A DNA stretch of 38,390 nt, taken from IMG/VR virus record IMGVR_UViG_3300050002_000026, positions 1 to 38,390 of that record; one strand, given 5' to 3'. The notes under the pieces were generated by a model. The model saw only the letters and a list, made by a program, of their open reading frames with translations. It searched no databases and was not told the origin of the DNA. The stretch comes from a virus. Of the stretch, positions 1-38,390 are shown piece by piece. Positions within the stretch are counted from its first letter, which is position 1. Each line of letters begins with the position of its first letter. The position numbers were made by a program, and so were the translations under genes.

Positions 1-85
1 TCCATGCGTCCTCGAAACTATCGTAATTGTCGTAGAAATCTAATGGTGGTTTACAAATATCAAATTGTCGTAAATCGAATTTCAT
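1..85 (-). CDS. Imm5-like array protein, copy 1 (partial)
   Basis: This is the first 28 codons of another array member; the rest lies beyond the left edge of the window. It starts MKFDLRQFDICKPPLDFYDN and runs into the family signature DSFEDAW. Its start overlaps the stop of the next gene in an ATGA junction, as in every other array junction. The N-terminal segment (QFDICKPP) is a third variant beside the two main types in the array (LRPSQELLDFYDKYD and QFNVCEDGLIFYDNYD). It shows that the array continues leftward out of view. Confidence 0.75.
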   Translation of the reverse strand, partial: MKFDLRQFDICKPPLDFYDNYDSFEDAW

Positions 86-618
86 AATGTTTCGTTTATG
101 TGTTTAAATACTAATTCCGTTAAGATTTCCCTACATATATCAGAAGTTTGTTGTTGGTTATTCGTCTTTGAAGAAGAATCAGCAGAATAAGAATAAGAAT
201 AAGAAGAAGATGTAGCAGCAGCAGAAGCAGCAGCAGATGTAGCAGTAGCAGAAGCAGCAGCATAAGAAGCATAAGCAGGATAAACATCAGCCGCAGAAAA
301 TGCAGCAACAGCAGAGTCATAAGCTTCTTGTTTAGCTTCCTGTAACTCTTCTTCATTAGATTTGCCTAAACCGTATTGTTCTGATACCTCAACGGCATTT
401 ATACTCCTTATATCCTTCATCAGATGAATAACCGTTCTGGCACATCTGGATTTGGCTAAGGTTAATGTACGGAAGTCTATTTCTAATCTACCAGCAATCC
501 ACAGCATCCAATCTCCCCTTGCACAAGCATTCCAAGCGTCCTCAAAACTATCGTAATTGTCGTAGAAATCTAATAGTTCTTGACTAGGTGTTAATATTCG
601 TAAATCGAATTTCATCAT
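82..618 (-). CDS. Imm5-like putative immunity-family protein, copy 2
   Basis: The protein has 178 residues. The N-terminal part (1-85) carries the family signature DSFEDAWNACARGDWMLWIA, then RTLTLAKSRCARTVIHLMKD and AVEVSEQYGLGK. This resembles the widespread alpha-helical putative immunity protein family (Imm5-like), in which a W..C.R.DWMLWL core is followed by an alanine-rich stretch and a C-terminal C/TADI.R motif. Residues 100-150 are almost only Ala, Ser, Tyr and Thr. The tail has NNQQQTSDICREILTELVF. Two adjacent ATGs (618 and 615) are possible starts; the second matches the other copies. The function is unknown, and the family name reflects similarity, not demonstrated immunity. Residues 22-87 are identical to copy 4. 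Confidence 0.8.
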   Translation of the reverse strand: MMKFDLRILTPSQELLDFYDNYDSFEDAWNACARGDWMLWIAGRLEIDFRTLTLAKSRCARTVIHLMKDIRSINAVEVSEQYGLGKSNEEELQEAKQEAYDSAVAAFSAADVYPAYASYAAASATATSAAASAAATSSSYSYSYSADSSSKTNNQQQTSDICREILTELVFKHINETL

Positions 619-1193
619 GTTTGTTTTAGTTTATTAAATATTTCTTTTGTTAATAATTCCCTACAAATATCCGCAGTTTGTTGTTGATTATTTGACTTTG
701 CAATAACAGCATCAGTAGCAGAAGAAGAAGAGGCATAAACAGCATAAAATGAAGCATAAGAAGAAGCATAAAATGAAGCATAAAAAGCATCATAACCAAA
801 AGTAGCAGCAGCATAAGCAGCAGAAGAAGTAGCAGCAGAAGCACAATCAGTAGGATCAGCAGAAGCATAAACAGCAGCAGCAATATAAGCATCTTTAGCT
901 CTCTTATCCGCTCTCATTAGTTCTTCTTTAGTAGCCTTTCCTAGTCCGTATTGTTCTGATACCTCGACTGCATCCCGGCTCCTTTTATCTTTCATCAGGT
1001 GAATAACAGTTCTGGCATATCGGGATTTGGCTAAGATAAATATACGGCGATCTATTTCTAATCTACCAGCAATCCACAGCATCCAGTCTCCCCTTGGACA
1101 AGCATTCCATGCGTCCTCAAAACTATCGTATTTATCGTAGAAATCTAATAGTTCCTGACTAGGTCTTAATATTCGTAAATCGAATTTCATCAT
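615..1193 (-). CDS. Imm5-like putative immunity-family protein, copy 3
   Basis: The protein has 192 residues and the same plan: an N-terminal LRPSQELLDFYDKYDSFEDAW segment, the PRGDWMLWIAGRLEID core, a linker (EELMRADKRAKDAYIAAA), a low-complexity centre rich in Ala/Ser/Tyr/Phe at about 105-165, and the C-terminal NNQQQTADICRELLTKEIF block. The tail ends KLKQT rather than KHINETL. It overlaps copies 2 and 4 by ATGA-type junctions, so translation is probably coupled. A second ATG at 1190 is an equal start candidate. The centre includes a distinct run of FYASFYASSYASFYA, not seen in neighbours. The function is unknown. Confidence 0.8.
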   Translation of the reverse strand: MMKFDLRILRPSQELLDFYDKYDSFEDAWNACPRGDWMLWIAGRLEIDRRIFILAKSRYARTVIHLMKDKRSRDAVEVSEQYGLGKATKEELMRADKRAKDAYIAAAVYASADPTDCASAATSSAAYAAATFGYDAFYASFYASSYASFYAVYASSSSATDAVIAKSNNQQQTADICRELLTKEIFNKLKQT

Positions 1194-1705
1194 GTTTGGT
1201 TTACTTGTTTAAATACTAATTCCGTTAATAATTCTCTACATATATCAGAAGTTTGTTGTTGGTTATTTGACTTTGCAATAGCAGCATAACCAGCAGCAGC
1301 AGAAGAAGCAGCATAAGCAGCATAAAAAGCAGCAGAAGCATAAGCATAAGCAGCAGCATCATAAGCAGAAGCAGAAAAAGCATAAGCAGCAGCATAAGAG
1401 GCTTCATAAGCAGCAGCTTGATAAGCTTTATGTAACTCTTCTTCAGTAGCTTTGCCTAGCCCATATTGTTCTGATACCTCAACGGCATTTATACTCCTTA
1501 TATCCTTCATCAGATGAATAACCGTTCTGGCACATCTGGATTTGGCTAAGGTTAATGTACGGAAGTCTATTTCTAATCTACCAGCAATCCACAGCATCCA
1601 ATCTCCCCTTGCACAAGCATTCCAAGCGTCCTCAAAACTATCGTAATTGTCGTAGAATATTAATCCCTCTTCACAAACATTAAATTGTTTTAAATCTGGC
1701 TTCAT
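1190..1705 (-). CDS. Imm5-like putative immunity-family protein, copy 4
   Basis: The protein has 171 residues. The first 18 residues are the second N-terminal type (MKPDLKQFNVCEEGLIFYDN), but from DSFEDAWNACARGDW to YGLGK the sequence is identical to copy 2. This makes it a visible mosaic of two array lineages. The centre (about 95-145) alternates Ala with Tyr, Ser and Phe, encoded by GCT, TAT and TCT codons. The C-terminal block is NNQQQTSDICRELLTELVF. Its start overlaps the stop of the YqaJ-type nuclease gene by four bases, so array and recombination genes form one operon. The function is unknown. Confidence 0.8.
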   Translation of the reverse strand: MKPDLKQFNVCEEGLIFYDNYDSFEDAWNACARGDWMLWIAGRLEIDFRTLTLAKSRCARTVIHLMKDIRSINAVEVSEQYGLGKATEEELHKAYQAAAYEASYAAAYAFSASAYDAAAYAYASAAFYAAYAASSAAAGYAAIAKSNNQQQTSDICRELLTELVFKQVNQT

Positions 1706-2403
1706 AATTGTTCTATTGCTTTTAAAACTTTTCTCGTTAATTCCTTGTTCAATTCATCTGTAACTTCAAATTCAAACATATTAATATTGCTATATTTGCT
1801 ATTATCTGGAATATATGGCATTTGTTCTATATTTGATTCTTGAAACCATTCGTAATAAATTGGGTTTAGATCATGCTCATATAAAAAATCAGTCTCATTT
1901 ACTTTTTTAATTATTTCTATTAATTCAGATTTATATGGCATATAAGAAATAATTTCTGCTTTTTTTAGATTTAAGATAACGGCATTACTTACTACTTGCC
2001 AAAATTCAGAACTATGATATTTTTTTAAATAAATAACACTTTTTAATTTTAAAGCTTCACTTAAAGAAGTAAATGCTTTAGGATAATAACATTTTATTTC
2101 TGAAACTTTATTTTTTGGAACTACTAAATCAGGACTACCAGACCAGTAAGCCCCCCAAGACCTATGTTTAAATGTTTGTTTGTGAATTAATTGATATTTA
2201 GTACTTAACAGATCATATAATATATATTCCATTAGAGAACCCCATGACATTGCTTTGGTGTTAGCTTCCACATTCATAGACCGACCTAATAACCTAGAGA
2301 ATTTTACTTCTTCAACATAAGTATTAAATTTTGTATCACTACCCATTAATCGATGTATCTGGCTACTAGTGAACCGCCCTATCCTAAATTCATTATTATT
2401 CAT
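1702..2403 (-). CDS. YqaJ-type phage recombination exonuclease (lambda exo-like fold)
   Basis: This is a 233-residue PD-(D/E)XK nuclease of the YqaJ/lambda-exonuclease family. Such enzymes resect double-stranded ends 5' to 3' and hand the single strand to a RecT-type annealing protein. Motifs seen in order are FTSSQIHRLMG near residue 11, WGSLMEYILYDLL near 54 (helix glutamate), SGSPDLV near 88 (the PD aspartate), SEIKCYYPKAF near 102 (ExK) and FWQVVSNAVIL near 133 (the conserved glutamine that follows ExK in this fold). The length is typical of the family. It overlaps the RecT gene upstream by 8 bases and array copy 4 downstream by 4 bases. Confidence 0.85.
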   Translation of the reverse strand: MNNNEFRIGRFTSSQIHRLMGSDTKFNTYVEEVKFSRLLGRSMNVEANTKAMSWGSLMEYILYDLLSTKYQLIHKQTFKHRSWGAYWSGSPDLVVPKNKVSEIKCYYPKAFTSLSEALKLKSVIYLKKYHSSEFWQVVSNAVILNLKKAEIISYMPYKSELIEIIKKVNETDFLYEHDLNPIYYEWFQESNIEQMPYIPDNSKYSNINMFEFEVTDELNKELTRKVLKAIEQL

Positions 2404-3199
2404 ATTTCTTTAAAGCATTTATACATTTATCATAACTTGCTATTTCTTCAATTTCTAAAACCCTTTCTACAAATAGTGCGTCCTCGGCTTTAATTGATGA
2501 TTTGTTGTTGTCAAATAATTCCTGTAAATATTGTTTTTTATGATTAACATTAGATTGAACTTCCTGATGAGGTATATCTGTTACATCACCATCTGAAATA
2601 TTAGTCCCTTTAATCGTATTAAATAGCCATCTTTTTGCTTTTCTCTCTGCCTTACCTATCAGAGCATCATATGAAGTATATGGAGTTGATTTTATCGGGA
2701 AATCAATTGTTTGTTTTTTGATCGGTTCATCAAATAACCCCCACTGTACTTTAACGACAACATTTGCTACTTTAGAATTATTGGGTTGTCTGATTTCTGT
2801 ATAGCTAAAGTTTTTTTTCAACCCATCAATATTATCTAACAGAGCCGAAAAACCTTCTCTGGTCGGGTACATATTTCCGCCTATAATATTAAATTCATTC
2901 CCTGTAGGTTGTAACCCTAAAAACACTGCATCAATTAGACAATCCTTTACAATATCCTCTGAATATCCCGTACCTTTTTTTTTAGTTTTAAGATCTATAT
3001 CCTTATCTGTTTTAAAACCTAGTGATGACCCTTGTAATTTCATTATAGGGCCCATATATTGAGGTGTTAATTGTTGTCTTAATGTATCTATTGCAAGGCT
3101 CATAACAAATGCTTTTTCAAAGCCCTCTGCTTTCGAAAGCAGAACATTAGACACTTCTTTATCTATTTTTTTAGATATTTCTAATAATTTATTATCCAT
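2396..3199 (-). CDS. recT: RecT-family single-strand annealing protein
   Basis: This 267-residue RecT-family recombinase anneals complementary single strands made by the partner exonuclease. The family core is seen at about residues 80-200: YSEDIVKDCLIDAVFLGLQP, then EFNIIGGNMYPTREGFSALL, and the basic segment ALIGKAERKAKRWLFNTIKG. This is the usual RecT layout of a conserved beta-rich core with a variable acidic tail. It directly precedes the YqaJ-type nuclease (8-base overlap), the standard phage recombination pair. It lies inside the tandem array of immunity-like genes, so it may act on those repeats, which is inference. The start at 3199 is preceded by an A-rich leader. Confidence 0.87.
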   Translation of the reverse strand: MDNKLLEISKKIDKEVSNVLLSKAEGFEKAFVMSLAIDTLRQQLTPQYMGPIMKLQGSSLGFKTDKDIDLKTKKKGTGYSEDIVKDCLIDAVFLGLQPTGNEFNIIGGNMYPTREGFSALLDNIDGLKKNFSYTEIRQPNNSKVANVVVKVQWGLFDEPIKKQTIDFPIKSTPYTSYDALIGKAERKAKRWLFNTIKGTNISDGDVTDIPHQEVQSNVNHKKQYLQELFDNNKSSIKAEDALFVERVLEIEEIASYDKCINALKKYE

Positions 3200-3217
3200 T
3201 ATAAAAAACTTTTTTAA

Positions 3218-3499
3218 TTAAAAATTTGATTTATATTTATCGTATTCCTCTTTGTTCATGCGAACTACTGTACTTTCTTCTTTCAACAGATCATCAAATG
3301 AACAATTTGCGATTTCTTGTAGCTTAAACAAATGAAAAACTAAATCAGGAGCTTTTTTTCCCCAATTATTAATACTTGGAGCAGATACATTCAGCATTTT
3401 AGATAACGAGTTTTTTGTCATTTTTTTTTCATCTGGATTTAATGCATTCCATGATTCTATAACAAAATCAATATCTATTATATATTGTTTTTCAGACAT
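3218..3499 (-). CDS. Small helix-turn-helix protein
   Basis: The protein has 93 residues with one helix-turn-helix-like segment at about 28-55 (KNSLSKMLNVSAPSINNWGK). The pattern resembles XRE-type phage regulators, in which SAPSINNW would be the recognition helix. The rest is a short helical tail ending in an acidic and basic mix. It lies 18 bases upstream of recT and 1 base downstream of a tiny membrane gene, inside the same operon. It may be a regulator of the operon or an accessory DNA-binding protein; no operator can be assigned from the sequence. Confidence 0.65.
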   Translation of the reverse strand: MSEKQYIIDIDFVIESWNALNPDEKKMTKNSLSKMLNVSAPSINNWGKKAPDLVFHLFKLQEIANCSFDDLLKEESTVVRMNKEEYDKYKSNF

Positions 3500-3500
3500 A

Positions 3501-3626
3501 TTATTTTTGATTTTTAAAATGATTAGTAAATGATTCGTAGGATTTCATCATTATAATTATCCCTACACATAAGCCTATAATAAAGCTTAAAATAAGACCT
3601 ATAATAAATATTTTAATAGTGATCAT
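3501..3626 (-). CDS. Tiny single-pass membrane protein
   Basis: This 41-residue protein starts MITIKIFIIGLILSFIIGLC and continues VGIIIMM, giving one hydrophobic segment of about 25 residues. It is followed by a polar tail (KSYESFTNHFKNQK). The start overlaps the stop of array copy 5 in an ATGA junction, exactly like the junctions between array members. The stop is one base before the HTH gene. Its position and coupling make it a real gene, though I cannot name a family or a function. Confidence 0.6.
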   Translation of the reverse strand: MITIKIFIIGLILSFIIGLCVGIIIMMKSYESFTNHFKNQK

Positions 3627-4162
3627 AATGTTTGTTTTAGTTTTTTAAATACTTCTTCCGTCAAAATTTCCCTACATATATCAGCCGTTTGTTGTTGGTT
3701 ATTTAACTTTGCAATAGCAGCAGTAGCAGAAAAATCAGCAACAGCAGAAGCAGAAGCATCATAAGGAGCAGAAAAAGCAGCAGCAGAAGAAGCATAAGAA
3801 GCAGCAGCAGAAGCAGCATAAGCAGCATAAGAAGCAGCAGCAGCAGGAGCGGCATAAGAAGCAGCAACAGCCTCTTTATAAGCTTTATGTAGCTCTTCTT
3901 TAGTAGCTGTGCCTAGCCCATATTGTTCTGATACCTCAACGGCATTTATACTTCTTTTATCTTTCATCAAATCGATAACCGTTCTGGCACATCTGGATTT
4001 GGCTAAGGTTAATGTACGGAAGTCTATTTCTAATCTAGCCGCAATCCACAGCATCCAGTCTCCTCGAGGACAGGCATTCCAGGCGTCCTCAAAACTATCG
4101 TATTTGTCGTAGAAATCTAATAGTTCCCGACTAGGTCTTAATAATCTTAAATCGAATTTCAT
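3623..4162 (-). CDS. Imm5-like putative immunity-family protein, copy 5
   Basis: The protein has 179 residues, with the first N-terminal type (LRLLRPSRELLDFYDKYD). The core PRGDWMLWIAARLEIDFRTLTLAKSRCARTVIDLMKDKRS is followed by AVEVSEQYGLGTATKEELHKAY. The centre (about 95-148) is low-complexity Ala/Ser/Tyr, and the C-terminal block is NNQQQTADICREILTEEVF. It is the last copy before the recombination genes in the direction of transcription and overlaps the tiny membrane gene by four bases. A change from VIHLM to VIDLM is specific to this copy. The function is unknown. Confidence 0.8.
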   Translation of the reverse strand: MKFDLRLLRPSRELLDFYDKYDSFEDAWNACPRGDWMLWIAARLEIDFRTLTLAKSRCARTVIDLMKDKRSINAVEVSEQYGLGTATKEELHKAYKEAVAASYAAPAAAASYAAYAASAAASYASSAAAFSAPYDASASAVADFSATAAIAKLNNQQQTADICREILTEEVFKKLKQTL

Positions 4163-4728
4163 AATGTTTCGTTTATGTGTTTAAATACTAATTCCGTTAA
4201 GATTTCCCTGCATATATCAGCCGTTTGTCGTTCGTTATTCACCTTTGCAGTAGTAGCAACAACAGCTTTATCATAAGCAGCAGAAGCAACACTAGCAGAA
4301 AAAGCAGCAGAAAAAGCAGCAGAAGCAGAAAAAGCAGCAGCATCACAAGCAGAAAAAGCATCAGCAGAAGCAGCATAAAAAGCAGCATAAGAAGAAGCAT
4401 AAGCAGAAGAAGCATAAGCAGAAGAAGAAGAAAAAGCATCTTGATAAGCTTTATGTAACTCTTCTTTAGTAGCTGTGCCTAGCCCATATTGTTCTGATAC
4501 CTCAACTGCATTCCGGCTCTTTTCATCTTCCATCAAATGAATGACTGTTCTAGCACATCGGGATTTGGCTAAGGTCAATATACGGTGATCTACTTTTAAT
4601 TTAGCCGCTATCCACAGCATCCAGTCTCCTCGAGGACAGGCATTCCATGCGTCCTCGAAACTATCGTAATTGTCGTAGAATATTAATCCGTCTTCACAAA
4701 CATTAAATTGTGTTAAATCGAATTTCAT
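4159..4728 (-). CDS. Imm5-like putative immunity-family protein, copy 6
   Basis: The protein has 189 residues with the second N-terminal type (LTQFNVCEDGLIFYDN). The core WIAAKLKVDHRILTLAKSRC is shared with copy 7. The centre is one of the longest in the array (about 95-160), with runs such as SSSSAYASSAYASSYAAFYA and AFSASAAFSAAFSASVASAA. The end of the centre (SAAYDKAVVATTAKVNNERQ) is shared with the fused copies 8a and 8b, which suggests exchange of the 3' part between copies. The C-terminal block is ERQTADICREILTELVF. Both junctions are ATGA overlaps. The function is unknown. Confidence 0.8.
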   Translation of the reverse strand: MKFDLTQFNVCEDGLIFYDNYDSFEDAWNACPRGDWMLWIAAKLKVDHRILTLAKSRCARTVIHLMEDEKSRNAVEVSEQYGLGTATKEELHKAYQDAFSSSSAYASSAYASSYAAFYAASADAFSACDAAAFSASAAFSAAFSASVASAAYDKAVVATTAKVNNERQTADICREILTELVFKHINETL

Positions 4729-5276
4729 AATGTTTGTTTTATCTGTTTAAATACTAATTCCGTTAAAATTTCCCTGCATATATCAGCCGTTTGTCGTTCG
4801 TTATTCTCCTTTGCAGTAGCATAAGCCTCAGAAGCATCAAAAAAAGCAGCAGCATAAGCAGTAGCATAAGAAGCATAAGTAGCAGCAATAGAAAAATCCT
4901 CAGAATCCGGAGCAGCAGCAGAAAAAGCAGCAACAGCAGCAGCAGTAGCAGCAGAAGAAGCAGAAGCAATATAAGCATCTTTAGCTCCCTTATCCGCTTT
5001 CATTAATTCTTCTTTAGTAGCCTTTCCTAGCCCGTATTGTTCTGATACCTCGACTGCATCCCGGCTCCTTTTATCTTTCATCAGGTGAATAACCGTTCTG
5101 GCACATCTGGATTTGGCTAAAGTCAATATACGGTGATCTACTTTTAATTTATGTGCTATCCACAGCATCCAGTCTCCTCGAGGACAGGCATTCCATGCGT
5201 CCTCGAAACTATCGTAATTGTCGTAGAATATTAATCCGTCTTCACAAACATTAAATTGTGTTAAATCGAATTTCAT
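4725..5276 (-). CDS. Imm5-like putative immunity-family protein, copy 7
   Basis: The protein has 183 residues with the second N-terminal type, almost identical to copy 6 through residue 60. The linker after the core (KDKRSRDAVEVSEQYGLGKA, then EELMKADKGAKDAYIA) instead matches copy 3. The centre is richer in Thr, Val, Pro and Glu than its neighbours (APDSEDFSIAATYASYATAY). The C-terminal block is NNERQTADICREILTELVF. The mixture of copy 6-like and copy 3-like parts is a further sign of recombination between copies. The function is unknown. Confidence 0.8.
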   Translation of the reverse strand: MKFDLTQFNVCEDGLIFYDNYDSFEDAWNACPRGDWMLWIAHKLKVDHRILTLAKSRCARTVIHLMKDKRSRDAVEVSEQYGLGKATKEELMKADKGAKDAYIASASSAATAAAVAAFSAAAPDSEDFSIAATYASYATAYAAAFFDASEAYATAKENNERQTADICREILTELVFKQIKQTL

Positions 5277-6382
5277 AATGTTTGTTTTATCTGTTTAAAT
5301 ACTAATTCCGTTAAAATTTCCCTGCATATATCAGCGGTTTGTTGTTGGTTATTTGACTCTGCAGTAATAGCAACAACAGCTTTATCATAAGCAGCAGAAG
5401 CAAGACTAGCAGAAAAAGCAGCAGAAGCAGCATAAGCAGCAGCAGCATCAGCAGAAAAAGCATCAGAAGAAGAAGAACAAAAAGCAGCATAAGCAGCAGC
5501 ATCATAAGCAGAAGAATAAGAAGAAAAAGCATAAGCATCATAAGCCTCTTGATAAGCTTTATGTAACTCTTCTTTAGAAGCTTTGCCTAGCCCATATTGT
5601 TCTGATATCTCAACTGAATTCCGGCTCTTTTCATGTTCCATCAAATGAATGACTGTTCTAGTACATCGGGATTTAGCTAAAGTCAATATACGGAAGTCAA
5701 TATCTAATTTAGTCGCAATCGATAACATCCAATCGCCCCTTGGACAAGCATTCCAGGCGTCCTCAAAACTATCGTATTTATCGTAGAAATCTAATAGTTC
5801 TTGACTAGGTCTTAATACTCTTAAATCGAATTTTATAATGTTTTGTTTTAGTTTATTAAATATTTCTTCTGTTAAAACTTCCCTACATATATCAGCCGTT
5901 TGTCGTTCGTTATTCTCCTTTGCAGTAGTAGCAACAACAACTTTATCATAAGCAGCAGAAGCAAGACTAGCAGAAAAAGCAGCAGAAGCAGAAAAAGCAG
6001 CAGAAGCATCAGCAGAAAAAGCATCAGCATCCGAAGCAACATAAGCAGCAGCAGCAGCAGCAGAAGAAGAAAAAGCATAAGCATCATAAGCCTCTTGATA
6101 AGCTTTATATAACTCTTCTTCAGTAGCTGTGCCTAGCCCATATTGTTCTGATATCTCAACTGAATTCCGGCTATTTTCATCTTCCATTAAATGAATTACG
6201 GTTCTGGCACATCTGGATTGGGCTAAGATAAATATACGCTTGTCAATATCTAATTTAGCCGCAATCGATAACATCCAATCGCCCCTTGGACAAGCATTCC
6301 AGGCGTCCTCAAAACTATCGTATTTATCGTAGAAATCTAATAGTTCTTGACTAGGTCTTAATAATCTTAAATCGAATTTCAT
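5273..6382 (-). CDS. Imm5-like protein, two copies (8a and 8b) fused in frame
   Basis: This 369-residue protein consists of two complete family units in one reading frame: copy 8a (residues 1-182) and copy 8b (183-369). At the junction (5834-5850) the usual AAACAAACATTATGA overlap reads AAACAAAACATTATAAAA. One extra A moves the upstream frame into the downstream one, and the downstream ATG has become ATA, so stop and start are both lost. Each half has its own PRGDWMLSIA core, low-complexity centre and QTADICRE tail. Both halves carry WMLSIA rather than WMLWIA, a variant shared with copy 9. The fusion shows that a two-unit product is tolerated. The function is unknown. Confidence 0.8.
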   Translation of the reverse strand: MKFDLRLLRPSQELLDFYDKYDSFEDAWNACPRGDWMLSIAAKLDIDKRIFILAQSRCARTVIHLMEDENSRNSVEISEQYGLGTATEEELYKAYQEAYDAYAFSSSAAAAAAYVASDADAFSADASAAFSASAAFSASLASAAYDKVVVATTAKENNERQTADICREVLTEEIFNKLKQNIIKFDLRVLRPSQELLDFYDKYDSFEDAWNACPRGDWMLSIATKLDIDFRILTLAKSRCTRTVIHLMEHEKSRNSVEISEQYGLGKASKEELHKAYQEAYDAYAFSSYSSAYDAAAYAAFCSSSSDAFSADAAAAYAASAAFSASLASAAYDKAVVAITAESNNQQQTADICREILTELVFKQIKQTL

Positions 6383-6879
6383 AATGTTTGGTTTATTTGT
6401 TTAAATACTAATTCCGTTAATAATTCTCTACATATATCAGCCGTTTGTTGTTGGTTATTCACCCTTGCAGTAGTAGTAGCAACAGCATTATCATAAGCAG
6501 CAGAAGAAGCATTATCATAAGCAGAAGCAGGAGCAGCACCAGCAGCATAAGCAGCAGAAGCATTATCATAAGCAGAAGCATAACCAGCATCTTGGTAAGC
6601 TTTATATAACTCTTCTTTAGAAGCTTTTCCTAGCCCAGATAGTTCTGATACCTCAACTGCATTCCGGCTCTTTTCATGTTCCATCAAATGAATGACTGTT
6701 CTAGTACATCGGGATTTAGCTAAAGTCAATATACGCTTGTCAACATCTAATTTAGCCGCAATCGATAACATCCAATCGCCCCTCGGACAGGCATTCCAGG
6801 CGTCCTCGAAACTATCGTAATTATTGTAGAAATCTAATAGTTCTTGACTAGGTGTTAATACTCTTAAATCGAATTTCAT
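6379..6879 (-). CDS. Imm5-like putative immunity-family protein, copy 9 (first of the operon)
   Basis: This 166-residue protein is the shortest member and the first to be transcribed. It has N-terminal type one (LRVLTPSQELLDFYNNYD) with the WMLSIAAKLDVDKRILTLAK core and SELSGLGKA where others have SEQYGLG. The centre is short and built from a repeated motif AYDNASAAYA / AYDNASSAAYDNA. The C-terminal block is NNQQQTADICRELLTELVF. It lies downstream of a terminator and a weak promoter-like box at 6905-6912, so it probably opens the array operon. The function is unknown. Confidence 0.8.
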   Translation of the reverse strand: MKFDLRVLTPSQELLDFYNNYDSFEDAWNACPRGDWMLSIAAKLDVDKRILTLAKSRCTRTVIHLMEHEKSRNAVEVSELSGLGKASKEELYKAYQDAGYASAYDNASAAYAAGAAPASAYDNASSAAYDNAVATTTARVNNQQQTADICRELLTELVFKQINQTL

Positions 6880-6904
6880 AATGTTTTGTTGTTTGTTTAT
6901 AGCG

Positions 6905-6912
6905 TAAAGATA
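6905..6912 (-). promoter_or_regulatory. Possible promoter of the array operon
   Basis: The minus strand reads TATCTTTA, one base off the Bacteroidota -7 consensus TAnnTTTG. It lies about 25 bases upstream of the first array start codon and just downstream of a terminator. No clear -33 box is visible in the AT-rich sequence upstream. Confidence 0.4.
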
Positions 6913-6943
6913 TAAAAATATATTTAAAGATTAAAATATATTT

Positions 6944-6976
6944 TAAAAAAAGCTCAATAAAATACATTATTGAGCT
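6944..6976 (-). terminator. Intrinsic terminator after the spike gene
   Basis: On the minus strand AGCTCAATA (6968-6976) pairs with TATTGAGCT (6951-6959), and the hairpin is followed by seven Ts. It separates the 7057-8051 gene group from the array operon. Confidence 0.75.
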
Positions 6977-7056
6977 TATAAACAAACATACATGCTATGC
7001 GAAGATCAACATGAATTACAAATATAATGTTTTATCTTAGATATTACAATATGTCA

Positions 7057-7566
7057 TCAATTTGTAAGTACCTGATCATTTTCGGATGCTGATATATCTA
7101 TATTTAAAGTTCCGGGGTTATAAGTCCCCCCAGCAGAAGTTATACCTGCCTGAATACTTGTTAATTCTGTAGCTAATGCATTTTGAAAATTTTCTAATGC
7201 TGTGTTTAAAGCAGCAAATTTAACAATTGAATTAGCATTGCCTTTCAGTTGAACAGTACCATTAGGGGTAATCCTAATATTTTCATCCAGCCAAATAAAA
7301 CTTTGAATATTATCGGAATCGTCTAAACTATACAATCTTAATTCTCCCTGACCTGCTAATTGGGCCCTGTTTATATAACCGACAATGACTGGCTCTGCAA
7401 TATTATCTGTTTCAACATATAGAGCACTATAATTATCCGGGGGGCTTGAGTCTATTCCAAAAGGAGAAATTTCATCTCCAGTTTTAGGCCCATATTGAAG
7501 TACTGTAAGGATTCTCCTCCCATTACTTATTATAACATTTCTAATTTTACTTAGTGTGTTTTTCAT
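7057..7566 (-). CDS. Baseplate spike-like protein (Mu gp45 type)
   Basis: This 169-residue protein is likely the tip or central spike of the contractile tail. Features that fit the Mu gp45-like family are an N-terminal segment about a mixed-stop output (GRRILTVLQYGPKTGDEISP), a GVDS-like turn (FGIDSSPPDNYSALYVETDN), a VGYINRAQLAGQGELRLYSL segment with alternating beta pattern, and ENIRITPNGTVQLKGN before a C-terminal helical stretch. In Mu-like tails the spike gene follows the hub gene. Here it lies about 5.5 kb from the hub at 13083, separated by a transposon, small RNA units and two small genes. The assignment rests on motif pattern and context, so moderate confidence. Confidence 0.55.
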   Translation of the reverse strand: MKNTLSKIRNVIISNGRRILTVLQYGPKTGDEISPFGIDSSPPDNYSALYVETDNIAEPVIVGYINRAQLAGQGELRLYSLDDSDNIQSFIWLDENIRITPNGTVQLKGNANSIVKFAALNTALENFQNALATELTSIQAGITSAGGTYNPGTLNIDISASENDQVLTN

Positions 7567-7846
7567 CGTTATTTATATTTAACTGGTTTATCCCTTGATT
7601 AACCACTCTACACATTGGGGGAGAATAAATTTCAAGACCATTCATATAATGTTTTTTTTTTCCAGTCACTTCCAAATTTGGAGTTGATAATCTCTTAAAT
7701 TGTTCTTCACCATCATAATTATAAATGGATTTTTTTAAAATTGTTTCTATCATGTTACTAACGGTTCTATTATCTTTTTTAGCCAGTTCTATAATTTTAA
7801 CCCTTAATTTTTCATCTAGCCTGATGTGAATTGTTTCTGATTTCAT
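7547..7846 (-). CDS. Ribbon-helix-helix DNA-binding protein
   Basis: The protein has 99 residues. Its N-terminal 35 residues fit the Arc/MetJ/CopG ribbon-helix-helix fold: a beta strand (SETIHIRLD), a first helix (EKLRVKIIELAKKDNR) and a second helix starting TVSNMIETILKK. The remainder is polar, without a recognised domain. RHH dimers bind operators and commonly regulate phage or toxin-antitoxin operons. The start follows an AAACAAATATT leader. It overlaps the spike-like gene by 20 bases and the small membrane gene by 35 bases, so the three are cotranscribed. It might control this group or the nearby small RNA genes; that is inference. Confidence 0.75.
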   Translation of the reverse strand: MKSETIHIRLDEKLRVKIIELAKKDNRTVSNMIETILKKSIYNYDGEEQFKRLSTPNLEVTGKKKHYMNGLEIYSPPMCRVVNQGINQLNINNDEKHTK

Positions 7847-8051
7847 AATATTTGTTTTTATATGATTCTAACCAGCCCCTATAATTAATCTCATTATGAA
7901 GCTTGTCGTATTTTTTTTGTTTTTGTTTATATTGCTGTTTCTTAGATATTGTTCTTTCTTCAAAACGAAAATAAAGTAATAAAAAAACTATACCGGGTAT
8001 TAATATACAAATCATTATGATTATGTATAAATGTAAATGCCATAATTCCAT
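7812..8051 (-). CDS. Small single-pass membrane protein with charged coil
   Basis: The protein has 79 residues. The ATG at 8051 is chosen because it follows an A-rich leader; a GTG at 8084 would add eleven polar residues. The N-terminus (MELWHLHLYIIIMICILIPG, then IVFLLLYF) is one transmembrane segment, followed by a basic helical region (RTISKKQQYKQKQKKYDKLH). The shape resembles phage spanin or holin-accessory proteins, but it is not near the probable lysis genes at 29-30 kb. I do not recognise a family. It overlaps the RHH gene. Confidence 0.55.
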   Translation of the reverse strand: MELWHLHLYIIIMICILIPGIVFLLLYFRFEERTISKKQQYKQKQKKYDKLHNEINYRGWLESYKNKYYEIRNNSHQAR

Positions 8052-8129
8052 GTTTTTTGTTTTTTTTATTTCAGTTAAAGACACACCTTTTCCTTTAAGT
8101 AAATCTATATTTATACCTTAGATTTATTT

Positions 8130-8400
8130 AGATACCAATGGTATGGTATATGTTAGCTACTACTCTCTTGGTGTCGCAAATCGTAAAAGAACACCCCCTG
8201 TCCAGCCTCTCTTACAAGGCTATACTTTACTTAAAAATCGATAGTTGCTGGTGAGCAGTTGCTATCTACGGGCAAAGCGTTTAACTGTATCTTAATATAA
8301 TAAGTCCTAATAAAATAACTTCGGTCTTAAAAAAAAATCGCTGTTTGAGTTTTTGATTCTTATGTCTTAGAGAGAAGGTCTAACCATTGAAAACACCTTA
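8130..8400 (-). ncRNA. Candidate structured RNA or leader upstream of the small membrane gene
   Basis: This 270-base stretch has no convincing reading frame but several hairpins when read on the minus strand. GGACA and UGUUC flank a GGGGG loop, with a G-U pair that only works on this strand. AGCCU pairs with AGGCU. GUAAAG and CUUUUAC close both as a two-hairpin domain at about 8188-8242. GAUAG pairs with CUAUC around an inner UGCU/AGCA stem at about 8250-8276. No known riboswitch family is recognised. It could be the leader of the 7057-8051 operon or an independent RNA. Confidence 0.35.
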
Positions 8401-8412
8401 CTTGCAGGGTAT

Positions 8413-8514
8413 AAAAAAACCCAGTTGATTTCTTGGAGTTCAACTAGGTTCTTGTATTCACTACTCAGCGTAGCATAAATATCTTATTTAAAGTGACCCG
8501 TGAAATCAACACAG
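8413..8514 (-). ncRNA. Tandem small RNA unit C
   Basis: The unit has a promoter box TATATTTG (8515-8522), a 5' segment containing GTTGATTTCACGG, a small hairpin CTAC-GCTGA-GTAG, and a terminator stem (8419-8428 with 8440-8449) followed by seven Ts. The terminator stem is fully paired only on the minus strand, using one G-U pair. The predicted RNA is about 100 nt. Its 5' segment is perfectly complementary over 13 bases to the terminator arm of unit B (8550-8562). Confidence 0.5.
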
Positions 8515-8538
8515 CAAATATAATAAAAATTATTAAAT

Positions 8539-8640
8539 AAAAAAACCCAGTTGATTTCACGGAGTTCAACTAGGTTCTTGTATTCACTACTTAGCGTAGC
8601 ATAAATATCTTAGGTAAATTGATCTCCAAGATCAACACAG
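8539..8640 (-). ncRNA. Tandem small RNA unit B
   Basis: Same plan as unit C, exactly 126 bp upstream: promoter box TATATTTG (8641-8648), a 5' hairpin TTGATC-TTGGA-GATCAA, the CTAC-GCTAA-GTAG hairpin, and a terminator (8545-8554 with 8566-8575) with a T run. The 5' hairpin contains CTTGGAG, complementary to CTCCAAG in the terminator loop of unit C. Confidence 0.5.
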
Positions 8641-8664
8641 CAAATATAATAAAAATTATTAAAT

Positions 8665-8742
8665 AAAAAAACCCAGTTGATTTCTCGCAGTTCAACTAGG
8701 TTTAGTTTAGGATTTGCTCAATCTATACTCAGATCAATACTA
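8665..8742 (-). ncRNA. Tandem small RNA unit A (shorter, diverged)
   Basis: Third unit at the same 126-bp terminator spacing. It has a promoter box TATATTTG (8743-8750) and a terminator (8671-8680 with 8692-8701) with the same stem but a different loop (CTGCGAG). The middle part is diverged and shorter, lacking the CTACGCT hairpin. The predicted RNA is about 75 nt. Confidence 0.45.
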
Positions 8743-8768
8743 CAAATATAATAAAAATTATTAAACAT

Positions 8769-8791
8769 GGTAACTATATATTAGTTTACAC
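8769..8791 (+). repeat. Left terminal inverted repeat of the transposon
   Basis: The 23 bases are the exact reverse complement of 13060-13082. They begin with GG, as expected for an outer transposon end. Confidence 0.8.
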
Positions 8792-8892
8792 CAATATTAA
8801 AAAAACACACTCTCATCCCTTATGAACACTAGCTTTCATGTTGTATAAAAATATTTTTATATATTTGTAATATAATTTTGAAAGCAATTCAC

Positions 8893-8927
8893 AAAAAAAG
8901 AGCTCCGCTATAACACGGAGCTCTTTT
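8893..8927 (-). terminator. Intrinsic terminator after the 9007-9201 gene
   Basis: A 12-bp stem (AAAAGAGCTCCG with CGGAGCTCTTTT) is followed on the minus strand by a run of seven Ts. It would end minus-strand transcripts of the transposon before they reach the left inverted repeat. Confidence 0.75.
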
Positions 8928-9006
8928 GATTAATAGCCGGTTTTTAATATAAACCAATCATCAAGTTAAGTATGAAAAAACTTTAAACAAATATAGAAAA
9001 AAATAT

Positions 9007-9201
9007 TTAAAACATTTCTTCATACCTTTCTTCTATAATATCCAATACCCTAACAAATTTTTTTCTGTTCTCAGCCTCCCTGTTCATAGTAACGTCAGGG
9101 TCTATATATTTCTTCCCCTGTTCTATTGTTTCGGCGGTTTTTAGCAAATCATTTTGAATGATAATCAATTCATGTAACTCTAATTCTTCTAATTTTCTCA
9201 T
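9007..9201 (-). CDS. Small helical protein of unknown function
   Basis: The protein has 64 residues and is highly charged and predicted helical: MRKLEELELHELIIIQNDLL near the start and FVRVLDIIEERYEEMF at the end. There is no signal or membrane segment. It has its own promoter box (9228-9235), the start follows an AAACATACG leader, and the strong terminator at 8893-8927 follows. The pattern of acidic and leucine residues suggests a helical bundle or a protein partner. I do not recognise a family. It lies at the left end of the transposon and would be cargo. Confidence 0.6.
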   Translation of the reverse strand: MRKLEELELHELIIIQNDLLKTAETIEQGKKYIDPDVTMNREAENRKKFVRVLDIIEERYEEMF

Positions 9202-9227
9202 CGTATGTTTATTTTAAAACTGTAATT

Positions 9228-9235
9228 CAAATTTA
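9228..9235 (-). promoter_or_regulatory. Promoter box of the 9007-9201 gene
   Basis: The minus strand reads TAAATTTG, matching TAnnTTTG, 27 bases upstream of the start codon. Confidence 0.5.
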
Positions 9236-9286
9236 TATATATTTTGAATACATACATTACGGTTTCCCGTAGTTAATTATAACAAA

Positions 9287-9311
9287 TGAAAAACCCCTAA
9301 TTAAAGGGGTT
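9287..9311 (-). terminator. Terminator-like hairpin (unit x)
   Basis: AACCCCT pairs with AGGGGTT around a 6-base loop, followed by five Ts on the minus strand. It ends a stretch (9312-9420) without a clear frame that may be a short RNA. A weakly promoter-like sequence lies near 9380. Confidence 0.5.
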
Positions 9312-9420
9312 CCACAATTAGTTCTTAAGAAGATGATCCCCCAACTTCAAAAAAACATTATTGCTTAATAAATGATACTATAAAAGCATAAATATAATTT
9401 TATTTAATACTAAATTTTAA

Positions 9421-9562
9421 TGCCCCAGCATGTATACCGGGGCATCAATGTTCCTAAAGATCCTACCCTTTAAACCAAAAAAGAGAAACACCAAATCATA
9501 TAATCATAAAAAAAAGTAGGTGTTTCCCATAAGACCTTAAGAACATTACAATACAAAAATGA
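9421..9562 (-). ncRNA. Candidate structured RNA y in the transposon
   Basis: Read on the minus strand, an outer stem pairs 9535-9547 with 9447-9459 (about 13 pairs, two of them G-U). It encloses a perfect inner stem GAAACACC/GGTGTTTC (9519-9526 with 9485-9492). A GC-rich hairpin TGCCCC/GGGGCA (9421-9444) follows. A promoter-like TACTTTTA lies at 9568-9575. The G-U pairs favour the minus strand. The T-tract is weak, so termination is uncertain. No known RNA family is recognised. Confidence 0.4.
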
Positions 9563-9667
9563 TGGTATAAAAGTATAAAAATAATTTAAATATATAAAGA
9601 TAATTTTGTACTTTTATTTAATAAGAAAAAAGATATGTTTAAGTTGTGGATTATTTTATCGAATTTA

Positions 9668-9800
9668 AAAGCCCCGGTTTTCAAGCGGGGCTTTCATGTC
9701 TCAGGTATTACATATTAAAAAAGGGGTTACTCCTTGATTAATAATAGAAAAAAAACATGAATAGAAGCATTTTCCTATAACACCTTATCAACATATTCTG
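9668..9800 (-). ncRNA. Candidate structured RNA z in the transposon
   Basis: A promoter box TATATTTG (9804-9811, minus) precedes about 130 bases without a convincing frame, ending in the hairpin AAAGCCCCG/CGGGGCTTT (9668-9694) and a T-rich tail. Its 5' part (TGTTGATAAGGTGTTATAGG) resembles that of unit y (TGTTCTTAAGGTCTTATGGG), so y and z look like relatives arranged in tandem. Confidence 0.4.
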
Positions 9801-9846
9801 GCGCAAATATATAAAAATAATTTTAATACATAAAAATAAATTAAAA

Positions 9847-10259
9847 TTAATTTTTATTTAAAATTTTATACTTAGAAAAGTACTTTCCAGCCAATGAAAG
9901 TATTGTTGATGCAAAAAGTATTCTTTCAATAGACTGTACATTTTTTTGATTTAACCACCTGTAGTATTTTGGGGCAACTAGATGATAAAACCAAATTACT
10001 ATTAATATACATAAAAGAATAGATAAAAGATATATCAGAACTCTAGCTACAAAAAAAAGGCTTTTTCTAATTTGATTCCATGATGCCCATCTAAATGCTT
10101 CCTTTCGTTATCCCAATTTTTATCTTCTTTTTTGGCTAATTGTTTGTCATCATCATTAAAGTTACTACCTGTTTTGTTTGATTTATCTAATACTGATAAA
10201 GAACCCTCTCCTATAGAATTAAACTCTTCTTTAATTGAATCTGCCGCCTTACTAGCCAT
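9847..10259 (-). CDS. Membrane protein, probable Panacea-associated toxin, interrupted at a T8 run
   Basis: The first frame (10259-10047) gives 70 residues and stops just after KAFFL. If the T8 tract (10051-10058) is read as nine Ts, translation continues as VARVLIYLLSILLCILIVIW, then FYHLVAPKYYRWLNQ, then IERILFASTILSLAGKYF, to a stop at 9847. That yields about 140 residues with one clear membrane helix and a second amphipathic or membrane segment. The start overlaps the Panacea antitoxin stop by 8 bases, the usual coupling of antitoxin and toxin. Panacea antitoxins are known to pair with diverse toxins, including membrane-active ones. The break may be phase variation, transcriptional slippage, an inactivating mutation or a sequencing error; the sequence alone does not decide. 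Confidence 0.55.
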
Positions 10260-10767
10260 TAACTATTGTAGATTGCTCTTTATTGAGTAATAACTTTTTT
10301 TTATAGTAATCTTTAATTAAATTACCAGGTATTTGTCCTGAAACAACCCCAAAATTTGTTTTATTGCTTGCTTGTCTTTGTAAATACCCTTGCCAAACTT
10401 GGAACCAAGGAGTTCCCGTTTGATGTGTTAAAGAACTTAATTCTATACCACTTAACCCCCCATATGTATCCCAAATCTTACGTAAAAAACTTTTGATTTC
10501 TTCTGGAAGTATTTTATCAGGGTCGCTTGGGAAAGCTTTTATCTTAATTGGAGACCTCCCAAAAGGCTTAAAATGATGATAAATCCTTGGTATAACTGGA
10601 CCATATTTCCAAGCTTCAGGGTTTTCATCAATAAGAGGATTGCCTGTAATGCCTATATACCAACCATGTGATATATACACCAATTTTACTAATTTCATTG
10701 GTGTTATATCATAATCTTGTCCATAATTTTTAAGGAAGAAATATGATATGTCTATAGGGTTATACAT
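10252..10767 (-). CDS. Panacea-domain (DUF4065, SocA-like) antitoxin
   Basis: This 171-residue protein spans the Panacea domain. Family features are an N-terminal IDISYFFLKNYG, then ITPMKLVKLVYISHGWYI (the conserved K-L-x-Y-x-xH-G helix), PEAWKYGPVIPRIYHHFKPF and the C-terminal LSSLTHQTGTPWFQVWQGY. In proteins of this family the domain neutralises very different toxins encoded next to it. It forms an operon with the overlapping membrane gene downstream. A promoter box lies at 10785-10792, and a 10-bp inverted repeat (10774-10783 and 10840-10849) brackets it, suggesting autoregulation. It is cargo of the transposon. Confidence 0.85.
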   Translation of the reverse strand: MYNPIDISYFFLKNYGQDYDITPMKLVKLVYISHGWYIGITGNPLIDENPEAWKYGPVIPRIYHHFKPFGRSPIKIKAFPSDPDKILPEEIKSFLRKIWDTYGGLSGIELSSLTHQTGTPWFQVWQGYLQRQASNKTNFGVVSGQIPGNLIKDYYKKKLLLNKEQSTIVNG

Positions 10768-10773
10768 TACAAG

Positions 10774-10849
10774 GATAGTTTAATCAAATATAGTAAATTA
10801 AACATTTAAGTTTAAAAATAATTTTAAATAATTTATCTGTTAAACTATC
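10774..10849. promoter_or_regulatory. Promoter and possible operator of the Panacea operon
   Basis: The minus strand reads TATATTTG at 10785-10792, 18 bases before the start codon. GATAGTTTAA (10774-10783) and its reverse complement TTAAACTATC (10840-10849) bracket the promoter. The second arm is also 9 bases from the plus-strand promoter at 10858, so a bound protein could affect both directions. Confidence 0.5.
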
Positions 10850-10857
10850 TTTTTTTC

Positions 10858-10865
10858 TATCTTTG
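10858..10865 (+). promoter_or_regulatory. Promoter box of RNA p1
   Basis: TATCTTTG matches TAnnTTTG exactly. The same TTTCTATCTTTGTAAAAGA context occurs at 11271-11288, so two small transcription units share a promoter type. Confidence 0.55.
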
Positions 10866-10870
10866 TAAAA

Positions 10871-11016
10871 GAAGGGAATGCCTAATCACTCCCTAATTTA
10901 GAGCTTTTTACAAGAAAATACTTGCAAGAACTCTAACAACTAAAATAATAAAAGGTTTTAAAACCTTTATTGTTTTTGACTTATTAATATTTATTTTAAT
11001 ATTATAAGTCTTTTTT
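10871..11016 (+). ncRNA. Candidate small RNA p1
   Basis: About 145 bases without a convincing frame. They start after a TATCTTTG box and contain a hairpin AGGGA/TCCCT (10873-10894), a long hairpin 10899-10935 (TAGAG...CAAG with CTTG...CTCTA, two mismatches) and a palindrome AAAGGTTTTAAAACCTTT. They end in a strong terminator (10978-10991 with 10998-11010, then six Ts). Promoter, structure and terminator on one strand support a real RNA gene. Confidence 0.5.
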
Positions 11017-11020
11017 AATT

Positions 11021-11165
11021 GTGTTTTGGTTCCCATAATTAAAATGATTTAATCCCCAGGTCATGAATAGTAGAAGATTAATATCAGACCTGGGAACAAT
11101 ATTAACACTACAGCTACAGTATGTAGCTTAAAGCCTCGCATTAGGACGAGGCTTTTTCTTTTTAA
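11021..11165 (+). ncRNA. Candidate small RNA p2
   Basis: This stretch holds CCCAGGTC (11055-11062) pairing with GACCTGGG (11087-11094), a hairpin AGCTAC-AGTAT-GTAGCT, and a terminator AAGCCTCG/CGAGGCTT (11131-11154) with a T-rich tail. An upstream GTTCCCA (11029-11035) could instead pair with TGGGAAC (11091-11097), an alternative fold. No clear promoter is visible; it may arise from readthrough of p1. Confidence 0.4.
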
Positions 11166-11273
11166 AATGTTTGTTTATCAAATATTTTAAAAAATCAATT
11201 TTAAATATGATGCCAAAGCTCAAATATATTAAAACAAATGTTAAGGTTTAAAAATAATTTTAACTTATTTTTC

Positions 11274-11281
11274 TATCTTTG
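11274..11281 (+). promoter_or_regulatory. Promoter box of RNA p3
   Basis: TATCTTTG, in the same sequence context as the box at 10858-10865, with a shared GTTTAAAAATAATTTTAA block upstream. Confidence 0.5.
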
Positions 11282-11286
11282 TAAAA

Positions 11287-11363
11287 GATAAACTTATTAA
11301 AATTAAGTTTTATTAAATTGGCAAGCAGATTAAAGCCCCGTATGATAGGACGGGGCTTTTCTT
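11287..11363 (+). ncRNA. Candidate small RNA p3
   Basis: About 75 bases from promoter to terminator: a hairpin AAACTTA/TAAGTTT followed by the strong terminator AAAGCCCCG/CGGGGCTTT (11332-11340 with 11351-11359) with a T-run. The terminator loop (TATGATAGGA) resembles that of p2 (CATTAGGA). There is no room for a protein of useful size. Confidence 0.5.
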
Positions 11364-11385
11364 GATCATATATATACTTTTCCAT

Positions 11386-11487
11386 TTATTGTTTTCCTCT
11401 GGCTTTTTGAATTCTAGCTAGAATTTCATATGTTTCTTGCTCTTCTTCTGGCGTAGCATCCCTCCACACTGCGTTTTCAAATAGCAC
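11386..11487 (-). CDS. Possible 33-residue protein or gene remnant
   Basis: An open frame reads LFENAVWRDATPEEEQETYE and ends ILARIQKARGKQ. The composition and the WRDATPEEEQET pattern look like a real helical protein rather than chance. There is no ATG; a GTG at 11487 is the only start in reach, and it overlaps a TATATTTG sequence. So this may be the 3' remnant of a larger gene, with low confidence. Confidence 0.3.
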   Translation of the reverse strand: MLFENAVWRDATPEEEQETYEILARIQKARGKQ

Positions 11488-11539
11488 AAATATATTAAAA
11501 ATAATTTTAAACATATTTGTATATTGTGTAATTAACTTC

Positions 11540-11547
11540 TATATTTG
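11540..11547 (+). promoter_or_regulatory. Transposase promoter
   Basis: TATATTTG matches the Bacteroidota -7 box. A TTTG lies 20 bases upstream at the -33 position. The start codon is 30 bases downstream, after an AAACAAACATT leader. Confidence 0.65.
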
Positions 11548-11577
11548 TACTATAAACAAACCATAAAAACAAACATT

Positions 11578-12492
11578 ATGAAGCTAGATCAAGAATTTAA
11601 TTCAATAATAGACCTTGTAAATACTTTTCCAGATCAACAGTCCTGTATTGATTATTTAGAAAAGGTTAGATGGCCCGAAGAAGTTATAAGTCCTTTTGAC
11701 GCTTCTTCTAAGGTATATAAGTGTAAGGGTAACAAATACAGGTGTAAGAACACCAATAAATATTTCAATGTTAAAACAGGTACCATGTTTGATAACACGA
11801 AGCTTCCTTTGCAAAAATGGTTTTTGGCGATCTGGTTGATTACTTCTCATAAGAAAGGTATTTCTTCATTACAGTTGGGTAGAGATATAAACATAACCCA
11901 GAAATCTGCATGGTTCATGCTACAAAGGATTAGGGCCTGTTTTGGGATTGAAGATGAAATGTTGGAAGATGAAGTAGAAATGGATGAAGCATTTATTGGA
12001 GGAAAAAATAAGAATCGTCACGAACACAAAAAAGTTAAGAACGCACAGGGGCGCAGTTTAAAGGACAAAACTCCTGTTGTTGGTATGGTGCAGAGGGAAG
12101 GTAAATTAAAGGCGTTTAAAACAGAGAATACTAAGAAAAAAACATTAACAGAACAAGCAGTAAACAATATCAAAAAAGACTCTATTATATATACAGATGA
12201 ATGGAAGGGGTATAATGGGCTAAAAAAAGTATATGATCATTCAACGATAAAACACAAGAAAAAGGAATACGTAAGGGGTAGGGTTCATACAAATACAATT
12301 GAGGGCTTCTGGTCGTTGTTAAAGCGTGGTATTGATGGGATATATCATTCTGTCTCGACAAAACATTTACAAAAATATGTGGATGAATTTGTCTTCAGAT
12401 ATAATTCAAGGAGACATAGCGAATATGAGAGGTTCAATATGTTTTTTTGGAATTTAGAAAACAGGTTAACTTATAACGAATTAATTAAATAA
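11578..12492 (+). CDS. IS1595-family (ISXO2-like) transposase
   Basis: The protein has 304 residues from the ATG at 11578, chosen because it follows AAACAAACATT; an upstream in-frame ATG at 11545 lies on the promoter. The N-terminal zinc-ribbon-like region (VYKCKGNKYRCKNTNKYFNV, TGTMFDNTKL) has lost part of the cysteine set of canonical members, a form common in Bacteroidota. A helix-turn-helix follows (SSLQLGRDINITQKSAWFML). The DDE catalytic core is intact: D136 (EVEMDEAFIGG), D207 (IIYTDEWKGY), E242 and K249 (HTNTIEGFWSLLKRG). It is on the plus strand, against the phage late genes, inside 23-bp inverted repeats, and is likely active. Confidence 0.9.
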   Translation: MKLDQEFNSIIDLVNTFPDQQSCIDYLEKVRWPEEVISPFDASSKVYKCKGNKYRCKNTNKYFNVKTGTMFDNTKLPLQKWFLAIWLITSHKKGISSLQLGRDINITQKSAWFMLQRIRACFGIEDEMLEDEVEMDEAFIGGKNKNRHEHKKVKNAQGRSLKDKTPVVGMVQREGKLKAFKTENTKKKTLTEQAVNNIKKDSIIYTDEWKGYNGLKKVYDHSTIKHKKKEYVRGRVHTNTIEGFWSLLKRGIDGIYHSVSTKHLQKYVDEFVFRYNSRRHSEYERFNMFFWNLENRLTYNELIK

Positions 12493-12495
12493 CAT

Positions 12496-12615
12496 ATGAA
12501 AAAACAACAAGAAGAGGAAGAAGAAGAAAAATCACTAACTGATTTTGAAAAACAGATACGCAGGGCCCTTAATTGGAACCCTAATGAAGATAAAAATAAA
12601 AAAGCCCCCGATTGA
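12496..12615 (+). CDS. Small acidic protein after the transposase
   Basis: The protein has 39 residues: MKKQQEEEEEEKSLTDFEKQ, then IRRALNWNPNEDKNKKAPD. It has a charged N-terminus and a short amphipathic helix. It begins 3 bases after the transposase stop and ends inside the terminator stem at 12601-12626, so it would share the transposase transcript. No family is recognised; it may be a transposon accessory protein. Confidence 0.45.
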   Translation: MKKQQEEEEEEKSLTDFEKQIRRALNWNPNEDKNKKAPD

Positions 12616-12626
12616 GGGCTTTTTTT
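12601..12626 (+). terminator. Terminator between transposase and the convergent membrane gene
   Basis: AAAGCCC pairs with GGGCTTT around CCGATTGA, with T-runs on the plus side and A-runs before the stem, so it can stop transcripts from both directions. Confidence 0.75.
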
Positions 12627-12670
12627 ATGTATTTCATCTTCTTTGTTTTTAACATTAAATGATACATCTG

Positions 12671-12979
12671 TTAAAAATGTATCCCTACATTTTTAGCCTC
12701 TTGTTTCTCTATATTTTTCCACTTCTTATAGTTCTCTTCATCTTTAGCTTGCAAAAATGCAGCAGAAATAATTCCAGCCTGTAGATATGCCTGTAATTTA
12801 TCCCCGTTCCTCTTGGCAATATCATACTGGTCTATAGCTTCATTGGCAACCTCTAGTTCAATACTATCTATAGAATTTGATAACATGGTACTCATAAAAT
12901 CCCTGCCTCCAAATGAGATAAGAATAATAATCACCATAATAATAAATCCCGTAAAAATGAATTTAAAAAATTTTTTCAT
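12671..12979 (-). CDS. Small membrane-anchored protein at the right end of the transposon
   Basis: The protein has 102 residues from the ATG at 12979, preferred over 13030 because it follows an AAACAAACACG leader and a promoter box. The N-terminus MKKFFKFIFTGFIIMVIIIL forms one membrane anchor. The rest is a soluble, mostly helical domain (SIELEVANEAIDQYDIAKRN, then LQAYLQAGIISAAFLQAKDE) resembling a TPR-like helical hairpin. I do not recognise a family. It has its own promoter and is convergent with the transposase. As cargo next to the inverted repeat it may be an envelope-acting or regulatory accessory gene. Confidence 0.6.
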   Translation of the reverse strand: MKKFFKFIFTGFIIMVIIILISFGGRDFMSTMLSNSIDSIELEVANEAIDQYDIAKRNGDKLQAYLQAGIISAAFLQAKDEENYKKWKNIEKQEAKNVGIHF

Positions 12980-13004
12980 CGTGTTTGTTTTTAAAATTAT
13001 ATGA

Positions 13005-13012
13005 CAAACATA
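13005..13012 (-). promoter_or_regulatory. Promoter box of the 12671-12979 gene
   Basis: The minus strand reads TATGTTTG, matching TAnnTTTG, 26 bases before the chosen start codon. Confidence 0.5.
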
Positions 13013-13059
13013 GAAAAAAAAATTAAACAAAAATGAGGTTTATCCGTAAATAAAATCTA

Positions 13060-13082
13060 GTGTAAACTAATATATAGTTACC
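13060..13082 (-). repeat. Right terminal inverted repeat of the transposon
   Basis: Exact reverse complement of 8769-8791. The adjacent outer bases 13083-13090 (ttaaacaa) match the left flank ttaaacat at seven of eight positions, and they include the hub stop codon. Confidence 0.8.
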
Positions 13083-14237
13083 TTAAACAAATATATTTTC
13101 TGGAATTTGAGAAGTATATGTTTCGGGCAATACCAACATAAATTCTGTAGTTGAGCTCTCATTGTTCCCTTTAAAATTAATATCTTTTATTATAAATTTT
13201 GTGCGGTTAAATAAAAATATACGAGGATTGATAACATCAACTATATCACCCGGGTTTAAATCTAACACAGAATTAACGCTAATTTTTAAAGAGATATTTT
13301 TTAATTCAGAAGCAAGCTCGTTGTCAGCTGCTCTTGTTACATCTGTATCTTCACCACTGCTTAATGTTTTTATCTTAGGTCTAAATTGTGATATAACCGG
13401 GTTTCTGGCAGTAGAAACAGTAGAAACCCCTTCGTTTTCTTCACTCGGCTGTCTTAATATAGAAATATCACTGTGCATACCCTGCCCAGCAAAAACTAAC
13501 CGCATTGTTAAAGTATTCTGTTCATTAAAGCCATAACGTATATTTGACAAATCCGGTCTTAATAAAATAACATCCCCCCTATTGTTATGCGATAAAACTA
13601 TATTTCGCTGGCTACATAACTTGGATATATAACTCTTAATACTCTCAGTTGGCTCTGCTACAGATTTTGGGTATATGATGTCCACTTCATTAACCCCCTG
13701 AATTACTTGTGATTGTTCAGTCACTAACTGGTTACCAAAACCCAAATCAATACCAGAAATATCCTCAACAAACGAATTAAGCGGTTCTAGAGCTGATGCT
13801 CTGGTCAAAGTCCTGGTTTGACTTGTACGTAAAACCTGTGTGTTCTGAATTACTAAACCTAAGCCAAAAATATTTAATAACCGTGTAACAATATCGCGTA
13901 ATGACCTGTTAATACTCTCTAATGGATAAGCATTAACAGGTATATTGCAATCTTCTAAAATCCCTGCTAACGAATAACCTGATAATTTAACCAAACTAGG
14001 TAATGGCCCACTTACAAATTCTGTATTAATCACAGTACCCGTAAATATTAAAATATCATTATCGTCAAATATCTCTATAGTTTGATATTGTCCTGGTCTA
14101 AATATATCCCTATGCTCTGGATTATCTGGGTTAAATCGGGCATTAAAACTAAATGTACTCGCAACACTATCAAACTTTCTCTGAATATTTACATCATTAA
14201 AGAAAACAAAAAAATTGCCGTTTATTTTAAGTTTCAT
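13083..14237 (-). CDS. Baseplate hub protein (Mu gp44 / P2 gpD-like)
   Basis: This 384-residue protein builds the tail hub that connects the tube to the spike. It starts with a beta-rich domain (MKLKINGNFF, FRPGQYQTIEIFDDNDILIF, then TGTVINTE) and KLSGYSLAGILEDCNIP, typical of gp44/gp27-like hubs. A mid-region SIKSYISKLCSQRNIVLSHN followed by RGDVILLRPD and a C-terminal LKISVNSVLDLNPGDIVDVI are also family-like. It follows the gp43-like gene by 10 bases. The IS1595 transposon begins directly at its stop codon. In Mu-type clusters the spike gene would follow here, but it lies at 7057. Confidence 0.75.
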   Translation of the reverse strand: MKLKINGNFFVFFNDVNIQRKFDSVASTFSFNARFNPDNPEHRDIFRPGQYQTIEIFDDNDILIFTGTVINTEFVSGPLPSLVKLSGYSLAGILEDCNIPVNAYPLESINRSLRDIVTRLLNIFGLGLVIQNTQVLRTSQTRTLTRASALEPLNSFVEDISGIDLGFGNQLVTEQSQVIQGVNEVDIIYPKSVAEPTESIKSYISKLCSQRNIVLSHNNRGDVILLRPDLSNIRYGFNEQNTLTMRLVFAGQGMHSDISILRQPSEENEGVSTVSTARNPVISQFRPKIKTLSSGEDTDVTRAADNELASELKNISLKISVNSVLDLNPGDIVDVINPRIFLFNRTKFIIKDINFKGNNESSTTEFMLVLPETYTSQIPENIFV

Positions 14238-14247
14238 GTATCCGGGT

Positions 14248-15465
14248 TTATATTACATATCTTATTTCTGTATCCTTTGGAATAACAAACAATCTATTTA
14301 ATTTGATATTATTTAATTGTCTAAAACGTTCTATATTTTCGTCTAATTGATCTAAGGTATCAAATCTATGTGCTAATACAAATAGATTTTGTTCCTTTTC
14401 AGTAAAATGAACTCTTTCCTGTCTCGCTTCAAATGCAAAAATAAATAATTGATCAACTGTAAATGTTATAATTTCTTGTAACCTGAATTGAACATCACCA
14501 TCAGGGGTATATGTATTGTTTACATCAAAAATACTAACTTGATTATTATCCAGAATATTCAAATAATCATTATATAAATCTATTAATTCAGTAACCACTT
14601 CCTGAACTTCAGAACGGACTTCATAATCTGAATCCCGGGGATTAACAGAAGATACCGCATATGAACTCAATACGGTAGCCCCTATTGTCTCAAAAAACAA
14701 TTTATCTGATACAGTATTAAAAACCCTGTTAAGTCCGTTATACACGTCAAAATAAGCCCTTAACTTTGTCCTTACCGGCCTGTTATATGTCGAAGGTAAA
14801 TCTATTACCCTTTGTATCGATTGAATAGCATTACTGGCATTTGATAATAAATTCCTGTTTGCACTCCTGGCATTACTGATCTCATTTTGAAATTCAGAAT
14901 TAGTCTCACTGTCCTGTAGGGGCTCTAATATAGAAACCATTAAATTTAATGAATCACTATTTTTTACAATATCCTGTGACTCCAAAGAAGAAGATGTCGC
15001 ATATGTTATTGCTGATTCCTCTAAAACATCATCCTTTATTCCAGAAACCTGATCAACAATTGAAACATTTGTTTGTGGAAAATCTTCACGTATCGTTTCC
15101 CAAAAATCAACATTTATTTCGGTAATGTTATAATCTGTATCATTTCTTGACATACTTAAGGGCTGCCCAAATATTTCACCATAAAAAGGGTGTGTTACCG
15201 TCCACGCCCTTGGGTCTGCTGCTGATACCTGGAATCTTTCCGAATCCGTAATATTATCCTCACCTTCAAACCAAAACGTCAACGGATATTTTCTGCTCTT
15301 AGCCTCACGTCTTTCTATAAACGAACCCGGAACATTTATAAAATCAAATATTGCAGTTTTATACTCCTGTTCTGTCTGTGAATTTTTCCATAAAGGGGTA
15401 AATACCTCCCCATCTCCTGTTACTATAGTAAACTGTATATTCTCTAATCTATCTTGCCAAATCAT
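14248..15465 (-). CDS. Tail/DNA circularization protein (Mu gp43-like)
   Basis: The protein has 405 residues. The N-terminal 130 residues fit the DNA circularization N-domain of Mu gp43-like tail proteins: MIWQDRLENIQFTIVTGDGE, then FDFINVPGSFIERREAKSRK, YPLTFWFEGED and a HPFYGEIFGQP segment. The C-terminal two thirds are helical without a clear motif. In Mu-like phages this protein is a baseplate component between the tape measure region and the hub. It overlaps the gene upstream by four bases and precedes the hub, which supports the role. Confidence 0.72.
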   Translation of the reverse strand: MIWQDRLENIQFTIVTGDGEVFTPLWKNSQTEQEYKTAIFDFINVPGSFIERREAKSRKYPLTFWFEGEDNITDSERFQVSAADPRAWTVTHPFYGEIFGQPLSMSRNDTDYNITEINVDFWETIREDFPQTNVSIVDQVSGIKDDVLEESAITYATSSSLESQDIVKNSDSLNLMVSILEPLQDSETNSEFQNEISNARSANRNLLSNASNAIQSIQRVIDLPSTYNRPVRTKLRAYFDVYNGLNRVFNTVSDKLFFETIGATVLSSYAVSSVNPRDSDYEVRSEVQEVVTELIDLYNDYLNILDNNQVSIFDVNNTYTPDGDVQFRLQEIITFTVDQLFIFAFEARQERVHFTEKEQNLFVLAHRFDTLDQLDENIERFRQLNNIKLNRLFVIPKDTEIRYVI

Positions 15466-16124
15466 TTTAGTAATCTATTAAATTGCTGTTCTGCTCTTTC
15501 TATATAAAAATTATCCATTTTTCTGGATGCTACCAAAGACGAAGGTCTAAGAAATGGACGTTTTCTTAATCTGGTCACGTTACTCTTTCGATGCGTATAT
15601 ACAGGTGTGAATTGACCATTTTCTACATTAAAAACAGTTGCTTTAGATTTTCCGCCACCTTTTTTTATTGTTATATATTTAGCTTTTTTCTTTCGTGAAC
15701 CTAAACGTTGGATTTCTATATTATTAAAATGGTGTTTTTTCCGAACCTTCCTCAAATGACTGTTACCAATCCTTGCTAAATAATGAGGTACTAATTTACG
15801 TCCCTCTATACTGCCACCGGTCTCCTGTGTTTCTAATCCTTTTGTCAACTTATCCGCACCAGATTTTCTTACTATCCCTGTTTGTGATTCCATAGCTTGT
15901 ATATGAAACCCAGTTGCCTGATTGACCCCCGTGAATACGCTAAATAATTTTTTTTGCCTTATTGTAAATTTTAGTCCTGCTGCCTTTGGTACCAACTCTT
16001 TTGTTTTAAAAGCAGCATCGTTTAATGTTCCCCTGACTGCAACTGGAAAAGCTGATCTATGCAACTTTTCCAGTTTTGCCGTTAACACTATTGCTTTATC
16101 TGTATTTACATCAAAAACCCCCAT
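15462..16124 (-). CDS. Basic minor tail protein (gpZ-like)
   Basis: The protein has 220 residues from the ATG at 16124, which overlaps the preceding stop by one base; an ATG at 16139 would add five residues. It is strongly basic in its second half (RIGNSHLRKVRKKHHF, RLGSRKKKAKYITIKKGGGK). The N-terminal part (AFPVAVRGTLNDAAFKTKEL, then VPKAAGLKFTIRQKK) resembles phage minor tail protein Z or tail completion proteins, which open with a similar helical element. Its place inside the baseplate and fibre group supports a tail role. The family assignment is tentative. Confidence 0.5.
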   Translation of the reverse strand: MGVFDVNTDKAIVLTAKLEKLHRSAFPVAVRGTLNDAAFKTKELVPKAAGLKFTIRQKKLFSVFTGVNQATGFHIQAMESQTGIVRKSGADKLTKGLETQETGGSIEGRKLVPHYLARIGNSHLRKVRKKHHFNNIEIQRLGSRKKKAKYITIKKGGGKSKATVFNVENGQFTPVYTHRKSNVTRLRKRPFLRPSSLVASRKMDNFYIERAEQQFNRLLK

Positions 16125-17287
16125 TAAATTATAAACCAACGCTTTGCAATACTACCTGTTGTAAAATACAAAACACTATTATGAATAAATAACATCCCTA
16201 AATTTGCTACTATTGCATCTACACTTACCTGTACCCCAGTTGTAGCAGATGAGGTAATAATTTGATTATTTGTCAAGGTATATAATAACCCGTTGAATAT
16301 CGCCCCATTAGTAGTCTTATTATAATTAGCAAAAGTAATTGAGCTTAAAAACGTTAATGTCCCTGCTGTTGCATCATAAGTAAGCCTTGTGAATTCTGAA
16401 GCTGTATTTGATGCCCCTAATGAATTAGAAGCGTATAGGGTTAAATTATCAAGGTAAAAAACAGGATTGCTTAATATACCTGCTCCTGTAGGCGGAGTTA
16501 CCCCTGAAACAGATACAGCTCTGGATATAGATAGGTCACTTAATGCAAAATCAAAGAATGAATATTCAGGGGAACTCGTATCATAAACAATACATAGAAC
16601 ACGCCCGTTTGTTATAAACATGTTGATCATGTCAAGATTAACATTAGATTCCGCAACCCTGATTGTTTGAATCAGATTAGCTGATGAAGGACTATCATTC
16701 AATAGTGCCCCAAATGAATTATAACGGATAATACTAGTGTCATTATATGAAATTGGGTCTGAAAAACTAGGGAAAATAGTTGTTTCAGTTGTTCCTGATA
16801 AGCCGTTTAAATTGATAGCTGTTACACCTCCACTAGACAATACTATCATAACAGTATCCGCAGTGGAAAAACCAGATGAAGTAAAACTAAACTGATCGTT
16901 TCCGGAACCTTCAAATGTATATGTTACACCCTGATCAAAATCATTTGCTGCTCTGGCAAATAAAATATAGTTTTCTGGTAAATTATCTATATCCAGAGGG
17001 ATTTCCCAAGTAGTACCACTTAAATTTAGCGGCTGTCTAATATCGTTTAAAACGTTTGGCAGCCTTTGTAAAGCATCAACCAATTGATATTGTGTAGCAT
17101 CATTATCTTGCGTATTGGTAGGTGTTATTCCTGCCAATGTCAATAAACGATAAAGATTGGACAAAATATCCCCGTATATCTCTTCTATTACTGGCGTACC
17201 GTTTACTATGTCAGTTTCATTAACTATACCCCCTAGAGGTAAATTCACAGTATTTTGTGGTACTACTAAATTACTTATTGTTCTCAT
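16124..17287 (-). CDS. Tail fibre or receptor-binding protein 2
   Basis: The protein has 387 residues. The first 85 residues share a layout with the gene upstream: GTPVIEEIYGDILSNLYRLL, GITPTNTQDNDATQYQLVDA and LQRLP. These equal GTPVDERVYGDI, GIPYNNIPDN and YQLAEGISALP in the other, which marks a common virion-attachment domain. The remaining 300 residues are beta-rich with Ser/Thr/Asn-rich segments, possibly a propeller or a prism tip. It lies in the baseplate fibre slot. The diverged tips suggest that the two proteins bind different surface ligands, which is inference. Confidence 0.6.
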   Translation of the reverse strand: MRTISNLVVPQNTVNLPLGGIVNETDIVNGTPVIEEIYGDILSNLYRLLTLAGITPTNTQDNDATQYQLVDALQRLPNVLNDIRQPLNLSGTTWEIPLDIDNLPENYILFARAANDFDQGVTYTFEGSGNDQFSFTSSGFSTADTVMIVLSSGGVTAINLNGLSGTTETTIFPSFSDPISYNDTSIIRYNSFGALLNDSPSSANLIQTIRVAESNVNLDMINMFITNGRVLCIVYDTSSPEYSFFDFALSDLSISRAVSVSGVTPPTGAGILSNPVFYLDNLTLYASNSLGASNTASEFTRLTYDATAGTLTFLSSITFANYNKTTNGAIFNGLLYTLTNNQIITSSATTGVQVSVDAIVANLGMLFIHNSVLYFTTGSIAKRWFII

Positions 17288-17298
17288 TCTATATAATA

Positions 17299-18357
17299 TT
17301 AATATTGTACTACTTCACAGTGAAATATAAGACTTTGAGCAGATGTCCCAATTTGATCTACGTTTATCAGAAATGTAGTTAAATCTTGTCTTATAAAAAC
17401 AGGAACTAAACTATCATTATCATTACCCTGATTTGCTGCACCGGGTGCTTGTATAAAAATTCTAACAAAATAATTAAGACTAGACATAATATTTGCCATA
17501 GTACAAGTTATCAGGGTTCCATTAACAGTAGAAGAAGCACTAGCAGCAGTAATATCACCCTCGGTTACTAACGGCCCTGTTACTGAATTGACATCTACAT
17601 CAACTATACGCCCAACATTTCTAACCGGGTTTGTCCCTAAACTTTCTACAATATTAAAATGCTCCGAAGGATATATCCCGTTTAATAATGAAGTGGCTAA
17701 AAAATTACCACTATCTACCCCATTTACTCTTCTGGTAAATACTGATAAATTACTAGACGGGGTTGTTCCTACATCAACAAGACTACCAGCATCTTCTTGT
17801 GGCTGGGTTGCTGCCTTCAAATATCCTAACCCATCTACAGAAGAGTCTAAGTTATTTGCAGTAAATACCCTTAACAATCTTACGTCACTAGCGAAGTTGA
17901 TTAAATATACAAATTCGTTTGCAAAAAATTCACCAGTAATGGTAAGGGCCTTAGTGTTATTGTCATTTCCCCTAATAGTCGCAAGGGATGCATTAAACCC
18001 TGTAGTAGTCCTACACAAAAACACTTCATTAGTATCTAATGACCCTATTTTAGTATCAACGCTTAATGTGGTGGAATTAAAAGGGCCTACAGTAAGAAGT
18101 TTATCATTTTTAGTTGGTAAAGCACTTATCCCCTCTGCCAACTGATACCCATTGCTGGTATTATCAGGAATATTGTTATAAGGTATCCCGAATCTTCTCA
18201 ACAAAAAAGCAAAGGTCTCATGTATATCACCATACACCCTTTCATCTACAGGTGTCCCAGTCCCATCCCCGGGGTTATCTTTAATTCTTCCATTCGGAAA
18301 TAACCCTGGACTAGAATTATCTATTCGATTTCCTAACGTTAATTTATCTCTTGCCAT
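17299..18357 (-). CDS. Tail fibre or receptor-binding protein 1
   Basis: The protein has 352 residues. The N-terminal domain (about 1-80) contains GNRIDNSSPGLFPNGRIKDN, GTPVDERVYGDIHETFAFLL and NTSNGYQLAEGISALP, shared with the next gene. The rest is beta-rich, rich in Asn, Thr and Ser, with SLDTNEVFLCRTTTGFNASL and a C-terminal FIQAPGAANQGNDNDSLVPV. It directly follows the gpI-like gene by two bases, the usual place for tail fibre genes in Mu/P2-type phages. No enzyme motif is seen. The tip is likely host-specific. Confidence 0.6.
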   Translation of the reverse strand: MARDKLTLGNRIDNSSPGLFPNGRIKDNPGDGTGTPVDERVYGDIHETFAFLLRRFGIPYNNIPDNTSNGYQLAEGISALPTKNDKLLTVGPFNSTTLSVDTKIGSLDTNEVFLCRTTTGFNASLATIRGNDNNTKALTITGEFFANEFVYLINFASDVRLLRVFTANNLDSSVDGLGYLKAATQPQEDAGSLVDVGTTPSSNLSVFTRRVNGVDSGNFLATSLLNGIYPSEHFNIVESLGTNPVRNVGRIVDVDVNSVTGPLVTEGDITAASASSTVNGTLITCTMANIMSSLNYFVRIFIQAPGAANQGNDNDSLVPVFIRQDLTTFLINVDQIGTSAQSLIFHCEVVQY

Positions 18358-18359
18358 AA

Positions 18360-19148
18360 CTATACAAAATTTATAAATGTAAATGCTGCCATCTGGGCAG
18401 GTTTTAATTTTAATACTAATTCCCTGAATTCAAAAATACGGCTTTCAGGAACATCCGCCGTTTCACCTAAAGTTTGTCCTCCTATAAAAAACGTAGCAAA
18501 CAACCTATCTTCGCCCCCAAGTGTATATACCTCATTTCGGTCTAATGAATTTGCAATAACTTCAAAGTTTAATGCCCCATGTTGTGAAGCTCCTGCATGT
18601 TGTGATGACCCTCCGTGTTGAAATTGTCCTGATACACCCGCAATAATATCGTCCGGTGTTCTATAGGGGATTGTATTTTCGTGAACAAAAACATTAAACC
18701 CCGCTGATTGTAACTGAAATTCGATAAAACCGGGGCTTTGTCGTGCCGGAGTATTTGCAGGAAAAGATAATTTTCTTAAAATAGATTGTCTACGCTGCTC
18801 TATAGTCAACGATTCATTTGTAATTAACCCTAATCTAAATTCCCATAACCCAGCATCAGCCTCTAAAAAATTATCATTGTCTGGAAACACACCATCAAGT
18901 TCTAACCGTGCATCTTCTATCAACCGAATAAAACTTCTGTTAATAGCCTTATGGAACAAATCAAAATTAGAATTATTTTTAAGCCACCATACCCGGCCAT
19001 TAGGATATAATTGTCTGGCCAATCCTGCGAATACATCCGTTAAATCCTCTTCATTATCAGCCGTTGGGAACCTATGAGGCGTGTTAAATCCGTGAGGTGT
19101 ATTATTACCGTGCGCAGTACTTCTCTCTGTAACTATATATGTTGACAT
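18360..19148 (-). CDS. Baseplate protein of the P2 gpI / Mu gp48 type
   Basis: The protein has 262 residues. The middle shows the gpI/DUF2313-type pattern: LTDVFAGLARQLYPNGRVWW, LFHKAINRSFIRLIEDARLE, then WEFRLGL, SLTIEQRRQSILRKLSFP and ARQSPGFIEFQLQSAGFNVF. The protein caps the baseplate edge and attaches the fibres. The N-terminus has a His/Thr-rich repeat (TERSTAHGNNTPHGFNTPHR) and the mid-C part has a similar one (GGSSQHAGASQHGAL), both unusual for the family. It overlaps the baseplate J gene by one base and is followed by fibre genes, as expected. Confidence 0.75.
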   Translation of the reverse strand: MSTYIVTERSTAHGNNTPHGFNTPHRFPTADNEEDLTDVFAGLARQLYPNGRVWWLKNNSNFDLFHKAINRSFIRLIEDARLELDGVFPDNDNFLEADAGLWEFRLGLITNESLTIEQRRQSILRKLSFPANTPARQSPGFIEFQLQSAGFNVFVHENTIPYRTPDDIIAGVSGQFQHGGSSQHAGASQHGALNFEVIANSLDRNEVYTLGGEDRLFATFFIGGQTLGETADVPESRIFEFRELVLKLKPAQMAAFTFINFV

Positions 19149-20323
19149 TAATTAAATGTTAGATTTCTTAGCCTTGGAATATTACCATTATCAAAAACTT
19201 CTTGTATAACACTCACATCATTTACTTCCATAGTTGCCTGTGAAAAAAAGTTACCATTTTCAAGGGTATTGATTATTATCGCTTGTAATTCAGCCAAAAA
19301 TAATATTTCATTTCTATTTCTTAATAAATCTGCTCCTGCTATAAATGGTCTTACGTTAAATAAAAATGAAACTATATTGTTTTCTATTGCGGTTCTAATC
19401 TCTGGCGTATCTGTATTCAAGCCATTAATATTAATATCAACAGTATTCAGGATTATTGGTAGTGTACTAACCGTTGCTTGTATTGGTCGCCTTCCCCTCT
19501 CATTAAGAGGTTTAGAAATATCCGGGTCAAACTCTATTACATCAGCCACATCTTGTAATAACTGTGCACTTGGAGTGCCAAATCCGTCCGTACTGTCTGA
19601 TACGTTAGCCTCAACAAATACATTTACCTGTCCTGCATTATTATCTGCAACATAAGGATAAACTATTCTTACACCCTGTGCATCAGCAGCCCATAATCTG
19701 TAATCTGTTCTAGACCCCCCTTGAGGCTCTAACTGAATGGCATTAAGTATTAATTGTCTATATAAATTAATGCTCTCCTCTGCCCTTGGTTCCTCGGTAA
19801 TAGAGGAAACAGTTACAATTTGTTCCACACCTATTACAGGCTCTGTAATTGTTAATTCATCCCCTATATTCAAATTGAAATTTGCACCTCCACCAGAAGA
19901 GCGAATTGTAATTAAATCATTGGTACCTGTCAGTGATACTGCAGTATCTGTGATATATGTTTGACCAGGGTTTAAAGCCGTATCATTTGATTTAAAACTT
20001 AGTCCTGATCTAATGACACTACCACTGACTCCATTTACCGAAACCACAAAAACACCAATTGTTGCCGGATTTCGATTTCTGTTTAAATGGATGTTTCCGA
20101 TTCTCTCTAACGTACCCCCATTTTCAAATGTATCAGCCGTATCAGGAAAAACATTATTTTGTATATCTCCTAAAAATAGATATAGTAATTTTAATTGAGC
20201 CGCTAAAACACCACTAATTGCATCAAAATTCTTTTTTAAATCGTCATCCGTTAAGTTTAATCGGGTTTTTAAATCACTAACAATATTATTTTGTAGCTCT
20301 ACCGTAGTTGGTATATTTCTCAT
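19148..20323 (-). CDS. Baseplate assembly protein J (Mu gp47 type)
   Basis: The protein has 391 residues. It fits baseplate J/gp47: the N-terminal MRNIPTTVELQNNIVSDLKT helix, a LERIGNIHLNRNRNPATIGV segment, beta-rich GSVIRSGLSFKSNDT, a central YRQLILNAIQLEPQGGSRTD and YRLWAADAQGVRIVYPY, and the C-terminal NIDINGLNTDTPEIRTAI helix region. The protein forms the wedge of the contractile baseplate. It overlaps both the gp46-like gene (four bases) and the gpI-like gene (one base), the standard gp46-gp47-gp48 order. Confidence 0.85.
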   Translation of the reverse strand: MRNIPTTVELQNNIVSDLKTRLNLTDDDLKKNFDAISGVLAAQLKLLYLFLGDIQNNVFPDTADTFENGGTLERIGNIHLNRNRNPATIGVFVVSVNGVSGSVIRSGLSFKSNDTALNPGQTYITDTAVSLTGTNDLITIRSSGGGANFNLNIGDELTITEPVIGVEQIVTVSSITEEPRAEESINLYRQLILNAIQLEPQGGSRTDYRLWAADAQGVRIVYPYVADNNAGQVNVFVEANVSDSTDGFGTPSAQLLQDVADVIEFDPDISKPLNERGRRPIQATVSTLPIILNTVDININGLNTDTPEIRTAIENNIVSFLFNVRPFIAGADLLRNRNEILFLAELQAIIINTLENGNFFSQATMEVNDVSVIQEVFDNGNIPRLRNLTFN

Positions 20324-20793
20324 ATTACTGACTGTGTTATTATTTCATTATTTGCGTTATCATACACCAATTGAAAAATTTGTGATTGTTGGTTTGTCCT
20401 ACGTGTAAATGTAATATCTATTTGAATACGATTCGTAGATATGATCACCACATCAACATCTATGTTGGCCAATTGGGATAGATAAGCTAAATCTTGTGTA
20501 ACTGCTGTTATAATCTGTAACCTGCCAACAGAATTTAAAACTGCATCGCGTAAAACTCTTTGAGTGTTCGAATTAAATTGTTTTGATGGGATGTTGCCCC
20601 AAAATAAATTATTGCCCCAATAATCAAATTTTTCTTCGGTAGCTATCGTTGATGAGGTATTAGCCTCTATATTTCCGCCGAACAAAGCCAAATAAGCCTG
20701 TTGATATAATGTCTCGACTAAAAACACATCCTGATTCACGATGGCCAGCTCCCCACCATTCCCACTCTCGAAAATATGTATATCCTTTGTCAT
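20320..20793 (-). CDS. Baseplate wedge protein (Mu gp46 / gp25-like)
   Basis: The protein has 157 residues. It contains NGGELAIVNQDVFLVETLYQ, a WGNNLFWGNIPSKQFNSNTQ segment (the YWGN pattern of Mu gp46-like wedge proteins), VLRDAVLNSVGRLQIITAVT, and a beta-rich C-terminus IDVDVVIISTNRIQIDITFT. Its size and place just before baseplate J match. The product would form the sheath-baseplate junction. Confidence comes equally from motif and order. Confidence 0.7.
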   Translation of the reverse strand: MTKDIHIFESGNGGELAIVNQDVFLVETLYQQAYLALFGGNIEANTSSTIATEEKFDYWGNNLFWGNIPSKQFNSNTQRVLRDAVLNSVGRLQIITAVTQDLAYLSQLANIDVDVVIISTNRIQIDITFTRRTNQQSQIFQLVYDNANNEIITQSVI

Positions 20794-20795
20794 AA

Positions 20796-22745
20796 TTAAA
20801 ATGCTCCTTGTGTTTCTGATATATTAATAGGAATATTACCTGTTCCTTCTGTACTCTCTACATTACCCCCCGGGTCTCTTATCTGTACATTCAATTGTCC
20901 TTCTTGTTTTGTTTTCATAGTTGTCTCTGCTTGTTGTTGTTCTATACTTGGCAATACTGTATTATCATTAACATCGATTTTACCTGTCAAATTATCTATC
21001 TTTTCTAATCCCATCTTTGCCAGATCACCTAATTTTCCAGGCATATTAGACAATAAGCTTAATAATGTTCTCATTGGAAATAGTAAAAATTTTACTATAC
21101 TTTGTCCTATATCCATAAAAAATGCCTTAAAATCAAAAGCTTTAAACCATGAAACGAGATCATCCCATAGTCCACCAATCCAATTTGTAAAGGTAACCCA
21201 TGTTTTGCTAAACCAAGCTACTATATCATCCCAATAATAAAATATGGCAATGATAGCGGCAATAGCAGCAATAACCAATAATATGGGCCATACAGCCGCG
21301 TTCATAGCAAATGCAAAAGCAGTAGAAGCCGCCGTTCCTATCCATGTCCATGCCGCACCTAAGGCCTGGGCAACTTTATATGCACCCAATGTAACTGTAT
21401 TTTTGGCTATTGATTTGGTAAGTTTTCCGTTTACACCTGCGGAAAATCCAATAGCAGCATTATATAGCCAAGTCCATGCCGTAGTAACTATAAGTATTCC
21501 CTTCATAAGTATAAACAGACCTATCAATGTTGCACCAATCCCTACAAGAGTGCCCATATTGTCAGCAACAAAAAACAAAACATCCCTAACTGTATTTAAG
21601 GTTGTCCCCGCAGTAGATGCCTCAGTAATAATATTTGCAAATGCTATTCTAACAGATTTTAAAGCAGCAGCTATTGTTTGATTCGCTTTATCAAATTCCT
21701 TTTGCAGTGCTATATTATTCTCAAAACCTGTACTAGCATTTAGCATTGCTTCGTCTAATATTTTTACATTACCAGCTAATGGCAGAATACCTTTGCTTAC
21801 AATTTCCCCTTTTAACCCTACGTCTAACAAGGCTTTGGTCATACTACCTCCCGAAGTACCAATTCTATTTAACCCTTTTACAAAAAAGTCAAAAGCCTTG
21901 GTTGGATTATCTTTAAACGCTTTCACAAATTCAGCAGAAGATACCCCAGATACTTTAGCAAACGCTGCTAAATCTTTACCCCCTGAAATAGTCGCTAATT
22001 CTATTTGTCTAAGAGTCTTTCCAATTGCAGAACCTGCGGCCTCTGGTTGTACCCCTAGCGATTTAAAAGCTGCTGATAACCCTAATACTTCTACTGAATT
22101 TAATTTGTATGCTGCGGTACTCCTAGCCACTTCATTTGCTACACCAAGTATTTCACCTTCATTTGCCGCAGAGTCATTCCCTAATTTAACTAATGCACTT
22201 CCAAAACGATCTACTATTCCAACACCTTCACCTGTAATATTTAAAATTCTAGCAATACTTTTAGCCCCTTCTTCACCAACAACTGAACCTTCCGTAGCAC
22301 TTTCCAGCATAGCCATTGTCTTAGAAAACTTAAGAATATTATCACTACCTTTTACACCTAATTGTCCTGCTGTTTGAGCAATCTCTAAAAGTTTTATAGA
22401 TGATACAGTTTTTAATTCTTTGGAGGTTTGAATTACATTGTCAGAAAAAACCTTTAATTCTTTTCCAGATATATCCGTAGTCTTAGACACTGCAATCAAA
22501 CTTTTCTCAAAAGTGACTACATCTTGTGCCGCAGACGTAAATACAGCACCAACACTCAATCCTAACAATAATTGTGAAAGGTTACTAAGTTTTTTAAATT
22601 GACCGGTAATTTTCTTATCTACCCTACTTATAGCAGAAATTTGTGTTTTAGAAAAACCCAAAACGCCCGAAGTCATTTTCTTGACAACGGACGTGAATTT
22701 ATCTACAGCCGTAAAAGTAGTCGGTATTCTTAAACCTGTAGGCAT
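20796..22745 (-). CDS. Tail tape measure protein
   Basis: This 649-residue protein sets tail length; by the usual 0.15 nm per residue rule the tail would be about 95-100 nm. The N-terminal 370 residues include a phage tape measure core of the TP901-like type (KTTDISGKELKVFSDNVIQT, LEIAQTAGQLGVKGSDNILK, FSKTMAMLESATEG). At about 385-430 and 470-505 there are strongly hydrophobic segments (GATLIGLFILMKGILIVTTA; WPILLVIAAIAAIIAIFYYW), typical of the part ejected into the host membrane. It follows the tail chaperone gene and its frameshift extension by one base, the usual order. Confidence 0.9.
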   Translation of the reverse strand: MPTGLRIPTTFTAVDKFTSVVKKMTSGVLGFSKTQISAISRVDKKITGQFKKLSNLSQLLLGLSVGAVFTSAAQDVVTFEKSLIAVSKTTDISGKELKVFSDNVIQTSKELKTVSSIKLLEIAQTAGQLGVKGSDNILKFSKTMAMLESATEGSVVGEEGAKSIARILNITGEGVGIVDRFGSALVKLGNDSAANEGEILGVANEVARSTAAYKLNSVEVLGLSAAFKSLGVQPEAAGSAIGKTLRQIELATISGGKDLAAFAKVSGVSSAEFVKAFKDNPTKAFDFFVKGLNRIGTSGGSMTKALLDVGLKGEIVSKGILPLAGNVKILDEAMLNASTGFENNIALQKEFDKANQTIAAALKSVRIAFANIITEASTAGTTLNTVRDVLFFVADNMGTLVGIGATLIGLFILMKGILIVTTAWTWLYNAAIGFSAGVNGKLTKSIAKNTVTLGAYKVAQALGAAWTWIGTAASTAFAFAMNAAVWPILLVIAAIAAIIAIFYYWDDIVAWFSKTWVTFTNWIGGLWDDLVSWFKAFDFKAFFMDIGQSIVKFLLFPMRTLLSLLSNMPGKLGDLAKMGLEKIDNLTGKIDVNDNTVLPSIEQQQAETTMKTKQEGQLNVQIRDPGGNVESTEGTGNIPINISETQGAF

Positions 22746-22746
22746 G

Positions 22747-23357
22747 TTATTTTTTATTTAATTTATCAAACTCTTTTTTTTGATCTAAACAATCATTATA
22801 CCAATACATTAAACCAAAATGATCTATATCGTCACAATATAAATTATCTAATTCTGTTGGTGTCCATTTATAATACCGGGCTACAGTTTTTAAATGGCCC
22901 GGTTGTATAAATGTCCACCTTACATAAAAACCCGGCAGATTTCTTGTATTACCTTGTAATCATCTTTACTATACTTATCTAAATAAGCCTTTGGTTTATC
23001 GATAATATAAGCAAACATCCGCATTGCAAATAAAATTTGTTGTGCCTGAACATCTAAGCCACGTGATAACCTCTCTTGTACACTAGGCTTAACCCTAGTT
23101 CTAAAACTTAATGTATCGTGATCAATATCCCCTGAATCGGTTTTTATCGGTTCATATAATTTAAAAATTGGGACTTCATCTATTACAAAAAATTGCCCAT
23201 CTTGAATAGCTTCTAAAAGCAATGGATATTCTTGTGCAACTTCTTCTATAGCACCAGGCTTTCTTACATGAGTTTTTATAAACTCGTATAAATCCTGTAA
23301 TGCCGTTTCTTCATTTACTTTTTTCGCTTCCATTTTAATGTTTGTCTCTTTACTCAT
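22747..23357 (-). CDS. Tail assembly chaperone, -1 frameshift extended form
   Basis: A frame that opens at the end of the chaperone gene without its own start codon runs to a stop at 22747. It reads PGFYVRWTFIQPGHLKTVAR, then YYKWTPTELDNLYC and HFGLMYWYNDCLDQKKEFDK. A -1 shift near GGGTTTTTATG (22923-22933) would fuse it to the 145-residue chaperone and give about 203 residues. Lambda G/GT-type and P2 E/E'-type chaperones are made this way, and the extension normally binds the tape measure protein encoded next. A hairpin lies downstream of the shift site at 22875-22903. The frame position, start-lessness and hairpin all fit. Confidence 0.7.
22875..22934 (-). promoter_or_regulatory. Probable -1 frameshift signal
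   Basis: The minus strand reads GGGTTTTTATG at 22923-22933 immediately before the zero-frame stop. About 20 bases later a 7-bp perfect stem ACCGGGC/GCCCGGT (22897-22903 with 22875-22881) follows. The tract allows tRNA re-pairing on T-rich codons. The exact slip site is inferred. Confidence 0.55.
22920..23357 (-). CDS. Tail assembly chaperone, short form
   Basis: The protein has 145 residues, mainly helical (EETALQDLYEFIKTHVRKPG, AIEEVAQEYPLLLEAIQDGQ, QQILFAMRMFAYIIDKPKAY). It lies between the tube and tape measure genes, the chaperone position of contractile-tailed phages. It has no enzymatic motif. It ends at a -1 frameshift-like site, so a longer form is predicted. The start has an A-rich leader 16 bases after the tube gene. 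Confidence 0.7.
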   Translation of the reverse strand: MSKETNIKMEAKKVNEETALQDLYEFIKTHVRKPGAIEEVAQEYPLLLEAIQDGQFFVIDEVPIFKLYEPIKTDSGDIDHDTLSFRTRVKPSVQERLSRGLDVQAQQILFAMRMFAYIIDKPKAYLDKYSKDDYKVIQEICRVFM

Positions 23358-23373
23358 ATTATATATTTAATGA

Positions 23374-23784
23374 TTAACTAATTACTTCTAAACGCCCACC
23401 ACCAGATACTTTTAACGTCAATGTAGCTACATTGAAATCAGACTGAATATCTGCAACAACTGTACCTGTACCTTTTCTAATCGTTCCTGAAATATGTGTA
23501 AATGACCATTCCCCCAGCTGTGGGCTTTCGGCTAATGCTGTTAAATCGCTTTCCGTAGTACCTTCCGTTGTATCAATTGCAATAGGCCCCTCAACAGACC
23601 AACGCATCCTATTAATTTGCTGAATCATAGTACCATCCCCTGTGATTTGGTTGCCATCATCATTGACTCTAAAACCTCCGGTATCTATCGTAAAACTTTC
23701 ATTACTTTTTGGTTGGAACCTAATAGTCCCTAACACTGGGTGAGAGCATACAATCTCTTCTAAATCCCCTCCAACTACTGCCAT
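23374..23784 (-). CDS. Tail tube protein
   Basis: This 136-residue protein has a beta-rich pattern: MAVVGGDLEEIVCSHPVLGT, IRFQPKSNESFTIDTGGFRV, then GPIAIDTTEGTTESDLTALA, SFTHISGTIRKGTGTVVADI and a C-terminal NVATLTLKVSGGGRLEVIS. This fits the tail tube of contractile phages of this type (about 120-140 residues). It sits directly between the sheath and the chaperone genes. The tube hexamers form the channel around which the sheath contracts. Confidence 0.75.
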   Translation of the reverse strand: MAVVGGDLEEIVCSHPVLGTIRFQPKSNESFTIDTGGFRVNDDGNQITGDGTMIQQINRMRWSVEGPIAIDTTEGTTESDLTALAESPQLGEWSFTHISGTIRKGTGTVVADIQSDFNVATLTLKVSGGGRLEVIS

Positions 23785-23805
23785 ATCTATTTATTTTTTA
23801 TTTAA

Positions 23806-25311
23806 TTAAAACCCTACACTTACATCCGTTGAGCCAATTCTATGTAAACCACTTCTTCTATAGTCGAATACTGTTTCAAATCGATTAGGATTGGTTGAAG
23901 ATATTTCTACTCTTAAACTATCCTTACTAAATTGTACATCCTGAATAACCGCATCCAATCCTAATTCATCAAATAAACCAAATATGATTGCTCGCCAATC
24001 TTTAGGTTTAATAGTATTTGGTACTTGTGTAATTTGATCATCTGGTATTAAGGCTTTGTCTCTTACAAAACGTTCTTCTAATAATCTGTATCTAAACGAT
24101 ATATTAAAATCAATATTCAAATTTCGAGAATAACTAAATATTAAAGGCGTTTCCCCTGCCGGATGATATGTGGTTACTAAATCTTGTATTTCGTACCTGC
24201 CATTGTTTAAAATAACCGTAGAAGCACCATTCTTAACCAATACATCACGATTATCATCACCAATATCCCCATTGGTAGGTACAGGCATATCAGGGTACGG
24301 TTGTGCATTTATGTCTGTATGTGGGCTATCTTGATGTTGTCTGGCTACTAATAGTGCTACGTTTGCTGCGGCTTCAAATGAAAATCCCTCTGAATTAGGA
24401 GCAGGACATAGAACATTTGTTACCTGATTTAACCTGGCAGAATTATTTGTAATTGTCAATATAGAAGCCAGACTAGACAACGTTGAACCAAAATAAGCCA
24501 TAAATGGCATAAATATAAGCCCATTATATCTTCCTATAGGATTGTCAACAGCCGGAGTACCATTAAATTGTTCTAACGCATCAAACTGGCTTTCCCCATA
24601 GGGATTAATCACCGACGTATACCAATCACTTCCAAATTGGTTTAGGCTAGCGGCTAAACTAACAACCCCTGACCCTGCGGTTGTACCAGTTTGAGAATAT
24701 GTTAAACCGGCTGATACACTCCCTGTATTGAAAGATACATTCAACTCTTCAGCAGTTTCCCCTTCCCATTTAGATGTGAATGTTATAACCCCCAGAGCAT
24801 TTGAAGCTATTACAGGTGCTCCAATAACCGAGTTTACTGCTGCCACAATTTTACCCGCAATAACTGTTGCAGTATCCCCATTAACAACGGCATAAGTATA
24901 TGTTTGAAAATCTACACTTGTACGTCCATTTATAAGGGCCGTATGTGTAGTATTTGCTGTTGCTGTTCCTGTTATTGTAATTATCCTTGTTGATGGGGTT
25001 GCCGCCTGGTCTGAAATCTGTGGGAATGCAAATGTTCGAATACCACCAATCCCCCCACCATTTGGAGGCCTTAAGATTCTGAACATCTGATGTAAAGGAG
25101 ACCCGAAACCGAACCTTTCCCCCGCTTGCTGGGCAGTTGTTATCTCTACTTTATCAGTGGTTAAACCTGTTTGGTTGGCCGTATTAGCTTCACCAAATAC
25201 CGCTACTAATTGTGGTAAATTTGGGGTTTCGTCTGTAAAAAACCCACGGGACAACGAGTAACCTGTAACACGTGAAACTCTCTCTTGTCCTACTGCATTT
25301 GAAATTGCCAT
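23806..25311 (-). CDS. Contractile tail sheath protein
   Basis: The protein has 501 residues and is the sheath of the contractile tail. The N-terminus TPNLPQLVAVFGEANTANQ marks the sheath start. The middle contains SVINPYGESQFDALEQFNGT and a ANVALLVARQHQDSPHTDIN segment. The C-terminus is the conserved sheath tail: YSRNLNIDFNISFRYRLLEE and DWRAIIFGLFDELGLDAVIQ, ending in HRIGSTDVSVGF. It precedes the tube by 21 bases and follows a head-tail completion gene by 6. It makes the phage a myovirus. Confidence 0.85.
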   Translation of the reverse strand: MAISNAVGQERVSRVTGYSLSRGFFTDETPNLPQLVAVFGEANTANQTGLTTDKVEITTAQQAGERFGFGSPLHQMFRILRPPNGGGIGGIRTFAFPQISDQAATPSTRIITITGTATANTTHTALINGRTSVDFQTYTYAVVNGDTATVIAGKIVAAVNSVIGAPVIASNALGVITFTSKWEGETAEELNVSFNTGSVSAGLTYSQTGTTAGSGVVSLAASLNQFGSDWYTSVINPYGESQFDALEQFNGTPAVDNPIGRYNGLIFMPFMAYFGSTLSSLASILTITNNSARLNQVTNVLCPAPNSEGFSFEAAANVALLVARQHQDSPHTDINAQPYPDMPVPTNGDIGDDNRDVLVKNGASTVILNNGRYEIQDLVTTYHPAGETPLIFSYSRNLNIDFNISFRYRLLEERFVRDKALIPDDQITQVPNTIKPKDWRAIIFGLFDELGLDAVIQDVQFSKDSLRVEISSTNPNRFETVFDYRRSGLHRIGSTDVSVGF

Positions 25312-25317
25312 TTTTTT

Positions 25318-25920
25318 TTAATTTTCTAATTCTAAATTATAATTTCTATTTGAGCCCTCTAATTGAATCCTTGTTGAGGTTCCTTGTAAAGGGATTGGTA
25401 ACCAAAGATCTTGATTCTCGTTATATCTTATGTCAACCGTTAACCTCCCCATTCTCCCATATGCCGCGTCTTGTTGACCATAAGTATCTTCAAATTGCAT
25501 GTTAGTAACAGTTATCGTATTAATCACACCCCTTCCAAATCCCAATCTTTGATGCTTAGTCGTTTGCAAAATATACCTAGACATTCCCAGATAACGCTGA
25601 AGCTTAGATCTGGACGATTCATCACCGGTAATCAGCTCACTTTCAGATGCAGTAACATAACAATCAATATAAAATGTAGCTTTTCCAATTGCATCCTTTT
25701 CAGTAGTATCAGAAAAATCAATAGTATTGACTGAAACATTAATTCTTACATCCTCGGACTTGTCATATAAACGCATAAGCTCTACAGTAACCTCAACTGA
25801 ATCAGTTAACGATTGTAATGTTATCTGATTTTGTATTTCATCATTAAGGATAGTACCTATATTTCGGGTAATTCTTTCAAAATTTTGTTCCTGTATTATC
25901 TCTTCAATTATTGCTGCCAT
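25318..25920 (-). CDS. Tail completion/terminator-like protein
   Basis: The protein has 200 residues from the ATG at 25920 (MAAIIEEIIQ), chosen because it starts 2 bases after the preceding stop; 25950 would overlap it. Features are a helical start (FERITRNIGTILNDEIQNQI), beta-rich segments (SVEVTVELMRLYDKSEDVRI, FYIDCYVTASESEL) and GRGVINTITVTNMQFEDTYG. Its size and order before the sheath fit the tail terminator or Mu gp37-like protein that closes the neck end of the tail. No specific family motif is certain. Confidence 0.5.
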   Translation of the reverse strand: MAAIIEEIIQEQNFERITRNIGTILNDEIQNQITLQSLTDSVEVTVELMRLYDKSEDVRINVSVNTIDFSDTTEKDAIGKATFYIDCYVTASESELITGDESSRSKLQRYLGMSRYILQTTKHQRLGFGRGVINTITVTNMQFEDTYGQQDAAYGRMGRLTVDIRYNENQDLWLPIPLQGTSTRIQLEGSNRNYNLELEN

Positions 25921-25922
25921 CT

Positions 25923-26303
25923 TTATGCGGTAAAATCTCCCAAAATACAAACTATTAACCCAAATGTTTCATCAGGATAATTTTCCCTAACGATATAGTT
26001 TCTAACTGTACCTGTTGAATCTTGAAAGGAAACACGGTGGTTAATTAAACTAACCTCATTTCTATTATTTCTAACAGCATAATTTTGTGCTTCCAATAAA
26101 TCTTCATCGATACAAATATGAACGTTTTTAGAGTTTATAGAGTTTCCTTCGGTATCGTAAGTAATCCAATGTTTAGTCCCATAACCAGTGGTCTGAATAG
26201 TTAAGGAATTATCGGGCAAAGACAAGGAAAGGTCTACTTCGAACCCTCCCCTTGTTACATGCCTCTTAACATCCCTTTTCGCTAAATCTAATATCCTTCC
26301 CAT
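25923..26303 (-). CDS. Head-tail joining protein candidate
   Basis: The protein has 126 residues, mostly beta-rich (GGFEVDLSLSLPDNSLTIQT, IVRENYPDETFGLIVCILG), with a short basic N-terminus MGRILDLAKRDVKRHVTRGG. It lies between the capsid group and the tail completion gene and has the length of head-closure or head-tail joining proteins. The assignment is from position and length rather than a recognised domain. Confidence 0.45.
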   Translation of the reverse strand: MGRILDLAKRDVKRHVTRGGFEVDLSLSLPDNSLTIQTTGYGTKHWITYDTEGNSINSKNVHICIDEDLLEAQNYAVRNNRNEVSLINHRVSFQDSTGTVRNYIVRENYPDETFGLIVCILGDFTA

Positions 26304-26321
26304 TACTACCTGTTATTTGTT

Positions 26322-26543
26322 TTATTTTACTGGCGGTCTACCAGGACTTTTTTTCTCTTTATTTTCATCAGCACTATTTTCTTGGAAAGGTTCAATAAAA
26401 CCAGCATCAAGAAGCAATTTCGCTTCACTGGTTAATTCACTTTCTTTAATTGTTTCACCAGCCAGAGCTACTCTCTTATTAAATGCGGTCATAGCTATCA
26501 CCTTTACCGTAAATACCCTTTCTTCTGTTTTTTTCTTTGCCAT
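26322..26543 (-). CDS. Small head-associated protein
   Basis: The protein has 73 residues: MAKKKTEERVFTVKVIAMTA, then FNKRVALAGETIKESELTSE, AKLLLDAGFIEPFQE, and a charged tail KEKKSPGRPPVK. The middle (GETIKESEL...LLDAGFIEP) is the short motif found in small head or neck proteins placed after the capsid gene in many phages. The exact role is unknown. It follows the major capsid gene by 17 bases in the direction of transcription. Confidence 0.5.
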   Translation of the reverse strand: MAKKKTEERVFTVKVIAMTAFNKRVALAGETIKESELTSEAKLLLDAGFIEPFQENSADENKEKKSPGRPPVK

Positions 26544-26560
26544 TTTTTTAAAGTTTTAAA

Positions 26561-27634
26561 TTAAGCTAATACCTGGGCTGTCCAAATTCTGTCAATAGAT
26601 ACCGGGATAGCCAAAGGGGCAGATGCTATTTCAAACATATGCGCTTTTTGTCTTGGCAAGATATAATTGTTTACATAGAAATCTGATTCAACCATTGAAA
26701 TAAATTCTGGATATTCAGCATTGTTTCTATCCCTTACAATCGCAGGGACACTTGCATAACCTGTCTTAGCTTCAAAATCTTCTGCAACCATAATAACCTT
26801 ATTATCATCTATATAAGAAGTTTTAACACCTGCATCCGTTTCAAAGAAATCTGAATATGTCCAAATCATTACATTGAAATCATAAACAGCGATCATACCT
26901 TGAAACGCCATACCCTCACGGCGCATTTCCGGCATATCTATCTCAACTCTTCTAATTCGTCTATTATCTGCCTGGTTAGTAACTTGTTGATTATTCATAA
27001 ATGCTCTAAATGCATCACGTCCCATAATACAGGTAACAGTAGTCCCCATTGACAATCCTTGCTCTCTTAAAAACTGTGCGCCTGTTTCCAGATCTGTTAA
27101 CGGCACACCTGTTGAGACATCCCATCTGGCAGGGGCCCCATTCACAACCAGAGAGTCTGCTTGCCGTCTATAACTAATATTATCGTTATTGTTAAGTGTA
27201 ACAATCCCAGTTTGAAGAACTTGTGCGCGTTGTCTCTCTATAGAGCGCATAATCTTGTACTTCAATTTTTCTAATTTTGCATTTGCACTGTTGATCATGT
27301 TTAATGAATCTATTTCAGAAGGATTGGTATTCCTTCCAAAAGTTACATTATAACGATCTAAATCCACAAAATTGAATCCTTCCTGATAGTAAGGAGGGGT
27401 ATATAACTTCTCATTATATCTGTCAAATGTATTTAGATTTGCATCTGTACCGCGGACAATATCCGCAGCAATTAATTGTCGTCCTCTTCTCACTTCAACC
27501 CCTAACATTTTTTCAGGGCTTGTTTCGTCTGTGAATAAAGCACCTAGCCCCATTTTAGGAGTTTGTATATCTTCAAACGTTGCGATAATCCTTTTTGTAA
27601 TCGCTTCTTTATGCTGATTTAACGTAATTGCCAT
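26561..27634 (-). CDS. Major capsid protein (lambda gpE family)
   Basis: The protein has 357 residues. It matches phage major capsid protein E: a LGVEVRRGRQLIAADIVRGT segment near 45, FDRYNEKLYTPPYYQEGFNF near 68, EKLKYKIMRSIERQRAQVLQ near 122, and a C-terminal KVIMVAEDFEAKTGYASVP and FYVNNYILPRQKAHMFEIAS. The length (lambda gpE 341) agrees. It is preceded by the D-like decoration and S49 protease genes, the lambda-type head order. The product forms the HK97-fold shell. Confidence 0.87.
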   Translation of the reverse strand: MAITLNQHKEAITKRIIATFEDIQTPKMGLGALFTDETSPEKMLGVEVRRGRQLIAADIVRGTDANLNTFDRYNEKLYTPPYYQEGFNFVDLDRYNVTFGRNTNPSEIDSLNMINSANAKLEKLKYKIMRSIERQRAQVLQTGIVTLNNNDNISYRRQADSLVVNGAPARWDVSTGVPLTDLETGAQFLREQGLSMGTTVTCIMGRDAFRAFMNNQQVTNQADNRRIRRVEIDMPEMRREGMAFQGMIAVYDFNVMIWTYSDFFETDAGVKTSYIDDNKVIMVAEDFEAKTGYASVPAIVRDRNNAEYPEFISMVESDFYVNNYILPRQKAHMFEIASAPLAIPVSIDRIWTAQVLA

Positions 27635-27639
27635 TTTTT

Positions 27640-28077
27640 TTAATTATCGTATTTAAAGTTTTCTATTGTTGCTTCTAAGTCAAATCCAAGGCTGTTTAAT
27701 ACATCCCTTAGAAATCTACTACCAACTGTTGTTCCCAGAGTTATAGTATCAGGTAGTTCTAATTTAGTTTCGTCTATCTTACCTTTATGGCAATAAGGAA
27801 TACTCAGTGTAGCTGCATCAGCTAATGTAATATCTTCCAAGGTTGCTACAATGCCTATTACATCCGCTAAATTTGCTGCTGTAGCTGGTATTATTTGTCC
27901 ATTGGCCACGTTTCGTACAACTAAACTATACGGTTGCAATATAAGTTCGCCTCCTGTATTGTTAGCAAATGTGGCATCTGTATATGCATTATCTCCTATA
28001 AATACCCTGTTATGCTGAATATCGAGGGTACTTGTACTTCTGTTATTGCCTCTTTGAGAGACCTCTACTTTTGCCAT
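27640..28077 (-). CDS. Head decoration protein (lambda gpD-like)
   Basis: The protein has 145 residues: NNTGGELILQPYSLVVRNVA, then TAANLADVIGIVATLEDITL and LELPDTITLGTTVGSRFLRD. This corresponds to the HDPD/gpD-like head decoration fold, in which trimers cap the capsid three-fold sites. It lies between the protease and capsid genes, as in lambda. It starts one base after the protease stop. Confidence 0.75.
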   Translation of the reverse strand: MAKVEVSQRGNNRSTSTLDIQHNRVFIGDNAYTDATFANNTGGELILQPYSLVVRNVANGQIIPATAANLADVIGIVATLEDITLADAATLSIPYCHKGKIDETKLELPDTITLGTTVGSRFLRDVLNSLGFDLEATIENFKYDN

Positions 28078-28078
28078 T

Positions 28079-28417
28079 CTAATTTACTTTTTTAAGGTTT
28101 AATTTTTGATCAATATTTGTGTAGAAATTATCCACTTCAGATTTGTCTTTCTCTCCTGATTCAGGCGTTTGAAGATCAGGATGTGAATTTTCTTTCAGCT
28201 TCACCAAAGTATTATTAGAAGCTTGTTTAACCAATAATTCTTGTGTTTCCGTCATGGTTATTGCTTTACCTGATTTAATCCCCTCGATAACGCTTGTAGA
28301 ATCAGCATCTAAATGAGCCAACCATGCACCACATCGATCTTTTTCAGAACTTACCCCTGCATTAAAAATGCTATTGTAAACTTCTGGGTGTTCTTGTTTT
28401 AATTTTTCATTATTCAT
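28079..28417 (-). CDS. Nested capsid scaffold protein (lambda Nu3-like)
   Basis: In-frame internal ATG at 28417, after AAAAGAA, would give 112 residues: MNNEKLKQEHPEVYNSIFNA, then CGAWLAHLDADSTSVIEGIK and a charged tail PESGEKDKSEVDNFYTNIDQ. Lambda and relatives make the scaffold as a C-terminal product of the protease gene. The helical and charged composition fits a scaffold. The separate product is inferred from the family and the leader. Confidence 0.5.
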   Translation of the reverse strand: MNNEKLKQEHPEVYNSIFNAGVSSEKDRCGAWLAHLDADSTSVIEGIKSGKAITMTETQELLVKQASNNTLVKLKENSHPDLQTPESGEKDKSEVDNFYTNIDQKLNLKKVN

Positions 28418-29329
28418 TTCTTTTGATTTATTATTTGTTACTTTAAAATTTACATTTACCGGTTGTTGACTTATTAAATTTTCAACGACTTGATCAAAAC
28501 TACTTATAGTGTCGATAAAAGTTCCTATAGCATCCTTAGAAAACAGGTCTCTACCATCATCAAATCCAGTACCTGCTAACATAGGTCTATTTGATTCGAT
28601 CATCCTTAAGAAATTTTCATTTACAGGGTCTAATATTTCATCTATTAAAGGTTTAAAATTGTCATTATTTAATGCTTCTTCAAAAGCTTTATTTTTTTGA
28701 GTACTTTTTGTAGCATAAAACCTAATAATTTTTAGATTAGAATTATCTTTTTCCCCAGTATTAGCTTCTCTACCCGCAAACTGAATCATAGTACCACAAG
28801 AACCTACACCGTTCATTTCTGATTCACTATTAATAGAACTACAAGCTGATATAATACCATAAGCTGCGCTGAATGCATCTCCCCCTTTTTTGATAGTGGC
28901 GTTTACAGGAGTATCTACTTTAATTTGATTTATAGTATCAACCATTGTTTCTACAGCCGCAGAAGAACCACCTCCTGAATCAACACGAATTAGGAATGAT
29001 TTAATCCTGTTATCTTGATTCATTAACAACATAGTTTGGCTTAATTCTTCCATTCCTATAGAGGACACACCCCCTGCCAGAGTTATAGGCCCGTTAAGGT
29101 TAACTAATCCAATACCATTAAAATCCTCTGATATATCCTTTAATTGCTCTGGGTTTGTAATTAAAATAGTATTACCTTTTGCATCTATTAATCCGGGAGT
29201 ATTATACCTTACCTCTGGCATTTCCAGAGAATTAAAATTCTGTAAGACTCCTAACATGCCAGGTAAGCTCTTAGCATCCATAAACCATGGCTGCATATTA
29301 TAAATTTCTTTTGTCAAGGCATAATTCAT
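28079..29329 (-). CDS. S49 capsid maturation protease (lambda gpC-like)
   Basis: The protein has 416 residues. The S49/SppA core covers about 70-240. IRVDSGGGSSAAVETMVDTI near 114 gives the oxyanion region, DAFSAAYGIISAC gives the nucleophile Ser154, and FYATKSTQKNK gives the base Lys208. The C-terminal third (about 300-416) is a scaffold-like helical tail, also encoded by a nested start (see the 28079-28417 entry). It cuts the scaffold and itself during head maturation. A promoter lies at 29354-29361. Confidence 0.85.
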   Translation of the reverse strand: MNYALTKEIYNMQPWFMDAKSLPGMLGVLQNFNSLEMPEVRYNTPGLIDAKGNTILITNPEQLKDISEDFNGIGLVNLNGPITLAGGVSSIGMEELSQTMLLMNQDNRIKSFLIRVDSGGGSSAAVETMVDTINQIKVDTPVNATIKKGGDAFSAAYGIISACSSINSESEMNGVGSCGTMIQFAGREANTGEKDNSNLKIIRFYATKSTQKNKAFEEALNNDNFKPLIDEILDPVNENFLRMIESNRPMLAGTGFDDGRDLFSKDAIGTFIDTISSFDQVVENLISQQPVNVNFKVTNNKSKEMNNEKLKQEHPEVYNSIFNAGVSSEKDRCGAWLAHLDADSTSVIEGIKSGKAITMTETQELLVKQASNNTLVKLKENSHPDLQTPESGEKDKSEVDNFYTNIDQKLNLKKVN

Positions 29330-29350
29330 ACAAATTTTATTTTATATTTC

Positions 29351-29400
29351 ATACAAATATAGATAAATATTATATATCAATTATTTATCTATATTTGTAT
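29351..29400. promoter_or_regulatory. Palindromic promoter of the head protease operon
   Basis: The arms 29351-29368 and 29383-29400 are an 18-bp perfect inverted repeat. On the minus strand TATATTTG (29354-29361) matches the -7 box, 25 bases before the protease start codon. The other arm carries the same box on the plus strand (29390-29397). The palindrome may be a regulator site or a transcript hairpin; it overlaps the stop codon of the upstream gene. Confidence 0.5.
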
Positions 29401-29740
29401 TGTCCTGTTTATCTGGGTTTTTATTGTTTTTTTTATCTCTTGCCCTTCTCTCGTATAGCTCAAATATTTCAAGATCGAACTTCTTTCGTTTTATTTCTAA
29501 GTCCAACTTCGCATTCTCATTTTTTATTTTAGTCTCTTTTCTATATTGGACAATCCTAAGTATAAGGAATATAATACCAATTATTGACGTAAACAGCTTA
29601 AAGCTCTCATCTATCATATCAGGAATTCTAGATAATGATTCAGTTAACACATGATCTTTGATATAGTATAAAAACGTATATCCCCACGCCATTAAGCCTA
29701 GGCCCTCTAAAAGAGACCTCCATGATTTTATGAACACCAT
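29381..29740 (-). CDS. Membrane protein with coiled coil, possible spanin-type lysis protein
   Basis: The protein has 119 residues with two hydrophobic segments (EGLGLMAWGYTFLYYIKD and FKLFTSIIGIIFLILRIVQY). They are followed by a charged coiled coil (NENAKLDLEIKRKKFDLEIF, then ELYERRARDKKNNKN) and an Asn/Asp tail. The shape resembles i-spanin or holin-accessory proteins, but the topology is not standard for spanins. It overlaps the preceding membrane gene by 13 bases. No endolysin is adjacent. Confidence 0.45.
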   Translation of the reverse strand: MVFIKSWRSLLEGLGLMAWGYTFLYYIKDHVLTESLSRIPDMIDESFKLFTSIIGIIFLILRIVQYRKETKIKNENAKLDLEIKRKKFDLEIFELYERRARDKKNNKNPDKQDNTNIDK

Positions 29741-30111
29741 TCTTTACTACGTCTATGAGCTAAAACAAAAGTTATAATGATACCAATAACTAATTTTAAG
29801 AACACATAGGATTTTCCAGCATATAAAACCATGTGTAATAAATCCAATACACACATCACAAGAATAAACTCTTTCACCCATCTATGTATACCTGTAGGAT
29901 ATAATAAACAATAAGCGATAATGATGAAATTAATAAGGGTTGTATAAAAATAAATTGCCCATACTTTCATAACACCTATATTTTCACCTTGTTTATTTAC
30001 AAAATCATAAAATAAAAACCAATCAACACGGCTATTATCCCCATACCAAAAAGATTTTATTTTGGAAACAATAGGCATTGACATCAACAGTATGTTTTTA
30101 AACATTTTCAT
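29728..30111 (-). CDS. Multi-pass membrane protein, probable lysis accessory
   Basis: The protein has 127 residues with three predicted membrane helices: VWAIYFYTTLINFIIIAYCL, FILVMCVLDLLHMVLYA and YVFLKLVIGIIITFVLA. A polar N-terminus with KSFWYGDNSRVDWFLFYDF precedes them. It lies between the holin-like gene (4-base overlap) and the coiled-coil membrane gene, so it likely takes part in lysis or superinfection control. No named family is recognised. Confidence 0.5.
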   Translation of the reverse strand: MKMFKNILLMSMPIVSKIKSFWYGDNSRVDWFLFYDFVNKQGENIGVMKVWAIYFYTTLINFIIIAYCLLYPTGIHRWVKEFILVMCVLDLLHMVLYAGKSYVFLKLVIGIIITFVLAHRRSKEWCS

Positions 30112-30332
30112 GGCTCTATTTGTTCGTCTGGATTTGGATAATCGTCCCCTGTTCGTTTCTTTGAATGGGTTACATCAAAATCTTTAGTCGCAATTAGCCC
30201 TAAGCCTAATAACATCTCAATCACTGTATGAAAATCTATTTCAACTCCATTACTGATAAAATTGTAAGCATGGTATAATATAATTAATACTCCTAACACT
30301 GTGGTTTTCCATGATTTCTGAAAATTACTCAT
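30108..30332 (-). CDS. Holin-like protein
   Basis: The protein has 74 residues: SWKTTVLGVLIILYHAYNFI, SNGVEIDFHTVIEMLLGLGL and IATKDFDVTHSKKRTGDDYP. This is a short pattern often seen in small Bacteroidota phage holins, with one or two membrane helices and a charged tail. It is the first of three membrane genes, with its own promoter 100 bases upstream, and is followed by two coupled membrane genes. Confidence 0.6.
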   Translation of the reverse strand: MSNFQKSWKTTVLGVLIILYHAYNFISNGVEIDFHTVIEMLLGLGLIATKDFDVTHSKKRTGDDYPNPDEQIEP

Positions 30333-30435
30333 ATATTTATTATTTTAAAATCTCATTGCTGTTATTAATTAATTTTAAGAGAACACCATCACTAACTTAA
30401 TCTATATAAATTAGAATACATCTGTTCATAATTTA

Positions 30436-30443
30436 CAAATGTA
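30436..30443 (-). promoter_or_regulatory. Promoter of the membrane/lysis gene group
   Basis: The minus strand reads TACATTTG, matching TAnnTTTG, about 104 bases upstream of the holin-like start. The leader between them has no frame. Confidence 0.5.
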
Positions 30444-30454
30444 TTTTTTATTAT

Positions 30455-31426
30455 TTATAACGATAAAATTTGATAAATCACAAATATTTTTATCGTACCA
30501 ACACCCCCTGTAGCTGTGGTATTAAATTTTAAAGTTAAGGGCTGGTTAATCTGACTAGTCATACTTTTCCCATATTTATCATTATCTATGCTTAATCTAT
30601 CAAGAGATACACCTACAAGTGATTTCAAAAATAGTTGATCTTGACCAGATATAATTGAATCAGTACCTAATCGAATATCATAACTTATAGAAGATGAATA
30701 CTTTGTTGTTAAGTTTTTTGAAATTAATAAACTAACCGGTTCATAAATCCTATCAGCCCCCGGCGCAGGTAATATTTCAATTAGTTTATCAGATATTATT
30801 GGATGATCTGTAAGGGTTAGCACAGTATTCTGTAATACTGGTGTCGCCCAATATCCTTGACCAGTAATAGAATTTGCTGTCCATACATCATTAACGGCTG
30901 GCAAATCAGTAAAATTAAGAAATCTAAATCCGCTGCTATTCAACAAAATAGACATGTTATCGGAAAACATATTAGTTTGAGTTGGTGTCGTCTGAAAACC
31001 TCTATTAGCAGTTTCAGCATTATTACTCCCGATCATTGAAAATGCTCTTTGATTTCCTAAATTAAAATCAATATTCGCTGTAAGTGGCGAATTTCCTGCT
31101 AAGTCAAATGTCCCTGAATTATCTGTTATCCCATTACCTGCGATAACAGGATTAGCCCCGCTACCTCCCGAGGCCGCATTAAAACCCGTATTTTCATCTT
31201 TCCATTCGTCAAAATTTGTAAAAGCAACACCGTTTTCATCTACAATTTCACTTATATCTAATTTGGTTCCTAATTGTTGGATTCCATCTTTTAATATACG
31301 ATAATCAGTATCTGTATTAAGATCTTTTGTTATTTCAAATAGTGATGCGCTACCATCCACTAATAATTCGTTTTCGTCATTTCTGATATAGAGGTAATTA
31401 CCTCTTTTTGAAAATCTATACGCCAT
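30455..31426 (-). CDS. Fibre-like virion protein, paralogue 1 (head module)
   Basis: The protein has 323 residues. The central part VIAGNGITDNSGTFDLAGNS, then PLTANIDFNLGNQRAFSMIG, LLNSSGFRFLNF, LPAVNDVWTANSITGQGYWA and IEILPAPGADRIYEPVSLLI closely parallels the next gene. The pattern of short repeats with GNG, PADx and GYW turns is that of phage fibre or tip proteins that trimerise. The N-terminal 90 residues differ from the paralogue (RFSKRGNYLYIRNDENELLV). It lies between portal and lysis genes rather than with the tail fibres, so it may be a head fibre or decoration protein. Confidence 0.55.
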   Translation of the reverse strand: MAYRFSKRGNYLYIRNDENELLVDGSASLFEITKDLNTDTDYRILKDGIQQLGTKLDISEIVDENGVAFTNFDEWKDENTGFNAASGGSGANPVIAGNGITDNSGTFDLAGNSPLTANIDFNLGNQRAFSMIGSNNAETANRGFQTTPTQTNMFSDNMSILLNSSGFRFLNFTDLPAVNDVWTANSITGQGYWATPVLQNTVLTLTDHPIISDKLIEILPAPGADRIYEPVSLLISKNLTTKYSSSISYDIRLGTDSIISGQDQLFLKSLVGVSLDRLSIDNDKYGKSMTSQINQPLTLKFNTTATGGVGTIKIFVIYQILSL

Positions 31427-31434
31427 TTTTTTTG

Positions 31435-31530
31435 TTTTTATGTATGATATTACAAGGGGTAATTACCCTTTTTTTTTAAATCTATACACTATTTTTTTTT
31501 TGTTTTTATGTATGATACTATAAGTTACAT
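31435..31530 (-). pseudogene. Remnant of a duplicated start of the fibre-like gene
   Basis: The block AATCTATACACTATTTTTTT...GTTTTTATGTATGATA at 31475-31520 repeats the start region of the gene at 31426 (AATCTATACGCCATTTTTTT...GTTTTTATGTATGATA). The minus-strand start codon ATG has become ATA, and the copy ends within 13 codons. The palindromic GGTAATTACC is present in both. It is a decayed local duplication. Confidence 0.55.
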
Positions 31531-31555
31531 AAAATTTTATAGTTTTTTTACTTCA

Positions 31556-32437
31556 TTAGTTTAAATCGATAATTCTATATGTAGCATAAAATGTTATTGT
31601 TCCTGCACCTCCTGATGAATCAGTAACTGATCGCCAGGTTAGAGGTTGATTTATAATTTGATCTGTTCCTGAAACTGTCCCATCATAATCAAAATTAACT
31701 ATATATTTACGAAAAAATCTTCCTAAATCGCTTAATATTAGTATGTTGGGATTTCCAATACCTTCAGTCCCTATTTCAAAGTTAGAAGTTATATCTCCAT
31801 TCCATACAGTTGTCACATTTGCCCCAACTGATACACTAATTATATCATATACCATATTTACACCAGGTGCAGGCAATATTTGCACTGTAAATCCATTTGT
31901 AAATACAGGGTCAACGATCGTAACTGAAGTAGTTTGAATATCAGGTGTCTCCCAATACCCCCTACCATCAACATTATTAGCTGTCCATATATCCCCAACG
32001 GCTGGGGCATTGTTACTATCAATAAATCTAAACCCTGAACTTTGAAGAATCAGACTCCTATCTTCAAATGTTAATGCCACTTGGGTCGGGGATAAAACAA
32101 TAGTCTTATCCTCAGCCGGAACATTACTATCTCCGGTTATTCTGAATAACCTAAGTGGCCCCATGTCAAATTCAATATCCGCATTAATAGGTGAAGCCCC
32201 TCCTATATTAATTACTCCATTAGTCTCAGTTAGACCATTACCAGCGATAACAGATGATATTACAGATACAGAACCAATAAATAACCAATCCGGACTACTA
32301 TCACTTGGTTCACTATTATTACCTGTTGTATTAGTCCAATAAGAATTATCATGTATAACCTTATTCCCTACCTTATAATTTATGTGTTCTTCCCAATTTT
32401 CACCTTGTGTTACTTCTGTTTTTGGTATTAAAGCCAT
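31556..32437 (-). CDS. Fibre-like virion protein, paralogue 2, with carbohydrate-binding-like N-terminus
   Basis: The protein has 293 residues. Its N-terminal 55 residues (WEEHINYKVGNKVIHDNSYW and NTTGNNSEPSDSSPDW) show the WxxxxxYxxGxxV...YW...NxxP...W pattern of a carbohydrate-binding module 5/12-like domain. The centre VIAGNGLTETNGVINIGGAS, LRLFRITGDSNVPAEDKTIV, LILQSSGFRFID, APAVGDIWTANNVDGRGYWE and VQILPAPGVNMVYDIISVSV matches the neighbouring paralogue. Both lie between portal and membrane genes. A sugar-binding role on the virion surface is inferred. Confidence 0.6.
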   Translation of the reverse strand: MALIPKTEVTQGENWEEHINYKVGNKVIHDNSYWTNTTGNNSEPSDSSPDWLFIGSVSVISSVIAGNGLTETNGVINIGGASPINADIEFDMGPLRLFRITGDSNVPAEDKTIVLSPTQVALTFEDRSLILQSSGFRFIDSNNAPAVGDIWTANNVDGRGYWETPDIQTTSVTIVDPVFTNGFTVQILPAPGVNMVYDIISVSVGANVTTVWNGDITSNFEIGTEGIGNPNILILSDLGRFFRKYIVNFDYDGTVSGTDQIINQPLTWRSVTDSSGGAGTITFYATYRIIDLN

Positions 32438-32438
32438 A

Positions 32439-34100
32439 TTATTCGTTTTCGCTTTTGTTTATATTATTATTTTCTTGCCCTGTTCCCCTTTGCTCTGGTA
32501 TTTCAGGTTCAGGGGCTATCTCTTTGTCTTTTTTAAACCGCTGTATATTATCCTTATAATCTCCAAGGTTTAATCGTTCTGCGGCTTGCTCTAAGCTCAT
32601 TAATGGTGTTCCATCACCCCCTAACATCTCTCTAACAGCTTTAACCTCTTTCATCGGATCTACATGCGGTATTCTATAACCAATAAATCTACAATTATAA
32701 TATGCCAGAGTAATCATGGCATCATTACTGTTAAATGCTTCTATTAATCCAGGAGCGCTAATTTTGTTAGAAAGCACTTGCTGAATTAAATGTAAACTAT
32801 AAATTTTCTTATAAAAATTATTGCCAAAATTATTATTATAAAAATCTATTATACTCTGCCACGTATCTAACGCTGCTTTACTTGCTGTGTAATTTGAATT
32901 AAAAGATTGTATTGCAACTTCTGGTGGAAGTTCCGCAGATGACGCGACTACGTCAAAATTAGTTTTATAAAATTCTGAATAATTACTTTCTATATCCGTG
33001 GAAAAATGGTTTAATTTTGCTCCCGCCGGTAAATTAACGGTCATATTGGAAGTGGTCTCCCTTATTTCCCTTGCCTTATCATCAGCTAGTGTAGTCCCAT
33101 CTAAATTTTTTTCTGTATCGCTTCCCAGCTTTCTGGCTATTCTTTGTTGAAAAGGGTCTTCACCAGTAGAATTAACATCATGTTCTATAGCCATGAATAT
33201 ATTTGCTGCTTGCTCTGCCTTTCCTACCGCTGCTTCTGAATATCTATCAATTTTATTGATCTTTTCTAATTGATTTGCTAATCTGCTAATCCCTCTCTTA
33301 TGATCTAATCTAAACTTATCTCCATAAACCATCCATGCAACTTCTAAACCAAGTTCATTTCTGGCTAATATACGCTCTGTTTCACTTGCTATCTTACCCG
33401 GTTTTCTTTTTGTGACATAAAATGCAACATGTTCCCCTCTTTGATTATATTCTACCCCACCATCTATAAAATTGCCACGTTCTTCTATGTCCTGCATCAT
33501 TTTTGTAGCAAACAGGGGAGCTCCTATATGTTCCCCATCTATCAATTGAACCGTTAACCCACGATCTTCAAAACGTGTTATCACCAGGCAATCACCCCCT
33601 ATAAATGCTGATTTAAAACAATCATACGCTTTTTTATGAAGATTTTCCATGCCTGAATAATCAGGAAGATTAGAATTAGCCCATAAATGGAACCTATCTT
33701 CAACTATTTTAGAGAAGTTTTCCGGTACGGTAATATTTTGAGTAGCCAAGAAATCTATATGTGGTTCAGCCTGTAGTTTTAGCCCAGTACCTATTACATT
33801 TCTAAAAAAACTATTACTTATTATCTTGGCCAGATCTGTTTTTAGATATGCATCATAAGCACGCATCCTAATTCTTCTGTGATCTATAATATTATTAAGT
33901 ACAGTTCCTAATTCCCCTACTGTTTTTTCACCATCATAATATTTAGATCTTATCGGCCACCATTGCCCAAGGTCATCCCCATAATACCCATAACTGCTAT
34001 TTGTTTTTGGTGCATCAATTTCATTTTGGACTTCTTTTTTTTGAATTTTTTCGGTTTTCCTGATTGATTTTAACCAGTTTATCGGATTGAAGTTTGACAT
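32439..34100 (-). CDS. Portal protein (lambda type)
   Basis: The protein has 553 residues from the ATG at 34100, chosen because it begins one base after the preceding stop (MSNFNPINWLKSIRKT). An upstream in-frame ATG at 34166 would overlap the connector gene by 65 bases. Portal-type features are RKYFFRN-like NSFFRNVIGTGLKLQAEPHI near 95, WANSNLPDYSGMENLHKKAY near 140, AFIGGDCLVITRFEDRGLTV near 165 and ELPPEVAIQSFNSNYTASKA near 395. The length fits lambda gpB. It is preceded by a gpW-like gene and by the terminase. Confidence 0.85.
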   Translation of the reverse strand: MSNFNPINWLKSIRKTEKIQKKEVQNEIDAPKTNSSYGYYGDDLGQWWPIRSKYYDGEKTVGELGTVLNNIIDHRRIRMRAYDAYLKTDLAKIISNSFFRNVIGTGLKLQAEPHIDFLATQNITVPENFSKIVEDRFHLWANSNLPDYSGMENLHKKAYDCFKSAFIGGDCLVITRFEDRGLTVQLIDGEHIGAPLFATKMMQDIEERGNFIDGGVEYNQRGEHVAFYVTKRKPGKIASETERILARNELGLEVAWMVYGDKFRLDHKRGISRLANQLEKINKIDRYSEAAVGKAEQAANIFMAIEHDVNSTGEDPFQQRIARKLGSDTEKNLDGTTLADDKAREIRETTSNMTVNLPAGAKLNHFSTDIESNYSEFYKTNFDVVASSAELPPEVAIQSFNSNYTASKAALDTWQSIIDFYNNNFGNNFYKKIYSLHLIQQVLSNKISAPGLIEAFNSNDAMITLAYYNCRFIGYRIPHVDPMKEVKAVREMLGGDGTPLMSLEQAAERLNLGDYKDNIQRFKKDKEIAPEPEIPEQRGTGQENNNINKSENE

Positions 34101-34101
34101 A

Positions 34102-34425
34102 TTAAAATCTGTGTAATAAACCATAACGTATACTCGTACCCCCTCTGGATACAGAAACACGTCCATTTAACCGGTTCCTGTAGGTTTCTGCTATTCTTTG
34201 CAGACCTTTAATCCCTCGTTCAAGATCTTCTATGTTTCGATATCTGGTACGCACTTTCATTTGCCCATCATCCACATCATATTCGCTAAGATCTGAAGTG
34301 TCCACGGCATCTACCATACGCAATAACATCTGATCAATTAAATTTTCTGTAGCATCTATGCGATTTTGCAAAGAAGTACACGTCTCTAAATATTGTCCTA
34401 TTGTATAAATTCTATCGTCACTCAT
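34102..34425 (-). CDS. Head-tail connector gpW-like protein
   Basis: The protein has 107 residues with a helical N-terminus and QNRIDATENLIDQMLLRMVD, then DVDDGQMKVRTRYRNIEDLE, GIKGLQRIAETYRNRL and a basic tail RVSVSRGGTSIRYGLLHRF. This fits the gpW-type connector between portal and terminase genes (lambda gpW 68 residues, longer here). It lies 60 bases after the terminase and one base before the portal. Confidence 0.65.
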   Translation of the reverse strand: MSDDRIYTIGQYLETCTSLQNRIDATENLIDQMLLRMVDAVDTSDLSEYDVDDGQMKVRTRYRNIEDLERGIKGLQRIAETYRNRLNGRVSVSRGGTSIRYGLLHRF

Positions 34426-34485
34426 ACAACAAAAGTAGGTTTTTTATTGCAAGAAAAAAATATTTATTGTATAGCCATTATAATA

Positions 34486-36540
34486 TTATTCTTGGGAAAT
34501 CATGTAGCAGTATTCCTGCCAATCCATCTTACCATATTTCTTGTTATCAAATCTCTTACATATATCTATATAGATATGTGGTGCGGCAACTGTGTATACC
34601 CTAACATCCCAAAAATGATTTACTACGTCCGAATGTTTCTTTCTCCACATAAAACCAAGTAACCTATCATCTTCTGTTTTATTTTCAATTCTGTGCTCAG
34701 ATTCAAAATGTTTAAAATACGACTTCATGTTGTATTTTCCTTTTTCCGGCATCGGATAATTCATAAATCCAGAAGGTTGATAACCATCTACACCTATTTT
34801 TAATTTCATGTTATCGCTTAACATGTCTTTTATCTGATTCACCTGGAGGATATATAAATCCACATTTTCCTTACCTCTGGTGATTATCGGGGTATCCTTA
34901 TTAACATTCCTAAACTCCTTATCTCCATACCCTCTAATAGCTAATATTAAATCTGTATCATTAATTTTTATAAATTCATAAACAAATTTTGTAAAGTGAC
35001 CTGAATCGACCAATGTTAAGTCCACCTCATAAATATTCCCACTTTCAGACATATATTTTTTATCAATTATTTTTTTTAATTCTGTCCAGGCAGAATTAGG
35101 CACATTATGTTTATAAGTCCACTTAGTCCGTTCCGCATATGTTCTGGTTTCCCTACGTGTCCTTTGTCTGCTTCTAATAAAAGTACCTATAGAACCATGA
35201 TCTATAGAATATGTCACCCCTGATGTCGTATGTGCAACTATTTCGTAATCTATCCTAACGTCTTCATTATCCTGCTCCATTATACCACCTAAATCACATA
35301 CAACCGTCAATAAAGCTATTTTACCGTTACCCTCTCTTTGTACCGTTAAATCTGGGATAACACCTATTTTATACGAACCTAGATTGTTCATTAAGTCATT
35401 TACTCTCGGTGTTTTACCCTGTTCCTTATAGGTCTGTCCTAATCTAGTGTTTTTAAATACTTTTAATTTAGATTGATTTATTGCCTCCCCAGGCGGGCAT
35501 GCCTCAAGCCATTCATATACTAATGTCTGCCATCCATCAAATGAAGAGGGTATCACCAGGGCATTTAATTGATAGCTCAACTGGTTCGGACGTTCAGGCT
35601 CTGCTGTAGCAATCCATTTACCTTTAATATTTAATTTTTTTTTATCCCGTTCTTCTATCCTGCCACCGCAACATTGACATTTATAATAAATACTATCAAT
35701 GACCAGTTTATGTTTCTCATCCAACTCGTACATAATGCCACCAAATTCATTATCACCCATTTCCACACGCCACTCAATAGGTATATAAGTTTTACAGCTG
35801 GGGCATTCCCAGTGCCATTTACGTTGGTCTCCTTTTAAAAAAATTTCTTCTATATTACTAGCACCTTCTACAGTAGGGGTACTAATAAAATAAAGCTTCT
35901 TACTATCCCCATATGAGGTAGCCCTTTTTTTTAGCAGGGAAACTATACTACCCTCTTTTCTGTCACTTCTAGGCGCAGCATCTAAATCATCAGCAAATAT
36001 TTTCTTTACCGAAAACTGTCTAAGTTTTCCCGGATTGGCTCCTGATATAATTAAGCTGCCCCCTCCAAATTGTTTTTTTAGAGCGGTATCTCCCGTACTA
36101 TTATTTTTCCTCTTTTCAACATTAGGCTTAATTAAATCCTTTAACCCTGACGCATATAATATAGGGTCAAAACGATCTGCTATAGTAGATTTAGCCATTC
36201 CGTCAGTTTCTGCCATAAAAAATATAGGTGCCGGATCTTCTGCAATTGTATAGACGATCCCTGCTACAATTAACATTGTAGTAAACCCACTTTGTGCACA
36301 TTTCATTATAGTGACACTTTCTGCAGGGCTGGTACCATGTAAATGATTAATCAATTCTATAACATAAGGGGTATATGAATAAGAGGCAAAGCCTGCTATT
36401 TTAGAAGCACTTGATGGGATATACATATTTTTTTCCACCCATTCCGAAGGAATTTCCTTATGGCTCTTGTAATCGAAAGATGTTTCGATTATTGAGGATA
36501 AGTTCTCCAAATATATTTTAGATACATCAGTTTTACTCAT
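34486..36540 (-). CDS. Terminase large subunit (GpA family)
   Basis: The protein has 684 residues. It is the ATP-driven packaging motor with a nuclease. MKCAQSGFTTMLIV (about 79-92) is the Walker A region of GpA-type terminases, and KKIFADDLDAAP has the Walker B acids D184 and D185. A zinc-binding pair WECPSCKTYIPIEW (about 245) and YKCQCCGGRIEE (about 287) is typical of gpA relatives. The C-terminal nuclease part starts with LTVVCDLGG near 405. It lies downstream of the TerS gene, separated by two small genes. Confidence 0.88.
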   Translation of the reverse strand: MSKTDVSKIYLENLSSIIETSFDYKSHKEIPSEWVEKNMYIPSSASKIAGFASYSYTPYVIELINHLHGTSPAESVTIMKCAQSGFTTMLIVAGIVYTIAEDPAPIFFMAETDGMAKSTIADRFDPILYASGLKDLIKPNVEKRKNNSTGDTALKKQFGGGSLIISGANPGKLRQFSVKKIFADDLDAAPRSDRKEGSIVSLLKKRATSYGDSKKLYFISTPTVEGASNIEEIFLKGDQRKWHWECPSCKTYIPIEWRVEMGDNEFGGIMYELDEKHKLVIDSIYYKCQCCGGRIEERDKKKLNIKGKWIATAEPERPNQLSYQLNALVIPSSFDGWQTLVYEWLEACPPGEAINQSKLKVFKNTRLGQTYKEQGKTPRVNDLMNNLGSYKIGVIPDLTVQREGNGKIALLTVVCDLGGIMEQDNEDVRIDYEIVAHTTSGVTYSIDHGSIGTFIRSRQRTRRETRTYAERTKWTYKHNVPNSAWTELKKIIDKKYMSESGNIYEVDLTLVDSGHFTKFVYEFIKINDTDLILAIRGYGDKEFRNVNKDTPIITRGKENVDLYILQVNQIKDMLSDNMKLKIGVDGYQPSGFMNYPMPEKGKYNMKSYFKHFESEHRIENKTEDDRLLGFMWRKKHSDVVNHFWDVRVYTVAAPHIYIDICKRFDNKKYGKMDWQEYCYMISQE

Positions 36541-36625
36541 ATTAAAAATATTTTATATATTTACACCTGTAGGACTCAATCCAGTCCTGTGCAAATAAAT
36601 GTTATAACTATGGATTATATACAAT

Positions 36626-36660
36626 AAAACCCACCCTTAACTAATAAAGGTGGGTTTTTT
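36626..36660. terminator. Hairpin terminator between a small gene and the terminase gene
   Basis: AAAACCCACC (36626-36635) pairs with GGTGGGTTTT (36649-36658). The T-run is longer on the plus strand, but four Ts follow on the minus strand too, so it could end the 36680 gene in the direction of the phage operon. Confidence 0.6.
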
Positions 36661-36679
36661 ATATATAACCTTTTCAAAT

Positions 36680-37042
36680 TCATTTTAAATAAGTTTTATA
36701 TAAGCTATCCCTTATATAGATTTTATCTTTTCTGTCTGTTTTTAATTCAGGTATATTAAACCATCCAGTCTTACCTTCAGGATTCATTACCCTTAATGAT
36801 CTAAAGTCATATATAGTGACCCTATTTTGGTTTGCCATCTTTCTAAATAGTTTTTTCAGTTTCTTGTTCTTGGTATCAAACAACATTAGAGTGCCCCCCG
36901 ATTTAAACATTACAAGTTGATAATCTGGTTTAACGAATACGTCCTTGGCTGTTGTTGTTTCTTCTTTTTTTTCATCAAAGCCATATAAAAAAAACAATGC
37001 CCATAAAAATACTCCACAAAAAATTAATAATTCCTTAATCAT
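36680..37042 (-). CDS. Small membrane-anchored protein upstream of the terminase
   Basis: The protein has 120 residues. An N-terminal membrane segment (MIKELLIFCGVFLWALFFLY) is followed by a soluble domain with KPDYQLVMFKSGGTLMLFDT, RVTIYDFRSLRVMNPEGKTG and WFNIPELKTDRKDKI. I do not recognise a family. It could be a lipid-anchored or periplasmic protein. It is transcribed with TerS, before a terminator-like hairpin. Confidence 0.5.
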   Translation of the reverse strand: MIKELLIFCGVFLWALFFLYGFDEKKEETTTAKDVFVKPDYQLVMFKSGGTLMLFDTKNKKLKKLFRKMANQNRVTIYDFRSLRVMNPEGKTGWFNIPELKTDRKDKIYIRDSLYKTYLK

Positions 37043-37066
37043 AATAGTTGTTATAAATTATATATA

Positions 37067-37522
37067 TTAAACCTCTATACCCATTAGTTCATCACCAAAA
37101 CCACAAGGCATGTCTTCGGCAGTTTTTATATCATCAAAATCTATTGCATTCTCATATTGGTTAATAGAATCAAAGTCTACTTCCCATGAAATGGGACATG
37201 AAAAACTGAAACACCTGCCATGAAAATAATAACCCAACATGTTTAAGATCACTTCTTGTTCTTTTTCACTTAACCCCCTGGCTTTGTTAATAAATTTTTT
37301 AAGAACCCTTTTCTTATTTATCTTACATTTTGAAAACGATCGTGCAATAAGGTAAGGTATAGATTCGTAAGATTGCTCTTCTAGGGTCTTATCATGCACA
37401 AGCACTTTATCTTCACATGCCTTATGTTTACAACCAAATCCGTTATTCACTATTGATTCGTTGTTAAAAAAACCACATATATCTGTCAGTTCATTTAAGG
37501 TAACTATTTTAATATCTCTCAT
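37067..37522 (-). CDS. Unknown protein between TerS and TerL
   Basis: The protein has 151 residues from the ATG at 37522, preferred because it follows AAACAAACATT; an ATG at 37606 would overlap TerS by 74 bases. Cysteines are in two groups: GFGCKHKACEDK near 30 and HGRCFSFSCPISWEVDF near 103. They could bind zinc. A basic middle segment (SFSKCKINKKRVLKKFINKA) could contact DNA. I do not recognise a family; its place between the terminase genes suggests a packaging or DNA-binding role, which is inference. Confidence 0.5.
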   Translation of the reverse strand: MRDIKIVTLNELTDICGFFNNESIVNNGFGCKHKACEDKVLVHDKTLEEQSYESIPYLIARSFSKCKINKKRVLKKFINKARGLSEKEQEVILNMLGYYFHGRCFSFSCPISWEVDFDSINQYENAIDFDDIKTAEDMPCGFGDELMGIEV

Positions 37523-37532
37523 AATGTTTGTT

Positions 37533-38195
37533 TTATGTTTTTTGTCCACGTCCTCTAGTATCCATAAATTCATTAATAGCATTCTCCAATTCTGCCTGCA
37601 TATCATCCTTAGCTTTCTTTACACTTATAGTTAAAGATTTCTGCATCTCCTTTTCCAAAATGGCAAGTTCTTCACGATCTTTTGCCATCATTCCTGCTTG
37701 GTTCCTTATCTCCTGCTCCATATTAATAAATATGGATTTATTGTTTATCCCAATAATTTTTCGAACTAAATCTACTGGCAATAACTCACCGGCTTTTTTC
37801 TCTATCTCTAACTTTTTTAACTCTGCGGTTCTTTCCTTTAGTTCTGCATCAGCTTTTTTAGTCCTTATTTCATAAGAGTCTAACAAGGACATCCTCGACA
37901 ATTCATCTTTTTCCCGCTGGGTCAACTTAGCCCGTTTAACAGGTTTGTTTTTTTTTACATCAACAGGAGCAGAAACCCTTTTTTTAATAACAACGGGAGC
38001 AGATACCTCTTCTACAACACTTGTAGGTTGTAATGCTCGTTCTTTAGATTTTAAAAACCGCTCATTAATTAAATTCTTATTATCTATATAACCCGTTTCA
38101 TCTTCTATCAGTTTACCCCGTCTTATATACTGCCTCAGGGTACCCGGTTTTATTGAGTACATATCCTCTACATCTTTCCTAGTGAATTTCGCCAT
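37533..38195 (-). CDS. Terminase small subunit (Nu1-like)
   Basis: The protein has 220 residues. The N-terminal winged-HTH region (FTRKDVEDMYSIKPGTLRQY, IRRGKLIEDETGYIDNKNLI) recognises the packaging site in Nu1-type subunits. The middle has a basic tract (KKRVSAPVDVKKNKPVKRAK) and the last 120 residues form a long coiled coil (ELSRMSLLDSYEIRTKKADA, ELKERTAELKKLEIEKKAGE). It is the first virion gene after a promoter region with repeated TGTAAC boxes. Confidence 0.75.
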   Translation of the reverse strand: MAKFTRKDVEDMYSIKPGTLRQYIRRGKLIEDETGYIDNKNLINERFLKSKERALQPTSVVEEVSAPVVIKKRVSAPVDVKKNKPVKRAKLTQREKDELSRMSLLDSYEIRTKKADAELKERTAELKKLEIEKKAGELLPVDLVRKIIGINNKSIFINMEQEIRNQAGMMAKDREELAILEKEMQKSLTISVKKAKDDMQAELENAINEFMDTRGRGQKT

Positions 38196-38254
38196 AACGT
38201 TTAATCTGTTTATCCAACCATTCTATCTTTGGTTCTTATTTGTTTGTTTTTATG

Positions 38255-38344
38255 TTTTGTAACGGCCTCCAAGTACTATAAAATCTGGTGTAACACAAAT
38301 GTAAGTTTTTTTATTTTTTTTAAGTTACATGCGTTGTTACAAAA
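38255..38344 (-). promoter_or_regulatory. Late promoter with four TGTAAC boxes
   Basis: The minus strand reads TACATTTG (38296-38303) as -7 box, and the TerS start is about 100 bases downstream. No -33 match is seen. In its place are two direct TGTAAC boxes 12 bp apart on the minus strand (38324-38329, 38336-38341), with two more on the plus strand (38258-38263 and 38289-38294). The outer pair forms a 9-bp inverted repeat. This is the look of an activator-dependent promoter. Confidence 0.5.
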
Positions 38345-38390
38345 TGTTAAAAAAGCTCGAGATTTTAAAAGATCGCGGTGGGGAACGTAT

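Follow-up and report, generated by a model that had tools for sequence, protein, structure and literature searches.

The window, by which we mean the whole 38,390-nucleotide stretch of viral DNA analysed here (IMG/VR record IMGVR_UViG_3300050002_000026), carries ten copies of one gene family whose conserved frame surrounds a variable, alanine-based centre. We interpret this array, with a probability of about 0.5, as related to the homogeneous polyimmunity loci known from bacteria, but carried by a phage and diversified by turnover of a triplet repeat and by recombination among paralogues. The sequences suggest a repertoire of binding proteins directed at varying host targets.

Organization of the locus

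All ten copies lie on the minus strand, nine of them complete and one cut by the contig edge as the initial annotation had reported, and every full copy matched the family profile at 4e-27 or better, far beyond chance. The single unbroken tandem series described in that annotation was not recovered, since four other genes occupy positions 1702-3626 and divide the array into a block of six copies, including one in-frame fusion of two, and a block of four, placed around 1.9 kb of other genes. Copy 1 (6379..6879, 166 aa, variable centre about 6460-6606) is the first gene of the unit and is followed by a fused double copy of 369 aa (5273..6382, sequence read directly) that comprises copy 2 (5837-6382, centre about 5915-6109) and copy 3 (5273-5836, centre about 5354-5563). 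The first block then continues with copy 4 (4725..5276, 183 aa, centre about 4806-5003), copy 5 (4159..4728, 189 aa, centre about 4240-4455) and copy 6 (3623..4162, 179 aa, centre about 3704-3889). The second block includes copy 7 (1190..1705, 171 aa, centre about 1268-1432), copy 8 (615..1193, 192 aa, centre about 693-917), copy 9 (82..618, 178 aa, centre about 163-342) and copy 10 (1..85), inside which the contig ends so that only its first 28 codons are present.

Seven of the copy-copy junctions were the 4-bp ATGA overlaps that had been described, while no such overlap occurs between copies 2 and 3 because the ATG of copy 3 has become ATA and a one-base shift fused both copies, an extra A holding the frame open through the junction. 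An intrinsic terminator on the minus strand with an 11-bp stem and a T run (6950..6977, one found against 0.1 expected) lies upstream of copy 1. The array therefore heads a new transcription unit, and its promoter is presumably located in the AT-rich stretch 6880-6949.

The genes between the blocks are also on the minus strand and include a 41-aa ORF (3501..3626) that overlaps copy 6 by ATGA and has, by inspection only, a hydrophobic, membrane-like segment, a 93-aa helix-turn-helix protein of the Cro/C1 type (3218..3499; HTH_26, E 0.0011, just below the Pfam cut-off), a putative RAD52-like single-strand annealing protein (2396..3199) and a 233-aa YqaJ/RecE-type exonuclease (1702..2403; PF09588, 22.9 bits against a cut-off of 22) that is ATGA-joined to copy 7. 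The 2396..3199 product had no family match, and among the top PDB matches to its AlphaFold model the human RAD52 core recurred, though weakly (best E about 0.01), so that a single-strand annealing protein is probable from the model. These recombination genes interrupt the array rather than contain it, contrary to the earlier placement of the array inside a recombination operon. The nearest RecT-like and YqaJ relatives, 17 records in all, had zero family copies and the link to recombination genes is therefore not conserved. Relatives of the terminase were short fragments with no family copies.

Conserved frame and variable centre

The copies contained the features named in the initial annotation, a conserved core at the N-terminus, a Q-T-A/S-D-I-C-R-E block and a centre rich in Ala, Ser, Tyr and Phe, and their first 20 or so residues were of two types. 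Copies differed mainly in the centre, where amino-acid identity was 44% compared to 78% in the scaffold, and the same division was observed in the arrays of records G068 (84 vs 50%) and G072 (85 vs 54%). Every array, including those of nine and five copies described below, has the same anatomy of a conserved frame around a centre that consists almost entirely of NNT codons. In the window dN/dS was 0.15 for the core, 0.12 for the C-terminal block and 0.81 for the N-terminal 20 residues, and purifying selection on the cores of all copies indicates that ten working copies are maintained.

Centres in the window ranged from 49 to 75 codons. Aromatic residues avoided spacings of 1, 2 and 5 and favoured a spacing of 4, with a weak preference for 3 as well, a pattern expected of residues that share one side of a helix. 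A shifting three-letter DNA repeat encodes the helical middle, which for this reason differs in length and sequence between copies. Structure prediction was made on the copy 5 protein, and the frame would be all-helical, consisting of about residues 1-100 and a long C-terminal helix, and would carry a helical centre that is hypervariable and built on Ala, with Tyr, Ser, Asp and Phe interspersed.

Distribution and copy number

Relatives were identified by degenerate-pattern scans aimed at the core, scans with peptides from the variable N-terminal region having found none. The family was single-copy in 69 of 80 related records and in all six named reference phage records, which agrees with its earlier description as a single-copy family in most cases only, as one record had five copies and another nine (overall range 1 to 9). 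The array is consequently not one of a kind, and the initial annotation's own grounds for doubt, that all relatives might be single-copy or the array an artefact, did not materialize given that arrays occur in other phages too and no two of the ten window copies are the same. No close relative of the window phage itself was found among the family records. The ten paralogues formed one clade (support 100/99) and the copies of each array formed a clade of their own, indicating at least three separate expansions; the sequence comparisons support paralogues that are specific to the lineage and have most of their differences in the centre.

The relatives have replication and early genes of phages as their same-strand neighbours, with no constant partner. 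As a gene of the phage early region the family is widespread, and it is common in uncultured phages. Only two of 395 Bacteroidota genomes had matches. Contigs tended to break at family genes, with the core located less than 500 bp from an end in 20 of 60 records of at least 15 kb against 2.0 expected, and the family is under-counted as a result. No linked toxin, defence gene or other target was found among the neighbours of family genes.

Codon repeat of the centre

In the centres of the window copies 496 of 574 codons were NNT and 402 were GCT, TCT, TAT or GAT, and alanine was encoded by GCT in 216 of 231 cases compared to 25 of 64 in the core. The centre is a degenerate GCT (CTG-type) triplet repeat with base 3 nearly fixed and bases 1 and 2 variable. 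Across the family mean entropy in the centre was 0.60 bits for base 3 against 1.07 for base 1 and 1.21 for base 2, while the core had 1.82 for base 3, 1.86 for base 1 and 1.96 for base 2. The uniformity of base 3 could derive in part from recent duplication of units with few mutations. Sister phages L135 and L137 were 99.8% identical over 8.3 kb with a centre that differed by in-frame indels, and L102 and L107 differed by 27 bp, also in frame, with the caveat that triplet repeats can be garbled by metagenome assembly.

It is possible, if rather unlikely, that this variation is mostly non-adaptive, with slippage and unequal crossing-over inflating both centre and copy number and the Ala-rich centre acting as a tolerant helical spacer that varies without a role in specificity. 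The (GCN)n repeat belongs to the slippage-prone CNG triplet class, repeat units are duplicated inside centres and copy number is erratic across phages, all of which fit this explanation, as does one family member that was 100% identical in five contigs despite differing flanks, so that centres are not always fast-changing. The GCT-type centres, however, contained 989 amino-acid-changing one-step codons and 184 synonymous ones, an excess relative to mutational opportunity, with amino-acid types in excess in 58 loci vs 17 (p 2e-6). The maintained helical spacing of the aromatics, the low core dN/dS in all copies and the three separate expansions likewise argue against a mostly non-adaptive origin.

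Diversity-generating retroelements vary codon bases 1 and 2 and keep base 3 fixed, and the centres resemble them superficially in this respect. Such retroelements have a variable region whose length is fixed, in which changes are adenine-specific and to which a template repeat corresponds. Centres of the window family nevertheless vary in length (49-75 codons, with in-frame indels), and some phages have T at base 3 where others have C. A retroelement was rejected on the basis of this variable length together with the lack of a reverse transcriptase among the window ORFs scanned, which included nearly all of at least 200 aa, and of any template-like copy outside genes in non-exhaustive repeat searches. 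Given the centre-biased differences among copies and the in-frame changes between sister phages, the initial suggestion of a system for producing a varied protein repertoire is reasonable on sequence grounds, but no dedicated diversity generator emerged from these scans.

Recombination among copies

The window copies were mosaic (PHI p=0.0005). Copies 7 and 9 had 194 identical bases of core along with different N-termini and centres, their DNA being 98% identical in the core and only 65% at the N-terminus. PHI tests on the G068 and G072 arrays were not significant. Tandem esaG immunity paralogues of S. aureus are described in the abstract of Garrett et al. 2022 (PMC9484751) as recombining through conserved blocks, a pattern that was found in the window copies and was not significant in G068 or G072. 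According to that abstract the esaG and tipC arrays of Firmicutes are similar to the window array in carrying as many as about a dozen non-identical copies in tandem that recombine via conserved blocks, and differ in being chromosomal with known cognate toxins; it describes no codon-repeat centre.

Relationship to Imm5_like and polyimmunity loci

The Imm5-like label of the initial annotation holds through intermediates and not by direct match. Pfam PF21805 (Imm5_like, curated cut-off 25 bits) did not match the window copies even at E 10, and no Imm5 model in Pfam or NCBIfam matched any of them, while the family members L050 (30.5 bits), L047 (30.1) and L044 (26.2) exceeded the cut-off and also matched the window family profile. 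Two of 70 aligned relatives matched PF21805 at E 0.01 or better. By sequence the window copies thus appear related to Imm5_like distantly and through intermediates only; both have an Ala-rich C-terminal part, and the window branch differs in its longer variable centre and C-terminal NQxxTADICRE block. A Foldseek search of BFVD with a copy model placed an 'Imm-5-like domain' phage protein at rank 2 (probability 1.00, E 0.039, TM 0.43), and a fold search of a copy against the PDB matched no solved structure. PHROG 18326, whose members include the gene found in single copy in Caudoviricetes sp. vir526, matched the window copies directly (E 1e-9 to 1e-19) but is defined only as a function-unknown family, without array or repeat biology. 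Weak Pfam and NCBIfam matches including Ser_hydrolase, HEAT_Nup120 and DSBA were dismissed as composition noise. PADLOC models did not match the copies tested, Rfam had no family at gathering score (two sub-threshold matches, E 0.015-0.06, were judged chance) and the literature search returned nothing relevant on Imm-5-like phage proteins or on alanine or triplet repeats in phages.

Homogeneous polyimmunity loci and polyimmunity proteins of bacteria were described by Zhang et al. 2012 (PMC3482391). As in those loci, the window has tandem same-strand paralogues of one immunity-like family (an assignment made via distant homology only), probably on one transcript, with occasional joining of copies in a single protein, copy number that varies between relatives and recombination genes nearby. 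The window array differs in being carried by a phage without toxin association, in its link to Imm5, which the paper does not list among the prominent families of homogeneous loci, and in having copies that diverge mainly in a triplet-repeat centre.

A true polyimmunity locus, whose proteins neutralise polymorphic toxins (e.g. interbacterial ones) and shield the infected or lysogenic host cell, is unlikely. The Imm5_like homology, the tandem paralogues and fused double protein that match published loci and proteins, and the esaG parallel reported in the abstract cited above are consistent with it, although the Imm5 label was itself assigned by computational prediction, the neighbourhood has no toxin gene, the family occurs mostly in phages and its setting is one of replication genes, not of the genes typical of lysogenic conversion. 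Multiplication of one or a few genes by repeat misassembly, to which the contig breaks and the bases shared by copies 7 and 9 might point, is very improbable as differences run through the full length of the copies (mean 31% column difference) with every frame intact and ATGA-joined, contigs from other samples carry five and nine different copies, and breakage would lower rather than raise apparent copy number.

Proposed mechanism and significance

For a phage-borne relative of polyimmunity loci, diversification may proceed by strand slippage of the GCT (CTG-type) repeat, which would lengthen or shorten the centre with the reading frame unbroken, and by selection that would retain substitutions in the first and second codon positions, turning Ala into Ser, Asp, Tyr, Phe or Val. 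The conserved cores would supply homology through which copies recombine, swapping N-termini, centres and C-termini, and the adjoining annealing protein and exonuclease possibly help this exchange. The outcome would be a repertoire of binding surfaces. Their likeliest use is in early infection, when they would bind host proteins that vary and neutralise them, either as counter-defence or as immunity of the infected cell.

Synthetic antibody libraries have been built on the KMT codon, which specifies Ala, Asp, Ser and Tyr. We tentatively propose, by a resemblance in principle to such libraries, a phage diversification system in which slippage of a CNG-type repeat and recombination of tandem copies would continually rewrite a helical binding surface decorated with Tyr, Ser and Asp while the frame stays fixed. 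The phage would thereby have a repertoire of restricted alphabet with which to meet host defences that change quickly.

A variable binding surface on a constant frame is usually a sign of an arms race. If host factors are what the centres bind, the family would represent many naturally diversified, ready-made binders. Its evolutionary engine, a triplet repeat within coding sequence in which base 3 is held and bases 1 and 2 vary, would also be unusual. The family also offers direct tests of phage takeover of polyimmunity-type arrays.

Gene layout of the phage

The window phage, an IMG/VR virus record of 38,390 bases, was judged from its gene content to be of the contractile-tailed type, with terminase, portal, protease, major head protein, tail sheath, tape measure and baseplate genes read on the minus strand from the right end. 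Family genes occupied the left end on the same strand, nine complete and one cut by the contig end, in a first block of copies 1-6 (6879-3623) and a second of copies 7-10 (1705-1), copy 10 being truncated. The blocks were separated by minus-strand genes (1702-3626) for a 41-aa membrane-like ORF, an HTH protein, a probable annealing protein and a YqaJ-type exonuclease. A good terminator lay directly upstream of copy 1, so the copies head a separate transcription unit. Copies 2 and 3 formed a single 369-aa reading frame in which the copy 3 start codon had changed from ATG to ATA and an additional A put the end of copy 2 into the frame of copy 3; these paired changes jointly leave both halves open, which speaks against a sequencing error. 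Fusion of immunity domains has been published for polyimmunity proteins (PMC3482391).

The annealing protein (2396-3199) was without any match in family searches. Its AlphaFold model had a pLDDT of 85, and the human RAD52 core recurred, weakly, among the PDB matches. Together with fourteen viral relatives (43-59% identical), the protein probably represents, on this modelled fold, a branch of the single-strand annealing proteins that has gone unrecognised.

Further right, a perfect 23-nt inverted repeat (GGTAACTATATATTAGTTTACAC) enclosed 4.3 kb (8769-13082), with TTAAACA, a probable target duplication, flanking both ends. Within it lay an IS1595-type transposase (11545-12492; PF12762, E 2e-47) and a Panacea/SocA-like protein (10252-10767), besides stretches poor in ORFs that carried terminator-like hairpins; the whole looks like a cargo-bearing IS1595-type transposon inserted in the phage. 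Immediately outside its left inverted repeat, a non-coding 126-nt unit was repeated 2.3 times at approximately 90% identity (8411-8702).

Family identity and distribution

The window copies matched PHROG 18326, a group of unknown function, and none of the Pfam and NCBIfam models. Three relatives from viral and genome contigs (L050, L047 and L044) scored above the Pfam Imm5_like cut-off; as only relatives passed it, the relation is distant and transitive, and the Imm5-like name used in the initial annotation should not be read as a statement of function. The family is carried mainly by phages: one viral scan yielded 163 confirmed relatives, compared with 24 loci from bacterial and archaeal genomes, and 2 of 395 sampled Bacteroidota genomes had matches. 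Neighbouring genes, named by reading cluster representatives, were those of phage replication (DnaB-like helicase, methylase, primase-like, YqaJ exonuclease and others) and shared the strand of the family gene in nearly all cases. No constant partner gene was found among these neighbours.

Copy number and contig ends

Among 80 full records of relatives, 69 carried one copy, eight carried two, and one record each had three, five and nine; all six named reference phage records were single-copy. The records with nine (G068; L176, L177) and five copies (G072; L178), both uncultured phages, shared the anatomy of the window copies, and their genes were scattered in small groups on a single strand. 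The G068 contig terminates at a family copy. A tree of 88 cores placed the copies from the window (100/99), G068 (97/95) and G072 (100/100) in one clade each, indicating that expansion, or ongoing homogenisation, was separate in at least three phages.

Of 60 records of at least 15 kb, 20 had a core within 500 bp of the end of the contig (2.0 expected), as compared with 0 of 11 RecT-like control contigs of at least 15 kb. The copy numbers are therefore probably too low. Two records (G001 and G005) had family genes at both contig ends, as if a circular genome had been cut at the locus. A Maribacter-binned MAG contig and IMG/VR contig 3300005663_000078 were 100% identical over 8.3 kb (L147 versus L021 and L116); the latter is cut within the repeat centre, which the MAG contig spans, and a near-identical repeat unit follows.

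A conserved frame around a triplet-repeat centre

Every copy consisted of 20 N-terminal residues of two types, a conserved core reaching approximately residue 91, a centre 49-75 residues long and a C-terminal block that was again conserved. Across the window copies, dN/dS was 0.15 in the core, 0.12 in the C-terminal block and 0.81 in the N-terminus. From 70 aligned proteins of the window and the loci, AlphaFold predicted a confident, all-helical frame (pLDDT 85-96 for residues 1-100 and 92-98 for 161-189) and a helical centre of low confidence (46-59). None of the solved structures searched matched this model; the best matches among viral models were phage proteins, all uncharacterised except for one that bears the name Imm-5-like domain protein. 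Aromatic residues in the centres avoided spacings of 1, 2 and 5 and favoured 4 and, weakly, 3, a pattern that would fit one helix face.

In the window centres, 496 of 574 codons ended in T and 402 were GCT, TCT, TAT or GAT; GCT made up 216 of 231 alanine codons in the centre versus 25 of 64 in the core. Mean entropy over 123 locus centres was 0.60 bits at the third codon base, 1.07 at the first and 1.21 at the second, while in the cores all three positions were alike. Most phages preferred T as the third base of centre codons, and others C or G, independent of core usage. In 87 GCT-type centres, codons one step from GCT comprised 989 amino-acid-changing and 184 synonymous, where the code alone predicts 2:1; counted as distinct codon types, which is free of inflation from unit duplication, 58 loci had an excess of amino-acid types and 17 had a deficit. 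Third-base constancy with this excess suggests that the DNA acts as a triplet repeat while selection retains amino-acid changes. Neutral expansion, by which the array would vary without an adaptive role, is a plausible though less probable rival; a diversity-generating retroelement was rejected for the window sequence.

Change, probable exchange and mosaicism

Change in the centre could be seen between close relatives. L135 and L137 were 99.8% identical across 8.3 kb, with identical frame, core and C-terminus, and their centres differed by in-frame indels (48 and 6 bases) as well as substitutions; L102 and L107 differed by an in-frame 27-bp insertion. The repeat (GCT)n is a CTG repeat, of a hairpin-forming class that slips both ways during DNA synthesis (PMC3310812), and slippage may be the source of centre change. 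This change is not always fast, as five contigs from different samples (L128, L129, L130, L131 and L133) carried a family gene 100% identical in DNA; 54-63 of 400 upstream bases differed, which points to recent horizontal exchange of a single gene between phages.

Copies 7 and 9 had cores 98% identical, including 194 consecutive identical bases, and N-termini and centres of 65% and 70% identity. The PHI recombination test was significant for the window copies (p=0.0005), which are mosaics; its signal was absent from the G068 and G072 copies.

The nearest known kind to the window array is the homogeneous polyimmunity locus of bacteria (PMC3482391), and esaG arrays are the nearest known parallel for the recombination route (PMC9484751). 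The array differs in being phage-borne, in lacking a linked toxin and in its triplet-repeat centre. Its anatomy fits a set of related binding proteins that vary on one constant frame. A possible function in counter-defence or immunity is suggested by its early position, by variation like that of an arms race and by the distant homology to Imm5.
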